A stretch of 64,000 nt of DNA, taken from NCBI RefSeq assembly GCF_900142715.1, contig NZ_FRBX01000001.1:248001-312000 (forward strand). The letters run 5' to 3'. This document shows, piece by piece, positions 1 to 64,000 of the stretch. The position numbers and the translations under genes were made by a program. Position 1 is the first letter of the stretch, and each line of letters begins with the position of its first letter. The notes under the pieces were generated by a model. It was not told the origin of the DNA, did no database searches, and saw only the letters and a program-made list of their open reading frames with translations. Source of the DNA: Flavobacterium pectinovorum (GTDB lineage Bacteria; Bacteroidota; Bacteroidia; Flavobacteriales; Flavobacteriaceae).

Positions 1-303
1 ATTGGCAAATATTGCTGTTTTAACCTGATACGGATCGTAATTTAAAAACAGGTGTAAATTTGTGAATTTTAAAGCTAAGAATAGAGATAGGGCAGCAATT
101 GCAACAGAGCAGATTATATTTAATAAAGCTGTCCATTTTAGTCCTAAGAAAGAATAAATAATATTTAAAACAGCAAAACCACAACCTAAAGTTATATAAG
201 GATCTGTTTTTAATTTTTCACCTAATAACAATAAAAGAGGAGTTGAAGTAAGGTATAGAAAAAATAATATGGAGTAGAGCAGGATTCTAATTTGTGGTTT
301 CAT
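1..303 (-). CDS. Partial membrane protein, unknown function
   Basis: This is the first 101 codons of a minus-strand gene that runs off the left edge. It starts with ATG at 303 (MKPQIRILLYSILFFLYL) and stays open to base 1. The visible part is strongly hydrophobic, with about three membrane segments (residues 6-24, 35-52 and 56-78), and has few charged residues. I do not recognise a family. The next gene to the right reads the same way but ends at 384, so the two could be co-transcribed. The continuous frame and membrane-type composition support a real gene. Its function cannot be judged from this fragment. Confidence 0.6.
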   Translation of the reverse strand, partial: MKPQIRILLYSILFFLYLTSTPLLLLLGEKLKTDPYITLGCGFAVLNIIYSFLGLKWTALLNIICSVAIAALSLFLALKFTNLHLFLNYDPYQVKTAIFAN

Positions 304-383
304 TTATTAAGTTACTTAAGATTAAAGTTGAGTTTTAAACATGTTTTATGTGGTAAGTTGGGAACACTTTGGGGTTTAGAGGA

Positions 384-821
384 CTAATATTCATCAAAAG
401 ATTTTTCATTCCAATCTGTTTTATTTAAATATTTCCCACAAAAATCATAGTGTTTTATTACTGCATTATCTGGATTCCTATTATATTGAAAGATCCATAT
501 TTCGTTTTCTATAATTTTTATTCTGCGAAATTTTGTATCGCCACAAGCATCAGCAGAACAAACTAGAATTGTAGATTTCTTAAAAATCACTTTTCCATCT
601 GTATTAATTACTTTGTCAACAATAGTTATTTTTTTGTGAGGTAATTTCCAAAAAATAAATTTTCGATTTCTTTCTCTTCTTTCCGTTTTTATCATTAAAT
701 TCTTGACAGAACATTCTTTTTTAATAAAAATTGTGTCTTGTACTGATTTGAACTTACACATGCTAACCATCGAATGCGAAAAGAGACTAAATACTATTGA
801 TGTTAGAAATATTGTTCGCAT
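384..821 (-). CDS. Small secreted hypothetical protein
   Basis: A protein of 145 residues if translation starts at the ATG at 821, which places a hydrophobic signal-like stretch (MRTIFLTSIVFSLFSHSMVS) at the N-terminus. An upstream in-frame ATG at 869 would put polar residues first and would overlap the neighbouring gene, so it is less likely. The mature part is basic and rich in Lys and Ile, with several cysteines including a C-x4-C pair (VCSADACGD). No family is recognised. It lies among other short secreted proteins on the same strand, which suggests exported proteins of unknown role. Confidence 0.55.
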   Translation of the reverse strand: MRTIFLTSIVFSLFSHSMVSMCKFKSVQDTIFIKKECSVKNLMIKTERRERNRKFIFWKLPHKKITIVDKVINTDGKVIFKKSTILVCSADACGDTKFRRIKIIENEIWIFQYNRNPDNAVIKHYDFCGKYLNKTDWNEKSFDEY

Positions 822-852
822 TTTGATTTTGTAATTATTATGAGCAATTTGA

Positions 853-1302
853 CTATTGCAAAATTGCATTTATTTTTGTTTCCGATTTTTCTTTAATAGG
901 GCTATCAGGATGAAAACTCCAGATGATTAGAAATTTTCCTATTGCAAGATATTCTTCCGGATGTTCGTCTGTTGGTTCTTTGGCTTTTCCCCAAAGTAAT
1001 CCCTGTAGAAAACTATCACCTTTAAATCTGTGTTCAAATTCAAAATACATGATAGAACCGCTATCTCCTTTACTTTTAAAACTTTGAATCTCTTTACTTT
1101 TTACAGTTCCAACAAAACTGGCGTACGTGGCAATATCATTATAAAAATTACAAGCCTGCGGAGAAACACAAACATGACCATCGCTTAAAGTATAGCTTTT
1201 GGGAATTTCTTTGCCCTTTAGTTTTAAATCAGCAATAGTCTGGCTGAATATAGTAGTAGTAAATAACAGAAATAATACCGACAGGGGAATCGTAATTTTC
1301 AT
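853..1302 (-). CDS. Secreted hypothetical protein
   Basis: A protein of 149 residues starting at the ATG at 1302. It has a clear signal peptide (MKITIPLSVLFLLFTTTIFSQ), so the longer frame beginning at 1338 is unlikely. The mature region has two close cysteines (HVCVSPQACNF) and many aromatic residues, with no membrane segment after the signal. I do not recognise the family. It lies 31 bp upstream of the next gene on the strand (384-821) and could share its transcript. The cysteine pair and signal suggest a periplasmic or surface protein, but no activity can be assigned. Confidence 0.6.
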   Translation of the reverse strand: MKITIPLSVLFLLFTTTIFSQTIADLKLKGKEIPKSYTLSDGHVCVSPQACNFYNDIATYASFVGTVKSKEIQSFKSKGDSGSIMYFEFEHRFKGDSFLQGLLWGKAKEPTDEHPEEYLAIGKFLIIWSFHPDSPIKEKSETKINAILQ

Positions 1303-1428
1303 AGGTTTTGATTTTAGTGGTAATTGAATTTTTACCAAGCTAAAATAATATTTTTATTTGAGGTAATTGAAGTGGATTTATTGTAGAAGAGTCAAAAAAA
1401 CATATAGCGTCGCATTGCTGGCTATAAT

Positions 1429-2031
1429 TTAATTTCTTCTCAAAATAAATTCTCCATTTTCTTCACATAAATAAGGAGTGTTTTTTATGATTTTAATTTT
1501 CTTTAATCCTCTTTCTGTAAAGTAATAATGACCAAGGTATGTTTTTTCTTTGCTTATAATTTCAATATTTTTTAGGCTGCAATAATTTTCATTTGGTATT
1601 ATTGTAACATTGTATTTTTTTAGATTTGTTCTAGTCGGTAAATTTCCAACTCCTTTGTCTATTGATACCATTCTAACTTGAATTTCTTGATTAATTAGAA
1701 CTTCTATCGAATCGGATATTATCTCGTTATTTTCTTCAGATTGCCAATTTTTCGTTATAAAAAATCTGTCTTTTTCTATTTTTAAAATTAATGATTGAAA
1801 ATATTTTTTACCGTCAATTACAAAATCATAAACTCCATTTTGAAGTAAATAAAATCCTCTTTTATTGTATAATGGAGTAAGTTTGGATATTGAGTTTATA
1901 GAATCTTTATTTATGAATTCTATTATTCTGCAACGTTTATCAAACTCAGTATTTTGTCCATTAGCTGAAAAAATATAGAAAGACAAAATAGCAGTTATTA
2001 ATATTTTCAATTTTTGGCTTAAATTATTCAT
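1429..2031 (-). CDS. Secreted hypothetical protein
   Basis: A protein of 200 residues with an N-terminal signal sequence (about residues 1-25, ending ...FSANGQ). The rest is a mixed alpha/beta-looking sequence rich in Ile, Lys and Asn, without transmembrane segments or recognisable catalytic motifs. It starts at the ATG at 2031, and no better start lies nearby. It is followed on the same strand by two more small exported proteins, so this looks like a patch of lineage-specific secreted proteins. Function unknown. Confidence 0.6.
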   Translation of the reverse strand: MNNLSQKLKILITAILSFYIFSANGQNTEFDKRCRIIEFINKDSINSISKLTPLYNKRGFYLLQNGVYDFVIDGKKYFQSLILKIEKDRFFITKNWQSEENNEIISDSIEVLINQEIQVRMVSIDKGVGNLPTRTNLKKYNVTIIPNENYCSLKNIEIISKEKTYLGHYYFTERGLKKIKIIKNTPYLCEENGEFILRRN

Positions 2032-2170
2032 GTATTACGTCTTGAAGAGCTCGTCAAATTTATTCTATTTTTATTAAAAAACTGGTTATTAATAAAAATG
2101 AAATTAATTAGAATTCTGTTTCATAAAGTTTGTTATAATTTATTTTTCTAATGAAAACCAGAATAAGTTA

Positions 2171-2271
2171 GGGATAGAGGCGTTATCCTTTTGTGAAGTG
2201 GAACGGAACAAAAGATATAGCCGATCCCGAAGTTTCGGGACGACCCGGAGGGGAACGCCAAAAAAAATCCC
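2171..2271. repeat. Multi-stem structured intergenic element
   Basis: A roughly 100-bp GC-richer block in an otherwise AT-rich gap. It can fold as nested stems: gggat (2171-2175) with atccc (2267-2271); ggcgtt (2179-2184) with aacgcc (2254-2259); a hairpin of cttttgt (2188-2194) with acaaaag (2208-2214); and a hairpin tcccga/tcggga (2225-2240, 4-nt loop). From memory, similar blocks recur between genes in Flavobacterium genomes, so it is probably a dispersed repeat or structured RNA rather than a unique site. The transcribed strand is not known. Confidence 0.5.
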
Positions 2272-2293
2272 ATTTGCCTTTCGGGAACGGGAA
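2261..2293 (-). terminator. Possible terminator of the PAP2 gene
   Basis: On the minus strand an imperfect hairpin (ATTCCCGTT... with AAATGGGAT) is followed directly by a run of T. It sits about 25 bp past the stop of the PAP2 gene and partly overlaps the structured element next to it. Confidence 0.4.
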
Positions 2294-2316
2294 TAATTTT
2301 TTGTGTTATTTAGAGT

Positions 2317-3264
2317 CTAAAAAGTTCCAATAAATTGCAGCCCAATCATAGAATTTGAAATTTGAGGAATTAATTGTTTTTGCATTGAAAATTTTTTAGG
2401 ATTTTCGTTAAAAGCATTAGATTCTTTTTTTGCCATTTGCTTACGACTACTAATTACTATAGATCGCCCGATTATTGTACCTATTAATCCACCTACCAAT
2501 AAGTCTGAAACCCAGTGATCGTGGCTTTTTATATCTGAAAGAAATACTGCGGTTACAAATGTATACGGTATCCAATAATTATTGTATTCCATTTGAAATA
2601 CTTTGGCAACAGCAAAATAAGAGGTAGCATGAAAAGAAGGAAATGAAGTAGCATCACCTCCATGTGTCAGGTGAACTTGATTGTAGTTTCCAAAATCCCA
2701 AGGATTTTTTGTCCAGGGCTCTTCGACAGGATTATTATCATTTATTCTTCTTTGAGGTCTTTTTCGTGATGCTATAGTTTTTAGAACTACTTGACTTATA
2801 ACATAAGAATAGGCTAAAGATTTAATTGCATTTACAGCAACAACCTGACCTTTTTTGTTGTTAATAGCTAGTGAACCTGCATATAACCCAATGATTGGGT
2901 AAACAATATAGACGTCAGTTCCGATAACGTGAGGAATTGAGCTTTCAACTTTAGGCAAACTATACTTGATATTAGGTTCTACATTATCGTGCCAAAAACC
3001 GGTAGTATGTCTGTCAACGGCTATTAAACCAATTATTCCTGCGGTATAAATAGCAGTTCTTTTCCAATCACTTGATATAGTGTGTCCCATCGCTGAAAAA
3101 TCACCTGGTACACTAAGAACGCCATTTGCAAGTACGGAACCTGCTACTTTGAACCGATTTTCTTTTTTAATTTTTAGGCTGTCATTTTTAATATTTAAAG
3201 TGTCATGTTGAGAAAAGCAGGGAATAGAAAGTATGCTAAAAAAGATTAGGGTGTAAAATTTCAT
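2317..3264 (-). CDS. PAP2-family membrane phosphatase
   Basis: A 315-residue protein with a signal-like N-terminus and several membrane segments. The PAP2 (type 2 phosphatidic acid phosphatase) signatures are present: K162-x6-R169-P170, then P209-S-F-H212, then S243-x6-H250-x3-D254. Family members dephosphorylate lipid phosphates or undecaprenyl pyrophosphate at the outer face of the inner membrane. Two positions differ from the usual motifs: Phe replaces Gly in PSGH, and Asp244 replaces the Arg that normally follows Ser in the third motif. The fold and the His/Asp residues are kept, so activity is plausible but substrate preference is uncertain. It appears to be a single-gene unit. Confidence 0.8.
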   Translation of the reverse strand: MKFYTLIFFSILSIPCFSQHDTLNIKNDSLKIKKENRFKVAGSVLANGVLSVPGDFSAMGHTISSDWKRTAIYTAGIIGLIAVDRHTTGFWHDNVEPNIKYSLPKVESSIPHVIGTDVYIVYPIIGLYAGSLAINNKKGQVVAVNAIKSLAYSYVISQVVLKTIASRKRPQRRINDNNPVEEPWTKNPWDFGNYNQVHLTHGGDATSFPSFHATSYFAVAKVFQMEYNNYWIPYTFVTAVFLSDIKSHDHWVSDLLVGGLIGTIIGRSIVISSRKQMAKKESNAFNENPKKFSMQKQLIPQISNSMIGLQFIGTF

Positions 3265-4032
3265 AGTAAAACAATTTGAAATTAAAATTTATTTAAATAT
3301 TCATTAAGCTTCATATAACACAAAAAAGATGCTTTTTTGTAATTTTTATGGATTTAAAACTAGGCGATTATGTTTTTCATTTTGTTTAGTTGTCAAAAAA
3401 CTTCAAACTTATTATCCCATTTTTTAAAGATTAAATTAAATTTTGTTAACATATCGGGTTCGATTAATTGTAATAAAAAAAATATTTGCCAAGATGTTAA
3501 AATTGAGCATCTTATAGTTTAAAAATTAACCGATTCCTTATATCTAATATAGGAAAAAAATATGTAAGATTTTTAGTAACAACGATTTTTTTTTGAATTT
3601 ATTGGGGGATAAATGGGGTATTTTAAGAAGATAAAATGATTTGTTAATCTCCAGAGCGTTAATTGTTTGAAACACTATCGAAGAGGCTTGGAAAAGTAAA
3701 TAAAAAAAGTATTGGTAATTTAATTTTATCTATTAGCCACATTATCAGTTAAATAATTTTAAAGAAAAAAATATTGCAGTTTTTTTTGTAGAAAAAAAGC
3801 TACAATATCAATATCTTTACATTTTATTTCAAATTTATATTGAGATAGAAGATAAATGTCTTTCATATTTAAAGTAGTGTTGATATTTTAAAGACAAGAT
3901 TGATAAAACTTTGACTTCAGTCAAGTTGAGTCAGGACTTCGATGGGCAACTCTGTTATTAAGTACTTTAGGACAGATTATTTTAGGATTAAGATAAAAAC
4001 GGACAATCAAATAATAATCAAATATCAGGAAT
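3265..4032. other. Long AT-rich gap without a gene
   Basis: 768 bp between divergent genes. I see no ORF worth calling. It holds two short perfect inverted repeats: TTGTAG (3786-3791) with CTACAA (3800-3805), and TTGAC (3911-3915) with GTCAA (3920-3924). The second lies about 110 bp upstream of the GH30 gene and could be an operator or an RNA hairpin in its leader. No clean TAnnTTTG box was found close to the GH30 start. The large gap suggests regulated expression of the glycosidase, but this is inference. Confidence 0.4.
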
Positions 4033-5835
4033 ATGAAAAAAGCTAAACATACATTTTTTATTGCACTTTTTAGTGTTGGAATTAGTTTCTCACAAACAAC
4101 CATTACCAATACACCTTCTATAAAATATCAAACTATGAAAGGTTGGGGAGTTTCGTTAGCATGGTGGGGAAATCTTGTTGGAGGAATGCCACAAGCTTCA
4201 ATTGATGACATTACAAATAGAGTAGCCATACAAGCGAATTTGAATTTTTTTAGATTTAATATTGGTGCCGGTGAAAATCCAAATTGTCCTTGGGGCAATC
4301 ACATGAGAAAAGATGGTGCAGAAATGCCAGGTTACAGATCAATTTATCCAAATGGACAAGGCTGGGGAGTTGTTGATGTAAGCAATGATTACAGACAAAT
4401 AGCGGTCATGAATAAACTAGCGAGTTTACGCGCACCCTATGGTGATATTATTACCGAAATGTTTTCTACGTCGCCACCCTATTTTATGACTAGATCCTCC
4501 TGTGCGGCTGGTGGAGTAAATGGAGGTGAAAATCTCAAACCTGGATATGAAGATGATTTTGCGGATTATCTTTGTTCTGTAACTAAAACTTTGCGAACAG
4601 CACATCCAAATTGGAATATCAAATATCTTGAACCATTTAATGAACCATATTCAGACTGGTGGAAAGCCGGCGCATCTCAGGAAGGGTGTAAAATATTGCA
4701 GAATAACCAAGCAACAGTATTATGGAGATTATGGCAAAGACAACAAGTTTATGGAATTGAGGATATAGGTCTTGTAGCTTCGGATTGTAATACAGTACAA
4801 GAAGCACGAACGAATGCTTATGAATTATGGGCAAATCATTTTAACGAATATAAAGGTTTATCAGCAATAGCAACTCATACTTACGCAGGAAGTTGGCAGA
4901 ATAAAGCTGATTTATATACAGAAGTTTCCAGAACAAACAAACCGGTTTGGCAAACAGAGACTGGTCCTGCAGATTGGTCTCCTCCTGCTGGAGGGGAGGA
5001 TTGGTGGTGGAGACATTATGATATGGCTTACAGAATGATTGAAGATATTCGCAATTTGCAAAGTGAGGTATGGTGCGATTGGCAGGCAATGTCATACGAT
5101 GACGGCTGGGCATTAGTGCAACAAACAAATTGGGACCCTAATAATCCTTATCAGGCTGCAACATTAAAAAACACTAGAAGTCTCTATATTTATCAACAGA
5201 TTACAAACTATGCAAAAGTAGGTTATACACAAATAGGAAATAACAATGGAAATAGCATGACTTTTTTAAAACCCAATAATAAAGAAGTGGTGGTTGTTTT
5301 GGTAAACAATAGTACAAGTTCTAAATCATACTTAATTGATCTAACTGAATTTCAAAATATTAGCAGTTTTAATACATATAGAACTTCAGGTGATGATAAT
5401 AGTTGTGAAAATGCAACAGAATTAACTACCCCAACCCAGACAAATAAAGGTAAACTTGAGGCAAATAAAATTGCTTATACTGCTCCTGCATGGTCTGTTA
5501 CAACCTTTGTAGTTAAAACACCAGGGTTAGTAAATACTGCAAAAGCAAGCCTGACATCGAATTTAGAAAGTGAATTAAAAGAAGATAATATTTCTAATAA
5601 TGTATTTAGTGTTTACCCCAATCCTACATCTGATATTATAAGTATTAACCTGACTAGTGCAGAAAACACAAAAGTTCGGATATTTAATTTAAATGGTCAG
5701 CAGTTGTATGAATCGCCCCTTTTAACAAACAAACAATTAGTTATAAATGTAAAAGAAATGTTGTCATCAGGTGTATATATTATTAAGGCAACAGGAAAAA
5801 ATGGATCTCAGACACAAAAACTTATTGTAAAATAG
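4033..5835 (+). CDS. Secreted GH30 endo-glycosidase with T9SS tail
   Basis: A 600-residue protein. A signal peptide (1-21) is followed by a GH30 (clan A) catalytic barrel. The KGWGVSLAWWGN stretch near residue 36 resembles endo-beta-1,6-galactanase-type GH30 enzymes. The likely acid/base is E204 in EPFNEP and the nucleophile E309 in WQTETG. A small beta-rich domain follows the barrel. Residues from about 527 (VYPNPTS) to the end match the type A sorting domain of the type IX secretion system, ending in KLIVK, so the enzyme should cross the outer membrane and be released or surface-anchored. It stands alone rather than in a polysaccharide utilisation locus. Exact substrate (beta-1,6-galactan, beta-1,6-glucan or xylan) is not settled by the sequence. 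Confidence 0.85.
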   Translation: MKKAKHTFFIALFSVGISFSQTTITNTPSIKYQTMKGWGVSLAWWGNLVGGMPQASIDDITNRVAIQANLNFFRFNIGAGENPNCPWGNHMRKDGAEMPGYRSIYPNGQGWGVVDVSNDYRQIAVMNKLASLRAPYGDIITEMFSTSPPYFMTRSSCAAGGVNGGENLKPGYEDDFADYLCSVTKTLRTAHPNWNIKYLEPFNEPYSDWWKAGASQEGCKILQNNQATVLWRLWQRQQVYGIEDIGLVASDCNTVQEARTNAYELWANHFNEYKGLSAIATHTYAGSWQNKADLYTEVSRTNKPVWQTETGPADWSPPAGGEDWWWRHYDMAYRMIEDIRNLQSEVWCDWQAMSYDDGWALVQQTNWDPNNPYQAATLKNTRSLYIYQQITNYAKVGYTQIGNNNGNSMTFLKPNNKEVVVVLVNNSTSSKSYLIDLTEFQNISSFNTYRTSGDDNSCENATELTTPTQTNKGKLEANKIAYTAPAWSVTTFVVKTPGLVNTAKASLTSNLESELKEDNISNNVFSVYPNPTSDIISINLTSAENTKVRIFNLNGQQLYESPLLTNKQLVINVKEMLSSGVYIIKATGKNGSQTQKLIVK

Positions 5836-5870
5836 TTTAAGATAGCAAAATAGTTGTGCAAAATTATTCG

Positions 5871-5902
5871 CAATCTTGTCATTCTTCAAAATGACAAGAT
5901 TG
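5871..5902 (+). terminator. 13-bp hairpin after the GH30 gene
   Basis: A perfect 13-bp stem (CAATCTTGTCATT, 5871-5883, with AATGACAAGATTG, 5890-5902) and a 6-nt loop, 35 bp after the stop. No strong T-run follows, so termination is likely but not certain. Confidence 0.5.
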
Positions 5903-5945
5903 TTCGATAAAAAGTTTGTTTGAATTTGCAAAATCTGTGTAAAAC

Positions 5946-5977
5946 AAAAAATCCCGCCTCAATTAAGAAACGGGATT
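5946..5977 (-). terminator. Terminator of lysA
   Basis: On the minus strand, AATCCCG pairs with CGGGATT and is followed by a T-run. It lies 27 bp past the lysA stop. Confidence 0.7.
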
Positions 5978-6003
5978 CAATAGATATTCTCTTTTTTTTT
6001 ATT

Positions 6004-7227
6004 TTAAACTGTTGCAGCAATTTCTTGTGGCAACGGAATTTGATTTTTAAGTAAATCTTCGAAAGTTTCGTGTTGACGAATCAAGATTCCTTTTCCGTCT
6101 TTCCATAGAACTTCGGCTGGTTTGTATCTTGAATTGTAGTTCGAAGACATTGAGAAACAATATGCTCCGGCATTTCTAAAAGCTAAAATATCACCTTCAG
6201 TAATTTCCGAAATTCTGCGGTTGTTGGCAAAAGTATCTGTTTCGCAAATGTATCCTACAACGGAGTAAAAACGCTCTTTTCCTTTTGGGTTTGAGATGTT
6301 TTCGATATAATGTTGTGAACCGTAAAACATCGGACGAATTAAGTGGTTGAAACCACTATCAACTCCGGCAAAAACTGTTGATGTTGTTTGTTTTACTACG
6401 TTTACTTTTGCTAAGAAGAAACCAGCTTCACTCACCAAGAATTTTCCTGGTTCGAAAATCAAGGTTAAATCTCTACCATATTCTGCGCAGAAAGAATTGA
6501 ATCTTTTTGATAATTTTTTACCTAATTCTTCAATATCTGTTTCGATATCATCTTTTTTGTAAGGAACTTTAAATCCGCTTCCGAAATCTAAAAATTCTAG
6601 ATCTTTAAAATGTTTTGCCGTATCAAACAGGATTTCAGCTGCATACAAGAATACTTCGATATCTAAAATATCAGATCCTGTGTGCATGTGAATTCCAACA
6701 ATACTCATTTTAGTATTCTCGACAATTCGCAAAATGTGCGGTATTTGATGTACCGAAATTCCGAATTTGCTATCGATATGTCCAACAGAAATATTAGCAT
6801 TTCCTCCCGCCATTACGTGCGGATTGATACGAATACATACCGGAATTTGTGGATATTTTGTTCCGAATTGCTCCAGAATAGATAAGTTATCAATATTGAT
6901 TTGAACACCCATTGCGGCAACTTCTTCGATTTCTTCAAGAGAAACTCCGTTTGGTGTAAAGAAAATTTTGTCAGGATCATAGCCAGCATGAAGTCCCAAT
7001 AAAACTTCTTGAATTGATACAGTATCTAAACCAGACCCCATGTTCTTTAATAACTGAAGAATCGCAACGTTAGACAATGCCTTCATGGCGTAATTAACTC
7101 TCAAGTTTTCTACCTTAGAGAAAGCTTTAGTTAATCTATTGTACTGTGATTGGATTTTTTCGGCATCATAAACATATAATGGACTTCCAAATTGGTCTGC
7201 TAACTGCAGTAGATCTTTTGCTTGCAT
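6004..7227 (-). CDS. lysA: Diaminopimelate decarboxylase
   Basis: A 407-residue fold-type III PLP enzyme that decarboxylates meso-diaminopimelate to L-lysine, the last step of lysine synthesis. The PLP lysine is K49 in NYAMKALSN. Other family marks are HMHTGSDI, the glycine-rich FGSGFKVPY, EPGKFLVSEAG (substrate and phosphate binding) and CETDTFANN near the C-terminus, which supplies the active-site cysteine from the partner subunit. Length is normal for the family. The start at 7227 gives the usual N-terminus. The gene has its own terminator and no lysine-pathway neighbour in the window. Confidence 0.93.
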   Translation of the reverse strand: MQAKDLLQLADQFGSPLYVYDAEKIQSQYNRLTKAFSKVENLRVNYAMKALSNVAILQLLKNMGSGLDTVSIQEVLLGLHAGYDPDKIFFTPNGVSLEEIEEVAAMGVQINIDNLSILEQFGTKYPQIPVCIRINPHVMAGGNANISVGHIDSKFGISVHQIPHILRIVENTKMSIVGIHMHTGSDILDIEVFLYAAEILFDTAKHFKDLEFLDFGSGFKVPYKKDDIETDIEELGKKLSKRFNSFCAEYGRDLTLIFEPGKFLVSEAGFFLAKVNVVKQTTSTVFAGVDSGFNHLIRPMFYGSQHYIENISNPKGKERFYSVVGYICETDTFANNRRISEITEGDILAFRNAGAYCFSMSSNYNSRYKPAEVLWKDGKGILIRQHETFEDLLKNQIPLPQEIAATV

Positions 7228-7364
7228 TTTTATAAACTATTTTGAGCAAAGTTATTACACTTTTGAGTAACAGCAAATTTTTTGTAGAAAAATAACAAAT
7301 TATAACAAATTGTTTAATTTTAAACAAAAATCGACTTATTTCGAATTTTTATAAAAAATATTGA

Positions 7365-7462
7365 GCCCGCGGATTGCACGGATTCAACGGATGGACACAG
7401 ATTTTAATATAAAGATAAAAAAAAATCTGCGTAAATCTGTTGAATCCGTGCAATCCGCGGGC
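7365..7462. repeat. 28-bp inverted repeat around a 42-bp loop
   Basis: Arms at 7365-7392 and 7435-7462 (starting GCCCGCGGATTGCACGG) match at 27 of 28 positions. The loop contains a further CAGATTTT/AAAAATCTG pairing. It sits between two minus-strand genes and is much more GC-rich than its surroundings. It looks like a flavobacterial dispersed palindrome rather than a terminator, since a separate terminator for gltD lies beside it. Confidence 0.6.
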
Positions 7463-7473
7463 TAAATTTCTGC

Positions 7474-7520
7474 AAAAAAAGCCGCTAAAATTCCAAGCAT
7501 ATAAACTCAGAACTTTAGCG
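7474..7520 (-). terminator. Terminator of gltD
   Basis: On the minus strand CGCTAAA (7514-7520) pairs with TTTAGCG (7483-7489) and GGC plus seven T follow. It lies just past the gltD stop at 7535. Confidence 0.65.
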
Positions 7521-7534
7521 ACTTAGAATCTTAA

Positions 7535-8989
7535 TTATAAACTCGGTAAGTCTCCGTTTCCTTTAGTTGGAAGGTTGGTAGATCCCATTAAGAACAAATC
7601 TACTTCTCTTGCCGCTTCGCGACCTTCAGAAATTGCCCAAACTATTAACGATTGTCCTCTTCTCATATCACCTGCAGTGAAAATGTGCGGAACATTTGTT
7701 TGATAATTTTTTGCCTGATAGTTGCTTCTCATATCTAATTCAAGACCTAATTGCTCGCTTAACGTTTTCTCCGGGCCTGTAAATCCAAGAGCCAATAAAG
7801 CTAATTCGCAAGGCCAGATTTTTTCAGAACCTTCTTTTTCGATTAATTCAGGTCTTTGTCCAGGAGTCATTTTCCATGCTACTTCAACGGTTTTTAATCC
7901 AGTTAATTCTCCTTTATCATTAGAAATGAATTCTTTAGTATTAATTAACCAGTTTCTGTCGCAACCTTCTTCGTGAGAAGAAGATGTTTTCAACTGCAAC
8001 GGCCAGAAAGGCCAAGGAGTTGATTCGCTTCTTCCAACCGGAGGTTTTGGTAAAATCTCAAAATTTGTTACCGATTTTGCACCGTGTCTGTTTGAAGTTC
8101 CAACGCAGTCAGATCCTGTGTCTCCACCACCAATAACGATTACATTTTTTCCGGTTGCTTTAACCTGATCAGGAATTGACTCTCCGTATAAAACTTTCGT
8201 TTGTTGCGTTAAGAAATCCATTGCCTGAACAACACCTTTGCTTTCGATTCCTTTAGTTGGCAAACTTCTTCTTTCTGTTGCTCCTCCGCATAAAACGATA
8301 GAGTCAAAAGCGTTTAGTTCTTCAATACTAAAGTTTACACCAACATTTACATTGGTTTTAAAAGTAATTCCTTCAGCTTCAAGGATTGCTACACGTCTGT
8401 CGATAATTCCTTTTTCTAATTTGAAATTTGGAATTCCGTAACGTAATAAACCTCCAATTGCATTGTCTCTTTCAAAAACCGTAACTGTGTGTCCGGCTCT
8501 GTTTAATTGTTGAGCAGCAGCTAATCCGGCAGGGCCAGAACCAATAACGGCAACAGTTTTTCCTGTTCTTGTTTTTGGTGCTTGTGGTTTGATCCATCCT
8601 TCCGCAAAACCAATTTCAACAATGTTTTTTTCGATGTTTTCGATAGAAACAGGATCTTTTATGATTCCTAATACACATGCTTTTTCACATGGAGCAGGGC
8701 ATAAGCGACCTGTGAATTCCGGGAAATTATTAGTAGACTGCAAAATTTCTAATGCACCCTGCCATTCTTCCTGATGTACCATGTCGTTGAAGTCAGGAAT
8801 TAAATTTCCTAACGGACAACCACTGTGGCAAAAAGGAATACCACAATCCATACATCTTGAACCTTGTTCTTTTACTTTATCTTTTGCTAACGGAATAGTA
8901 AATTCGTTGTAGTTAGAAACACGTTCTGCTACTGCAAGATTACTTTCGTCGGCTCTGTTATATTCTTTAAATCCGCCTATTTTACCCAT
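7535..8989 (-). CDS. gltD: Glutamate synthase small subunit
   Basis: A 484-residue protein from the ATG at 8989 (MGKIGGFKEYNR), the usual N-terminus; the frame is open further upstream, but that part is repeat-derived. Two cysteine clusters near the N-terminus (C46-x2-C49-x4-C54-x3-C58 and C97-x3-C101-x3-C105) bind the [4Fe-4S] centres. An FAD-binding GSGPAG follows at about 150, and an NAD(P)H-binding VIGGGDTGSD lies in the C-terminal half. The subunit passes electrons from NADPH to the large subunit. It is downstream of gltB with a 112-bp spacer holding a palindromic repeat, which is odd for a co-transcribed pair. Confidence 0.93.
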   Translation of the reverse strand: MGKIGGFKEYNRADESNLAVAERVSNYNEFTIPLAKDKVKEQGSRCMDCGIPFCHSGCPLGNLIPDFNDMVHQEEWQGALEILQSTNNFPEFTGRLCPAPCEKACVLGIIKDPVSIENIEKNIVEIGFAEGWIKPQAPKTRTGKTVAVIGSGPAGLAAAQQLNRAGHTVTVFERDNAIGGLLRYGIPNFKLEKGIIDRRVAILEAEGITFKTNVNVGVNFSIEELNAFDSIVLCGGATERRSLPTKGIESKGVVQAMDFLTQQTKVLYGESIPDQVKATGKNVIVIGGGDTGSDCVGTSNRHGAKSVTNFEILPKPPVGRSESTPWPFWPLQLKTSSSHEEGCDRNWLINTKEFISNDKGELTGLKTVEVAWKMTPGQRPELIEKEGSEKIWPCELALLALGFTGPEKTLSEQLGLELDMRSNYQAKNYQTNVPHIFTAGDMRRGQSLIVWAISEGREAAREVDLFLMGSTNLPTKGNGDLPSL

Positions 8990-9019
8990 GACATTTTTAA
9001 TTAAAATTCCAATTTCTTT

Positions 9020-9082
9020 AAATTCCAAATTCCAATTTTTTATTACTATAGGCATTGATATTGCCATTGGAATTTGGAATTT
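9020..9082. repeat. TTGGAATTTGGAATT palindrome in the gltB-gltD spacer
   Basis: AAATTCCAAATTCCAAT (9020-9036) and its exact reverse complement (9066-9082) form a 17-bp stem with a 29-nt loop. The same word recurs at about 33440-33540, 52213-52235 and 63783-63850. Confidence 0.6.
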
Positions 9083-9101
9083 TATTTTTTGAAATTGATT
9101 T

Positions 9102-12100
9102 TTATCCAGCTATTAATTCTTCTATTTTTTTCTCTTCTGCAATTCGTTGTAATGCTTTTTTGTAATCAGTTGGCATTACTTTTACGAAATGTTTCTGCTC
9201 ATTTTCCCAGTCTGCTAAAATTCTTTTTGCTAATGGACTGCTTGTGTACAATGAATGGTTTTTAATCAATCGTCTTAGTTTTGTAACATCCTCTTCTTCT
9301 ATCGGATCAAATGCAACCATTTCCATGTTACATAATGTTGAATCAAATTTTTGATTTGGATCGTAAACATAAGCTACACCACCGCTCATACCAGCCGCGA
9401 AGTTTCTTCCTGTTTTCCCTAAAACAACCACTGTACCACCGGTCATGTACTCGCATCCGTGATCTCCAATTCCTTCAACAACAGCAGTTGCTCCAGAATT
9501 TCTCACACAAAAACGCTCTCCGGCCATTCCATTAATATAAGCCTCTCCGGTAATAGCTCCGTAAAGGGCAACGTTACCAATAATGATGTTTTCTTCAGGT
9601 TTGAAGGTTGCTGTAGGAGGGACTTTGATAATCAATTTTCCTCCGGAAAGCCCTTTTCCTAAATAATCATTACAGTTTCCGTGAATTTTAAACGACAATC
9701 CGTTTGTTGCAAAAGCACCAAAACTTTGTCCGGCAGAACCTTCAAAATCAACTAAAATAGTGTCATCAGGTAATCCTTGTGCACCATAGATTTTTGAGAT
9801 TTCATTACTCAAAATGGCACCTACAGAACGGTCTGTATTTTTAATTTTAAATGTAACTCTTGTTTTTTCTTTTCTATAAATAGAAGGAATCGCTTCTTTG
9901 ATGATTGCAAAATCCAATACATTTTCAAGTTGGTGATCCTGCTCAGTCGTATTGTGATTCGGAACCGTTTTCGCTTTTTCCGGTTTGTATAGAATTGAAG
10001 ATAAATCTAAACCATTGGCTTTGTAATGTTTGATCGCTTTATTCACATTTAATTTTTGTGACTGACCTACCATTTCTTTTAAGGTTCTGAAACCTAATTG
10101 CGCCATGATTTCTCTTAATTCTTCAGCAATAAAATACATAAAGTTGATTACATGCTCTGGAGTTCCCTTGAAATTTTTTCTCAATTCAGGATCCTGAGTT
10201 GCAATACCAACCGGGCAGGTATTTAAGTGACAGGCTCTCATCATAATACAACCAGAAGCAACAAGCGGAGCGGTAGCAAAACCAAATTCTTCAGCTCCTA
10301 ATAATGCAGCAATAGCTACGTCACGACCTGTTTTTAATTGTCCGTCGCACTCTAAAACCACACGGCTTCTTAAATCATTTAAGATCAAAGTTTGCTGAGC
10401 TTCTGCTAAACCAAGTTCCCACGGAATTCCAGTGTGTTGTAATGAAGTTAATGGTGCAGCACCCGTTCCTCCATCATAACCTGAAATAAGAATAACGTCA
10501 GCTTTTGCTTTGGCAACACCGGCAGCAATAGTTCCAACACCCACTTCAGAAACTAATTTTACGTTTACACGTGCTTCACGATTTGCATTTTTCAAATCAT
10601 AAATTAATTGAGATAAATCCTCAATAGAATAAATATCGTGGTGAGGCGGAGGCGAAATCAAACCTACATAAGGCGTAGAGTTTCTAGTTTCGGCAATCCA
10701 AGGCACTACTTTTTCTCCAGGAAGCTGACCACCTTCTCCAGGTTTTGCCCCTTGAGCCATTTTAATCTGAATTTCTTTAGCGTTTGTTAAATAGTTGATC
10801 GAAACACCAAAACGTCCCGAAGCAACTTGTTTGATCGCACTGTTTCTGGAATCTCCGTTAATTTCTTTCTGGAAACGTTTTGGATCTTCTCCACCTTCTC
10901 CAGAGTTACTTTTTCCGCCAATTCTGTTCATTGCAATTGCTAAATTCTCGTGTGCTTCTCTACTGATAGATCCGTAAGACATTGCACCTGTTTTGAATTT
11001 TTTTACAATTTCTGTCCAAGGTTCTACTTCATCAATAGAAATTGGATCTAAATTATTGAATTCAAACATTCCTCTAATAGTCATTAGGTTAGAGCTTTGC
11101 TCATTAACCATATTAGAGTATTCTTTATAACTTTCAGGACTGTTCAAACGAACAGCTTGTTGTAATTTAGCAATAGTTGTTGGATTAAACATGTGTTTTT
11201 CTCCACCACGTCTCCATCTGTAAATTCCTCCAATTTCTAAAGGAAGCAAATTGGCCACTTTTGAATTTGGAAAAGCTTTTTGAAAACGTTTCTTCACTTC
11301 TTTTTCTACTTCCATCAAACCAATTCCTTCGATTCTTGAAGGTGTGTAAGGGAAATATTTAGAAGTAAATGTTTTGTTTAAACCTAAAATCTCGAAAATC
11401 TGGGCAGCTCTGTAAGAATGTAAAGTAGAGATACCAATTTTGTTCATGATTTTAACGATTCCTTTTGCAATCGCTTTGTTGTAATTTACAATTGCATAAT
11501 CAGCTTTTACACCTTTAATAAATCCTTGGTTTACCTGATCGTGAATGATTTCATTTACCATGTATGGATTGATCGCACTTGCACCGTATCCGAACAATAA
11601 AGCAAAATGATGCGGTTCACGAGGTTCAGCAGATTCGATTATGATTCCGAATTTTGAACGAACCTGTAAAATGTTCAAAGAGTGGTGAATGTAAGAACAA
11701 GCCAATAACATAGGAATTGGAGCCATTTGCTCACTAACACCTCTGTCTGATAATATGATAACATTGCAACCTTCAGAAACTGCTTTGTATGTTGCCTGAA
11801 CACATTTTTCAAGAGCGCGCTCTAAACCATTAACTCCTTTTTCTATTTTATATAAAGTAGAAATTGTAGCCGATTTAAAATCTGCGTGATCAATGTTTCT
11901 TATTTTATCTAAATCCTCGTTAGAAATAACCGGATTTTGGATTTTTAGTTTTTTACATTGTTTTGATTCAATTTCAAAAATATTGAAATCTCCACCAACT
12001 GCTAAACTGATATCAGTAATGATTTCTTCACGAATACCATCCAAAGGCGGGTTGGTAACCTGAGCAAATAATTGTTTGAAATAGTTGTACAACAATTGAG

Positions 12101-13619
12101 GCTGATCTGATAAAACCGCCAAAGGCGTGTCGTTACCCATAGAACTGATTGCTTCAGCTCCCTGGCCACCCATTGGGTTGATGATTGTTTTTAAATCTTC
12201 AATTGTATAACCAAATAATTTTTGTCTCGTTAAGAAATCAAGTTTCTCAACCGGAGTAGGATTATTTGTGTACGGAACTTTAGATAAAGGCAATAAGTTT
12301 GCGTCTAGCCATTCCTGATAAGGGCGTTTTGTAACTATCGCTTTTTTAACTTCTTCATCCTCAATAATACGACCTTCGTTCATATCCACTAGGAACATCT
12401 TTCCTGGCTCTAAACGACCGTGCTGAATTACATCTTCGGGATCAATATCCAATACACCAATTTCTGATGACATGATTACAAAACCGCTTTTTGTTAAAGT
12501 ATAACGAGAAGGACGCAATCCATTTCTGTCTAATAAAGCACCAATTACGTTACCATCTGTAAACGGAATAGAAGCAGGACCATCCCAAGGTTCCATAATA
12601 CAAGCGTTAAACTCGTAGAATGCTCTTTTTTCAGGAGACATGGTTTGGTGTTTTTCCCAAGCTTCAGGAACAACCATCATCATCGCTTCAGGCAATGAAC
12701 GGCCAGTCATTAATAAAAGTTCCACCACCATATCCATAGAAGCAGAATCTGATTTTCCTTCTAAGATAATTGGGAATAATTTTTTGATGTCATCACCAAA
12801 AACTTTGCTTTGCATTAATTCTTCACGGGCACGCATACGGCTTACGTTTCCACGAAGCGTATTGATTTCACCATTATGACACATGTATCTAAATGGCTGT
12901 GCTAAATCCCATGAAGGGAAAGTATTTGTAGAGAAACGTTGGTGTACAAGCGCCAAACGCGTCACTAAATCGGGATCTTTTAAGTCAACATAATAACGGC
13001 TGATGTCTTCCGGCATCAATAAACCTTTATATATTATGGTAGTTGTCGATAAACTAGAGAAATAAAACATATGGCTTTCAGAGGTTTTTGATCCTCTAAT
13101 AGCATGTTCAGCAATTTTTCTAGCTGCAAAAAGTTTTGCATTAAATTCATTTTCAGTTAACTCCTGACCGTTTTTGCTAACAAAAACCTGTTTAACTGTT
13201 GGTTCTTTTTCTGCGGCAATCTGCCCTAAATTCTCCACTTCAACAGGTACATCTCTCCAGCCTAAGATCTTTAAGTTCTGATCTTTAACTGTTGATTCAA
13301 ATGTTTTCATGCAAAAAGATACCTGGTTTTTGCTTTTTGGTAAAAAAACCATTCCTACTGCATACTCACGCGTTTCAGGGATTTCAAAGTCACATACTTT
13401 TTTAAAGAAGTCATGAGGGATATCAAATAAAATTCCTGCACCATCACCAGTTCGTCCGTCAGAACTTACTGCACCACGATGTTCCAATTTTATTAAGATG
13501 TCCAATGCTTTGTGAATGATGTCATTAGATTTAATACCATTCAAATTACAAATAAATCCTGCACCACAATTGTCGTGTTCAAATTCAGGCAAATAAAGCC
13601 CTTGTTCTTTAACTCTCAT
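9102..13619 (-). CDS. gltB: Glutamate synthase large subunit
   Basis: A 1505-residue protein from the ATG at 13619 ([16 protein letters not shown]). The frame is open to 13661, but a promoter-like sequence overlaps that part. The N-terminal class II glutaminase domain begins at the conserved Cys18 (DNCGAGF), normally exposed by removal of a short propeptide. The central domain and the FMN-binding synthase domain follow, with [15 protein letters not shown] carrying the [3Fe-4S] cysteines. The C-terminal GXGXG beta-helix domain is present. Glutamine ammonia is channelled to 2-oxoglutarate to make glutamate. It is full length, with gltD directly downstream. Confidence 0.95.
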
Positions 13620-14035
13620 TCTTGATATTTTTTCTACAAAAATAAAGATTTCGTTAAACATAATGTATCAAAAATCTATTTTCACTTACATTTTTGTTGT
13701 AATAGTAGAAAAAGAGTTCTTAAATGATAATAATATTATAGAAACCATTGCTAAATGATAAAATCACAATATGTTTTAAATTATATTAGGAAAAATCCTT
13801 TGGGAGCTATTGAAATCACTGATGGTTTTGTTAAATTTCAAACGAAATAGTGTTTTTTAGTTAACAATTTACATACAATTGTTTAACCGTTTGTTTTCTT
13901 TTAAAAAGAATAACAATCTAATATGTATCAGAGTGGTTTTTTTAATTGAAAAACATTTTACTATTAAGTTGAATTTTGCTATTTTTGTCGCACTTTTATT
14001 CTGAACTAAATTCAGAACCAGACAAATTCTATATT
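13620..14035. other. Divergent promoter region of gltB and sucC
   Basis: 416 bp between divergent starts. It holds two very short plus-strand ORFs of 31 codons each (13663-13758 and 13755-13850) that overlap by ATGA; coding is unproven. The sucC promoter box lies at 13980-13987, and a short hairpin (TTCTGAA 13999-14005 with TTCAGAA 14011-14017) lies in its leader. Confidence 0.4.
13980..13987 (+). promoter_or_regulatory. -7 box of sucC
   Basis: TATTTTTG fits the Bacteroidetes TAnnTTTG -7 box and lies 48 bp upstream of the sucC ATG. No clear -33 TTTG was found. Confidence 0.5.
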
Positions 14036-15229
14036 ATGAACATACACGAATATCAAGGAAAAGAAATTTTAGCAAGTTACGGAGTACGCATTCAACGCGG
14101 AATTGTGGCTAACAATGCAGTTGAAGCTGTGGCTGCTGCAAAACAATTAACTGCCGAAACCGGAACAGGATGGCACGTAATAAAAGCACAAATTCACGCA
14201 GGTGGTCGTGGAAAAGGTGGTGGAGTTAAGTTAGCTAAAAACTTGCAACAAGTTGAAGAAATTGCAGGACAAATTATCGGAATGCAATTGATTACTCCTC
14301 AAACTTCTGCAGAGGGTAAAAAAGTAAACAAAGTTTTAGTAGCTGAAGATGTTTACTATCCTGGTGAGAGTGAAACTTCTGAATTCTATGTTTCTGTTTT
14401 ATTGAATAGAGCAACAGGTCGTAACATGATCATGTATTCTACTGAAGGTGGAATGGATATCGAAGAAGTTGCTGAGCACACACCACACTTAATTTTTACT
14501 GAAGAAGTTGATCCATCTGTTGGATTACAAGGTTTTCAGGCAAGAAGAATTGCTTTTAACTTAGGTCTTTCTGGAAATGCTTTCAAAGAAATGGTGAAAT
14601 TCATCGACGCACTTTACAATGCTTACATTGGTTCTGATGCTTCTATGTTTGAAATCAACCCGGTTTTGAAAACATCTGATAACAAAATTATGGCTGTAGA
14701 TGCTAAAGTAAATATCGATGATAATGCTTTATACAGACAACCAAAATATGCTGAAATGAGAGATATCCGTGAGGAGAACCCAATCGAAGTTGAAGCTAAA
14801 GAAGTAGGATTGAACTATGTAGATCTTGACGGTACTGTAGGATGTATGGTAAACGGAGCTGGTCTTGCAATGGCAACTATGGACTTAATTAAATATGCTG
14901 GTTTTGAGCCTGCTAACTTCTTAGACGTTGGTGGAACTGCTGATGCAAAACGTGTTGAAACTGCTTTCCGTATTATCTTAAAAGATCCAAACGTAAAAGC
15001 AATTTTAATTAATATTTTTGGTGGAATCGTTCGTTGTGACCGTGTGGCGCAAGGAGTTGTTGACGCTTACAAAAATATGGGTGATGCTATTAAAGTGCCA
15101 ATTATCGTTCGTTTGCAAGGAACAAATGCTGAAATTGCAAAAGAATTAATTGACAATTCTGGTATGCCAATCTTATCTGCTGTTCAGTTTCAAGAAGCTG
15201 CAGACCAAGTTAAAGCTGCATTATCTTAA
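14036..15229 (+). CDS. sucC: Succinyl-CoA synthetase beta subunit
   Basis: A 397-residue ATP-grasp protein from the ATG at 14036 (MNIHEYQGKEILASYG), the canonical N-terminus; the longer frame from 13976 begins inside the promoter. The family marks are KAQIHAGGRGKGGGVKLAKN (nucleotide binding), FEINPVL, and the C-terminal LINIFGGIVRCDRVA that faces the alpha-subunit active histidine. It catalyses the reversible, nucleotide-forming conversion of succinyl-CoA to succinate in the TCA cycle. sucD is not adjacent, so the subunits are encoded apart. A strong terminator follows. Confidence 0.95.
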   Translation: MNIHEYQGKEILASYGVRIQRGIVANNAVEAVAAAKQLTAETGTGWHVIKAQIHAGGRGKGGGVKLAKNLQQVEEIAGQIIGMQLITPQTSAEGKKVNKVLVAEDVYYPGESETSEFYVSVLLNRATGRNMIMYSTEGGMDIEEVAEHTPHLIFTEEVDPSVGLQGFQARRIAFNLGLSGNAFKEMVKFIDALYNAYIGSDASMFEINPVLKTSDNKIMAVDAKVNIDDNALYRQPKYAEMRDIREENPIEVEAKEVGLNYVDLDGTVGCMVNGAGLAMATMDLIKYAGFEPANFLDVGGTADAKRVETAFRIILKDPNVKAILINIFGGIVRCDRVAQGVVDAYKNMGDAIKVPIIVRLQGTNAEIAKELIDNSGMPILSAVQFQEAADQVKAALS

Positions 15230-15257
15230 TCAAATAAGAAATTCAATTATATTAGGA

Positions 15258-15289
15258 ATCCCTTCGATATTCGAAGGGATTTTTTTTTG
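15258..15289 (+). terminator. Terminator of sucC
   Basis: ATCCCTTCGA (15258-15267) pairs perfectly with TCGAAGGGAT (15271-15280) over a 3-nt loop, and nine T follow. Confidence 0.9.
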
Positions 15290-15292
15290 TTT

Positions 15293-15558
15293 TTAACCGC
15301 AAAGGACGCCAAGGTTTTTTGAAGGATTGTGAATACAAACACAAAGCTAAATCAATAAAATTTCACGGATTGTATTTCAGCATAGCCCGTGGTTTCAACC
15401 ACGGGGACGTCCAGATATATTGTATGATATGCGTTGGGCTCCCGCGGTTGAAACTGCGGGCTATATTTGAAAATAGGATTATAGTTACAATCTTTTTTAT
15501 AAAGCAAAGTTGTTTGGCTAAAAAACCTTGCGTGCTTTGCGTAAACCTTTGCGGTTAA
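15293..15558. repeat. Composite inverted-repeat element, copy 1
   Basis: Bounded by 13-bp terminal inverted repeats TTAACCGCAAAGG (15293-15305) and CCTTTGCGGTTAA (15546-15558). Inside is a REP-like core (15382-15464) whose arms, ATAGCCCGTGGTTTCAACC... and ...GGTTGAAACTGCGGGCTAT, pair across a 35-bp centre. A second copy with the same order lies at 18345-18636. No convincing ORF was seen, so it looks like a non-autonomous repeat. Confidence 0.7.
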
Positions 15559-15563
15559 ATTAA

Positions 15564-16361
15564 TTATTTCAAAACTGTAGACAATTCTACAAGTTCAAAT
15601 GTTGGATCATTTTCGATAAATTCTTTCAGCATTGCAGCATGGCCTGCACCAAGTAAAACCATTATTTTTTCGTCTTTGCTTTCTGTTAATTTTTGAACTA
15701 AAGAATACATATATAAGTTTCGCTTGTACCAATTTGCAACTAAAGAAGCACCTGTAAAATCATCTGGTTTTCCGGTTCTGTTTGCGACTTCTAAGTACCA
15801 TTGTATATTCTCTCTGTCAGTTTCTTTTTTATTAAAGTAAAGCATAAGTTCGGTTAAAGTACTTTTTGAAATTCTTTCGTTTTGATCCTTCTCGAATTTT
15901 TCCGTCATTTTTGTGTTCTTTTCCATTAAATCCTTCTGATCAGCTTTTTCCATGCTCATCATTAAACTGTCATATGGAAAGCGGGTGCGGTAATCAATTC
16001 CATATAATTTTTTGTGATTCAATTTTTTAGCAGTACGAAGTGCTAACTGCGTAATTTCATTTTTACTATTTTTAAAAAGACTGTCTGTGTTTTTATTATA
16101 AAACTTGTCTAATTCATTTTGTTGGGTAAATTTCCATTCGACAAAAATTTTATCTGGCCCAAATTTCTTGATTTTGTCACTTATAGTTTCAAGTTCTTTT
16201 TGGCTTTTCTCAGACATAATGTTGAACGTTTTGATTTGAGCGATATCATTTCCCGGATTTGCAAAATGAAAAGTTCCGATTAACAGAATTTGTTTCTTTT
16301 TCGTTTGAGCAGATGATAGGTTAAATGTAAAAAGGACTAGTAATAAAATGATTTTTTGCAT
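15564..16361 (-). CDS. DUF5694-type secreted protein (TraB/GumN-like)
   Basis: A 265-residue protein with a signal peptide (1-18, ...LSSAQ). It opens with ILLIGTFHFANPG and closes with VLLGAGHAAMLKEF. This GTFHF...GAGH layout is that of DUF5694 and the wider TraB/GumN/Tiki-like fold, some members of which are thought to be metal-dependent proteases. The middle is highly charged and mostly helical. It ends 6 bp from a repeat element and has no obvious operon partner. Family assignment is fairly sure; enzymatic activity is not demonstrated for this group as far as I know. Confidence 0.7.
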   Translation of the reverse strand: MQKIILLLVLFTFNLSSAQTKKKQILLIGTFHFANPGNDIAQIKTFNIMSEKSQKELETISDKIKKFGPDKIFVEWKFTQQNELDKFYNKNTDSLFKNSKNEITQLALRTAKKLNHKKLYGIDYRTRFPYDSLMMSMEKADQKDLMEKNTKMTEKFEKDQNERISKSTLTELMLYFNKKETDRENIQWYLEVANRTGKPDDFTGASLVANWYKRNLYMYSLVQKLTESKDEKIMVLLGAGHAAMLKEFIENDPTFELVELSTVLK

Positions 16362-16557
16362 GGTGATTTTGTATTTAAATTCATTGCAAATGTAGAGGCA
16401 GATTTCAAGCTTTTTTTTCGTTTTTGATGAACCACAAGTTTCATTGGATCAACTGCTGAAATTTTGTTTTAAAAATTTTCGTGTAACGTTTTCCACGGTT
16501 GGTCAGTAAAAAAGTAAGGTTTTATATAAACAACGTTTTTCTTTAAAGTCATAATTG

Positions 16558-16565
16558 TATTTTTG
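16558..16565 (+). promoter_or_regulatory. -7 box of the LytS-type kinase gene
   Basis: TATTTTTG lies 17 bp upstream of the ATG at 16583 and fits TAnnTTTG, implying a very short leader. Confidence 0.45.
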
Positions 16566-16582
16566 AACTTATAACTGATATT

Positions 16583-17623
16583 ATGAAGCTTAAAATTCCT
16601 TTTTACTACCATATCATTCTTTTTCTCGGATTGTTTTTAACTTACTGTCTCTGGGATTACGGAATCAACAACCGAATTGAGATGGTACAGGAGACCACGT
16701 TCTATTTCTGGATGACCTCGACTTTTATTCTTTCCGTTTTTGTGGTTTATATTATCAATTTTTATACGGTATGCGATTGGTTTCTCAATAAAAAGAAAAT
16801 TCATTTTTACTTTTTGAGTATTCCATTTTCTTTACTCATTTTTGCGGGTGTCAGATACTTTTTTCAGGAAGTGATTATGTTTCAATTTACGGGAGTTCAT
16901 AATTATTCTGAAAGAAGCAGAGAAATAATCTTTTACATTAAAGACAATTTTTTCTTTGGTTTACCGTCTGTTATTTTTAGCATGCTGAGTTATTTGTTTT
17001 GGCAGTTCCAGCATACACAGCAACAAAATCAGGAATTACTTTTAGAAAACAAAAAAGCTGAATTTCAAATGCTGAAAGCGCAGGTTAGTCCCCATTTTTT
17101 GTTTAATACATTAAATTCTTTTTACAGTCAGCTGATTCTGAAAGAGGATGAAATGGCGGCAGACGTTCTGGTTCTTTCCGATTTGCTTCGCTACGTGATT
17201 ACAGAAACTGACAAAGATGAAGCGGTGCTTTTAAAAGAAATTCAATTTATTCAAAACTACATTCATTTACAGAAAAAACGATTTGAAGATCAGTTGTTTT
17301 TGGATTTTACTATTGAAGGAAATTATTCGAATGAAAAAGTTCTTTCGTCGGCGTTAATTCATTTTGTAGAGAATGTTTTTAAGCACGGAAAATTTAATAG
17401 TGAAGAAGAAAAAGCAGTTATTTCAATCCGCATAAAAGAGGATTTTTTAGAAATTTCAACTTTTAATTATAATGTTGGAGGTGAAAATTATTCTTCAACC
17501 GGAATTGGTTTTGAAAACCTGACAAAAAGGTTAGAGTACACCTATAAAGACCAATTTGTACTTGAAAAAACAGAAGAAAACAATATCTTTAAAACCTACT
17601 TGAAAATACCCCTAAAAAAATAA
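16583..17623 (+). CDS. LytS/YehU-type sensor histidine kinase
   Basis: A 346-residue membrane kinase. The N-terminal third has four predicted membrane segments (about 7-25, 42-62, 73-93 and 112-135) and no large external sensor domain. A short coiled linker (QQQNQELLLENKKAEFQ) leads to the His_kinase (PF06580) domain, with the phospho-acceptor H171 in VSPHFLFNTLNSFY. The HATPase part has ALIHFVENVFKHG as its N-box and GIGFENL as its G-box. It is followed 3 bp later by a LytTR regulator, so the two form a two-component pair. The signal is unknown. Confidence 0.88.
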   Translation: MKLKIPFYYHIILFLGLFLTYCLWDYGINNRIEMVQETTFYFWMTSTFILSVFVVYIINFYTVCDWFLNKKKIHFYFLSIPFSLLIFAGVRYFFQEVIMFQFTGVHNYSERSREIIFYIKDNFFFGLPSVIFSMLSYLFWQFQHTQQQNQELLLENKKAEFQMLKAQVSPHFLFNTLNSFYSQLILKEDEMAADVLVLSDLLRYVITETDKDEAVLLKEIQFIQNYIHLQKKRFEDQLFLDFTIEGNYSNEKVLSSALIHFVENVFKHGKFNSEEEKAVISIRIKEDFLEISTFNYNVGGENYSSTGIGFENLTKRLEYTYKDQFVLEKTEENNIFKTYLKIPLKK

Positions 17624-17626
17624 TTT

Positions 17627-18334
17627 ATGGCTTTAAAATGTATTATTGTTGATGATGAACCGCCTGCAACGCGTATTCTCGAAAATTATATTGGAAAAGT
17701 AAATTTCTTAGAAAAAGCAGCCGTTTTTAATGATTCATTAAAAGCATTAGAATTTTTAAATACACAAAATGTTGATGTTATTTTTTTGGATATTCAAATG
17801 CCTCAATTGACAGGTTTACAGATTTCAAGAATCATTTCAAAAGATATAAAGGTGATTTTTACCACAGCATATCCTGATTTTGCTTTAGAAGGATTTGAGT
17901 TAAATGCGGTTGATTATTTATTAAAACCAATTTCATTTGAACGCTTTTATCAGGCTGTCACAAAATTGAATTCCGAACAAAAAACAGTTGTTGCTGCTCA
18001 GAATACTGCACCCGATTTTTTATTCATTAAAACCGATGGAAAGAATAAATTTCAGAAGATTTTCCTGAGTGATATTTTGTATGTAGAAAGCCTTCAGAAT
18101 TATGTTTGTATTCATACGAACCAACAACAGATCATTACACATTCATCCTTAAAAAATGTAGTAGAATCATTGCCTTTAGCAGATTTTATTCAGATACATA
18201 AATCATATGTTATTTCTTTGAAACATATTGAATCAACAGATAATTTTTCTGTATTTATAAATGGAAAAGAACTGCCAATTGGTGCCACTTTTAAGGATTC
18301 TTTCTTTGAGAAAATAGAAGAAAATAAAATTTAG
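17627..18334 (+). CDS. LytTR-family response regulator
   Basis: A 235-residue regulator. The receiver domain (1-115) has the acidic pair D9/D10, the phospho-acceptor D55 (VIFLDIQMPQ) and K100 (YLLKPISF). The C-terminal LytTR DNA-binding domain (about 130-232) has LFIKTDGK, LYVESLQNYV and FIQIHKSYVIS, all typical. It partners the kinase directly upstream (3-bp gap). Targets cannot be seen here; such pairs often regulate nearby or surface-related genes. The gene ends next to a repeat element with no separate terminator. Confidence 0.9.
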   Translation: MALKCIIVDDEPPATRILENYIGKVNFLEKAAVFNDSLKALEFLNTQNVDVIFLDIQMPQLTGLQISRIISKDIKVIFTTAYPDFALEGFELNAVDYLLKPISFERFYQAVTKLNSEQKTVVAAQNTAPDFLFIKTDGKNKFQKIFLSDILYVESLQNYVCIHTNQQQIITHSSLKNVVESLPLADFIQIHKSYVISLKHIESTDNFSVFINGKELPIGATFKDSFFEKIEENKI

Positions 18335-18344
18335 GTTTTTTGAT

Positions 18345-18636
18345 TTAACCGCGAAGAGCGCAAGTTTTTTGTTTATAGGATTTTATATAAACGCATCCCG
18401 AAGCCTTGGGACGCAAAGCTTTATGATAAAACTTTGCGAATATAGCCCGCGGTTTCAACCGCGGGGATGTCCAGATATATTGTATGATATGCGTTGGGTT
18501 CCCGCGGTTGAAACCGCGCTATATTTGAAGATAGGATTGTAGTTATAATAGTTATAATCCCTTTAAACGGAAAAGTTCGCAAAGCTAAATATAGCCTTGC
18601 GAACTTTGCGTAAATCATTGCGCTCTTTGCGGTTAA
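18345..18636. repeat. Composite inverted-repeat element, copy 2
   Basis: Bounded by TTAACCGCGAAGAGCGCAA (18345-18363) and TTGCGCTCTTTGCGGTTAA (18618-18636), 18 of 19 matching. The core at 18442-18522 differs from the core at 15382-15464 by five substitutions and a 2-bp deletion. An extra imperfect palindrome (GCATCCC...GGGACGC) lies near 18394. The element fills nearly all of the 320-bp gap between converging genes. Confidence 0.7.
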
Positions 18637-18654
18637 ACCACGTATCGAACGAAA

Positions 18655-19113
18655 CTATTTTTTATTTTTACCGTTTTTGTAAACCACTTTTTCTACAACC
18701 TGAATTTTTGGTGAAGCTGGTTTTTTCTTAAAAGGTTTTTTAGCCGCAGTTCCTGTTTTAGAAGGTGCTTTATCGCCTCTTCCTTTTTCAGCATCTTTAG
18801 CGCTTGCTTTAAATTCAGGTCTTTCCTTAGAAGTTTCCTTTTTTGGGATTTCAGCTTTATGTTTGGCTAAAACATCATTAGGGTTTTTAGGGTTTTCTTT
18901 TGTACCTCTCAAATGAATTACCAATCCGTTAAGGAAATTGCGCAAAACCTGATCTCCGCATTCCATGTAATTTTCATGATCTTCAGCTCTGAAAAAAGCT
19001 CCCAATTCTGATTTTGTAATTCTAAAATCGACTAATTCTAAAATTTCAACTATTTGGTCATCACGGAGCATCAAAGCCACGCGAAGTTTTTTTAAGATAT
19101 CGTTGTTCGTCAT
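18655..19113 (-). CDS. Single-domain DUF1456 (YehS-like) protein
   Basis: A 152-residue protein. Residues 1-70 match one DUF1456 module (NNDILKKLRVALMLRDDQI ... ECGDQVLRNFLNGLVIHLRG). E. coli YehS has two such modules; here the second is replaced by a Lys/Pro/Ala-rich tail (about 78-152) that looks disordered and basic (PFKKKPASPK). The module's function is not established; the tail could bind nucleic acid, which is inference. It converges with the LytTR gene across the repeat element. Confidence 0.75.
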   Translation of the reverse strand: MTNNDILKKLRVALMLRDDQIVEILELVDFRITKSELGAFFRAEDHENYMECGDQVLRNFLNGLVIHLRGTKENPKNPNDVLAKHKAEIPKKETSKERPEFKASAKDAEKGRGDKAPSKTGTAAKKPFKKKPASPKIQVVEKVVYKNGKNKK

Positions 19114-19154
19114 CGTTTAATTTTTTACAAAGGTACATTATTTTAAAAAGAATG

Positions 19155-20165
19155 TCAGAACAAAATTACTCCCGTTCCCGTTCTCTCAGGATAATATGTT
19201 TTTCCATTTTTAATAGTAACACCGCTGGCAATATCTTCTGCCAATAATAATGCGCCATCCATATCGACGTAATCTAATTCAGGAAGCAAATGTGCGATTG
19301 CAGAAATTCCAACAGTCGATTCTGTCATGCAGCCCACCATCGTTTTTAATCCTAGTTTTTTAGCTTCGGCAATCATTCTTTTTCCGGGTGTAATTCCGCC
19401 GCACTTCATCAGTTTTATATTAACTCCATGAAAATGATTGTGACATTTCGTAATATCACTTTCAGTAATACAACTTTCATCGGCTATAACAGGTAAAACC
19501 GAGTTTTTAAAAACTTCACGTTGTCCTTCCCAATCATTTGCTTTTAAGGGTTGTTCAATAAATTCAACATTCAAGCTTTTTAAAATTTCAGCATTCGACA
19601 AAGTTTCATCGACTGTCCAGGCGCAATTGGCATCAACCCTAAAAATGGCGTCGCTGTGTTTTCGTAATTCTGTTACGATTGCAATATCATCAGGAGTTCC
19701 CAGTTTTATTTTATAAATTGGCCACGGAAGTTCTTCCATTTTGGCAATCATATTTTCAATGCTTCCAATACCAATTGTATAATTCGTTAACGGATTATGT
19801 GAAATATCATAATTCCATAATTCATATAATTTCTTGTCCTTTTTTCGGGCATATAAGTCATGATAGGCATTGTCTAAAGCGCATAAGGCAAAAGGGTTAT
19901 GGACTAAATGGGAACTTATTTTGTTCCAGAATTCATCAGGAGTTTCGTTTGATGTTGCTTCAATTAAAGTTCGGATCTGTTCAATATCATTTTGAAGAAT
20001 TTCAATTGTAATATTATAGTACGGATTAGAAGTTGCTTCTCCAAAACCTGAAAAATCATCTTCTTGCAATTCAACAATAAGAGAAGGCTGGAAATCGATT
20101 GATTTTCTTGAAATTCTAAAAGTATGTTTTAATTTAAGGTCGTAGGCTCTTATTATTAGTTTCAT
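19155..20165 (-). CDS. Dipeptide epimerase (enolase superfamily)
   Basis: A 336-residue member of the mandelate racemase/muconate-lactonising group. The barrel shows K152-I-K154, metal ligands D178 (FRVDANCAW), E204 (FIEQPL) and D229 (VIADES), and the second catalytic lysine K251 (VNIKLMKCGG). This pattern is that of L-Ala-D/L-Glu epimerases, which recycle murein peptides, although related dipeptide specificities exist. Length is normal. The gene is divergent from the TerB-like gene, with 84 bp between starts. The family call is firm; the exact dipeptide is not. Confidence 0.85.
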   Translation of the reverse strand: MKLIIRAYDLKLKHTFRISRKSIDFQPSLIVELQEDDFSGFGEATSNPYYNITIEILQNDIEQIRTLIEATSNETPDEFWNKISSHLVHNPFALCALDNAYHDLYARKKDKKLYELWNYDISHNPLTNYTIGIGSIENMIAKMEELPWPIYKIKLGTPDDIAIVTELRKHSDAIFRVDANCAWTVDETLSNAEILKSLNVEFIEQPLKANDWEGQREVFKNSVLPVIADESCITESDITKCHNHFHGVNIKLMKCGGITPGKRMIAEAKKLGLKTMVGCMTESTVGISAIAHLLPELDYVDMDGALLLAEDIASGVTIKNGKTYYPERTGTGVILF

Positions 20166-20249
20166 ATATGACAGTAAATATATTTGAAGCGTACTATTTT
20201 TTGTGTTTTATGTTTAAAAACAATATTTTAGCTAAAAATAATAAATTTG

Positions 20250-20651
20250 ATGAATACCGAAGAAGAAAAGAGAAGTTTACTTTTAGAAATGATTGCTTTT
20301 TCGACAGTCGATGGTGAGTTGCACAAACGCGAATTAGAATTCTTGTGGCTTGTAGCACAGGAATTAAATATTGACCAGAAGCTTTTTCAGGATTTATTTC
20401 ATCAGGAAAACATTCCGCAAATTATAAAATCAGAATTTCAGCGTATTCAGCAGTTTTACAGATTGGCTTTGATTATGCATTGCGATGGAATTTTGCATGA
20501 AAAAGAAGCAAAAGCAATTCAGCAAATTGCCATTGAAATGGGATTAAACCCAACGGCTACAAAACGTGTTTTAGATTTAATGAAAAATGCCCCAAATGCA
20601 ATGATTGATCCTAAAAAGCTATTAAAAGTTTTTCAGGAACAACACAATTAA
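20250..20651 (+). CDS. TerB-like small acidic helical protein
   Basis: A 133-residue all-helical protein from the ATG at 20250 (a TTG codon directly before it is in frame but less likely). It contains two similar halves, IAFSTVDGELHKRELEFLWLVAQEL and LIMHCDGILHEKEAKAIQQIAIEM, the D-G-x-L/I-H-x-x-E pattern of the TerB fold, which may bind metal. Its stop overlaps the uvrB stop (shared bases 20648-20651), a tight convergent arrangement. A true tellurite role is not implied; the fold is widespread in proteins of unknown function. Confidence 0.7.
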   Translation: MNTEEEKRSLLLEMIAFSTVDGELHKRELEFLWLVAQELNIDQKLFQDLFHQENIPQIIKSEFQRIQQFYRLALIMHCDGILHEKEAKAIQQIAIEMGLNPTATKRVLDLMKNAPNAMIDPKKLLKVFQEQHN

Positions 20652-22639
20652 GGCAATTGTTCCTGTAATTTTTTAATATCATCACGCAATTTTGCAGCCT
20701 GAAGAAAGTCTAATTCTTTTGCCGCTTTCTCCATCGATTTTCGTTTTTCACGAATCATTTTTTCTAATTCTGCTTTTGACATATAAGCCGTTTCCGGTTC
20801 GGCAGCAGCAGAAAGTGTATGTCCTAATTCGTATTCTACTAAAGGATTTTTGGTAAACGCACTTTCGATTTTTTTGTTTAAAGCCTGAGGCGTAACATTA
20901 TTTTCGACGTTATAGTTTATTTGTTTTGTTCTTCGATAATTCGTTTCATCAATGGTTTTCTGCATGCTTCCCGTAATTTTATCAGCATACATAATGGCTC
21001 TTCCATTTAAATTTCTTGCTGCACGACCAATTGTTTGGGTCAATGATTTATGATTACGTAAAAAACCTTCTTTATCAGCATCAAGAATTGCTACAAGCGA
21101 AACTTCGGGTAAATCCAGACCTTCACGAAGTAAGTTTACGCCAATTAAAACGTCAAAAATACCTTTACGTAAATCCTGCATAATTTCGATTCGTTCCAAA
21201 GTGTCAACTTCTGAGTGAATGTAACGGCAGCGAATGTTTACTTTGGTTAAATATTTAGCTAGTTCCTCAGCCATTCTTTTGGTTAAGGTAGTTACTAAAA
21301 CTCTTTCATCTAACTCGCAGCGTACCTGAATTTCTTCAATTAAATCATCAATCTGATTTAAACTCGGTCTAACTTCAATAACCGGATCTAATAATCCTGT
21401 CGGACGAATGATTTGCTCGACATAAATTCCGTCAGATTTTTGTAATTCATAATCAGCCGGAGTTGCCGATACATAAATGACCTGATTTTGCAAGGCTTCA
21501 AATTCTTCAAATTTCAAAGGTCTGTTGTCCATTGCGGCAGGTAAGCGGAAACCATATTCAACCAGGTTTTCTTTACGGCTGCGATCGCCTCCGTACATGG
21601 CATGAACTTGCGAAACAGTTACGTGACTTTCGTCAACCACCATTAAAAAATCGTTCGGAAAATAATCTAACAAACAAAAAGGTCTTGTTCCCGCTTGGCG
21701 TCCGTCAAGATAACGCGAGTAATTCTCAATTCCGGAGCAATAACCTAATTCGCGAATCATTTCTAAGTCGAAATTGGTTCGTTCTTCCAAACGTTTTGCT
21801 TCGAGATGTTTTCCTATTTCTTTAAAATAATCAACCTGTTTTACCAAATCCTGCTGAATTTCCCAAATAGCACCTTGTAAAACTTCCGGAGAAGTCACAA
21901 ACATGTTGGCAGGGTAAATCGTAAGTCTTTTGAATTTTTCAATAACTTGTGAGGTCTTAGCATCAAAGGATTCTATTTCTTCAATTTCATCACCAAAAAA
22001 ATGTATTCTGAATGCATCATCAGCATAACTTGGATATACTTCGACAGTATCACCTTTAATTCTGAAAGTTCCGGGATTAAAATCGGCTTCAGTTCTGGCA
22101 TATAAACTTTGTACTAAACTGTGCAATAGTTTGGTTCTTGAAATAACCTGATCTCTGAAAATTTCGATTACATTTTTCTTAAACTCAACAGGATTTCCAA
22201 TACCATACAAACAAGAAACCGAAGCTACGACCAAAATATCACGACGTCCTGAAAGTAGGGAAGAAGTAGTGCTCAAACGCATTTTTTCAAGCTCTTCATT
22301 GATAGATAAATCTTTTTCGATGAAAACACCTGTTACGGGCATAAAAGCTTCCGGCTGATAATAATCGTAGTAAGAAACGAAATATTCAACAGCATTATTA
22401 GGGAAAAACTGTTTGAATTCTGAATACAACTGTGCCGCCAAAGTCTTGTTATGTGCCAAAACTAATGTAGGCCTTTGTACTTCCTGAATCACATTGGCAA
22501 CTGTAAAAGTTTTACCGGAACCTGTAACTCCCAATAAAGTTTGATATTTATCACCATCGACAATACCTTGTGCCAATTTTTGTATGGCTTGTGGCTGATC
22601 GCCTTTCGGACTATATTCTGAGGAAACTTGAAACTTCAT
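20648..22639 (-). CDS. uvrB: UvrABC excinuclease subunit B
   Basis: A 663-residue DNA repair helicase-like protein. Walker A is GVTGSGKT (37-44), the beta-hairpin region includes FVSYYDYYQPEAF, the DEAD-type box is VVDESH, and motif VI is QTIGRAARN. The C-terminal UVR domain (EKMIREKRKSMEKAAKELDFLQAAKLRDDIKKL) that contacts UvrC is present. UvrB verifies damage delivered by UvrA and positions UvrC for incision. Full length and typical. It converges on the TerB-like gene. Confidence 0.96.
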   Translation of the reverse strand: MKFQVSSEYSPKGDQPQAIQKLAQGIVDGDKYQTLLGVTGSGKTFTVANVIQEVQRPTLVLAHNKTLAAQLYSEFKQFFPNNAVEYFVSYYDYYQPEAFMPVTGVFIEKDLSINEELEKMRLSTTSSLLSGRRDILVVASVSCLYGIGNPVEFKKNVIEIFRDQVISRTKLLHSLVQSLYARTEADFNPGTFRIKGDTVEVYPSYADDAFRIHFFGDEIEEIESFDAKTSQVIEKFKRLTIYPANMFVTSPEVLQGAIWEIQQDLVKQVDYFKEIGKHLEAKRLEERTNFDLEMIRELGYCSGIENYSRYLDGRQAGTRPFCLLDYFPNDFLMVVDESHVTVSQVHAMYGGDRSRKENLVEYGFRLPAAMDNRPLKFEEFEALQNQVIYVSATPADYELQKSDGIYVEQIIRPTGLLDPVIEVRPSLNQIDDLIEEIQVRCELDERVLVTTLTKRMAEELAKYLTKVNIRCRYIHSEVDTLERIEIMQDLRKGIFDVLIGVNLLREGLDLPEVSLVAILDADKEGFLRNHKSLTQTIGRAARNLNGRAIMYADKITGSMQKTIDETNYRRTKQINYNVENNVTPQALNKKIESAFTKNPLVEYELGHTLSAAAEPETAYMSKAELEKMIREKRKSMEKAAKELDFLQAAKLRDDIKKLQEQLP

Positions 22640-22702
22640 TTTTGGCGTATGAAAAATTTGGTTTTGTAAATATACGAAGTTTGGAATCTATAAAAAAGGA
22701 TC

Positions 22703-22767
22703 GCCACGAATTCACGAATTTCGATTTTTACATAAAATAATTCGTGAACATTCGTGTAATTTGTGGC
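22703..22767. repeat. GCCACGAATTCACGAATT inverted repeat
   Basis: GCCACGAATTCACGAAT at 22703-22719 pairs imperfectly with a matching arm ending TTTGTGGC at 22767. Related words (GCCACGAATTTCACGAATT) occur at about 54205-54330, so this is a second dispersed repeat family. Confidence 0.5.
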
Positions 22768-22774
22768 TAAAAAA

Positions 22775-23713
22775 CTATTTTAAAAAATCAATCATAGCAT
22801 CATTCACAATTTTCGACTGATCAATACTTAGAAAATGCCCCGCATCTTTTATTGTTTTTGTTTTATTGTGGGATAAATATTTTTGTGCGCGCTCTAAACT
22901 ATCTTCGGCATTTATAACATCTTGATCGCCAATTATAACCAAAACCGGATTATCAATCATTTTTAATTCGTCATCTGAAAAAGGATGCATTTTAAGCATG
23001 CTCGAATTTGATTTTGCGTATTTGTTTGCCAAATAAAATTGTCTTTTATAAACAGGACTAATTTTTTCGGGATGCGTTGAAAACGTTTCTAATGTTTTGC
23101 CGAATTTCTTTTCACTGGGAAAAAGTTTCAGCATTAATGCTGATGACGTTTTGCCGACTTTATCGATAAATTTAAAAGTTTGTGCCGGACTCAGTAAAAC
23201 AATTTTATCTATTGAATTTTTTCTTTGTGTGGCTAATAATGTAGCAATCCAGCCTCCGCGTGATGCCGCAACAATATCAAAGTTCTTTAATTTATAATGA
23301 TTGAAAATTTCGTTATACAAAGTAATAATTTCCTCTGGTGAAAGGGGTTTTGCGCTCAAGGTAGATTTTCCAGGTTCCATCATAAAGTCGATGGCGTAAA
23401 CACGATGGTTTTTTGCTAAAGCTTTAATATTTGGATACCACATTGTTGAACTGGCATCCATTCCGTGAAGTAAAACCAAAGGTTTTTCATTTTTTGGTCC
23501 GGCCATAATAACGTGAGCTGTTCCAAAACTAGTTTTTATATCTTCTTCGGTATAAGGAACATCCCAAAGTTTGAGTGCCTTGTTGTAAGAAGTTATATAA
23601 GCGTTTTTTTCTTTTTTTGTCTGAAAAACATAATCGTCAAATTTTACTTTTTTGGAGGAAGCACAACCAACAATTAGAAACAATAAAAGAAATTTAGGTA
23701 GTAATTTTGACAT
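22775..23713 (-). CDS. Alpha/beta-hydrolase lipoprotein
   Basis: A 312-residue protein from the ATG at 23713, giving a lipoprotein signal with the lipobox ending at C17 (FLIVGC). The alpha/beta-hydrolase core shows VLLHGMDASS (oxyanion region), nucleophile S151 in AASRGG, an acid near D263/D265 (IIGDQDV) and H293 (AGHFLS). The nucleophile elbow has Ala instead of the first Gly. Close relatives are generic esterases or lipases, and substrate is unknown. Being a lipoprotein it should be anchored to a membrane facing the periplasm or surface. It stands alone. Confidence 0.75.
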   Translation of the reverse strand: MSKLLPKFLLLFLIVGCASSKKVKFDDYVFQTKKEKNAYITSYNKALKLWDVPYTEEDIKTSFGTAHVIMAGPKNEKPLVLLHGMDASSTMWYPNIKALAKNHRVYAIDFMMEPGKSTLSAKPLSPEEIITLYNEIFNHYKLKNFDIVAASRGGWIATLLATQRKNSIDKIVLLSPAQTFKFIDKVGKTSSALMLKLFPSEKKFGKTLETFSTHPEKISPVYKRQFYLANKYAKSNSSMLKMHPFSDDELKMIDNPVLVIIGDQDVINAEDSLERAQKYLSHNKTKTIKDAGHFLSIDQSKIVNDAMIDFLK

Positions 23714-23780
23714 AATGGTGAAATTCAATTTACATTAAAGGTAACATTAATATAAATTTCACGAGTATTATAATTTTGAT

Positions 23781-24032
23781 TTAAAGTATCAAAATTATAA
23801 TATTTTTGAATTTCTGCTGATATGTCTTAATTTTCTCTTTAACCTCATTATGAGAATAAAAATTTCCATTCTGAATTTCTTGTTCGGCTACTTTTAGTTC
23901 TTCATTATATTGTTCCTCATAATTTTTAGGAGTGGTTTTTCGGCAATCCAAAATTGTTTTCAAAGCTGATGATTCATCATCAATTTTTGCTACTTCAGAA
24001 ATCAAAATATTTTTAAGTTCAAGGGTATTCAT
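23781..24032 (-). CDS. Orphan antitoxin-like small protein
   Basis: An 83-residue protein from the ATG at 24032 (MNTLELKNILISEVAKIDDES). The middle reads EELKVAEQEIQNGNFYSHNEVKEKIKTY, which resembles the C-terminal half of small antitoxins paired with RelE/ParE-type toxins in Bacteroidetes (acidic helix, then G-N-F-x-S-H-x-E-V). Only 67 bp separate its stop from the next gene and no toxin frame fits there. The last codons (NIIILIL) lie inside a 14-bp perfect inverted repeat (23767-23780 with 23788-23801). It may be a solitary antitoxin or a decayed module. Confidence 0.5.
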   Translation of the reverse strand: MNTLELKNILISEVAKIDDESSALKTILDCRKTTPKNYEEQYNEELKVAEQEIQNGNFYSHNEVKEKIKTYQQKFKNIIILIL

Positions 24033-24075
24033 AAAGTTATAATTTGTAAACAACAAAACAATTTAATTAATAAGC

Positions 24076-24197
24076 ATAAAAAAAGGGCTTTTTAAGCCCT
24101 TTGGTGTTTTTAAAAATAGACCCTGAAAGCGATGTATCCAAAATACATTTATGGTAGATGTTTCACCGCCACGCTGAATGAGGTATTACCTATTTAT
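24076..24197 (-). ncRNA. Small structured RNA, possibly 6S-Flavo type
   Basis: A minus-strand transcription unit without an ORF: a -7 box at 24203-24210, then about 120 nt, then a perfect terminator (24078-24102). The RNA can form a rod with interruptions: CTAT/ATAG (24190-24193 with 24116-24119), ACCT with AGGGT (24181-24184 with 24120-24124), AGCG/CGCT (24172-24175 with 24128-24131) and a distal hairpin ATGTAT/ATACAT (24132-24148). An open region separates the inner stem from the hairpin. Size, promoter, terminator and rod-like fold fit the 6S RNA of flavobacteria (Rfam motif 6S-Flavo). I am sure it is an RNA gene more than I am of the family. Confidence 0.5.
24078..24102 (-). terminator. 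Terminator of the small RNA
   Basis: AAAGGGCTT (24094-24102 on the minus strand) pairs with AAGCCCTTT (24082-24090), 3-nt loop, followed by a T-run. Confidence 0.85.
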
Positions 24198-24202
24198 TTG
24201 TA

Positions 24203-24210
24203 CAAAAATA
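24203..24210 (-). promoter_or_regulatory. -7 box of the small RNA
   Basis: Minus-strand TATTTTTG fits TAnnTTTG; a TTTG lies 15 nt upstream of it (24226-24229). Confidence 0.55.
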
Positions 24211-24247
24211 ATGCAAAAAAGTAAGCAAAAATAAATATGTAAGAATT

Positions 24248-25201
24248 TTATTCTATTTTAAATGTTTTTTGCTGCGCCTCGCTCAAAAAAGTCCACGCTA
24301 TAATTCGGCTTGTTTTTTGGCCTTGAGCCATATCAATTGTTTTTATTGAAGCTGCGTTTACCTTGTTTAAGGTTCTATAAATGCTCGAAAGATTATCTCT
24401 TTTTGAAACCAAAGTTGTAAACCATAAACATTGCATTGCATATTTGGCGCTTTCAAAAATCATTTGGGTTACAAAGCCAAGTTCTCCTCCGTCACACCAT
24501 AATTCGGCATTATGTCCTCCGAAGTTTAAAACCGGATTTGTATTTTTCTTTTCCTTTGGATTTAAGTTAGACACTTTGCGTACAGTACTTTGGTTGGCGT
24601 CTTCGGCAGAAGAATGAAAAGGAGGATTACAGATCGTAAAGGTAAATCGGTCTTCCGGAGTAATAATGTTTTTAAAAATAAAACGTGATTCGGTTTGTTG
24701 CTGTAAACTTATCGCATCGATCAATTTTGGATTTGCCTCAATAATTTTACTGCAATTTTGAATAGCGTTTAGATCTATATCTGTTCCTACAAAACTCCAG
24801 TCGTAAATGGCATTTCCTAAAATTGGATAAATACAATTGGCACCAGTTCCTATGTCTAAACCTAAAACTGAAGAACCTTGCGGAATAATTCTGTTATTGG
24901 TTTCTGCTAGTAAATCAGCTAAATAATGAATATAATCTGCTCTTCCGGGAATTGGCGGGCAAAGATAATTTTTAGGAATACTCCAGTTTTGAATATCGTA
25001 ATACGTTTGTAATAATGCTTTGTTAAGCAATTTTACAGAAACAGGATTACTGAAATCAATAGTCTCACTTCCGTGAATGTTGATCGCAACGTGATTTTTT
25101 AGTTCTGGACAATTCGCGATAAGAAGTTCAAAATCATAACGGGAGCGATGAAGATTTCGAGGATGTAAAATATTTTTTTCAGAATTGTCTGTTGCTTTCA
25201 T
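24248..25201 (-). CDS. rlmF: 23S rRNA (adenine-1618-N6)-methyltransferase
   Basis: A 317-residue protein from the ATG at 25201 (MKATDNSEKNILHPRNLHRSRYDF). The N-terminal HPRNLHRSRYDFELL is the family signature. The SAM-binding motif is LDIGTGANCIYP (115-126), and the N6-adenine methyltransferase motif is NPPF (192-195). The frame is open upstream to 25231, but the next ATG gives an atypical N-terminus. It modifies A1618 of 23S rRNA. It lies just upstream of the small RNA gene on the same strand, but that RNA has its own promoter. Confidence 0.9.
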   Translation of the reverse strand: MKATDNSEKNILHPRNLHRSRYDFELLIANCPELKNHVAINIHGSETIDFSNPVSVKLLNKALLQTYYDIQNWSIPKNYLCPPIPGRADYIHYLADLLAETNNRIIPQGSSVLGLDIGTGANCIYPILGNAIYDWSFVGTDIDLNAIQNCSKIIEANPKLIDAISLQQQTESRFIFKNIITPEDRFTFTICNPPFHSSAEDANQSTVRKVSNLNPKEKKNTNPVLNFGGHNAELWCDGGELGFVTQMIFESAKYAMQCLWFTTLVSKRDNLSSIYRTLNKVNAASIKTIDMAQGQKTSRIIAWTFLSEAQQKTFKIE

Positions 25202-25337
25202 TTTTGTGAATTTGGGTGCAAAGATAGTCATTCCTTTTGGAGGAAAGTGCTTCTGTAAATTCCAATTCTTTTAAATCACAAATTCCAACTTTAATTCTAT
25301 GATTAATTTTAGTTAATGTTACACTTAGGATGACAAA

Positions 25338-26000
25338 TCAATCAATACATTCCATCAATAATAAATCGCCATTATTGTGTGTGATTGTTACAATTCCGTC
25401 CTGAGCGACTGAATTACTGCTGCCGGTTCTGTAGCCCATTGTAAGTGTATCGTTTTCTAGCTCATACAGTAAGTTTTTTGAATAAATACCATTTACGACA
25501 CCAATCGGTATTAAAGAAATTGGCGTTTTGGTGGTATACCATTTCTCGAATTTATTGGGTAATAAAAATATTTTAGAGTGATCGTCTAGAATTACAATTT
25601 TAAGTAAATCGCGATAACGTACGATATTGGTAAGGTTTGTAATGGTATGATCTGCGCGTTTTCCGGTCGCCCAGACAACGTTTACAGCAGGAATTTTTCT
25701 TTCTATCAAATAATCAAAAGCTTTTTCAAGGTCTGTTTTGTTTTGATCCGGTGCATATACAATTTCAATTGGATATTGTGAGGTTTTATAAATTTCGGGA
25801 TCAAAACCACGATCAAAATCTCCTAAAAGTACGTCGACTTTAATGTCCAGTTCGATAACTCTTTCAATAGCAGAATCAAGCACAACAACAAGCGGAGACC
25901 ATTCCAGCAATTGTCCTAATAATTCGGGATTGCAAGCAGCTCCGTTGGCAATAATTAAAGCAGGTTCCTGATCGTCGCGAACTATATGGTGTGATGACAT
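25338..26000 (-). CDS. Thiamine pyrophosphokinase
   Basis: A 220-residue cytosolic enzyme transferring pyrophosphate from ATP to thiamine. Family motifs: GDFD (60-63), DQNKTDLEKA (85-94), GKRADHT (113-119), and the C-terminal GSSNSV thiamine-pocket segment. The start at 26000 gives MSSHHIVRDDQEPALIIANG, which leads straight into the first strand. The gene appears single. It would salvage thiamine to make TPP directly, but no thiamine biosynthesis genes or TPP riboswitch are visible nearby. Confidence 0.85.
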   Translation of the reverse strand: MSSHHIVRDDQEPALIIANGAACNPELLGQLLEWSPLVVVLDSAIERVIELDIKVDVLLGDFDRGFDPEIYKTSQYPIEIVYAPDQNKTDLEKAFDYLIERKIPAVNVVWATGKRADHTITNLTNIVRYRDLLKIVILDDHSKIFLLPNKFEKWYTTKTPISLIPIGVVNGIYSKNLLYELENDTLTMGYRTGSSNSVAQDGIVTITHNNGDLLLMECID

Positions 26001-26035
26001 GCTGATTTTTTTTGTGATGCAAAGGTACGGGTAGT

Positions 26036-26170
26036 ATTTTAGATTTTAGAGTTCATATTTTAGATTTTTTGTCAAAGATTAAGAGATTAGCATAGATGAA
26101 TCTTTTAACCTGTGGCAAATATTTTTAAGTATGCGTTTTTTTAATCTAAAATCTAATCTGCAATCTAAAA
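26036..26170. repeat. ATTTTAGATTTTAGA-type repeat gap
   Basis: ATTTTAGATTTTAGA words near 26037 and 26061 are mirrored by TCTAAAATCTAATCTGCAATCTAAAAT near 26140-26168. The result is a loose inverted repeat between two minus-strand genes. Confidence 0.35.
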
Positions 26171-26611
26171 TTAAATAAGACGTCTATGATAATTAATTTG
26201 TCCTAAATGATACGCCAAATGTGTGGAAAGATGAACCAGAAAATATCCTGTTGTCATTTCTTTTTCAAAAACAATTTGTGGATAAACAGCCTCTAAATCT
26301 GCTTCTGTTAATGAATCGAGAGCGTTATTGACTACCAGAATTGTAGCATCAATTTTGCTGATTAATTCTGATTTAGGAATATCTTTTAATGAAAATTCCA
26401 AAGGTCTGTCACGAATATAACCTGTTTTCCCAAGTTCTGCACCAATATAAGTATTGATGTTTCCTATTAAGTGCAAACAAAGATTTCCTGCAGAATTTGA
26501 AATATTTTTATCAATTGCCCAAAGCTGATTTTCACTTTGGTACGATTCTATCTCTATTTTAAGTTTGTTCAGGTCGCGGTTAAATAACGATTTTAAAGTT
26601 TCGATGAGCAT
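26171..26611 (-). CDS. DinB-like (DUF1572) protein
   Basis: A 146-residue four-helix protein of the DinB/YfiT metalloprotein superfamily. The metal-binding histidines would be in GNLCLHLIGNI near residue 48 and in LSTHLAYHLGQINYHRRL at the C-terminus. Members include thiol transferases and many uncharacterised proteins. It lies 7 bp after the GyrI-like gene and is probably the last gene of the TonB-DUF4249-GyrI-DinB transcript. Enzymatic role unknown. Confidence 0.75.
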   Translation of the reverse strand: MLIETLKSLFNRDLNKLKIEIESYQSENQLWAIDKNISNSAGNLCLHLIGNINTYIGAELGKTGYIRDRPLEFSLKDIPKSELISKIDATILVVNNALDSLTEADLEAVYPQIVFEKEMTTGYFLVHLSTHLAYHLGQINYHRRLI

Positions 26612-26618
26612 AATCTTA

Positions 26619-27098
26619 TTATTTGGTTTTTATCGGAATCCAGATGTCTTCTTCAGAATTTGGATCGTCTTTTTTATATTTTTCACCCATAATTGCAAAA
26701 TGCGGTCTTTCGTCAACCGTATATGCTGAATTTGGAAGCCATTCAACAAAAATAGAATGATAGGTTTTGTGACCTTCGCTTGCCGGACCTTTGTGTGTAA
26801 AAACTGCATATAAACCAGCCGGAATAATTAATGTTTCCATTTCAGAAGGGATTTCTTCAAAGTCTGTAACTTCTATCGCAGCCCATTTTTGAAAGGAACT
26901 ACCGGGATCAAAATTATCAAAATGCCCAACCGGAAATACTTCAAGTGAATACAAATTAGAGTCAATTGAGTTTTTGATTTCTTTTCGGCGTGGCATAAAA
27001 CCATTCCATAACTGAAATGTTTTATTTTCGATAAAATTCATTTTAATGTAATTGCCGATTAATTTTTTTTCTGCTAAATTTTCAATTCTGGCTTCCAT
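26619..27098 (-). CDS. GyrI-like/AraC effector-binding domain protein
   Basis: A 159-residue protein consisting of one GyrI-like small-molecule binding domain: an N-terminal EKKLIGNYIKMNF strand, AAIEVTDFEEIPSEMETLIIPAGLYAVFTHKGP in the middle, and WLPNSAYTVDERPHFAIMGEKY at the C-terminus. There is no DNA-binding domain, so it is a stand-alone ligand-binding or hydrolase-like module. It starts 2 bp after the DUF4249 stop and is followed 7 bp later by a DinB-like gene, so all appear co-transcribed. Confidence 0.75.
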   Translation of the reverse strand: MEARIENLAEKKLIGNYIKMNFIENKTFQLWNGFMPRRKEIKNSIDSNLYSLEVFPVGHFDNFDPGSSFQKWAAIEVTDFEEIPSEMETLIIPAGLYAVFTHKGPASEGHKTYHSIFVEWLPNSAYTVDERPHFAIMGEKYKKDDPNSEEDIWIPIKTK

Positions 27099-27100
27099 GT

Positions 27101-27922
27101 TTATTCTATAGTAAATGTTTTTGAATCGGTTTCGCTAAGCGAAAAATACCCCAAAGGATAATTGCTTTTGTCTGTCGTGTTGATGATATTTCCTTTTACA
27201 GTGGCAGGTGGGGATTGGAATGGTCCGCCAACATTACTGCCGGCAATACTAACCAAAATACTCATGTAGTTATAATATTGTTTTGAAATACCATAATGTG
27301 TTATGTTGATTTTGTCTCCGGGTTTTAATTCATCATCATCTGAAAGGCTGAAAAATTCATTGCCCTGAAAAAATTTATCGTCATCAACATAGTAATTTGA
27401 GGTAATCTTATTGGAGTATTCGTAATTGTACAAATAAAAGTTGTCTACACCTGCAGGATCATTGTAAAAAGCCCTTACTTCAATGTCTTTTCCTGTAAAT
27501 CCTCCTTCGTTATTTTGTTCCATTCGGGTTATTGGAGCAACAGATTTCATGATTTCGCTTGCAGTATAAGTATTTCCGTTGCTAATAACGGTTAAGGTAT
27601 ATTGCTCGTCGATTACAGGTTTGAAATCATTACAAACATATCGGCCTGAATTAGGAACTTCAACAAAATCAAATTGTTCTCCTGCACTGTTTTTTACAAA
27701 TACAATTGCTTCTGAAACAGTTGGGATTACATTTTCAAAATAACCCGTTGTAGTGGTTAGTTTTATTGTTTGTTGTGCGCCTGTGGTTCCTTTTTGCCAG
27801 TTTATGGCGCCTTCGATTACTAATTTTGATGGAGCAGTATCTAAGTCAACATCAACAACTTCTTCACAGCTTGTGAAGAAAATCGATATGAAAAATACGA
27901 TTAACAAGATTGCTTTTTTCAT
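27101..27922 (-). CDS. DUF4249 lipoprotein, partner of TonB receptor
   Basis: A 273-residue protein from the ATG at 27922. Its lipoprotein signal MKKAILLIVFFISIFFTSC ends at C19, and a longer upstream start would bury this signal, so it was rejected. The mature N-terminus EEVVDVDLDTAPSKLVIEG is typical of DUF4249. These lipoproteins are encoded after a TonB-dependent receptor and probably act like SusD, as surface lipoproteins in uptake. The start is 37 bp after the receptor's stop. The transported compound is unknown. Confidence 0.85.
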   Translation of the reverse strand: MKKAILLIVFFISIFFTSCEEVVDVDLDTAPSKLVIEGAINWQKGTTGAQQTIKLTTTTGYFENVIPTVSEAIVFVKNSAGEQFDFVEVPNSGRYVCNDFKPVIDEQYTLTVISNGNTYTASEIMKSVAPITRMEQNNEGGFTGKDIEVRAFYNDPAGVDNFYLYNYEYSNKITSNYYVDDDKFFQGNEFFSLSDDDELKPGDKINITHYGISKQYYNYMSILVSIAGSNVGGPFQSPPATVKGNIINTTDKSNYPLGYFSLSETDSKTFTIE

Positions 27923-27959
27923 GATTTGTATTTTTAATTCTTTGACAGAAAAGTGATTT

Positions 27960-30344
27960 TTAAAACTTGAAATTATAACTAACAGCAGGAACAATTCCGA
28001 AAATAGATGTTTTTACAGCCTCATTATACCCTGTATCCACATTTTGACGGAAGTTTATAGACGCTGCGTTTTGTCTATTGTATAAATTGTAAATACTAAA
28101 AACCCATTCGCCTTTCCAGTTTCTGTCTTTATTGCTGCGTGGTGTTAAAGTAGCCGAAACATCAAGGTGATGATATGCCGGTAAACGGTGTTCGTTTCGC
28201 AAACCATAACTCGGAACAGTAATGCCAAGATACTCGTATTGTCCGTTCGGATAAGTAACGGGCTGTCCCGATTGTAAGGCAAAATTAGCCCCAAAAGACC
28301 ATTTTTCGTTTAAATTATAAGCAGAGGTAATGGCTAAATTATGTGTTTTGTCATAAGCAGAATTGTACCATTGTCCGTTATTTATTCCCGTTTCTTCAGG
28401 TGTTCTTCCCGGAGTTTGCTGTTCTGATTTTGACAATGTATAGGATATCCATCCATTAAATTTGCCTTCATTTTTCTTGAACATAATTTCTAAACCATAA
28501 GCGCGCATTTGCCCGTTTAAAATAACCTGCTCTATGGCATTATTAGCAATCAAATCTGCACCATCAATATAGTCGAGACGATTTTGAATTTCTTTATAAT
28601 AACTTTCGACTTCGAGGGAATATGCTCCATTATTTATATTTCTGAAATAACCTAAAGCAACCTGATCTGCAATCTGTGGTTTGATATAAGTATCACTTGG
28701 CATCCAGACATCGAGCGGAGTAGGTGATGAGGTGTTCGAAATTAACTGAAGATATTGTGCCATTCGGTTATAACTCGCTTTTACCGCCTGATCGTCATTT
28801 AGCTGGTAAGAAATTGAAAATCTTGGTTCCAGATTATTATAGTTTTTTATGGATTTATTTTTGCCGTAATATTCGGTTCCAATAGGAGTTCCTTTTTCGT
28901 AAATTTCTAAATCTGAATTGAAAACAACAGGATTATTATTATCGTATAAATTGATTGTCGAAGCGCCTAAACGATAAAATAAACTATAACGCAATCCGTA
29001 AGCGACTGTGATTTTTTTCGAAAGCTGATTTTCGGCATCAATATAAATGGCGGGTTCAAAAGCATATTTTTTATCTAATTGATCCGGGTTAATTCCGGAT
29101 TCTGCATTACTTGGTTTAATCGTTCCGGGATTAAATTCATAATAGATTCCGTTTAAGCCGTAATTCAATTTGAATTTATCTGAAATATAGTTTTTGAAAT
29201 CGTATTTAATATTATAATTTTTGATTCCCGAATCCCATTTGAAACCAACGAAATCAAGATCTAAACCGTAATAATAATCGCTATAAATCAAGGATAAATT
29301 CGAGAATAATTTATCAGAAAACAAATGATTCCAACGAAGATTTAAAGTTGAATTTCCGTAAATATTCGTGAAACTTTTATTTAAACTAAACACATCACGG
29401 CCAAAATAACCGGATAAATACAAACTGTTATTGTCATTTAATTTATAACTCAATTTGGTGTTTAAATCATAAAAATAAGCGGAGTTATCTTTGTTCTCTT
29501 CGGATAGTTTTAAAAATAAATGTGCGTAAGACGCTCTTCCTCCAATTAAAAACGAACCTCGATCTTTTACTATCGGACCTTCGGCAAGAATTCTGCTCGA
29601 AATTAATCCGATTCCCCCATTTACATGGAAATCCTTACTGCTTCCGTCTTTTTGATAAATATCTAAAACTGAGGAAGCTCTTCCTCCATAGCGTGCAGGA
29701 ATTCCACCTTTATATAATTTTAAATCTTTTATGGCGTCAGGATTAAAAACGGAGAAAAATCCAAATACGTGTGATGAATTAAATATCGTTGCTTCGTCTA
29801 ATAAAATTAAGTTTTGATCTGCACCTCCGCCACGAACGTTGAATCCGGATGCGCCTTCACCTGCATTTGTAACTCCCGGAAGTAATAAAATAGATTTTAA
29901 AACATCGACTTCACCTAAAACTACCGGCATTTTTTTGATGGTGGCAATTGAAAGTTTATTGGCACTCATTTCCGGCGATTTGATGTTGACTTTTCCTTTA
30001 TTGTCGGTAATAACAACTTCCTGAAGTTCTTCGCCGCTGCCTTCGTTTAAGGCAAAATTATTTTTGGTATTTTGATTTAAAACAACTGTTTTTTGAATGG
30101 TTTGGTAACCAACATAACTTATCTCGATTTGATGTTCACCTGATGGAATGGTAAGCGAATAAAAACCGTATTCATTAGTTGTAGTTCCAATTTTTAGTGC
30201 GGGAATATAAATGTTGACGCCAATTAAGGTTTCATTATTTTTAAAGTCGGTTATGGTGCCGCTTAAAGTAAATTTTTCCTGAGCAAATGAAGTAAAGATT
30301 GTAAAAATAATAATTAGAAACGTAGTAAACTTTTTTGTAATCAT
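27960..30344 (-). CDS. TonB-dependent outer-membrane receptor
   Basis: A 794-residue receptor with a signal peptide (1-21) and a carboxypeptidase-regulatory-like beta-sandwich (about 24-100, FTLSGTITDFKNNETLIGVNIYIP). The plug domain (about 125-230) has LLLPGVTNAGEGASGFNVRGGGADQNLILLDEATIF, and a beta-barrel runs to the C-terminal Phe (VPAVSYNFKF). The domain order is that of FecA/SusC-like receptors of Bacteroidetes. The DUF4249 lipoprotein follows, forming an uptake pair, possibly for a peptide, siderophore or vitamin; nothing in the sequence decides which. No anti-sigma/ECF pair is adjacent. Confidence 0.9.
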   Translation of the reverse strand: MITKKFTTFLIIIFTIFTSFAQEKFTLSGTITDFKNNETLIGVNIYIPALKIGTTTNEYGFYSLTIPSGEHQIEISYVGYQTIQKTVVLNQNTKNNFALNEGSGEELQEVVITDNKGKVNIKSPEMSANKLSIATIKKMPVVLGEVDVLKSILLLPGVTNAGEGASGFNVRGGGADQNLILLDEATIFNSSHVFGFFSVFNPDAIKDLKLYKGGIPARYGGRASSVLDIYQKDGSSKDFHVNGGIGLISSRILAEGPIVKDRGSFLIGGRASYAHLFLKLSEENKDNSAYFYDLNTKLSYKLNDNNSLYLSGYFGRDVFSLNKSFTNIYGNSTLNLRWNHLFSDKLFSNLSLIYSDYYYGLDLDFVGFKWDSGIKNYNIKYDFKNYISDKFKLNYGLNGIYYEFNPGTIKPSNAESGINPDQLDKKYAFEPAIYIDAENQLSKKITVAYGLRYSLFYRLGASTINLYDNNNPVVFNSDLEIYEKGTPIGTEYYGKNKSIKNYNNLEPRFSISYQLNDDQAVKASYNRMAQYLQLISNTSSPTPLDVWMPSDTYIKPQIADQVALGYFRNINNGAYSLEVESYYKEIQNRLDYIDGADLIANNAIEQVILNGQMRAYGLEIMFKKNEGKFNGWISYTLSKSEQQTPGRTPEETGINNGQWYNSAYDKTHNLAITSAYNLNEKWSFGANFALQSGQPVTYPNGQYEYLGITVPSYGLRNEHRLPAYHHLDVSATLTPRSNKDRNWKGEWVFSIYNLYNRQNAASINFRQNVDTGYNEAVKTSIFGIVPAVSYNFKF

Positions 30345-30420
30345 TGTTTTGATTTTGATTTACATAGATAATAATTCTTACTAAATATTATAGAGTAAGG
30401 TTTGTTAAACATTAGTTAAG

Positions 30421-30454
30421 AAAAAAAGACAACCGTTTCGGGTTGTCTTTTTTA
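30421..30454 (-). terminator. Terminator of icd
   Basis: AAAGACAACC (30425-30434) pairs with GGTTGTCTTT (30441-30450), 6-nt loop, with A- and T-runs on the two sides. It could work in both directions; it lies past the icd stop. Confidence 0.8.
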
Positions 30455-30477
30455 CTATTAATGTGTAAACATTTTAT

Positions 30478-32853
<2,376 letters not shown>

Positions 32854-32923
32854 TTAAATTGCTAATTCGATGATTTTGATATTAAAATATTGCTGTTTTG
32901 TTATTTTAAAAAAGTAAGCATAA

Positions 32924-32960
32924 AAAAAACTCGTTTCAAACAATATGAAACGAGTTTTTT
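32924..32960 (-). terminator. Terminator of rplS
   Basis: AAAACTCGTTTCA (32926-32938) pairs with TGAAACGAGTTTT (32946-32958), 7-nt loop, with an A-run on the plus strand giving the T-run for rplS. Confidence 0.85.
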
Positions 32961-32980
32961 TATAACAAAGAGATAAATGA

Positions 32981-33331
32981 TTATCTTCTTTTATCTCTAA
33001 TCTTAGCTTTTTTACCAGTAAGTTCTCTGAAGTAGAAAATTCTAGCTCTACGTACAGCACCTTTCTTGTTGATTTCAATTTTTTGTAAAGCTGGTAAGTT
33101 TACCGGGAAGATACGCTCAACACCAATAGCACCAGACATTTTACGAATAGTAAAAGTTTCTGTGTTACCAGAACCTCTTCTTTGAATAACAACTCCTTTA
33201 AAAAACTGAGTTCTTGTTTTTTCACCCTCTTTAATTTCGTAGAAAACTGTGATAGTATCTCCAGCTCCAAAAACAGGGAAATCTTTTTTAGCAACTAATT
33301 CGGTTTGAACGAATTTCATTAAATCTGCCAT
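32981..33331 (-). CDS. rplS: Ribosomal protein L19
   Basis: A 116-residue L19. It opens MADLMKFVQTELVAKKDFPVFGAGDT and contains the family core EGEKTRTQFFKGVVIQRRGSGNTETFTIRKMSG...GVERIFPVNLP, then RRARIFYFRELTGKKAKI. It sits at the 30S-50S interface of the ribosome. trmD is the next gene upstream, the usual order, but the 221-bp gap, its own promoter with a perfect TTTG-N19-TAnnTTTG layout, and a GC-richer leader suggest separate expression control. Confidence 0.96.
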   Translation of the reverse strand: MADLMKFVQTELVAKKDFPVFGAGDTITVFYEIKEGEKTRTQFFKGVVIQRRGSGNTETFTIRKMSGAIGVERIFPVNLPALQKIEINKKGAVRRARIFYFRELTGKKAKIRDKRR

Positions 33332-33400
33332 GATATCTTAAATTATGGTTTTTTATAATAGAGCAACATTCACGGATCTCGCCAGAGGTTAGTCTAATTC
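33332..33400 (-). promoter_or_regulatory. Candidate L19 leader RNA
   Basis: The roughly 65-nt untranslated leader of rplS includes a GC-richer stretch (CTCTGGCGAGATCCGTGAATG on the minus strand) that can form GGCGA/TTGCT with a 12-nt loop. Published r-protein leader surveys include a flavobacterial L19 leader motif; this is the right place for one. Identity not confirmed. Confidence 0.4.
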
Positions 33401-33405
33401 GGGTG

Positions 33406-33413
33406 CAAATGTA
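33406..33413 (-). promoter_or_regulatory. -7 box of rplS
   Basis: Minus-strand TACATTTG, preceded at exactly 19 nt by TTTG, a textbook Bacteroidetes promoter. Confidence 0.7.
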
Positions 33414-33423
33414 GTTAAATAAA

Positions 33424-33541
33424 TTCAAATTCCAAATTTTTAAAATTCCAAATTCCAATGCAAAACGTCAAATTACAATATAAGTAAAATTCCAAATTCC
33501 AATCTTTTAACTAGTTGATCAATTGGAATTTGGAATTTTAA
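33424..33541. repeat. AAATTCCAAATTCCAAT repeat cluster
   Basis: Two direct copies near 33451 and 33490 and an inverted copy near 33522-33540 fill the trmD-rplS gap. It is the same family as at 9020 and 63783. Confidence 0.55.
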
Positions 33542-33552
33542 AAATTTGGATT

Positions 33553-34227
33553 TTATTCTAACAGATCCGGGCGTCTGTTCTTTGTATGTTCATACGCCAT
33601 ATCTTCTCGCCATTTGTCAATTTTGGCAAAATGACCACTGGTTAAAACTTCCGGAACTTTCCATCCCTTATAATCTGCAGGTCTTGTATATATAGGTCCG
33701 GAAAGTAAATTATCCTGAAAACTATCTGTCAATGCCGAAGTTTCATCGCTTAAAACTCCTGGAATTAATCGAATTAAAGCATCAGATAAAACCAAAGCGC
33801 CTAATTCTCCTCCGGATAAAACATAATCGCCAATCGAAATTTCTTTGGTAATAAAATGATCACGAACACGCTGGTCTACACCTTTATAATGCCCGCATAA
33901 AATGATAATATTTTCATACATCGACATTGTATTCGCCATTTTTTGGTTTAAAGTTTCTCCATCTGGCGACATATAAATGATTTCATCATATTCGCGCTCA
34001 CTTTTTAAATGAGTAATACAAGCATCAATAGGCTGAACGGTCATTACCATTCCGGCGCCACCGCCAAACGGATAATCGTCGACACTTTTTTGTTTATTAG
34101 TTGTATAATCTCGCAAATTATGAAAATGAACTTCAACCAAACCTTTGTCGATGGCACGTTTCATAATCGAAGCCTCAAACGGACTTTTTAATAATTCCGG
34201 CAAAATCGTAATAATATCAATTCGCAT
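33553..34227 (-). CDS. trmD: tRNA (guanine-37-N1)-methyltransferase
   Basis: A 224-residue SPOUT enzyme. It opens [25 protein letters not shown], with [15 protein letters not shown], then the knot segments [13 protein letters not shown] and [17 protein letters not shown], which bind SAM. It methylates G37 of tRNAs to prevent frameshifting. It is upstream of rplS on the same strand, but rpsP and rimM, often linked in other phyla, are absent. Length and start are normal for the family. Confidence 0.95.
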
Positions 34228-34439
34228 TTTTCTTCAATATTTTCTAAGCGGCAAAGATACAAAGTAATATTTGAGAACTTTGAAAATATAACAAGAACAA
34301 TTTGAGGGATTATTGTTAGTTGATATAATCGTAATTGCAATATTTTTTTCTAAATATAAATTTGAAAAAAAAAGTTGAGAAGAAATCCAAATAGAAAATA
34401 AGAATAGCTATTTTTTTGAATATATTTAACGAAAAGTAT

Positions 34440-35345
34440 ATGAGAAAAATAGCTATTCTTATTTTTATAATATTTTGTTCCTGCAGTAAAGAAAAAACAA
34501 ATAAAATTCCAAAAGAAGTCCCAAAAGAAATTCCGAAAGAAGCGTCTTATTTTAAACACATTAAAAGTAATGATGTTAAATTGGCCGAACCTGTTTATGG
34601 AGATTGGTTGTTTTCTCATAAAGAAAAAGGACAAACTTTTGAGCAATACTTTACATCTAAACATATTGTGCCAACAAAGGAGGCAAATATTATTTACATC
34701 CGACCTATTGGAAATTTTAATTCTTTGCAAAAAAAACAAATTAAGCTCGCTAATGAATATTTAGAAATTTACTTTCAATTAAAAACAAAAACGTTAGCAC
34801 CTATTTCTAATGACGTGGTTCCAAATTCTTCCAGAAGAATGATGTATGGTCATGAACAGTTATTGGCAGGTTATCTTTTAAATGATGTTTTGAAAGAAGA
34901 AAAACCTTTAAACAGAATTGCCTTAATGGGGCTTTCAGAATTGGATTTATATCCTAAGCCTGAATGGAATTATGTTTTTGGTTTGGCTTCTTATCATGAT
35001 AAAGTGGCTGTGAGTTCAATTTATAGATTGCAGGATGGAGAATTAACATCTGAAAACTTCAATTTATGTTTATCACGATTACTTAAAATAAGCTCTCATG
35101 AAATCGGACATATGTTTGGTTTGCATCATTGTATTGCGGCTGATTGTGTAATGAATGGTACTAATAGTATGGAAGAAACCGACCGGCATTCGATAAGATT
35201 ATGTTCTGTCTGCCAAAGAAAATTGAATTCGTGTATACAATATGATAATAAAAAGAGGTTGAGTGATTTAGAGAAATATTTTAAAAAGAATGACTTAAAC
35301 GACGAATTTGATTTGATGAAAAAAGATATTGGAATTATTCAATAA
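34440..35345 (+). CDS. Archaemetzincin-type lipoprotein metalloprotease
   Basis: A 301-residue protein from the ATG at 34440 with a lipoprotein signal (MRKIAILIFIIFCSC). A short Lys/Pro/Glu tether (KIPKEVPKEIPKEA) follows. The M54 zinc site is HEIGHMFGLHH (H220, E221, H224, H230), followed by C231-x4-C236-x-M238 and later C255-x2-C258, the four-cysteine second zinc site of archaemetzincins. Most family members are cytosolic or of unknown location; the lipobox here implies a membrane-anchored, exported form. Substrates are unknown. It starts a run of five plus-strand genes. Confidence 0.85.
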   Translation: MRKIAILIFIIFCSCSKEKTNKIPKEVPKEIPKEASYFKHIKSNDVKLAEPVYGDWLFSHKEKGQTFEQYFTSKHIVPTKEANIIYIRPIGNFNSLQKKQIKLANEYLEIYFQLKTKTLAPISNDVVPNSSRRMMYGHEQLLAGYLLNDVLKEEKPLNRIALMGLSELDLYPKPEWNYVFGLASYHDKVAVSSIYRLQDGELTSENFNLCLSRLLKISSHEIGHMFGLHHCIAADCVMNGTNSMEETDRHSIRLCSVCQRKLNSCIQYDNKKRLSDLEKYFKKNDLNDEFDLMKKDIGIIQ

Positions 35346-35351
35346 ATAGAA

Positions 35352-35882
35352 ATGAAAAAAACAAAAATTCTTGCAATAACCGGCAGTACCAGAAAAAATT
35401 CAAGCAACTTCAAAATTTTAAAATATATTTCGGATAATATTAAAACAGAATTCGAAGTTGAAATATTTGAAGATCTAACTGAAATACCACATTTCAATCC
35501 TGATTTGGATAATGAGAATCCACCAAATATGGTTACTTTTTTTAGGAATAAAATAAATGAGGCAGATGGCGTGCTAATTTGTACTCCCGAATATGTTTTT
35601 AGTTTACCGGGAAGTTTAAAAAATGCTTTAGAATGGTGTGTTTCGACTACTATTTTTTCAAATAAAAATATTGGATTAATAACCGCTTCGGCTTCTGGAG
35701 AAATGGGGCACAAGCAATTATTGCTTATAATGAAAACGCTCGAAGCTAAATTTCTGGATAATACACAACTTTTAATTCAGGGCATCCGTGGAAAAATTAA
35801 TGAAGAAGGAAAAATTATAAACGAAGAAACAGAATCTGAACTTCAGGATTTTATATGTAATTTTGAAAGTCAATTTAATTAA
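35352..35882 (+). CDS. NADPH-dependent FMN reductase family protein
   Basis: A 176-residue flavodoxin-like protein. The FMN phosphate loop is GSTRKNSSN (11-19), and the second family mark is TPEYVFSLPGSLKNALEW, which lines the flavin ring. Members reduce FMN, quinones, azo dyes or chromate with NADPH. It starts 6 bp after the archaemetzincin stop, so the two are likely co-transcribed. The physiological substrate cannot be told from the sequence. Confidence 0.85.
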   Translation: MKKTKILAITGSTRKNSSNFKILKYISDNIKTEFEVEIFEDLTEIPHFNPDLDNENPPNMVTFFRNKINEADGVLICTPEYVFSLPGSLKNALEWCVSTTIFSNKNIGLITASASGEMGHKQLLLIMKTLEAKFLDNTQLLIQGIRGKINEEGKIINEETESELQDFICNFESQFN

Positions 35883-35923
35883 AGATTTTATTTAAAAGAT
35901 TATTTTTACTTAAAAAAGATAAG

Positions 35924-36787
35924 ATGATTTCCAGAAGAACTTTTGTTATTAATTCCGGTTTAGCTACTGCAGCAGTTTTAGCGATGCCATCTTTAGCTTT
36001 TACTATGAACAAAAAAGAAATTGGTTTACAATTATATACATTGCGAGATGAAATTTCGAAAGATGTAAAATCTACCTTGCAAAAAGTAGCCGCTGCAGGT
36101 TATACAAATATTGAAACTTATGGATTTTCTATAAAAGATCAGTTTTGGGGAATTTCGCCAACAGCACTTAAAAAAATCTTAGACGAAAATCAATTAAAAG
36201 CCGTAAGCGGACATTATAATTTAGGAAGTTTTTTATATGATGGAAACACAACAGAGCTTATTGCGGCAATTGAAGCAGCAAAAGTTTTAAAAAGCGAGTA
36301 TTTGACAATTCCCTGGGTTGATGAGCCATTTAGAAAAGATTTTAAAACAATAGCGTCACGATTAAATGAAGCTGCAAAAATGTGCAAAGCTTCAGGCTTA
36401 AAATTAGCGTATCATAATCATGATTTTGAATTTCAAGAACACGATGGAATTACCGGATATGAAATCTTACTAAAAGAAACAGACAAAGATTTAGTATATT
36501 TTGAGTTAGATTTATATTGGGTGGTTCGCTCAGGAAATGATCCGTTGAAATTGTTTAAGGAAAATCCCGGACGTTTTAAAATGTGGCATGTTAAAGATAT
36601 GAACAAATTAAATCAAGCTTTAAATACTGAAGTTGGTTCGGGTTCAATTGATTTTAAAACTATTTTTAAGGAAGCAAAACAATCAGGAATGAAACATTTT
36701 TTTGTTGAACAGGAGAATAATTACAATCCAAATTCTTTTGAGTCTATAAAAAACAGCTATGATTTTATTTCCAAAGAATTGCTTTAG
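35924..36787 (+). CDS. Exported sugar phosphate isomerase/epimerase-like TIM barrel
   Basis: A 287-residue protein. The N-terminus MISRRTFVINSGLATAAVLAMPSLAF has twin arginines and a hydrophobic stretch, so it could be a Tat substrate. The rest is an AP-endonuclease 2/xylose-isomerase-like barrel. Metal-ligand candidates are in KLAYHNHDFEF, YFELDLYWVVRSG, MWHVKDMN and HFFVEQENN. Such proteins often act on keto-sugars or inositol derivatives. A cupin gene follows 50 bp later. Exact substrate unknown. Confidence 0.8.
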   Translation: MISRRTFVINSGLATAAVLAMPSLAFTMNKKEIGLQLYTLRDEISKDVKSTLQKVAAAGYTNIETYGFSIKDQFWGISPTALKKILDENQLKAVSGHYNLGSFLYDGNTTELIAAIEAAKVLKSEYLTIPWVDEPFRKDFKTIASRLNEAAKMCKASGLKLAYHNHDFEFQEHDGITGYEILLKETDKDLVYFELDLYWVVRSGNDPLKLFKENPGRFKMWHVKDMNKLNQALNTEVGSGSIDFKTIFKEAKQSGMKHFFVEQENNYNPNSFESIKNSYDFISKELL

Positions 36788-36837
36788 AATAATTCATTTA
36801 GAAACCTTATTTTTGTAGGAATAAAATCAGAATAAAT

Positions 36838-37188
36838 ATGCAAAGTTTCGGAACAAGTAAAGAATTTATAAAAGGCGATGATATTGAATGGGAAGTGGTT
36901 GGTGAAGGAATTAAACGCAAAATCCTGGCTTATGATGATAAAGTAATGCTGGTAAATGTTCATTTTGAAAAAGGTGGAATAGGTGTTTTACATGAGCATT
37001 ATCATTCTCAGGTAACTTATGTCTCAAGCGGTAAATTCGATGTTACAATTTCTGGTGTTACCCAAACATTAAAAGAAGGCGATAGCTTTTATATTCCGCC
37101 ACATGCAATTCATGGTGTTGTTTGTCTCGAAAGCGGACTTTTAACAGATGTATTTAGCCCGATGCGTGAAGATTTTATGAAATCATAA
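36838..37188 (+). CDS. Small cupin-domain protein
   Basis: A 116-residue single-domain cupin. Metal-binding motif 1 is GGIGVLHEHYHSQVTYVSSGKF (His, His and Glu-like positions) and motif 2 is DSFYIPPHAIHGVVCLESG. The fold is common in sugar-degradation and oxygenase proteins. Its position between an isomerase-like gene and an MFS transporter suggests small-molecule catabolism, but this is inference. ATG at 36838. Confidence 0.8.
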   Translation: MQSFGTSKEFIKGDDIEWEVVGEGIKRKILAYDDKVMLVNVHFEKGGIGVLHEHYHSQVTYVSSGKFDVTISGVTQTLKEGDSFYIPPHAIHGVVCLESGLLTDVFSPMREDFMKS

Positions 37189-37287
37189 AGTTTTAAAATC
37201 AATATAATCTTTAAAATCAATCTCTGATTTGATTCTGAATTTGAAAAATTTTTACAATTTTTAAAGTTTTGGTTAAAATTAGATTGG

Positions 37288-37295
37288 TATTTTTG
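37288..37295 (+). promoter_or_regulatory. -7 box of the MFS gene
   Basis: TATTTTTG preceded at 16 nt by TTTG (37268-37271). It ends 4 bp before the ATG at 37300, implying a leaderless transcript or a start at Met11. Confidence 0.55.
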
Positions 37296-37299
37296 CAAA

Positions 37300-38478
37300 A
37301 TGAATTTATCCAAAACGAATGTCTTATTTATGGCAGTTTGCACTGGACTTATAGTTGCAAATCTTTATTACTGCCAGCCTTTAATTGTTTTAATTGCCAA
37401 CGAATTTAAAATTCCGGAAGCCAATGCAGGAACCATAACATATCTTACACAAGCCGGATATGCAATTGGTTTATTTTTCATGGTTCCGTTAGGTGACAAA
37501 ATCGAGCGTAAAAAGCAAATTTTGATGACCACTTTTGCGTCGGTAATAGCCTTAATTTTAGCTGCAACAGCAAAGAGTTTCTTTCTTTTGCAAATAGCTT
37601 CTTTATTAATAGGAATCACTTCAATAGTTCCACAGCTTATTTTGCCATTGGCGGCTTCATTAAGTGCGCAGGAACAACGAGGAAAAGTTGTTGGAACTAT
37701 TATGAGCGGCTTATTGGTCGGAATTTTACTTTCAAGAACTTTAAGCGGATTCATTGGTCAGGTTTTGGGTTGGAGATCGATGTTTTATATCGCAGCCGGA
37801 ATCTGTCTTTTGATCTTTTTTGTAATTCAGAATAAATTCCCCATTAATAAACCTCAGTTTCAGGGAACTTACGGTCAATTGATTTCTTCTCTTTTTACAC
37901 TAATAAAAACACAGCCGGTTTTGCGTGAAGCTACATTAATCAATGTATTCAGTTTTGCACAATTTGGTGCTTTCTGGACTACAATGGTATTACTGCTTTC
38001 CGGAGAACCTTTCCATTTTAATAGTGCAACAATTGGTTTATTCGGAATTGTTGGTGCATCCGGAGCTTTGGCAGCGCCATTAGTTGGAAAAATGGGTGAC
38101 AAAGGCGGGTCTAGAGTAGCGGTTGGTTACGGCTGTTTGCTGATATTAATAAGTTTTTTAATTTTTTACTTTTCAGTAGAAAGCGTAATTGGTATTGCGA
38201 TTGGAATTGTATTTATTGATATCGGAATTCAAGGCGTTCATATTTCAAACCAAACCCGTGTTTATTCTCTACTTCCCGAAGCAAGAAATAGACTGAATAC
38301 CGTATTTATGTCGTTTAGCTTTTTAGGAACGGCTGCAGGATCTGCATACGGATTATTATTATGGAAATTAGGAGGATGGCACGCCGTAAGTATTGGTTGT
38401 GTTGGATTGTCTTTATTAGCATTTACAGTTTACGGACTTACTTATAAATCATCCCGACGCTTCGGGACTAAAAAATAG
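37300..38478 (+). CDS. MFS transporter
   Basis: A 392-residue protein with 12 membrane segments. The N-terminus MNLSKTNVLFMAVCTGLIVANLYYCQPLIVLIANEF and the loop-2 motif PLGDKIERKKQI are typical of the drug/sugar-efflux type MFS. The mid-loop copy is GKMGDKGGSRVAV. The last residues SSRRFGTKK are encoded within a palindrome (TCCCGA-CGCT-TCGGGA, 38452-38467) that recurs elsewhere as an intergenic repeat. If the promoter box is real, translation may start at Met11. Substrate unknown. Confidence 0.88.
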   Translation: MNLSKTNVLFMAVCTGLIVANLYYCQPLIVLIANEFKIPEANAGTITYLTQAGYAIGLFFMVPLGDKIERKKQILMTTFASVIALILAATAKSFFLLQIASLLIGITSIVPQLILPLAASLSAQEQRGKVVGTIMSGLLVGILLSRTLSGFIGQVLGWRSMFYIAAGICLLIFFVIQNKFPINKPQFQGTYGQLISSLFTLIKTQPVLREATLINVFSFAQFGAFWTTMVLLLSGEPFHFNSATIGLFGIVGASGALAAPLVGKMGDKGGSRVAVGYGCLLILISFLIFYFSVESVIGIAIGIVFIDIGIQGVHISNQTRVYSLLPEARNRLNTVFMSFSFLGTAAGSAYGLLLWKLGGWHAVSIGCVGLSLLAFTVYGLTYKSSRRFGTKK

Positions 38479-38507
38479 AAAGCACAAATTGATACAGAAT
38501 TAATTTG

Positions 38508-38515
38508 TAAATTTG
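38508..38515 (+). promoter_or_regulatory. -7 box of the cyclophilin-FKBP gene
   Basis: TAAATTTG with TTG 16 nt upstream (38489-38491), 23 bp before the ATG. Confidence 0.6.
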
Positions 38516-38538
38516 CAATCAAAATTAAAAATTACAAC

Positions 38539-39471
38539 ATGGAAAACGGAATATACGCTAAATTCAATACTAGTAAAGGTTCGATTTTAGTAAAACTTAC
38601 ACACGACTTAACACCAGGAACCGTAGGGAATTTTGTAGCTCTTGCAGAAGGAAATATGGAAAATAAAGTAAAACCACAGGGACAAAAATTCTATGACGGA
38701 TTAACATTTCATAGAGTAATTCCTGATTTTATGATTCAGGGTGGATGTCCTAAAGGAACAGGAACTGGAGATCCTGGTTATAAATTTGATGATGAATTTC
38801 ACCCAAGTTTAAAACATGATCGTCCGGGAGTTTTAGCTATGGCAAACTCAGGTCCTGCAAGTAATGGTTCTCAATTTTACATCACTCACGTTCCAACTTC
38901 TTGGTTAGACGGAAAACACACTGTTTTTGGTCACGTAATCGAAGGTCAGGACGTTGTTGATGCTGTTGCTCAAGGTGATAATCTTGATGCAGTAGAAATC
39001 ATCAGAGTTGGTGAAGAAGCTGAAAAATGGAATGCTATTGAAGCTTTTGTTGGTTTAAAAGGTGCACGTTTGAAAAGAGACGCTGCCTTAAAAGCTGAAT
39101 CTGAAGCTAAAATGGAGCAATTAGCTGCTGGATTTGACAGAACTGAAAGCGGATTACGTTACAAAATGATTAATAAAGGAGACGGTAAAAAAGCAGAAGC
39201 AGGTAAAACAGTTTCTGTACACTACGAAGGTTCATTAGAAAACGGAAAAGTGTTTGATTCATCTTATCCAAGAAAAAAACCAATCGAATTTAGATTAGGT
39301 CAGGGCCAGGTTATTGAAGGATGGGACGAAGGTATTGCTTTATTACAAGTTGGTGACAAAGCTCGTTTTGTAATTCCGTCTGATTTAGCTTATGGAGCTG
39401 CAGGTGCAGGAGGTGTAATTCCACCAAACGCAACTTTGATTTTTGACGTTGAATTAATGGACGTAAAATAA
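38539..39471 (+). CDS. Fused cyclophilin-FKBP peptidyl-prolyl isomerase
   Basis: A 310-residue fusion of two unrelated proline isomerases. Residues 1 to about 155 are a cyclophilin (FHRVIPDFMIQGG, ANSGPASNGSQFYIT, WLDGKHTVFG). A charged helix (about 165-197) leads to an FKBP domain at about 200-310 (VSVHYEGSLENGKVFDSS, GQVIEGWDEGIALLQVGDKARFVIPSDLAYG, IPPNATLIFDVELMDV). Such dual immunophilins have been described in a few protists and in flavobacteria. No signal peptide is seen, so it should be cytosolic. Its own promoter and terminator make it a single-gene unit. Confidence 0.93.
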   Translation: MENGIYAKFNTSKGSILVKLTHDLTPGTVGNFVALAEGNMENKVKPQGQKFYDGLTFHRVIPDFMIQGGCPKGTGTGDPGYKFDDEFHPSLKHDRPGVLAMANSGPASNGSQFYITHVPTSWLDGKHTVFGHVIEGQDVVDAVAQGDNLDAVEIIRVGEEAEKWNAIEAFVGLKGARLKRDAALKAESEAKMEQLAAGFDRTESGLRYKMINKGDGKKAEAGKTVSVHYEGSLENGKVFDSSYPRKKPIEFRLGQGQVIEGWDEGIALLQVGDKARFVIPSDLAYGAAGAGGVIPPNATLIFDVELMDVK

Positions 39472-39509
39472 GAAGCTTACAAAACAATTTAGTTTTGTTT
39501 TAAATAATA

Positions 39510-39540
39510 ATCCCATTCGCCAGCCGAGTGGGATTTTTTT
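39510..39540 (+). terminator. Terminator of the cyclophilin-FKBP gene
   Basis: ATCCCATTCG (39510-39519) pairs with CGAGTGGGAT (39525-39534), 5-nt loop, then seven T. Confidence 0.85.
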
Positions 39541-39568
39541 ATATTTACTCAAAAATTAAAGCAAAATA

Positions 39569-39877
39569 ATGAAAGCAAAAATCCTAATCCTAACCGCTGT
39601 AACTCTACTTTTAGTTTCATGCGGAACTAAAAAATCGGTTCCTGCTGTAGCAGCTACACCTACAGTTACCGAAACTAAAGCCACAGAATTAACACCTGAA
39701 TTGGCGGAAGGAAAAAACCTTTATGATAACAGTTGCGCAAGATGCCACAAACTTTACGAGCCAAAGAAATTTAGTCAGGAGGAATGGAAGCCAATTTTGA
39801 CAAGGATGCAGAAGAAAGCACATTTAGATGATGTTCAAATGGCTTCGATATCAAACTATATTACATCCCAATTATAA
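39569..39877 (+). CDS. Cytochrome c-like lipoprotein
   Basis: A 102-residue protein with a lipoprotein signal (MKAKILILTAVTLLLVSC, C18). An Ala/Thr/Pro linker is followed by a small class I cytochrome c domain with the haem site CARCH near residue 56 and Met82 in ILTRMQKKAH as the likely sixth ligand. It should be a membrane-anchored electron carrier on the periplasmic side. No oxidase genes are adjacent, so the partner is unknown. Confidence 0.85.
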   Translation: MKAKILILTAVTLLLVSCGTKKSVPAVAATPTVTETKATELTPELAEGKNLYDNSCARCHKLYEPKKFSQEEWKPILTRMQKKAHLDDVQMASISNYITSQL

Positions 39878-39891
39878 GTGTATTTAGAAAG

Positions 39892-39920
39892 GCATTCTTT
39901 AAACGGGATGCTTTTTTTAT
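39892..39920 (+). terminator. Terminator of the cytochrome gene
   Basis: AAAGGCATTC pairs with GGGATGCTTT with one bulge, then a T-run. Confidence 0.6.
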
Positions 39921-39932
39921 TTTAGTTGAGAA

Positions 39933-39964
39933 CAAAAAAAACACCTTCACAAATGAGGTGTTTT
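39933..39964 (-). terminator. Terminator of the Rnk/GreA-like gene
   Basis: On the minus strand AAAACACCT (39956-39964) pairs with AGGTGTTTT (39937-39945) and a T-run follows. Confidence 0.8.
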
Positions 39965-39969
39965 AAAAT

Positions 39970-40365
39970 TTAAGAATGATGTACAGCCGTATTGTCTACA
40001 GCAATTATTTTTAAAGTTTTTATTCCGGCAGGCAATTCCCAATCGACTTCGTCATTTTCTTTAAAACCAATAATGGCAACACTTAAAGGCGCTAAGATTG
40101 AAATTTTTCCTGATTTTACATCAGATAAAGAAGGTAAAACAATTTGAATTTTCATTTGTTTTTTTGCCTTGACATCTTCAATTGTAACAAACGAATTGAT
40201 TCTGACAACAGAATGATCTAATTCGCTTTCCTTACTTATAACTGCGCGATCTAATTCTTGCGAAAGCTGATTGGCTTCTTTTGTGTTTGTTGAATTTTTA
40301 CTTTTTAGTATCAGTTCTCTTAAAAACTGATAATCTGTTTTACAGAAAGTGGGTGTTGGTTTCAT
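39970..40365 (-). CDS. Rnk/GreA-family RNA polymerase-binding factor
   Basis: A 131-residue protein. A short N-terminal helical part (about 1-50) is followed by the GreA/GreB C-terminal FKBP-like domain, with IQIVLPSLSDVKSGKISILAPLSVAIIGFKENDEVDWELPAG. The acidic tip of the long GreA coiled coil is missing, so it resembles Rnk-type factors that bind the RNA polymerase secondary channel without cleavage activity. It lies downstream of a small transcription unit (40563-40741) on the same strand. Confidence 0.8.
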   Translation of the reverse strand: MKPTPTFCKTDYQFLRELILKSKNSTNTKEANQLSQELDRAVISKESELDHSVVRINSFVTIEDVKAKKQMKIQIVLPSLSDVKSGKISILAPLSVAIIGFKENDEVDWELPAGIKTLKIIAVDNTAVHHS

Positions 40366-40562
40366 AATGATATGTATTATTTATTGAATTTTAAACTTGA
40401 ATAATTGATTGATACGCTTGATAAAGCTTAAATTGTTTTCAAATGCATATTGCATTCGAAATAGGCTAATGAATGTTGTGAAAAATTTTAATTGAAAGAA
40501 CCAGAAAATTATTTGAGAGAGAATTTACTCTTTCAAATAAAATAAATGATTCGTTTTTTGGT

Positions 40563-40604
40563 AAAAATCCTCCGCCTGAAAGAAGAAATTGAAATAGACG
40601 GAGG
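40563..40604 (-). terminator. Terminator of the tiny gene
   Basis: On the minus strand CCTCCG (40599-40604) pairs with CGGAGG (40569-40574), followed by ATTTTTA. Confidence 0.55.
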
Positions 40605-40605
40605 C

Positions 40606-40710
40606 CTAATTAATAAAGGCCTTACTATGTGAAATAAATGCAGCAGCAAGCGGTTTTCTTTTCAAAGAAAACAACAAAGATGTAGCTGTAAATATATTTA
40701 TAGTACTCAC
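40606..40710 (-). CDS. Possible 34-residue small protein
   Basis: GTG at 40710 opens a 34-codon frame that ends with TAG at 40606. The predicted peptide has a hydrophobic start (STINIFTATSLLFSL), then KRKPLAAAFISHSKAFIN. The stop abuts a terminator hairpin and the start lies about 24 bp downstream of a good -7 box, so promoter, ORF and terminator fit together. It could equally be a small RNA whose frame is chance. It is too short for composition tests, and no family is recognised. Confidence 0.35.
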   Translation of the reverse strand: MSTINIFTATSLLFSLKRKPLAAAFISHSKAFIN

Positions 40711-40733
40711 AATGAGAAATGTTTATTGATCTG

Positions 40734-40741
40734 CAAATATA
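40734..40741 (-). promoter_or_regulatory. -7 box of the tiny gene
   Basis: Minus-strand TATATTTG; T-rich sequence lies about 20 nt upstream. Confidence 0.5.
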
Positions 40742-40769
40742 GGAAAAGTTTTCTAAAAAAGCTAAAATC

Positions 40770-41324
40770 TTATTTCCACTTAATACTACAGCCAATACTT
40801 GGTTTTTGAGTTTCGTTTAAACTTCTGTTGTAAATCAGGGTATCTATGGCGCTTCTTAAATCACTTCCACTTAAAGGAATTCCGTTATTAGGTCTTGAAT
40901 CGTCAAGCTGACCACGGTAAAATAAGCGATCTAAATTATCAAATAAATAAAAATCTGGTGTGCATGCGGCGTCATAAGCTTTGGCAACTTCCTGACTTTC
41001 GTCGAATAAATAAGGAAAATCTATTTTATTCTGAAAAGCAAATTCTGTCATCATTTCCGGTGAATCCTGTGGATATTTTTTGACATCGTTGCTGGAAATT
41101 GCAATTACTCCAATTCCTTGTACACGGTAATCATTAGCTATCATAATAATTTCCGGTAATGCATGATGCACAAACGGACAATGATTGCAGATAAAAATCA
41201 CAAGTGTTCCTTTTGATCCTTTTACATCTTCAAACGAGTAAACGTTATTAGAATTAGTATCTTTTAGTTTGAAGTTTGGAGCAATTGTTCCAAGCGGAAG
41301 CATATTTGAAGAAGTTTGTGCCAT
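40770..41324 (-). CDS. Thioredoxin-family (AhpC/TSA-like) protein
   Basis: A 184-residue protein from the ATG at 41324 (MAQTSSNMLPLGTIAPNFKL). The frame extends to 41426, but the promoter box at 41375-41382 lies inside that extension. The redoxin fold shows APNFKLKDTNSN, then FICNHCPFVHHALPE with a CNHC (CxxC) redox pair, and CTPDFYLFD with the cis-proline region. There is no signal peptide, so it is cytosolic. It may reduce thiols or peroxides; the partner is not known. Confidence 0.82.
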   Translation of the reverse strand: MAQTSSNMLPLGTIAPNFKLKDTNSNNVYSFEDVKGSKGTLVIFICNHCPFVHHALPEIIMIANDYRVQGIGVIAISSNDVKKYPQDSPEMMTEFAFQNKIDFPYLFDESQEVAKAYDAACTPDFYLFDNLDRLFYRGQLDDSRPNNGIPLSGSDLRSAIDTLIYNRSLNETQKPSIGCSIKWK

Positions 41325-41374
41325 TTTCTTAAAGTCTTTATTCAAAAGTAAATTTAAATTCTGAATGTTGTGGA

Positions 41375-41382
41375 CAAACATA
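41375..41382 (-). promoter_or_regulatory. -7 box of the redoxin gene
   Basis: Minus-strand TATGTTTG, about 50 bp upstream of the chosen ATG; it decides against the longer start. Confidence 0.55.
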
Positions 41383-41407
41383 AGTTTTTTTGTACTGTTG
41401 GTTGTTT

Positions 41408-41511
41408 TTAACCGCAAAGTTCGCAAAGCTGAATCAATATACAGCTTTGCGAACTTTAATTTTTACAAGATCACATACAGATGAAAAAATCCTTGCGAAC
41501 TTTGCGGTTAA
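41408..41511. repeat. TTAACCGC...GCGGTTAA element, short form
   Basis: TTAACCGCAAAGTTCGCAAAG at the left and CTTGCGAACTTTGCGGTTAA at the right. Inside, AAAGTTCGCAAAGCTG (41416-41431) pairs perfectly with 41442-41457. It shares its ends with the elements at 15293 and 18345 but lacks the REP-like core. Confidence 0.65.
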
Positions 41512-41550
41512 TTTTTTTCATATTCTATTTCTCAACTTTTCAAAAAAATA

Positions 41551-41590
41551 TATCCAAAGAGACATATTATTAAAAATAGCTCTTTGGATA
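41551..41590 (-). terminator. Terminator of the chloroperoxidase-like gene
   Basis: TATCCAAAGAG (41551-41561) pairs with CTCTTTGGATA (41580-41590); a T-run follows on the minus strand. Confidence 0.7.
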
Positions 41591-41625
41591 TTATTGTATT
41601 TAGGAAATGATATATATAGAAGATT

Positions 41626-42519
41626 TTATGAATTTAAGAAATCCAATAAATCTGAGTTTAATTTGTCTTTGTGTGTGTAAAACAATCCGTGTGGAGCGCC
41701 TTCGTACACAATATATATATTTTGACGGATGGCCTCTGCTGTTTTCTTAGATGTTAAATCTATTGGAACAATTTTGTCATCATCGCCATGTATAATTAAA
41801 GTAGGAACTTTTACAAAATCCAGTTCATCTCTAAAATCAGTATAAGAAAAAGATTCAGCACATTTTAAAGTCGCTCTTGGAGAAGCAAAAGAACACAACA
41901 TTCTGTAATATTCCATCAATGGCGTACTTAATGGTTTATTAATAATATTTACACCAAAAAAGGTTTTTCCAAAATTATCTACAAAACCTATTCTGTCTTC
42001 TTTAATTGCATTGGCAGTATTATCGCTTTTTTCCTTTGGATGTCCGTCCGGATTATCATTTGTTTTTAATAAAAATGGAACAACAGAAGAGATTAAGGCA
42101 GCTTTTGTAACGCCTTTTCCACCATATTTGCTAAAATAACGAACTACTTCGCCACCACCCATAGAAAAACCTACAAGAGTAGCATCTTCTAAATGTAATT
42201 GCTCGATAATTTCTTTTAAGTCATCTGTCAGAGTATCATAATCGTAGCCTTCCCAAGGTTGAGAAGATTTACCAAAACCACGGCGATCGTAGGCAATTAC
42301 CCTAAAGCCATTTTGCACTAAAAAGTCGATTTGATATTCCCACATTTCATTAGAAAGCGGCCAGCCGTGAATTAAAATTACCGGTTTTCCTTTACCATAA
42401 TCTCTTACATATAATTTTACATTTGGATCTGTTTCTATATACTTATCAGTACATTGTACGGAAATATCACAATTTAAATCTCTAAGAGACGGGCTGCTAT
42501 TCGTTAAAACATTTTCCAT
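41626..42519 (-). CDS. Alpha/beta hydrolase, chloroperoxidase/esterase type
   Basis: A 297-residue protein. Family marks are KPVILIHGWPLSNEMWEYQ (oxyanion loop), the nucleophile in VGFSMGGGEVVRY, the acid in IHGDDDKIVP and the histidine in GAPHGLFYTH. This set is that of non-haem chloroperoxidases and aryl esterases, which use a Ser-Asp-His triad. A 20-30 residue N-terminal extension precedes the fold. No signal peptide is seen. Its true substrate is not known; perhydrolase activity is a side activity in the family. Confidence 0.85.
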   Translation of the reverse strand: MENVLTNSSPSLRDLNCDISVQCTDKYIETDPNVKLYVRDYGKGKPVILIHGWPLSNEMWEYQIDFLVQNGFRVIAYDRRGFGKSSQPWEGYDYDTLTDDLKEIIEQLHLEDATLVGFSMGGGEVVRYFSKYGGKGVTKAALISSVVPFLLKTNDNPDGHPKEKSDNTANAIKEDRIGFVDNFGKTFFGVNIINKPLSTPLMEYYRMLCSFASPRATLKCAESFSYTDFRDELDFVKVPTLIIHGDDDKIVPIDLTSKKTAEAIRQNIYIVYEGAPHGLFYTHKDKLNSDLLDFLNS

Positions 42520-42635
42520 TTTATATTTTTTTAATTGTTAGCTTTATTCATTTACATTTGTAAAATTAAAAGCTTCATCGATAAAAAAAGTTATAGAATT
42601 TGAGTCAATACTTACAATATTAATATCTTAAAATA

Positions 42636-42971
42636 ATGGATTTAACCTGGAATGAATTTGAAAGAACCGATATGCGCGTAGGAACCATCATTGAGGTAAA
42701 TGATTTTCCTGAAGCCAGAAAACCTGCTTATCAACTCACAATTGATTTTGGTGCCGAAATTGGCATCAGAAAATCATCTGCACAAATTACAGTACATTAC
42801 AAAAAAGAAGATTTAATAAATAGACAAATTATATCGGTTGTGAATTTTCCAAAAAAACAAATTGGAAAATTTATGAGCGAATGTCTTGTTCTTGGCGCAA
42901 TAGGCAAGGAGGGAGACGTGATTTTATTAGCTCCAGATTTTAAAATAGAAAACGGTTTGCGTATTGGTTAA
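42636..42971 (+). CDS. csaA: CsaA-type tRNA-binding-domain protein
   Basis: A 111-residue protein made of one tRNA-binding (EMAP/Trbp111-like) OB fold. It contains FERTDMRVGTIIEVNDFPEARKPAYQLTIDFG, then RKSSAQITVHY and VVNFPKKQIGKFMSECLVLGA, the usual CsaA layout. B. subtilis CsaA has chaperone-like effects on secretion and forms homodimers; the real ligand may be tRNA. It is a single-gene unit divergent from the hydrolase gene. Confidence 0.88.
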   Translation: MDLTWNEFERTDMRVGTIIEVNDFPEARKPAYQLTIDFGAEIGIRKSSAQITVHYKKEDLINRQIISVVNFPKKQIGKFMSECLVLGAIGKEGDVILLAPDFKIENGLRIG

Positions 42972-42994
42972 TTTTAGTTTTTAGTGTATTAAAT

Positions 42995-43113
42995 TTAACC
43001 GCAGAGTTCGCAAAGATTTTACGCAAAGTCCGCAAGGTTTAATACACAAAGCTTTGCGAACTTTTAATCCTTAAATCAGCCCGAAAAAAAAAACTTAGCG
43101 AACTTTGCGGTAA
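42995..43113. repeat. TTAACCGC...GCGGTAA element, short form
   Basis: TTAACCGCAGAGTTCGC (42995-43011) and GCGAACTTTGCGGTAA (43098-43113) bound a block with further GCAAAG/CTTTGC words. It is a fourth member of the family, between converging genes. Confidence 0.6.
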
Positions 43114-43116
43114 AAT

Positions 43117-43665
43117 TTATTGGTTTATTTTAGAAATTAATTTCTGTAGAATCACCTGCCCTTCTTCCCAATATTTTAAATCAGAATCAGAGTTAATGTG
43201 ACCTTTTTGTCCTACGTTTACAAAATCACTTCCCCACATTTCAGCAAAATATTGTTTTCTTTCGAAAGAAGCGTAAGGATCGTTTTCACTCGCCACAACT
43301 ATTGATGGAAAAGGTAATTTTGAAATGGGCATTGGAGCAAAATTTCTAATAATCTCCGGCGTGTGTTGAGGTGAATCTACATCGGCGGGAGCTACCAATA
43401 ATGCGCCAACAATATTTTTATTATTGTTTAATGCTGCCCAATGGTTTACCAATGAAACCGCAAGACTATGCGCAACCAAAATAGTTGGTTTATCCAATTT
43501 TGCCACTTCTTCATTCAATCTTTGAAGCCATTCTTCACGAACAGGTTCGTCCCAATTGTCCTGAACAAGGCGGGTTGAATTTTCGAATTTTTTATGCCAA
43601 AAAGTTTGCCAGTGTTTGTCACCAGAATTTCCCAGTCCGGGTAATATTAATAAGTTTGCTTCCAT
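43117..43665 (-). CDS. RBBP9/YdeN-family serine hydrolase
   Basis: A 182-residue small alpha/beta hydrolase. It opens LLILPGLGNSGDKHWQTFW, has the nucleophile in ILVAHSLAVSLVNHWA and ends with ENDPYASFER (acid) and KGHINSDSDLKYWEEG (histidine region). RBBP9-like proteins act as small serine hydrolases of unclear substrate. It lies 21 bp upstream of the esterase gene end on the same strand, but each has a different fold family, so a shared role is not implied. Confidence 0.85.
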   Translation of the reverse strand: MEANLLILPGLGNSGDKHWQTFWHKKFENSTRLVQDNWDEPVREEWLQRLNEEVAKLDKPTILVAHSLAVSLVNHWAALNNNKNIVGALLVAPADVDSPQHTPEIIRNFAPMPISKLPFPSIVVASENDPYASFERKQYFAEMWGSDFVNVGQKGHINSDSDLKYWEEGQVILQKLISKINQ

Positions 43666-43686
43666 TGCCGTGGATTTTTTAAATTA

Positions 43687-44514
43687 TTATTTTTTGATTT
43701 GTTTCTCTTTCAAAATACGATTTATTTCATTTACAAGCAACGGAAATGCAGGTTCTGTCATTCCGTGACCATATCCGTCTAATTCGTAAAGCTTCGTTTC
43801 TTTATGTCCCACTAATTTCATCATGCGTGCCATATATGCGTTTTCTTCGTAGCGCCCTAACATTTCTAATTCGCGATCTCCGGTAATTAATAAAAGAGGA
43901 GGAGCATCAGCACGAACATGAAAAAGTGGTGCAAATTCATCAATTGTTGGCTGTTTTTCAGGAATTCCGTTTTCTCTTCTAATTTCAAAATGGGTAATGC
44001 ACTGACCGCTAAACGGAATCAATCCTGCAATTTTATTAGCATCAATTCCTTCTTTTTGAAGATATTTTTTATCTAAACCAATCATCGAAGCTAAATATCC
44101 TCCTGCAGAATGCCCTGAAACAAAAATCGAGGAATTATCACCGCCATAATTAATAATATTATTAAATGCCCACGCAACAGCGGCAGCGGCATCATCAATG
44201 GCTCTTGCGGCTTTTGCTTTTGGAGATAATCTGTAATTAACGCCAATAATAGCAAAACCTTTGTTTTTTAAAGCTTCCGGAATTTCTTTGCTTCCTCCGG
44301 TTAAACCTCCGCCATGAAACCAAATTATTGTTGCGAAATTTTTAGTGTTTTTTGGGTAATAAATATCCAAAACACATCTTTCGTTTATGTAACTGTCAGA
44401 TTTATTGGTTGCTGCATTATAATATTGAATATTGGTTTTAGTTTCATATTCTGCTTTTTGGGCAAAAGCCGAAACTCCAATAAAAAAGCAAAGTAATACG
44501 GTTATTTTCTTCAT
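43687..44514 (-). CDS. Secreted alpha/beta-hydrolase esterase
   Basis: A 275-residue protein from the ATG at 44514, which gives a signal peptide (MKKITVLLCFFIGVSAFAQ). The oxyanion motif is IIWFHGGGLTGG, the nucleophile is in VSGHSAGGYLASM, the acid near LLLITGDRE and the His in ELDGYGHGMTEPA. It belongs to the BD-FAE/HSL-like esterases that often remove acetyl or feruloyl groups from plant polysaccharides. It begins 10 bp after the GH3 stop, so the two are almost certainly one operon and act together on an acylated glycan (inference). Confidence 0.85.
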   Translation of the reverse strand: MKKITVLLCFFIGVSAFAQKAEYETKTNIQYYNAATNKSDSYINERCVLDIYYPKNTKNFATIIWFHGGGLTGGSKEIPEALKNKGFAIIGVNYRLSPKAKAARAIDDAAAAVAWAFNNIINYGGDNSSIFVSGHSAGGYLASMIGLDKKYLQKEGIDANKIAGLIPFSGQCITHFEIRRENGIPEKQPTIDEFAPLFHVRADAPPLLLITGDRELEMLGRYEENAYMARMMKLVGHKETKLYELDGYGHGMTEPAFPLLVNEINRILKEKQIKK

Positions 44515-44524
44515 AATATAAATT

Positions 44525-46789
44525 TTACTCCACTTTAAAATCACCTTCCAGACCATTTTCTGCATGCGAAGCAATCCACACTTTAAAATCGCCCGGCTCT
44601 GTTTTAAGTTCCATTTTATCATTATAAAAAGCAAGCTCAGAAACAGGAATTGAAAATTGTACGGTTTTAGATTCCTTAGGTTTTAATTCGATTTGTATAA
44701 AATCTTTAAGTTCTCTAATCGGCCTTACAATGCTTCCTGTAATATCTCGCACATATAGCTGCACCGTTTCTGTTCCTGTCGTATTTCCGGTATTCGTAAT
44801 TACAGCAGAAACGTTTAATTTTTCGGTATTATTATTTTTAAGAATTGCTTTTTCAATTTTTAAATTTTCATAAGAGAAGGTTGTATAACTCAAACCAAAT
44901 CCAAACGGATATTGAGGTTCATAGCCCGCATCAAGATAATGAGAATTATTTCCCAGAGAACTTTGCCAGGCTTCGACAGGAATATCCTGAATAGCGACAA
45001 AAGTTTTAGGATCTGCAGGTCTTCCAGTATTTGGATGGTTGTAGTAAATAGGGATTTGACCCACTTCTTTTGGCCATGTTACAGGCAATTTCCCTGACGG
45101 ATTTACAACTCCCAGAAGTACATCAGAAATTGCAGGGCCAGCCATAGTTCCCGGATGCCATGCCATGATTAAGGCATTTACTTTTGGTAAAACCGCACCT
45201 AATGTAATAGGTCTTCCGGACATTATTACCAATACAATTGGCTTTCCTGTTTTTTGTAATTCAGCAATTAATTTTTCCTGCAAACCTGGTAAATTAATAT
45301 TGGCTCTTGAATGTGCTTCTCCGGAAAGAATAGCTTCTTCTCCTGCAAAAAACAAAATCACATCTGATTTTTTAGCTTCTGCAATTGCGGCTGCAAAACC
45401 TTCTTCAGATAAAGATCGACTATGCGAAAGCCCGGCGGAATAAAATACATTATTTGCGCCAAAACTATTTTGTAGTGCTTTTAGTGGGGTTTGAGAATCT
45501 TCTTTATTTCCGTCAAAAATCCAGGTTCCTAATTGTTCTCGTGAAGCATCTGCCAAAGGACCAATAACCGCTATTTTTTGATTGGATTTTAAAGGTAAAA
45601 TCTGATTCTCATTTTTTAATAAAACGCAGCTTTTACTTGCTGCTGTTTTTGCAGTTTGTAAAGCATCGGCACTTAATAACGAAAATTTTTCGCGGTCTTT
45701 AAAATATGGATTTTCAAAAATTCCCGCTCTAAATTTTATTCGTAGAATATTACGAACCATTTCGTCCAGTTGATTTTCAGAGATTTTCTTCTCAGCAATC
45801 AGCGTTTTTAAATGATGGGCATACGATAAACTGGTCATTTCCATATCAAGTCCTGCTGAGGCAGATTTTAATGCAGCATCTTTCTCGTCAGCTGCAAAAC
45901 CATGCGGAATCATTTCAGTAACCGAATTCCAGTCGCTTACCACAAAGCCATCGTATTTCCATTCTTCGCGTAATATTTTTTTAAGTAAAAAAGGGTTTCC
46001 AGAAGCCGGAACTCCGTTTACGTCGTTAAAAGAACTCATGAAAGTAGCGGCTCCAGCTTTTGCTGCGGCTTCAAAAGGTTTTAAATATACATTTCGAAGC
46101 AAAGATTCAGACATGCTTACAGTGTTGTAATCTCGTCCGCCTTCTGCAGCTCCATAAGCGGCAAAATGTTTAGCACAAGCCAAAATTTGTCCGGGAACAG
46201 CAGGATCATTTCCCTGAAATCCTTTTACATAAGCAACTCCCAATCGTGATGCTAATAAAGGATCTTCACCTGGCGATTCTGCAATTCTTCCCCAACGGGC
46301 GTCTCTGGCAATATCAACCATTGGGGCATACGTCCAGTTAATGCATCTTGAATACGATTCATTAGCGGCGATTTTTGATGTTTTTTCGACCAAATCCATA
46401 TCCCATGAAGCGGCTAAGCCTAAGGGGATCGGAAAAATAGTTTTATAACCGTGAATAACATCTCTTCCAAATAATAACGGAATATGATTGGGACTTTCTT
46501 CGACTGCAATTTTTTGTATTTCAAAAACAAGATTTGGATCTGTAAGATTTAAAATAGCACCTACTAAACCCTTTCGAACATCATTTTTAAGTTCTTCAGA
46601 TAAACCTTTACTGCGGCTTGAAGTTCCTTTAAGGCATGCCTGACCAATTTTTTGTTCCAGGGTCATGTTTTTTATGATGTTGCCGATTTTCTTTTCAATA
46701 TTTAAATCGGTTTTTTGGCTGTAGGATATTGATATTATGGAGAGAAACAATAATAAGCAATAATGTGGTTTTGTGGTTAGTGTTTTCAA
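44525..46789 (-). CDS. GH3 beta-glucosidase (BglX-like)
   Basis: A 754-residue secreted glycoside hydrolase 3 with a signal peptide (1-24). The N-terminal barrel has RDVIHGYKTIFPIPLGLAASWD and the nucleophile D286 in FVVSDWNSV. The second domain includes ILFFAGEEAILSGEAHSRANINLPG, which supplies the acid/base region. A C-terminal fibronectin III-like domain ends the protein. It should release terminal beta-linked sugars in the periplasm. It carries no T9SS tail, unlike the GH30 enzyme. An esterase gene follows at 10 bp. Confidence 0.92.
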   Translation of the reverse strand: MKTLTTKPHYCLLLFLSIISISYSQKTDLNIEKKIGNIIKNMTLEQKIGQACLKGTSSRSKGLSEELKNDVRKGLVGAILNLTDPNLVFEIQKIAVEESPNHIPLLFGRDVIHGYKTIFPIPLGLAASWDMDLVEKTSKIAANESYSRCINWTYAPMVDIARDARWGRIAESPGEDPLLASRLGVAYVKGFQGNDPAVPGQILACAKHFAAYGAAEGGRDYNTVSMSESLLRNVYLKPFEAAAKAGAATFMSSFNDVNGVPASGNPFLLKKILREEWKYDGFVVSDWNSVTEMIPHGFAADEKDAALKSASAGLDMEMTSLSYAHHLKTLIAEKKISENQLDEMVRNILRIKFRAGIFENPYFKDREKFSLLSADALQTAKTAASKSCVLLKNENQILPLKSNQKIAVIGPLADASREQLGTWIFDGNKEDSQTPLKALQNSFGANNVFYSAGLSHSRSLSEEGFAAAIAEAKKSDVILFFAGEEAILSGEAHSRANINLPGLQEKLIAELQKTGKPIVLVIMSGRPITLGAVLPKVNALIMAWHPGTMAGPAISDVLLGVVNPSGKLPVTWPKEVGQIPIYYNHPNTGRPADPKTFVAIQDIPVEAWQSSLGNNSHYLDAGYEPQYPFGFGLSYTTFSYENLKIEKAILKNNNTEKLNVSAVITNTGNTTGTETVQLYVRDITGSIVRPIRELKDFIQIELKPKESKTVQFSIPVSELAFYNDKMELKTEPGDFKVWIASHAENGLEGDFKVE

Positions 46790-46817
46790 GGTTAGCTTTT
46801 TTTAAATTAAATATATA

Positions 46818-46849
46818 AAAAAAGTCCAAAATGCAGGACATATTGGACT
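46818..46849 (-). terminator. Terminator of the PUR-domain gene
   Basis: On the minus strand AGTCCAA (46843-46849) pairs with TTGGACT (46823-46829) and seven T follow. Confidence 0.75.
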
Positions 46850-46875
46850 CGTACTTTTTAAAAAGTTATATTGGA

Positions 46876-47259
46876 CTAAATATCGTCAAAATCGATATCT
46901 GTAAAGCTAGATCTTTGGCCTTCAGGTTTATCAGAACCATATTCTTTTTTAAAATCTTTTTGATGCCTTTCAGAGATTACTTCTTCGCCTTTGTGGTTCA
47001 AGACATATGAAGTCATTTCCTCTAGTATTTCGGCAAAAGCACCAAAATCTTCCTTGTACAAGTAAATTTTGTGTTTTTTAAAATGAAAAGAACCGTCTTC
47101 TTCGGTAAATTTTTTACTTTCTGTAATCGTGATATAATAATCGTCTGCTTTAGTAGCTCTCACATCAAAGAAATAAGTTCTTCTTCCTGCTCGTAATACT
47201 TTAGAAAAAATCTCTTCTTTTTCTAACATGTCATTTTCTCTCATAATACGTTCTATCAT
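46876..47259 (-). CDS. DUF3276 (PUR-domain) nucleic-acid-binding protein
   Basis: A 127-residue protein from the ATG at 47259; an ATG at 47244 (MRENDMLEKEEIFSK) is also possible. The core EEIFSKVLRAGRRTYFFDVRATKADDYYITITESKKF...FKKHKIYLYKEDFGAFAEILEEM is the DUF3276 PUR domain, related to Pur-alpha and to Borrelia BpuR, which bind single-stranded DNA and RNA. The tail is acidic (SFTDIDFDDI). It is conserved across Bacteroidetes. Possible role in RNA or DNA regulation; targets unknown. Confidence 0.85.
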   Translation of the reverse strand: MIERIMRENDMLEKEEIFSKVLRAGRRTYFFDVRATKADDYYITITESKKFTEEDGSFHFKKHKIYLYKEDFGAFAEILEEMTSYVLNHKGEEVISERHQKDFKKEYGSDKPEGQRSSFTDIDFDDI

Positions 47260-47312
47260 TTTTGGAATTAATAGTACTCAAAAATCATAAAAATTTATCT
47301 ATTACGCAACAA

Positions 47313-49091
47313 TTAAAGTAATTCTTTTTCCGAAAGTTGTTTTAAATATAACGATGCATAATATCCTTCCTGATTTATTAATTGATTATGAGAGCCTTGT
47401 TGGATGATTTTACCATCTTCCAAAATGATTATTTTGTCGGCATTTTTTGCTGAAGATACCCGATGACTTACAATAATCGTAGTTTTATCCTTGCAAATTT
47501 CAAATAAATTGTTCAAAATCGTCTCTTCGGTTTCAGTATCAACGGCAGACAAACAATCGTCAAATAGCAGAATAGCAGGATTCTTAATAATCGCTCTTGC
47601 AATAGACACACGCTGCTTTTGTCCGCCCGAAAGTGTGATTCCTCTTTCTCCTAAAATAGTTTCATATTGTTTGTTAAAAGCTATAATGTTGTCATGAACT
47701 ACAGCATTTTTTGCTGCTTCCATAACTTCGTCGTCGCTCGCATTCTGATTGCCAAATTTGATGTTGTTTTTAATGGTATCCGAAAATAAAAACGCATCCT
47801 GAGGCACAATTCCGATATTATTTCGAAGATCATTTAGGTTTAAAGTGCTTATTTCATTTCCATCAATTATAATTCTTCCTTCGGTAACATCATATAAACG
47901 AGAAATTAAAGATAATATTGTTGATTTTCCCGAACCCGTTTTTCCTAATATAGCAAGCGTTTCTCCTTTTTTTACTGTAAAAGTCACATTTTTTAAAGCT
48001 TCAATATTGGTGTCTTCATAAGTATAACTTACATTTTCGAAAGAAATCGAGCCCTGAATAGTAGATGGGTTTTCGTTGTTGTTTTTAATTTCCGGTTCAA
48101 TTTTCAAAAATTCATTCAATCGTTTTTGAGAAGCTTCTGCTTCCTGAACCATCGATGAAACCCATCCTAATGAAGCAACAGGCCATGTTAACATGTTTAC
48201 ATAGAGAATGAATTCGGCAATTGTACCAATATTTTTAATCGTTCCGTTGATGTACATAACGCCTCCAAAATAAATCACAACCAAATTACTAATTCCGATT
48301 AAGGCAATCATCAAAGGCCCAAAAAGTGATTGAACTTTGGCTAAATCCAAACTTTTCTTTTTGCTTTCATCGGCAAGAGCTACCATATTATTTTGATGTT
48401 GATTTTCTAATGAATATGCTTTTATTACGCGAATTCCGGAAAATATCTCTTGTGAAAAACTAGAAACTTTTGATAAATATTGTTGAAAAGTGGTGCTTCT
48501 TTTATTGATTTCTGAACTCAGTTTAAAAATACAATAAGACAGAATAGGCAACGGCAATATCGTGTACAAAGTCAACAAAGGCGAAACATTATACATATAT
48601 AAGATAACAATGGCAAAACGAATAAACGTATTGATCGTGTACATTACCGCGGGACCAACATACATGCGAACTTTAGAAACGTCTTCGCTAATACGGTTCA
48701 TTAAATCTCCCGTACGGTTTTGTTTGTAGAAATTTTGCGAAAGATTTTCATATTGTTTAAAAACTTCATTTTTTAAATCAAATTCAATATGTCGCGACAT
48801 TACAATTAAAGTCTGGCGCATCAGGAAAGTCAGGAAACCAGCAACAATTGCACTCCCAATGATTAACAGCACGTTGTGAATTAAATCCTGCTTGTAATAA
48901 TTAATTATTATGGAAGATTTTTGATCGGCATCAGACAATTTTAAAAATTGCTCAATAACATTAAAAGAGTGACTGACAAGCTTTGGAGTGAATAAGAAAA
49001 AAATTTGTGCGATTATGGTTATTAAAATTCCAAAGGAAAAACTGTATTTATATTTAATAAAATATTTGTTTAAATAGCTTAATTCTTTCAT
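47313..49091 (-). CDS. ABC exporter, fused permease-ATPase
   Basis: A 592-residue half-transporter. Six membrane helices (about 15-330) precede the ATPase: Walker A GKTGSGKST (383-391), Q-loop Q431, signature LSGGQ (487-491), Walker B ILLFDD (507-512) and H-loop H543. The residue after the Walker B Asp is Asp rather than the usual Glu, as in MdlA/MdlB-like exporters, where a partner half supplies a full site. Only one half is encoded here, so it could be a homodimer. Exported substrate unknown; lipids or drugs are typical. Confidence 0.9.
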   Translation of the reverse strand: MKELSYLNKYFIKYKYSFSFGILITIIAQIFFLFTPKLVSHSFNVIEQFLKLSDADQKSSIIINYYKQDLIHNVLLIIGSAIVAGFLTFLMRQTLIVMSRHIEFDLKNEVFKQYENLSQNFYKQNRTGDLMNRISEDVSKVRMYVGPAVMYTINTFIRFAIVILYMYNVSPLLTLYTILPLPILSYCIFKLSSEINKRSTTFQQYLSKVSSFSQEIFSGIRVIKAYSLENQHQNNMVALADESKKKSLDLAKVQSLFGPLMIALIGISNLVVIYFGGVMYINGTIKNIGTIAEFILYVNMLTWPVASLGWVSSMVQEAEASQKRLNEFLKIEPEIKNNNENPSTIQGSISFENVSYTYEDTNIEALKNVTFTVKKGETLAILGKTGSGKSTILSLISRLYDVTEGRIIIDGNEISTLNLNDLRNNIGIVPQDAFLFSDTIKNNIKFGNQNASDDEVMEAAKNAVVHDNIIAFNKQYETILGERGITLSGGQKQRVSIARAIIKNPAILLFDDCLSAVDTETEETILNNLFEICKDKTTIIVSHRVSSAKNADKIIILEDGKIIQQGSHNQLINQEGYYASLYLKQLSEKELL

Positions 49092-49237
49092 TTTTTTAAG
49101 AGATTCAATATTAAGTTTATTTGATTTTGTGAATTATCCCTAATTAAAAGTATAATAAATTGTAATTAAATCAAAATAAAAATATTGTGTAATTGTTATT
49201 TTAAAGATAAAAAATTAGCGCAAGTGTATTTTTTGAT

Positions 49238-49245
49238 TAAGTTTG
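49238..49245 (+). promoter_or_regulatory. -7 box of leucine dehydrogenase
   Basis: TAAGTTTG, 49 bp before the ATG at 49295. Confidence 0.5.
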
Positions 49246-49294
49246 AGAAGTCTTTTTGACAAATTCATAATTTTAACAAATAAATAGTAACGCT

Positions 49295-50401
49295 ATGGAT
49301 GCAACTTTCGCAACTGGAAAGGAACTTCAAAAAATGGATCCTGTTTTTGGTCAGTTATCTTTTGACGATCACGAACAAATTGTATTTTGCAATGACAAAG
49401 ATACAGGTTTAAAAGCAATTATTGGTATTCATAATTCGGTTATGGGTCCAGCTTTGGGAGGTACTAGAATGTGGAATTATAATACCGAATGGGAAGCTTT
49501 AAACGATGTTTTGCGTCTTTCAAGAGGTATGACTTATAAATCTGCTATTACAGGACTTAATATTGGTGGTGGAAAAGCTGTCATTATTGGAGATGCTAAA
49601 ACGCAGAAAACACCAGAATTGATGCGTAAGTTTGGTGAATTTGTTCACTCTTTAAGCGGAAGATATATTACTGCCGAAGATGTTGGAATGGAAACAAAAG
49701 ATATGGACACTGTTAGAGACGTAACACCTTATGTTACGGGTATTTCTGAAGAAAGAGGCGGATCTGGAAATCCTTCTCCTATTACGGCTTACGGTGTTTA
49801 TTTAGGAATGAAAGCGGCTGCAAAAAGCCAGTTTGGTTCTGATGTTTTAGATGGTAAAAAAGTTCTGGTTCAGGGAATTGGTCACGTTGGTGAAGCTTTG
49901 GTTGAATATTTAACTAAAGAAGGAGCGATCGTTACAATTGCTGATATCAACGAAGAAAAATTATACGAAGTAGCTCAAAAATACAACGCAACAATTTTTA
50001 CAGGCGAAGATTTATATACTGCCGATGTTGATATTTACGCGCCATGTGCAATGGGAGCTACCATTAATGATGATACAGTAAACAAAATTAAAGCGAAAGT
50101 AATTGCTGGTGCTGCCAACAACCAATTAGCGGATGAAAATGTTCACGGGCCAAGATTGCAGGAAAGAGGTATTTTATACGCTCCGGATTTCTTGATTAAC
50201 GCTGGTGGAATTATCAATGTTTATGCTGAATTAGAGCACTACGGAAAAGCCGAAATCATGACAAAAACCGAAAATATCTACAACACAACTTTAGAAATTA
50301 TCGATTATGCCGTGAAAAACGGAATGACAACACATAAAGCTGCCCTTACAATTGCTCAAAATCGTATCGATTTGAGAAAAATTGAAAACAGCAAAAAATA
50401 A
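49295..50401 (+). CDS. Leucine dehydrogenase family protein
   Basis: A 368-residue Glu/Leu/Phe/Val dehydrogenase. The catalytic lysine lies in GLNIGGGKAVIIGD, and the preceding GPALGGTRMWNY and MTYKSAITG are family marks. The Rossmann domain has VLVQGIGHVGEALVEYL and the substrate cap includes AGAANNQLAD. Length and motifs fit leucine or valine dehydrogenase, which deaminates branched-chain amino acids with NAD+ and feeds their catabolism. It is a single gene with its own promoter and terminator. Confidence 0.92.
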   Translation: MDATFATGKELQKMDPVFGQLSFDDHEQIVFCNDKDTGLKAIIGIHNSVMGPALGGTRMWNYNTEWEALNDVLRLSRGMTYKSAITGLNIGGGKAVIIGDAKTQKTPELMRKFGEFVHSLSGRYITAEDVGMETKDMDTVRDVTPYVTGISEERGGSGNPSPITAYGVYLGMKAAAKSQFGSDVLDGKKVLVQGIGHVGEALVEYLTKEGAIVTIADINEEKLYEVAQKYNATIFTGEDLYTADVDIYAPCAMGATINDDTVNKIKAKVIAGAANNQLADENVHGPRLQERGILYAPDFLINAGGIINVYAELEHYGKAEIMTKTENIYNTTLEIIDYAVKNGMTTHKAALTIAQNRIDLRKIENSKK

Positions 50402-50424
50402 TAAAGACAAGTTTTATTGTTGAG

Positions 50425-50490
50425 AGTCTCAGTCTCAGTCACAGTTTTTTGATGTATCAAAGGCTGCGACTGAAAACTGGGACTTTTTTT
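50425..50490 (+). terminator. Terminator of leucine dehydrogenase
   Basis: AGTCTCAGT pairs with ACTGGGACT (50476-50484), followed by seven T. The left arm exists in two overlapping copies (50425 and 50431), so alternative stems are possible. Confidence 0.65.
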
Positions 50491-50560
50491 ATATCGATTA
50501 TGAATTACAGTTTTGAGATATTTTTATGGAATTAAATTTTAATATCGTCTCTTTAATTCT

Positions 50561-50568
50561 TATTTTTG
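50561..50568 (+). promoter_or_regulatory. -7 box of nusB
   Basis: TATTTTTG with TTTT at 20 nt upstream. Transcription would start near 50575, about 9 nt before an out-of-frame ATG. Confidence 0.55.
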
Positions 50569-50596
50569 CAAACTAATTTTTAAATGTTCTTACAAG

Positions 50597-51541
50597 GTGG
50601 TAAATAGAAGACACATACGCGTTAAAGTAATGCAATCCATTTATGCAATGCATCAAAGCGGTTCTGATAATATGGAAAAAGAAGAGAAGTTTCTTTTTTA
50701 CAGCATTGATAATATTCAGGACTTATATCTTATAATGCTTTCTTCATTGATTGAAATTTGCAAAAAAGAATCTGTTTTTTTACATCTTTCAAGCAAAAAA
50801 CATCTTGCAACTGCTGCAGAACGTAATCCGAATGAAAAATTTATCAAGAACAAAATTTTTCAGCTTCTTGCCGAAAGCAATTCCCTTAGTATTGCTTTAG
50901 AAAATCGTAAAATCAACAACTGGTCTTTAAATGACGATTATATCATTTTACTTTTAAATGATATTAAAGCGAGTGATTTGTATGCAAAATACATGAGCAC
51001 AACAAAAAATACTTTTGAAGAAGACAGACAGTTTATAATTGATTTGTTTGCAGAAGTTATTGTTCCCAATGAAAAATTATATGAGTATTTAGAAGACGAT
51101 AAATTAACATGGGTTGATGATATTCCGGTTGTAAATACACATATTATCAAACAATTGAAAGCTATAAAAACCGAAGATCCAGACGATTTTAGAGTGCCAA
51201 AATTGTATAAAGATGTTGAAGATAAAGACTTTGCAAAAGATTTATTTAGAAGAACAGTTTTAAACGAATCTATTTTTGCAAAAGAATACGATGATAAAAC
51301 GCCAAATTGGGACAGCGATAGAATTGCTGAAATTGATACAATTATTTTGAAAATGGCAATTTGCGAATTTTTAAAATTCCCGTCGATTCCGGTAAAAGTT
51401 ACTCTTAATGAATATTTAGAAATTGCGAAAGAATATTCTACACCAAAAAGTAGTATTTTTATCAACGGAATTTTAGATAATCTGGTAAAAGAACTTGAAG
51501 CCAACAAAAAGATGGTAAAAGCAGGAAGAGGGTTGATGTAA
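50597..51541 (+). CDS. nusB: NusB-type transcription antitermination factor
   Basis: A 314-residue protein starting with GTG at 50597 (reads MVNRRHIRVKVMQSIYAMHQS). The C-terminal half carries the NusB fold, with FAKDLFRRTVLN, RIAEIDTIILKMAICEFLKFPSIPVKVTLNEYLEIAKEYSTPKSSIFINGILDNLVKEL. The protein is about twice the length of E. coli NusB because of a helical N-terminal extension usual in Bacteroidetes. NusB binds boxA RNA with S10 during rRNA antitermination. No in-frame ATG exists nearby, and a 7-codon upstream ORF overlaps the start. yajC follows. Confidence 0.9.
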   Translation: MVNRRHIRVKVMQSIYAMHQSGSDNMEKEEKFLFYSIDNIQDLYLIMLSSLIEICKKESVFLHLSSKKHLATAAERNPNEKFIKNKIFQLLAESNSLSIALENRKINNWSLNDDYIILLLNDIKASDLYAKYMSTTKNTFEEDRQFIIDLFAEVIVPNEKLYEYLEDDKLTWVDDIPVVNTHIIKQLKAIKTEDPDDFRVPKLYKDVEDKDFAKDLFRRTVLNESIFAKEYDDKTPNWDSDRIAEIDTIILKMAICEFLKFPSIPVKVTLNEYLEIAKEYSTPKSSIFINGILDNLVKELEANKKMVKAGRGLM

Positions 51542-51658
51542 AAATTTAGAAGAAATTCCAATTTTTTTAAATTCCAAAATCCAATGCCACTCTGAGCGAA
51601 GTCAAAGAGTTAAAATAAAATATTAATAATAAATCAAATCAAAAACAGAAATTAAATT

Positions 51659-51934
51659 ATGGGACAATTAACTCAATTTGCGCCATTTCTATTAATGTTT
51701 GTAGTGATCTATTTCTTCATGATCAGACCACAACAAAAAAGAGCAAAAAACGAAAAAGAATTTGAAAGCAGCCTAAAAGTAGGTGACAAAATAATTACTA
51801 AAAGTGGTTTTCACGGTAAAGTTGTTGAACTTGCAGAAACAACAGTTGTAATCGAAACAATGTCTGGAAAATTAAAATTAGAGCGTTCAGCTATTTCTTT
51901 AGAATTGAGCTCTGCTTTGAATAAAAAAGCTTAA
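51659..51934 (+). CDS. yajC: Sec translocase accessory subunit YajC
   Basis: A 91-residue single-span inner-membrane protein. The membrane segment is at about 8-23 (FLLMFVVIYFFMIRPQ), followed by RPQQKRAKNEKEFESSLKVGDKIITKSGFHGKVVELAETTVVIET, the family signature. YajC associates with SecDF. It lies 117 bp after nusB, and the gap holds a short AAATTCCAA repeat. A strong terminator follows. Confidence 0.93.
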   Translation: MGQLTQFAPFLLMFVVIYFFMIRPQQKRAKNEKEFESSLKVGDKIITKSGFHGKVVELAETTVVIETMSGKLKLERSAISLELSSALNKKA

Positions 51935-51961
51935 CGCTTTTTAAAATTCCAAATAAAATAT

Positions 51962-52010
51962 AAATCCCAAACTCCTCCCGATAGCTATCGGGAGGAATTT
52001 GGGATTTTTT
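51962..52010 (+). terminator. Strong terminator of yajC
   Basis: AAATCCCAAA ... TTTGGGATTT encloses a perfect TCCTCCCGATAG/CTATCGGGAGGA palindrome, followed by six T. Confidence 0.85.
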
Positions 52011-52066
52011 GTACTTGAAATTTTGCAAGTAACCTTACAAAGATTTTAAATTCATTGTATGAAAAA

Positions 52067-52147
52067 AACATAGCCCGTGGTTTCAACCACGGATACACAA
52101 TCATAGTCACAATTCCTATCCTCGTGGTTGAAACCACGGGCTATGTT
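52067..52147. repeat. REP-like element with perfect 25-bp arms
   Basis: Arms 52067-52091 and 52123-52147 (beginning AACATAGCCCGTGGTTTC) are perfect inverted copies; each arm is itself a palindrome around CCGTGGTTTCAACCACGG. The arms match the cores at 15382 and 18442, but the 31-bp centre is unrelated. Confidence 0.65.
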
Positions 52148-52170
52148 TAGTAAGATTGTGCATTTTTCTA

Positions 52171-52212
52171 TAAAAAAAACCTTTGTCAAAGTTTAAAACT
52201 TTGACAAAGGTT
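52171..52212 (-). terminator. Terminator of the YdeI-like gene
   Basis: A 16-bp perfect stem (52178-52193 with 52197-52212, AACCTTTGTCAAAGTT) with a 3-nt loop; a T-run follows on the minus strand. Confidence 0.85.
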
Positions 52213-52243
52213 GGAATTTGGAATTTTTTAATTGGAATTTAAT

Positions 52244-52831
52244 TTATCTGTATTTATCATTCAAACCAACATTCCCTAAAATCATCGGAATCACTTTCTC
52301 GATTCTTGTTAGTTTAGTTTTCTCTTGTTTGGCTGTTTCAATGTATTCTAAAAACTCATATTGTTTATAAGGTGCGAATTTTTGAAAAGCTTCTGCTAAA
52401 GCCGGATTCAAATCCATTTCCTTTTGCAGCAATTCAGAAACAATTGTTTCTTTTTTTGAAGGTTTTATGATTTTTCCCTGCTTTTCATTTTCAATGGCTT
52501 CCAGAATATATTCTAAAACTTCTTTTTCGTTTACTTCGTCTTTTGAGGTAAAACGCCATTGTCGCATCGATTTCGTTTTGTCTTCCTGCGCGTTAATGAG
52601 TCTCTTTTTTTCATCTTTTAGAAATACTCCATTGAGGAACCAAATGGCAAAATAATCCTTAAAACCGCCAAGACCGATAACATTTCTCTTGTTGTAAACA
52701 TAAATAGAAGCACCCCATTTTATGGTTTCAACAAGCTCGGTTTTATCAATAATTGATTTTAGGAAAAGAAGTTCTTCTTCCCATTTATTGACTTTGTCCC
52801 AAACATGTTTTTTATCAGAATTCGGTTCCAA
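52244..52831 (-). CDS. YdeI/OmpD-associated (DUF1801) protein
   Basis: A 195-residue cytosolic protein. The N-terminal DUF1801 part shows ETIKWGASIYVYNKRNVIGLGGFKDYFAIWFLNG, and the C-terminal YdeI-like helical part has LNPALAEAFQKFAPYKQYEFLEYIETAKQEKTKLTRIEKVIPMI. The fold may bind metal or small ligands; function is unclear. It starts 1 bp after the pepT stop, so it is co-transcribed with pepT. Confidence 0.82.
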   Translation of the reverse strand: MEPNSDKKHVWDKVNKWEEELLFLKSIIDKTELVETIKWGASIYVYNKRNVIGLGGFKDYFAIWFLNGVFLKDEKKRLINAQEDKTKSMRQWRFTSKDEVNEKEVLEYILEAIENEKQGKIIKPSKKETIVSELLQKEMDLNPALAEAFQKFAPYKQYEFLEYIETAKQEKTKLTRIEKVIPMILGNVGLNDKYR

Positions 52832-52832
52832 T

Positions 52833-54110
52833 TTATCTTTTTCCTTTAGGTTTTTCAGTTACATCAAAAGCACCCTGAATGGCTGTTAATTCCGCAATTT
52901 TTACAATTACTTCGGTTGCTTTCTGGATACTTTCTGCAGGAACATATTCGTATTTTCCGTGAAAGTTATGTCCGCCCGCAAAAATATTCGGACAAGGTAA
53001 TCCCATGTAGGATAATTGAGATCCGTCAGTTCCGCCACGAATAGGTTTAATGATCGGTTTGATGTTTAGTTCTCTCATTGCTTTTTCAGCAATATCAACA
53101 ATATGTTTTACCGGAAGCACTTTTTCTTTCATATTATAATACTGATCTCTTACTTCAGTAGTTACAATATCTTCACCAAATTGTTTGGCGAATTTTTTGT
53201 TGATTTTCCTGGCAATTTTTCCAATTAAATCTTTTCTTTTTTCAAATTTAACTTTGTTGTGATCACGAATAATCAATTCTAAAACCGTTTCTTCAATGCT
53301 TCCTGTTAAATGATGAACATGAAAAAAGCCTTCATAACCTTTAGTTTCCTGTGGTGTTTCTCCTTTCGGAAGTTCGTTGATGAAATCATTTGCAATCAAC
53401 ATCGAGTTGATCATTTTTCCTTTGGCATAACCTGGGTGAACGCTTTTTCCTTTAAAAGTAATTTTGGCTCCGGCGGCATTAAAATTTTCGTATTCTAATT
53501 CACCAATCTGGCTTCCGTCCATTGTATAAGCCCATTGAGCGCCAAATTTTTCTACATCAAAATGATGAGCGCCACGACCAATTTCTTCATCTGGAGTAAA
53601 GCCAATTCTGATTTTTCCGTGTTTAATTTCCGGATGCTGAATTAAGTATTCCATTGCCGAAACAATCTCGGTAATTCCCGCTTTATCATCTGCGCCAAGC
53701 AAAGTTGTTCCGTCGGTTGTGATGATGGTTTGTCCTTTATATTGTAATAAATCTTTAAAGTAGTTTGGAGATAAAATAATGTTTTTCTCTGCGTTTAAAA
53801 CTATGTCTTTACCGTCGTAATTCTCAATAATTTGAGGCTTTACATTTGCTCCGCTAAAATCAGGAGAGGTGTCAAAATGCGAAACGAAACCAATTACGGG
53901 AACTTCATGATCTACATTACTTGGCAAAGTTGCCATGATATAGGCTTTATCGTCTATAGTTACATCTTGTAAACCAATTGTTTTTAGTTCTTCGACTAAT
54001 TTATTGGCAAGATTCCATTGTTTTTCTGTACTTGGAGTAGTTTGTGAGTTTGGGTCTGATTCTGTATCAATTGTTACATAACTGATAAAACGATCTATAA
54101 TATGCTGCAT
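52833..54110 (-). CDS. pepT: Peptidase T (tripeptide aminopeptidase)
   Basis: A 425-residue M20 zinc peptidase from the ATG at 54110 ([20 protein letters not shown]), the normal N-terminus; the longer frame upstream is unlikely. Metal ligands lie in [12 protein letters not shown] (His), LLGADDKAG (bridging Asp) and [11 protein letters not shown] (catalytic Glu-Glu). It removes N-terminal residues from tripeptides in the cytosol. The YdeI-like gene follows at 1 bp. Confidence 0.93.
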
Positions 54111-54145
54111 TTCTTTAATTTTTAGCAAATATAAGGAAAAAGAGT

Positions 54146-54335
54146 TCGTTACGAATTGCACGAATGTCTACTAATTTATGGTTGAAGGTTGAGATAAAAA
54201 AGTTCGCCACGAATTTCACGAATTAGCACGAATCATTTATAATTTAAAAATCCAATTTCACGAATTATATTTCATGAAACTGGATTTAACTTTTATTTGT
54301 AGACACTTCTAATTAGTGAAATTAGTGGCAAAAAA
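54146..54335. repeat. CACGAATT repeat cluster
   Basis: Copies of ACGAATTGCACGAAT, GCCACGAATTTCACGAATTAGCACGAATC and TTTCACGAATTA, with partial inverse AGTGAAATTAGTGGC near 54316-54330. It is the same family as at 22703. Confidence 0.5.
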
Positions 54336-54338
54336 ACT

Positions 54339-55475
54339 TTACTGCACACATCTAAAACCAATATGATTTGCGGGAGATTGATAATCGCCTTTTCCACGTG
54401 TTCCTACCATGTAGCGGGAACAATATTGATCTGTGCATAAAAATGAACCTCCGCGCTGTACCTTTTTCAGTAGGCCAGGATCTGCGGGATCGTATGATTT
54501 TTCGGCACCTTTTGGGTTTTTGGTCACTTGTCCGCTTTCGCTTAAAGTGGCATAGTAATCAGGAGTGTACCAATCATTTGTCCATTCCCATACATTTCCT
54601 CCAATATCATATAAACCATAAGAATTCGGTTCAAATTGTGCCGTTGGTGCTATACCAATATAACCATCTTCGCCGGTATCGCCTTTTTCAATAGGGAAAT
54701 GTCCCTGATAAATATTTCCCTGAAACTTTCCTTTAGGTTTTAATGTATTTCCCCAAGCATACAATTGCCCAGATTTTCCTCCGCGAGCTGCAAATTCCCA
54801 TTCGGCTTCGGTTGGTAGTCTTTTACCGGCCCATTTTGCATAAGCAGCTGCATCAGCATAAGAAACTTGCACAACAGGATATTTCTCTCTGCCAATAATG
54901 GAACTCATTGGACCTTCGGGATGTCTCCAGTCGGCACCACCAACGTAGCTCCACCATTGCATGTAATTATTTAAATCTACAGTTGCCGGAGTAGGGGTGA
55001 AAACTGCCGATCCTGCTATTAAATTTTCTAATGGAGCATCAGGATATTCTTCGTGTGTTGGTTTTTTTTCGGCCAGCGTTACATAACCTGTGGCTTTTAC
55101 AAAAGCAGCAAATTGCTCGTTAGTAACTTCAGTTTGATCCATATAATAGCCATCAACATAAACCCTGTGAATTGGCGCGGCATCTTTTGTAACACCTTTT
55201 ATGCTGCATAAACTTTCGTCTTCGACGTTACTTCCCATAGAAAATTCTCCTCCCGGAATCCAGACCATGCCTTTTGGTGCTTTGCCGGAAGGTTTATTTT
55301 TATTTTCAATGGTGGGTTTAAAAACAGATTCGCCAGTAGCATGCGGAGTTTCGGCACAATCTTTTGCTGCGGCTATTTCATTTTTTTCTTTTGGAATAAT
55401 CTTAGTATAACCAAATGCAATAGAAATAATTGAAAGGGCTAGTATTGCAAATATCCAATAGGTTTTATTTTTCAT
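54339..55475 (-). CDS. Formylglycine-generating-enzyme-like (SUMF1) protein
   Basis: A 378-residue protein from the ATG at 55475 with an N-terminal membrane segment (KTYWIFAILALSIISIAFGY). The FGE-sulfatase domain spans about 65-376: GMVWIPGGEFSMGS, then VDGYYMDQTEVTNEQF, YDIGGNVWEWTNDW and the C-terminal RGGSFLCTDQYCSRYMVGTRG. The two cysteines in the last motif match the copper-binding pair of true FGEs. In this phylum many such proteins are anchored and not linked to sulfatases; none is adjacent. Activity is uncertain. Confidence 0.85.
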   Translation of the reverse strand: MKNKTYWIFAILALSIISIAFGYTKIIPKEKNEIAAAKDCAETPHATGESVFKPTIENKNKPSGKAPKGMVWIPGGEFSMGSNVEDESLCSIKGVTKDAAPIHRVYVDGYYMDQTEVTNEQFAAFVKATGYVTLAEKKPTHEEYPDAPLENLIAGSAVFTPTPATVDLNNYMQWWSYVGGADWRHPEGPMSSIIGREKYPVVQVSYADAAAYAKWAGKRLPTEAEWEFAARGGKSGQLYAWGNTLKPKGKFQGNIYQGHFPIEKGDTGEDGYIGIAPTAQFEPNSYGLYDIGGNVWEWTNDWYTPDYYATLSESGQVTKNPKGAEKSYDPADPGLLKKVQRGGSFLCTDQYCSRYMVGTRGKGDYQSPANHIGFRCVQ

Positions 55476-55575
55476 ATTAATCAATTTTAATTGAAAGTAA
55501 TTGCCGGAAAACAATCTGGTCAAAGTTAAATAATTATTCTAGTTATTCTATAGGGTTAATAAAAATAAATATTTA

Positions 55576-56532
55576 TTATTTATCTTCTTCAACCTGAACA
55601 ACTTCGTATTTATCTTTTCCATCAACTTGTACGGGTTGGTAGTAGGTTTCTCCAAATTTTACATATTTTACATCTCCTATAGTGACTTCTTCACCGCCTT
55701 CGGGCAAGTTATCTACTAAGGTTCCGGCTGTTGGTGCAACAACTTTATAGGTGCTGCCGTCTTTTTCATAATACGTTCCACCGTAATAATAATTATTGAC
55801 GGTTCCGGTATTTACAGTTTGGGCACCACTCGGAATATTATTTACGGTTCCACCAACCGGAGCAGGTACAGCTGTATAACCACCACTTGTCGAGGTATAC
55901 CAAACTCCCTGATCATAATGATATTGTGCGCTTTCAACGCTTACTACAATCGCTGTAACAGCCAAAGTTGCTACAAAAAATCCCCATGGATGCCAAACCG
56001 GACCCCAATAAAATGGTCTGTATGGATGAAAGAAATAAGGATTGTAAGCATGATATCTATAGCCGCCATAAACATAAGGAGGGCGAACATAAGGTCTAGG
56101 ACCGGGTCTTACAACAGTATTACGGTTGTTGCGAACATGTACACTATTGTTTACATTAATATTTACATTGTTTCTGTTCACGGTATTACCACTAATATTG
56201 GTATTTCTGTTACCACTATTATTGATATTGTTTCTGGTTGCTGAGTTTCTGTTGGTAGTTGTATTTCTATTTCCAGCATTTGTGTTTGAAGTATTGGCAG
56301 GTCTCGTAGTTGTATTGGTTGATTTTCTAACACCAGAATTATTAGAGCCTGGCCTTGTTTGCGTTGCAGGTCTTTGAGTTGCAGGTCTTGTTTTTACAGC
56401 TCCACCAGCTCGCTTTGTGCCGCCGTTGCCGCCCACTCGTCGTTGTGCTAAACCATCAATAGAAATTAAGAAAAATGATCCAGCAATACATAGTAGTGCC
56501 GCTTTTTTTAGTGTTTTATTTATACTTTTCAT
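55576..56532 (-). CDS. DUF6515 protein with Asn/Arg-rich stretch
   Basis: A 318-residue exported protein. Residues 1-29 are a signal. Residues about 30-140 are low-complexity Asn, Arg and Thr (NTNAGNRNTTTNRNSATRN) and likely disordered. A hydrophobic segment (FFVATLAVTAIVVSV) near 185 precedes two similar C-terminal beta modules, YTAVPAPVGGTVNNIPSGAQTV...YYYGGTYYEKDG and YKVVAPTAGTLVDNLPEGGEEV...YVKFGETYYQPV. Membrane-attached in the envelope. Function unknown. Confidence 0.75.
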   Translation of the reverse strand: MKSINKTLKKAALLCIAGSFFLISIDGLAQRRVGGNGGTKRAGGAVKTRPATQRPATQTRPGSNNSGVRKSTNTTTRPANTSNTNAGNRNTTTNRNSATRNNINNSGNRNTNISGNTVNRNNVNINVNNSVHVRNNRNTVVRPGPRPYVRPPYVYGGYRYHAYNPYFFHPYRPFYWGPVWHPWGFFVATLAVTAIVVSVESAQYHYDQGVWYTSTSGGYTAVPAPVGGTVNNIPSGAQTVNTGTVNNYYYGGTYYEKDGSTYKVVAPTAGTLVDNLPEGGEEVTIGDVKYVKFGETYYQPVQVDGKDKYEVVQVEEDK

Positions 56533-56662
56533 TTTCAGTGTTTTATGGTGTATTAAAATTATTAAAAAAAATAAGAATAATCGTAAAAATTAAAAATCAT
56601 TTTTAGTTTTTGTTTGTGCTATGTGATTGTAAATAAGTTAAATGCGAATTTTGTTTTGTGAT

Positions 56663-57871
56663 TTATAGCGAAATATCCCATTGTATTCTAAGACGCCAGC
56701 CTGCTTCTAACGGCAGGGTTTTATCCTGAAAACTAAAATAGCTAAACTCTGATGTGAGCTTGTTTTTATGGCCTTTAAAAAACCAATTGAAAGCAATGGT
56801 AGTTTCATCCTGCAAATTTTGTCTAATTGAGTTGTCAGGTCTGTAGGCGGCATGTCTTCCTGCCATTTCCAAATGTTTTGGCCACCATTCAAAAGCATTA
56901 TGAAAAAAATAACCAAGCTGAGCATAATAACCTTTCATCGTAGTGGTTTTGTTATTGTCCAGTTTATCAATAATTTCTTTAGTATGCCATTCGCTTTGCC
57001 ACGAAAATCCACGATACATAAAAGCACTTTCAAAATTCCATTGGTTAACGCGATATTGTCCCGGCGCTCCGTCCTCAAATCCGTCTAAATAACCGCCTCC
57101 GGATTGCGAAAACCTCGTATATGGACTTCGGTTTGTAATGGCAGAAAAAGCAATAATTGGTGTCGGTTTTTCGTGAAATTCTAAATCACTTCCTTCAAAA
57201 TCAAGAAATCTTCCGAGAAAATTCCATTGAGCACGACCAAAGTACATGAGATTGTTATCATCGTTTGAAGTATTTCCTCTTCCGGTTCCTGTTAAAGCTG
57301 CCGCCCAATAGTTAAAATCAGCAATTCCTTTTCCTTTCAGATGCCCATACAATTCAACTCCCATTTGCCTGTCTACCGTAAACGGACGATTGATTAAAGA
57401 CCGGTCTACAGTTTGCTGCTCTCCGCTGCTAATAAAACGTTCCCGGGTAAACTCAACTTTCCATTGTCCTACTTTCAAGCTAAGCCATTTGTATTTTTCG
57501 ACCATGATTCTAAAATCAAGCAAATTCGACTGACTCAATTCATATTCCCAATAATAATTGAGCCAGGGCTCAAAAGCATGACCGCCCACTTTTAACCTCG
57601 CACGATTGATTTTAAAAGTCGTTTGTTTATCCTGACTATAATCGTCATATGTTAACGGATCCTGGTCATTTGGCGTAGAAAACCGAAATTGTAAACGACT
57701 CTGAAGCTGAAAAAGAAATTTATTATCGTTGGTTCGTAATTCAATTCCTTTTTCGCCATATCTAAAATGAATGAGTTTGGTTGTATCTTTTATTTGTTGT
57801 GATAAGCCTGAAATACTCAATAATAACAGAATAACCGACAGATATTTTTTGAAATGGCGTATGATGTACAT
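56663..57871 (-). CDS. OprO/OprP-like outer-membrane porin
   Basis: A 402-residue protein with a signal peptide (1-25) and a beta-barrel that ends ...GWRLRIQWDISL. FLFQLQSRLQFRFSTPND and FKINRARLKVGGHAFEPWLNYYWEYELS near the N-terminus are typical of the phosphate-selective porin family. In Bacteroidetes these often lie near phosphate uptake genes, but no pst or phosphatase gene is adjacent here. Anion selectivity cannot be inferred with confidence. Confidence 0.82.
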   Translation of the reverse strand: MYIIRHFKKYLSVILLLLSISGLSQQIKDTTKLIHFRYGEKGIELRTNDNKFLFQLQSRLQFRFSTPNDQDPLTYDDYSQDKQTTFKINRARLKVGGHAFEPWLNYYWEYELSQSNLLDFRIMVEKYKWLSLKVGQWKVEFTRERFISSGEQQTVDRSLINRPFTVDRQMGVELYGHLKGKGIADFNYWAAALTGTGRGNTSNDDNNLMYFGRAQWNFLGRFLDFEGSDLEFHEKPTPIIAFSAITNRSPYTRFSQSGGGYLDGFEDGAPGQYRVNQWNFESAFMYRGFSWQSEWHTKEIIDKLDNNKTTTMKGYYAQLGYFFHNAFEWWPKHLEMAGRHAAYRPDNSIRQNLQDETTIAFNWFFKGHKNKLTSEFSYFSFQDKTLPLEAGWRLRIQWDISL

Positions 57872-58226
57872 AAACTTAATGGAGTTTTACATTCTTAATC
57901 TATTTTGTATAACTTCGAATATCGCAAACAAGATCTTTCTTAATATCAAATAAGTCCTTCAAAATTAAGTATTAAAACTTCCAAAAAGTTGGCTCAAAGT
58001 CGCTACATTGTTTCATTTTATAACTTGCAACGTTAAATATTGATTTTTGGTTTCTTTAAAAAGTATCACGATTTTTAGCCGTCAAAACTTATAATTAATT
58101 GATTATAATGTTATTGTGTTTTTATAAGTTGGTTTTTAATCTCTTATTTATTTGTTTTTGTAAAAAAGAGCCATTTTCAAGTATTATAATTAAATTTGCA
58201 ACCGAAAAAACAACAACACAACTCTT
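57872..58226. other. Intergenic gap upstream of pyrD
   Basis: 355 bp of AT-rich sequence between divergent genes. Only the pyrD promoter box (TAAATTTG, 58191-58198) and the ATTAATTGATTATAAT-type AT stretches near 58095 are visible; no ORF or hairpin of note. Confidence 0.5.
58191..58198 (+). promoter_or_regulatory. -7 box of pyrD
   Basis: TAAATTTG, 28 bp upstream of the ATG. Confidence 0.55.
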
Positions 58227-59261
58227 ATGTATAAATTGATAATTCGCCCAATACTTTTTTGGTTTGATCCGGAAGAAGTACACTATTTTACTTTTTCATT
58301 TGTTAAATTCATTTCAAAAATCCCAGGAGTTTCATCAATTATAAAATCAATTTACGAAGTAAAAGACGTCCGTTTAGAGCGTGAAGTTTTCGGAATTAAA
58401 TTCAAGAATCCGGTTGGACTTGCGGCAGGATTTGATAAAGATGCAAAGTTGTATAAAGAACTTTCAGACTTTGGTTTTGGGTTTATCGAAATAGGAACTG
58501 TAACGCCGGTTGGTCAGGAAGGAAATCCTAAAAAACGTTTGTTTCGATTAAAAGAAGATCAGGCAATTATTAACCGAATGGGATTTAATAATGGCGGAGT
58601 TCTTGAAGCTGTTGAGCGTTTAAAAAAGAATTCAAATGTTTTAATTGGTGGAAATATTGGAAAAAATAAAGTAACGCCAAACGAAAATGCCGTTGACGAT
58701 TATATCATTTGCTTTGATGCATTATTTGATCATGTCGATTATTTTGTGGTAAATGTGAGTTCGCCAAACACACCAAATTTAAGAGCTTTACAAGATAAAG
58801 AACCTTTGACAGCCTTATTACAAACTTTACAGAACAGAAATGTAGAAAAGCAAAAAACGAGCACTCAAAAAATAAAACCAATACTTTTAAAAATTGCACC
58901 GGACTTAACAGACGAGCAATTATTAGATATTATTGATATTTTAAAAACTACTCAAATTGCAGGTGTAATCGCTACAAATACTACTATTTCCAGAGACGGG
59001 TTACAATCTCAAAATCAATCTGAAATGGGCGGATTATCAGGAAAACCGCTAACGCAACGTTCTACTGAAGTGATTCGTTTTCTTTCTGAGAAAAGCAATA
59101 AAGCATTCCCGATTATTGGAGTAGGAGGAATACATTCTGCAGATGATGCTATCGAAAAATTGAATGCCGGAGCGAGTTTAGTGCAATTATACACCGGATT
59201 TATTTATGAAGGCCCGGCGTTGATAAAAGCAATAAATAAAAAAGTTTTAAAGCAATTGTAA
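58227..59261 (+). CDS. pyrD: Dihydroorotate dehydrogenase (quinone)
   Basis: A 344-residue class 2 enzyme with an N-terminal membrane-associating helix ([22 protein letters not shown]). The FMN barrel has [49 protein letters not shown] with the catalytic Ser region, and [33 protein letters not shown]. It oxidises dihydroorotate to orotate, passing electrons to quinone. Its 3' end overlaps the DUF3307 gene on the other strand by 15 bp. Confidence 0.96.
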
Positions 59262-59963
59262 TAACAAGGCCTGGACAATAAGTCCGACAGTTATAGCGAC
59301 ACCAAAACTTATTAAGGTACCAATTAAAACATATTCGGTAAGTTTTCTGTCTTTGGCTTCTTTTAGATCTCCAAACCTAAAAATAGATTTAGCGGCCAAT
59401 AAAAAGCCAATTGCTTCAAAATGTCCGGTTAATATAAAGCAAAATACAAATAAGCGTTCTAATATGCCAATGTAATTTCCTGCATTGGCTAGTGAATTAT
59501 CCTGATTACTATCTTGACTTTCCGGACTCCAGATAGAAATAATGGTTTTAATAAAAATAGAAGTTGGTTTTGTAATAAATAAAAATCCAGTTATTAAAAT
59601 CCAGAATTGATTATCAAACCAAATAAAATTGATGGTTTTGTTTTGATAGAGTAATACGATCGCAATTAAAACTAAAATATGTGCAATTTGATCTGCAATA
59701 AACCAAGTGCGTTTTGTTTTATTTTGTTGAAAATTGAGTTTGATTAAATCAATGATTCCGTGCGAAATTGCGATTAAAATAGCATAAGGAATAAAAGCAA
59801 TCTCCCATACTAAAATCGCTGCCAGAATACCGTGTAAAAGAATATGAAAATATAAATAAATACTCTTATGTTTTTTAGTTTCTTTATCTGCAACCCACGA
59901 ATTTGGCTGCCATATAAAATCGCCTAATAAATGTGCTAAAAGTAGTTTTATAAATAAAATCAT
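59247..59963 (-). CDS. DUF3307 membrane protein
   Basis: A 238-residue protein with about six membrane segments. It opens [34 protein letters not shown], the DUF3307 signature (LLAHLLGDF-x-Q), followed by [10 protein letters not shown] with conserved histidines. It overlaps satD by 4 bp and must be translated with it. Its 3' end overlaps pyrD by 15 bp on the opposite strand. No biochemical function is known to me; the conserved His/Asp suggest a metal or quinone-binding membrane enzyme (inference). Confidence 0.8.
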
Positions 59964-60571
59964 GACTTGAGTTCTTTTATTTGTGTTCTAAAATATCGAT
60001 CTAAATTCATAACCAAATCAAACTGAGCACGTTTTTGTCTTCGGCTTACAGCGGCTTGATTAATGCCTAATTTTTGTCCCAGTTCTTCTTGCGACAAGTT
60101 TGGGTTTTCTATTGCAACGGTAACAAATTGAGCCGGTTGTACAAGCCAAGTATCCATAAAAGTTAATGCCAGACGAAGCATTAAATTTATTTTTTCATCA
60201 AAAACAATATCTTCGGTTCTAAGAGCTAAAGTCACCTTTTGTTTTTTTAAAGTTTCAAAAAGTTCTCCTGAATTTATAAAGGCAGTTCCATTACTTTCGG
60301 ATATTTTTTCGGCATTATGTGTTTTATCTCCAAAACCAATACTCATTCTCGCATCAGATTTTATGGCTCTTAAATGTGCTTTTATTAAAATAGCTGTCAA
60401 TAAAGCTTCTTCAGGATTTTTGACTTCTACCTGAAATTCATCTCCTCTGTAAATCTCCCATTGAGCAGGCATTTCGCCAAACCGCGACAGGATTTTTTTT
60501 AAATCCTCTACCCAATGTTTAGATTTTTGCTGTCTTGAACCAATTATGTCTCCTGTAATTACGCTTGTCAT
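59960..60571 (-). CDS. satD: SatD-family protein with C-terminal HTH
   Basis: A 203-residue protein from the ATG at 60571 (a TTG two codons upstream is in frame but less likely). The N-terminal SatD-like part has SVITGDIIGSRQ and QWEIYRGDEFQVEV. The C-terminal part has a clear helix-turn-helix, NLSQEELGQKLGINQAAVSRRQKRAQ, so DNA binding is likely. It overlaps the DUF3307 membrane gene by 4 bp; the two are a recurring pair. Three phased inverted repeats lie just upstream, and the first covers its -7 box, so autoregulation is the simplest model. Confidence 0.78.
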   Translation of the reverse strand: MTSVITGDIIGSRQQKSKHWVEDLKKILSRFGEMPAQWEIYRGDEFQVEVKNPEEALLTAILIKAHLRAIKSDARMSIGFGDKTHNAEKISESNGTAFINSGELFETLKKQKVTLALRTEDIVFDEKINLMLRLALTFMDTWLVQPAQFVTVAIENPNLSQEELGQKLGINQAAVSRRQKRAQFDLVMNLDRYFRTQIKELKS

Positions 60572-60604
60572 ATTCAAATATAATTAAAAATTAATTAACT
60601 TATG

Positions 60605-60680
60605 TATTACAAATATACGTAATAATTATAAGTATTACGTTTTTTGGTAATATTATTTATAATTACAATATTGTGTAATT
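60605..60680. promoter_or_regulatory. Triple operator upstream of satD
   Basis: Three 20-bp boxes with the core ATTAC-N8-GTAAT at 60605-60624, 60633-60652 and 60661-60680. The first two are TATTAC-N8-GTAATA, the third AATTAC-N8-GTAATT. Start-to-start distances are exactly 28 and 28. The spacers (AAATATAC, GTTTTTTG, AATATTGT) are unrelated, so symmetry is kept only in the half-sites. A further GTAATTAC lies in the satD coding start at 60555-60562. Confidence 0.7.
60610..60617 (-). promoter_or_regulatory. -7 box of satD inside operator 1
   Basis: Minus-strand TATATTTG overlaps the first box; the start point would be near 60603, giving a 32-nt leader. A second TATATTTG at 60575-60582 is too close to the ATG. 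Confidence 0.45.
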
Positions 60681-60863
60681 ATTTAAAGGCACTCAATATA
60701 GATTTTAGAAAAACTCAAATGAAATGCCTTTTTTAAAGTATGACAAATGTATGTTTCTATGTGTCTAGTTTAGGTTTTTACGATTGCATTCAATGCTTAA
60801 GAAAATTATAACTTTTATTTCTTTAAAAAAGAAACTAACTTAGCCTTCACAAAAGAATAAACT

Positions 60864-61730
60864 TTGAATAAAGAAATCAAAATTATCGAATGTCCACGCG
60901 ATGCCATGCAGGGTATCAAAACCTTTATTCCTACCAAGAATAAGGTTTCATACATACAAGCTTTGCTTAGAGTGGGTTTTGATACCATTGATTTTGGAAG
61001 TTTTGTTTCTCCAAAAGCGATTCCGCAAATGCAGGATACAGCCGAAGTTTTGGCACAACTCGACTTGTCACAAACTACAAGTAAACTGCTGGCTATTATT
61101 GCCAATACACAAGGTGCTGCAATGGCTTCAGAGCATGAACCTATTCAATATTTAGGTTTTCCTTTTTCTATATCCGAGAATTTCCAGATGCGAAACACAC
61201 ATAAAACCATCGCAGAATCTTTGGTTACATTGGAAGAAATTCTGGAAATTGCTGATAAAAAAAATAAAGAAGTGGTAACGTACCTTTCAATGGGTTTTGG
61301 AAATCCGTATGGAGATCCGTGGAATGTTGAAATCGTAGGGGAGTGGACAGAAAAACTGTCGACAATGGGTGTAAAAATCCTGTCACTTTCTGATACCGTT
61401 GGAAGTTCAACGCCAGAAGTAATCACATATCTTTTTTCGAATTTAATTCCGAAATATCCTCAAATTGAATTTGGTGCGCATTTACATACAACTCCAGATA
61501 GCTGGTTCGAAAAAATAGAAGCAGCTTCAAAAGCCGGCTGTACTCGTTTTGATGGCGCAATTCAGGGCTTTGGAGGCTGCCCAATGGCTACAGATAAATT
61601 AACGGGGAATATGCCTACCGAAAAGTTAATTTCCTATTTTACTTCAAATAAAAAAACAACAGGACTAAATTCTTTAAGTTTTGAAAGTGCCTATAATGAA
61701 GCTTCAAAACTGTTTGGACAATTTCATTAG
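60864..61730 (+). CDS. Hydroxymethylglutaryl-CoA lyase
   Basis: A 288-residue enzyme of the HMGL-like barrel family. ECPRDAMQGI carries the catalytic Arg-Asp, HLHTTPDSWFEKI the metal-binding His-x-His, and GFGGCPMATDKLTGNMPTE the glycine-rich loop with the catalytic Cys. It cleaves HMG-CoA to acetoacetate and acetyl-CoA, the last step of leucine catabolism. The only start compatible with a full N-terminus is TTG at 60864; the first in-frame ATG (60903) lies after the catalytic motif. Confidence 0.88.
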   Translation: MNKEIKIIECPRDAMQGIKTFIPTKNKVSYIQALLRVGFDTIDFGSFVSPKAIPQMQDTAEVLAQLDLSQTTSKLLAIIANTQGAAMASEHEPIQYLGFPFSISENFQMRNTHKTIAESLVTLEEILEIADKKNKEVVTYLSMGFGNPYGDPWNVEIVGEWTEKLSTMGVKILSLSDTVGSSTPEVITYLFSNLIPKYPQIEFGAHLHTTPDSWFEKIEAASKAGCTRFDGAIQGFGGCPMATDKLTGNMPTEKLISYFTSNKKTTGLNSLSFESAYNEASKLFGQFH

Positions 61731-61812
61731 AAAAAAAGTAGTATATTTATTACTCAATTTATAATAAGTTACATCAAATCTACGTTGTTTCTTATTATTT
61801 AATCTACTTTTT

Positions 61813-62370
61813 ATGGAAATACCACACTCAATCAGAAGAATTCATAAATTCTTAGGCTTGGCATTTTTATTCTCTTCATGCGCAAGCGATTTAGATATTG
61901 ATCAGTTCAATAATATCAAACTCGAACCTGTTTTTGTAGCTAACCTGGCATTTTTTGATGTTCCTGCAAATAAATTCATAGACGATGGAAATGCACATCA
62001 AATTGCAGTCGATGTTCAGCCTTTTAAAATTTTTAAACAAAACTTTTTTAAAGATAATCTGGTTAAGGCAGAACTCAATTTCGAAATAGAAAATACTATA
62101 AACAGATCTTTTAGTCTTGATTTTGTGCTTTATGATAAAAATGATCAAATCGTTGAAACCATAACTTTTGAAGTTCCGGCATACACAGGAAGTCCTAATG
62201 TTATAAAATTTCCAACAGAAGTTTTTGAACAAGAAAGATTGGAACTTTTAAAAAAAACAGTTGAAATTGGTTTTACTGTTAGAATAGGTGCAGGTCCAGC
62301 CTTAAATGAAAACAGTCTAGGTAATTTGAAATTACGATCGAGCGCAACCGCATATATGGAAATCGAATGA
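61813..62370 (+). CDS. Lipoprotein paired with DUF5723 protein
   Basis: A 185-residue protein with a lipoprotein-like N-terminus (MEIPHSIRRIHKFLGLAFLFSSC, C23). The mature part is a mostly beta sequence (VDVQPFKIFKQNFFKDNLVKAELNFEIENT) with no recognised domain. It overlaps the next gene by 4 bp (ATGA), so the products are made together and probably meet in the outer membrane. Function unknown. Confidence 0.65.
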   Translation: MEIPHSIRRIHKFLGLAFLFSSCASDLDIDQFNNIKLEPVFVANLAFFDVPANKFIDDGNAHQIAVDVQPFKIFKQNFFKDNLVKAELNFEIENTINRSFSLDFVLYDKNDQIVETITFEVPAYTGSPNVIKFPTEVFEQERLELLKKTVEIGFTVRIGAGPALNENSLGNLKLRSSATAYMEIE

Positions 62371-63761
62371 GAAAAGCATATCTGATAATACTGGTTGTTT
62401 TCCAGTTTGGTTTTGCGCAAAACAAAGCGTTATTATATAATTTTACTTCAATTCCACAAGCTTCACTAGTTAATCCGGGTGCCGATGTTTCGTATAAATA
62501 TTATTTTGGAATTCCATTATTATCCGGAGTTTCAGCTAATGTAGGTTCGAAAAGCTTCTCTGCGTATGATTTATTTGCTAATGACGGAGTTGATTTTACC
62601 GAAAAAGTCCGAAACATTATAAACAAATCATCAGCCAATGATAAAACCCATGTTAACGAGCAACTCGAAGTGTTTTCAGGAGGTTTTAGGGTTGGAGGAG
62701 AAGATAGCCAGTCGTATGTGTCGTTTGGAGTTTATCAGGAATTTGATTTTTTGATGTATGTGCCCAAAGATTTAGCAATATTGGCATTAGATGGAAATCG
62801 GGATCACATGGGCAAATCCTTTAATCTTGCTGATTTAAATGTTAGAGCCGAAGCGCTTTCGGTGCTTCACGTTGGTTTTCATAAAAAAATAAGTGAAAAA
62901 TTAGTGTTGGGTGGCCGCGCCAAACTTTATTCGAGTGGCGCCAATGCAACATCAACAAATAATTCGGGATTTATCTATACAGACGAAATTGAAGGCACAC
63001 GTAATATTTATACTCAGGTAATTTCTTCAAATTTAGAACTTAAAACTTCTGGTATTGCCACTTTTACAAAAGATGAATACAGAGGAAGTGAGACCGAAGA
63101 TATTATACATAACAGTTTTTTTAACGGAAGTTTAGGTTTAGGGGTAGATGCCGGAGTTACCTATTATTTTAAGGATAATCTTCAGTTTACAGCAAGTGTT
63201 ATAGATTTGGGTTTTGTGAGGCAATCTAAGGATATAGAAACACGAACCTATAAAGGAAGTTATACTTATAATGGAGTAAATCCTAATTTTGATGATATAG
63301 ATGGACCAAGAAATGTTTTAGGAGAATTTGATAAAGCTATTCCGAGAGATACACTCTATAACAAATACACAACCTGGAGGCCAACAAAATTCTATTCTTC
63401 TCTTCAATATTCGTTTGGAGAATCAAGATATGGTGAAGAATGTGATTGCAGAGCTAAAAGTAAGCGAGGATATGCAAATTCTATCGGAGGTCAGTTGTTT
63501 ATAATGAGTATGCCCAAAAAACCTTTTACAGCTTTTACTGCTTTTTATAAACGCAGTATTTTCGAAAAATTAGATTTTAAAGCTACTTATACTTTTGATA
63601 CTTTTTCGAATACAAATTTGGGATTAGGACTTTCCGGAACAATTGGAAAATTCAATATTTATGCACTGGTCGATAATGTTTTTGAATATAAAGATGTCAC
63701 CAAAGCCAATAGTATAGCGTTTCAATTTGGTTTAAATTTTATTTTTCCAGATTCAGATTAA
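62367..63761 (+). CDS. DUF5723 outer-membrane beta-barrel-like protein
   Basis: A 464-residue protein with a signal peptide (MRKAYLIILVVFQFGFAQ). The N-terminus LLYNFTSIPQASLVNPGADVSYKYYFGIPLLSGVSANVGSKSF is typical of DUF5723, and repeated amphipathic strands suggest a barrel. It contains one Cys pair (GEECDCRAKS). It is coupled to the lipoprotein gene by a 4-bp overlap. Members occur widely in Bacteroidetes, role not established. Confidence 0.78.
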   Translation: MRKAYLIILVVFQFGFAQNKALLYNFTSIPQASLVNPGADVSYKYYFGIPLLSGVSANVGSKSFSAYDLFANDGVDFTEKVRNIINKSSANDKTHVNEQLEVFSGGFRVGGEDSQSYVSFGVYQEFDFLMYVPKDLAILALDGNRDHMGKSFNLADLNVRAEALSVLHVGFHKKISEKLVLGGRAKLYSSGANATSTNNSGFIYTDEIEGTRNIYTQVISSNLELKTSGIATFTKDEYRGSETEDIIHNSFFNGSLGLGVDAGVTYYFKDNLQFTASVIDLGFVRQSKDIETRTYKGSYTYNGVNPNFDDIDGPRNVLGEFDKAIPRDTLYNKYTTWRPTKFYSSLQYSFGESRYGEECDCRAKSKRGYANSIGGQLFIMSMPKKPFTAFTAFYKRSIFEKLDFKATYTFDTFSNTNLGLGLSGTIGKFNIYALVDNVFEYKDVTKANSIAFQFGLNFIFPDSD

Positions 63762-63782
63762 TTTTATAAAATTCCAATACAT

Positions 63783-63852
63783 AAATTCCAAATTCCAATT
63801 TTGTTGCTCTATTTGAAAATATGCAGCAACAAAATTGGAATTTGGAATTTTT
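63783..63852 (+). terminator. 26-bp hairpin after the DUF5723 gene
   Basis: Arms 63783-63808 and 63825-63850 are perfect inverted copies (AAATTCCAAATTCCAATTTTG...), 16-nt loop, then TT-rich sequence. It is also a member of the TTGGAATTTGGAATT repeat family. Confidence 0.65.
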
Positions 63853-63942
63853 TATTTGGATTTTGAAGATTACGAATGTAGTACCTTTCTTATAGAGATA
63901 AAATTAAGAAAAACTTAGTATTCAAGTTTCCAATTTATTCAC

Positions 63943-63950
63943 TATATTTG
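63943..63950 (+). promoter_or_regulatory. -7 box of the edge gene
   Basis: TATATTTG, 26 bp before the ATG at 63977. Confidence 0.5.
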
Positions 63951-63976
63951 CACGCAATTCAACTACAAATTGCACC

Positions 63977-64000
63977 ATGATAGCACACAACTCCAAGATT
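63977..64000 (+). CDS. Partial CDS, perhaps IMP dehydrogenase
   Basis: Only eight codons are inside the window (MIAHNSKI), preceded by a good -7 box. From memory, flavobacterial IMP dehydrogenase (guaB) starts with a very similar peptide, which is the basis for the guess. The remaining sequence is outside the window, so this is weak. Confidence 0.35.

Follow-up and report, generated by a model that had tools for sequence, protein, structure and literature searches.

Two intergenic blocks, A and B, frame a DUF5694 gene and a LytS/LytTR gene pair in the window (the whole 64-kb stretch of DNA analysed; Table 1). Each is most probably a REPIN nested in a larger and older palindromic intergenic repeat, with REPs spread by a Y1 transposase and with later loss, copying, inversion of the spacer and gene deletion at the two sites. 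The first-pass annotation had read the blocks as a mobile, non-autonomous nested REP or MITE. Dispersal, non-autonomy and the REP core were all recovered in our analysis, but the blocks proved to be made of two independent repeat families rather than one mobile element.

Table 1. Features of composites A and B and of the genes between them (coordinates in the window).
Feature	Coordinates	Strand	Description
Composite A	15292..15559		Outer palindromic element (TTTAACCGCAAAG...CTTTGCGGTTAAA) flanked by convergent genes, sucC and DUF5694; DNA fold z -8.0
A left REP	15382..15405	+	ATAG + CCCGTGG-TTTCAA-CCACGGG
A REPIN spacer	15406..15440		
A right REP	15441..15464	-	Inverted; one G.T pair
DUF5694 gene	15564..16361	-	Inside A-B interval
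LytS-type histidine kinase gene	16583..17623	+	Inside A-B interval
LytTR response regulator gene	17627..18334	+	Inside A-B interval
Composite B	18344..18637		Outer palindromic element; convergent LytTR and DUF1456 genes on either side; DNA fold z -12.2
B L2 palindrome, left copy	18412..18438		Inner palindrome of GCAAAGCT..AGCTTTGC type
B left REP	18442..18465	+	ATAG + CCCGCGG-TTTCAA-CCGCGGG
B REPIN spacer	18466..18500		Inverted relative to the same-site spacer of six other species
B right REP	18501..18522	-	Inverted; 2-bp deletion at foot
B L2 palindrome, right copy	18572..18607		

The blocks are each delimited by TTTAACCGC and GCGGTTAAA. Sequence comparison confirmed the inverted ends first described for them, with TTAACCGC starting at 15293 in A and 18345 in B and GCGGTTAA finishing at 15558 and 18636, respectively. 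It also confirmed the shared core with its five substitutions and 2-bp gap. Over 77 nt (15382-15458 in A, 18442-18518 in B) the cores are 94% identical, and the gap follows directly (CGGGCTAT in A, CGCTAT in B); the right flanks agree at 82%. As single-stranded DNA, both blocks fold very stably. The REP pattern gave five matches within the window with none expected, and the outer end eight with 0.23 expected. An earlier claim, that several core differences between A and B are paired across the arms, was overstated: a single pair in the left REP (T/A to C/G) has changed in a truly compensatory way, and the remaining differences lie in the spacer or alter one side of a stem (G-C to G.T). For the REP family as a whole, on the other hand, covariation is strong. 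An Rfam search of the blocks returned no family at gathering score, the weak matches being due to chance, and the exact core had no match in a collection of genome contigs from which records near the window may be excluded.

Concerning the inner layer, A and B each contain a REPIN, that is, two inverted ATAG-CCNNNGG-TTTCAA-CCNNNGG hairpins (ATAG-CCNNN-GGTTTCAACC-NNNGG) about 35 nt apart. Pattern searches and fetched loci were used to count REPs and outer elements. When up to three mismatches were allowed, one REP hairpin matched 54 sites in the home genome (5.61 Mb in 14 contigs), and the reversed control gave none. Among 53 distinct REPs from the fetched loci, variable stem pairs 1, 2 and 3 are Watson-Crick in 52, 52 and 47; the means after shuffling were 23, 29 and 27. 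In 46 of the 53, ATAG immediately adjoins the hairpin foot. As pairing lies far above the shuffled level, it is the hairpin that is conserved in the REP, with a variant of the GTAG guide. We thus find a short palindrome in dozens of dispersed copies with its stem under selection, arranged in inverted doublets with a short spacer and also as single REPs. The tetranucleotide at the foot of canonical REPs is GTAG or GTGG (PMC3733652, PMC6006769), whereas here it is ATAG. Another REPIN of the same family is located at 52066-52148 of the window, outside any outer element; its 26-nt arms are perfectly complementary and its spacer is 31 nt long.

Searching the genome for the core and the ends, as had been proposed, revealed the genome-wide REP family together with a third home composite (C4:972.2 kb), positioned between convergent genes 0.7 Mb away. 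In relatives, composites were found elsewhere in G127, G396 and G006. The last of these carries its REPIN-bearing outer element at C3:367.7-368.5 kb (L298 550-1280), beside a putative tRNA gene; its A and B sites are without REPIN.

We then compared sites A and B among relatives, sampling one genome per species. The order sucC - A - DUF5694 - LytS - LytTR - B - DUF1456 is common to about 50 fetched genomes, and most of these carry the outer element at both sites. The empty sites that had been sought in relatives were of two kinds: at A, at B or at both, most genomes have an outer element that lacks the REPIN, and five (G056, G224, G337, G352, G315) have no element in an 80-bp sucC-DUF5694 spacer. 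A REPIN within the outer element is present in about eight genomes at A (G000, G135, G289, G361, G394, G318; degraded in G226 and G434) and in eight at B (G000, G042, G404, G289, G361, G394, G193, G141), out of about 57. Near relatives can differ, as in G361 with and G249 without the REPIN, sisters in the protein tree. In G361 and G289, where both sites are occupied, the REPINs at A and B have unrelated cores. The DUF5694 gene beside site A is found as two adjacent copies in some genomes (L157 3441-5077; loci of G116, G122, G135, G371 and G226).

In most composites the REPIN is flanked by two copies of L2, an arrangement that simple REP insertion does not explain. As recombination between these copies could remove the REPIN, its absence alone is no proof that insertion came later. 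Two trees, each drawn from between three and five genes at a single locus, disagree in places, and therefore do not firmly polarise what was gained or lost at A and B. The outer element is old at both sites, and the REPIN is patchy within it; in the reading favoured here, the outer element was ancestral at both and the REPIN entered it.

Retention over a large clade might suggest that the elements are kept for a function, as bidirectional terminators or 3'-end stabilisers for convergent genes, mobility being incidental. The strong folds of A and B would suit such a role, as would the location of A, B and the third copy, all between convergent genes. We nonetheless consider this unlikely. The sucC gene already possesses a terminator-like hairpin with a T run, upstream of A (15257-15290), element-free sites exist in the five genomes listed above, and both sequence and size vary widely between species. 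Moreover, the spacers between convergent genes are where insertions are least harmful.

The outer layer is an independent palindromic repeat family, mostly without REPIN. Exact CTTTGCGGTTAAA occurs 36 times in the home genome, compared with four control matches. Large genomes of the genus commonly carry it, and the rest of the order almost entirely lacks it. In the fetched loci, 23 complete outer copies of 68-294 bp were identified, most of them without a REP; A and B are the longest of the 23. Two more outer elements with TTTAACCGC ends lie in the window at 41407-41512 and 42994-43115, without REPIN. Most outer copies hold a second palindrome, CGCAAAGTTCGCAAAGCT...AGCTTTGCGAACTTTGCG (L2), and small palindromes of the AGCCACGAATT.. 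and AGCCACAGATT.. types are likewise nested in outer elements. In one case (G042 C1:1573051-1574588, L296), an ISAon1 element (ISL3) lies inside an outer element.

A different possibility is that the whole composite, TTAACCGC ends included, is a single MITE moving as a unit through a transposase that recognises the ends. Terminal inverted repeats are present in many copies, and at A, B, the third home locus and the loci of G127 and G396 the REPIN has homologous flanks on both sides. Against this, most relatives have an outer element but no REPIN at A and B. In addition, a target-site duplication of at least 3 bp was found in 1 of the 23 outer copies, where shuffling expects 2.2, and none of the end pairs examined encloses an autonomous partner with the outer ends. 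A home 1.8-kb end pair was rejected because it contains ordinary genes, and a 1.5-kb pair in G042 because it is the ISAon1 insertion, which has its own ends. Other Y1 transposases were also rejected as drivers of the outer element, as no consistent outer ends lie beside them. Movement as a unit is, in our judgement, unlikely.

A REP-associated transposase had been suggested as something to look for, and a REP-flanked Y1 gene was found in eight genomes. Y1 (PF01797) was matched three times in the home genome, once only weakly. The gene at C5:110.8 kb adjoins an array of the same ATAG REPs. Orthologs are present in seven other genomes, and REPs lie within 1.5 kb in all eight loci; a stricter REP pattern was found near the ortholog in 7/8 loci, as against 0/22 other Y1 loci in the relatives. 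Among 61 same-genus genomes, REPs are present in 8/8 with the ortholog compared with 5/53 of the others (Fisher p = 4e-7, phylogeny ignored). At the same time, five genomes have at least three REP matches without a close transposase ortholog. From this association, the gene is likely to be the cognate transposase of the ATAG REPs, and it is very probable that the family was amplified by this Y1-type (IS200-like, HUH) enzyme seated among its own REPs.

The home copy of the gene has a TGA stop at codon 9, a position occupied by W (tryptophan) in four aligned orthologs, and retains both its HUH motif and the tyrosine region at the C terminus. Barring a sequencing error or a restart of translation, the stop implies that the home gene is probably inactive, in which case the home REPs would probably no longer be mobilised. 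A second Y1 gene of the home genome, at C5:88.5 kb (L083 4200-5250, C5:88-89 kb), is intact and is surrounded by another palindrome, CTGGACTGAAGTCCAG with GTAGGGC; the two apparently form a second REP-transposase pair.

The spacers between the REP arms were then examined. Those at site B in G042, G404, G289, G361, G394 and G193 resemble one another on the same strand, and all three home spacers, those of A, of B and of the third copy, agree with them in reversed orientation. For the home B spacer, z-scores against B of the other species, calculated on short sequences with composition shuffles, were 3.7-6.6 reversed and 0.2-2.9 on the same strand. The right flanks match site B of the six species unreversed (for home A and the third copy, z is 4.5-7.8; for home B it is 1.6-3.2, a weak signal), and exchanged flanks gave z of about zero. 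As the spacers match reversed and the flanks unreversed, the segment between the REP arms must have turned at least once relative to its surroundings. The simplest cause would be that the inverted arms recombined or that the template was switched between them.

All three home copies have the turned form and are closest to one another, so copying within the genome took place; it is also the best explanation for A and B having nearly identical cores. The idea that the outer element arose at A by gene conversion was dropped, since most relatives have an outer element there. Plain local duplication of one composite in the home genome, which the first-pass annotation had itself named as the result that would overturn its reading, is very improbable: the 94% core identity, the common inverted spacer and the similar right flanks agree with it, and within-genome copying does hold for the core pair, but it accounts for core similarity only and not for the family, as outer elements stand at both sites across the clade, several other species have REPINs at both, G361 and G289 with unrelated cores, and the third home copy, 0.7 Mb off, has the same spacer. 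After entry into the outer element, the REPIN would have been lost, copied between sites and flipped, most likely through recombination or template switching involving the inverted REP arms and flanking repeats.

Being repeats separated by about 3 kb, A and B are able to delete the DUF5694-LytS-LytTR block. In G057, the 3' side of sucC is followed by a REPIN array and then directly by DUF1456; DUF5694, LytS and LytTR are absent from the locus, and the genome contains no DUF5694 match. The last spacer and right end of the array are B-type, and both trees place G057 among block-bearing genomes. Recombination between A and B thus appears to have deleted the block in G057. The same was rejected for G396, in which another gene lies between sucC and the composite. 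G435 lacks the block and has one composite in place, with a right end that is ambiguous between A and B, and we do not claim a deletion there.

Taken together, the inner layer resembles the REPINs or BIMEs associated with RAYT (TnpA-REP) transposases (PMC3116915, PMC2817692, PMC6006769). Like them, it has REPs paired as inverted doublets around a short spacer, shows compensatory changes in the stem, is spread through intergenic regions across the genome and has one cognate Y1 gene per genome flanked by REPs, with a different palindrome beside the other Y1 gene. It differs in its ATAG foot (GT[AG]G in REPIN/RAYT systems), in being nested in a second repeat family and in having a spacer inverted between species. 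The home protein, a 114-aa fragment, also scores 28.3 against the NCBIfam model NF047646 (REP_Tyr_transpos), below its cut-off of 80, with a score nearer IS200 TnpA. The transposase is related by sequence to those of IS200/IS605 (solved relatives 2xm3, 2xqc, 2fyx and 2f4f), which also use hairpins with a short 5' guide; whereas these elements have one left and one right end, the home gene has several REPs, mostly on its 3' side. The outer TTAACCGC element is like MITEs in being short, palindromic, dispersed and non-coding, with terminal inverted repeats and a variable interior, but unlike them in its lack of a target-site duplication and of a partner transposase among the loci searched, and in its nested smaller palindromes.

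Most of what is known about REP/transposase systems comes from Proteobacteria, and the open literature searched yielded no description of this ATAG-REP family in Flavobacterium. The system offers many species with syntenic sites, with transposases both intact and broken and with or without REPINs, so that one can trace gain, loss, inversion of the spacer and gene deletion through repeats at the same two sites. We tentatively raise the possibility, which goes beyond the reading favoured above, that REPIN arms serve as inversion points, the segment between two inverted REPs turning over in the course of evolution within unmoved surroundings, and that REPIN-bearing composites flanking accessory genes serve as repeated deletion points. 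If so, a small parasitic repeat would shape which regulatory modules a species keeps.
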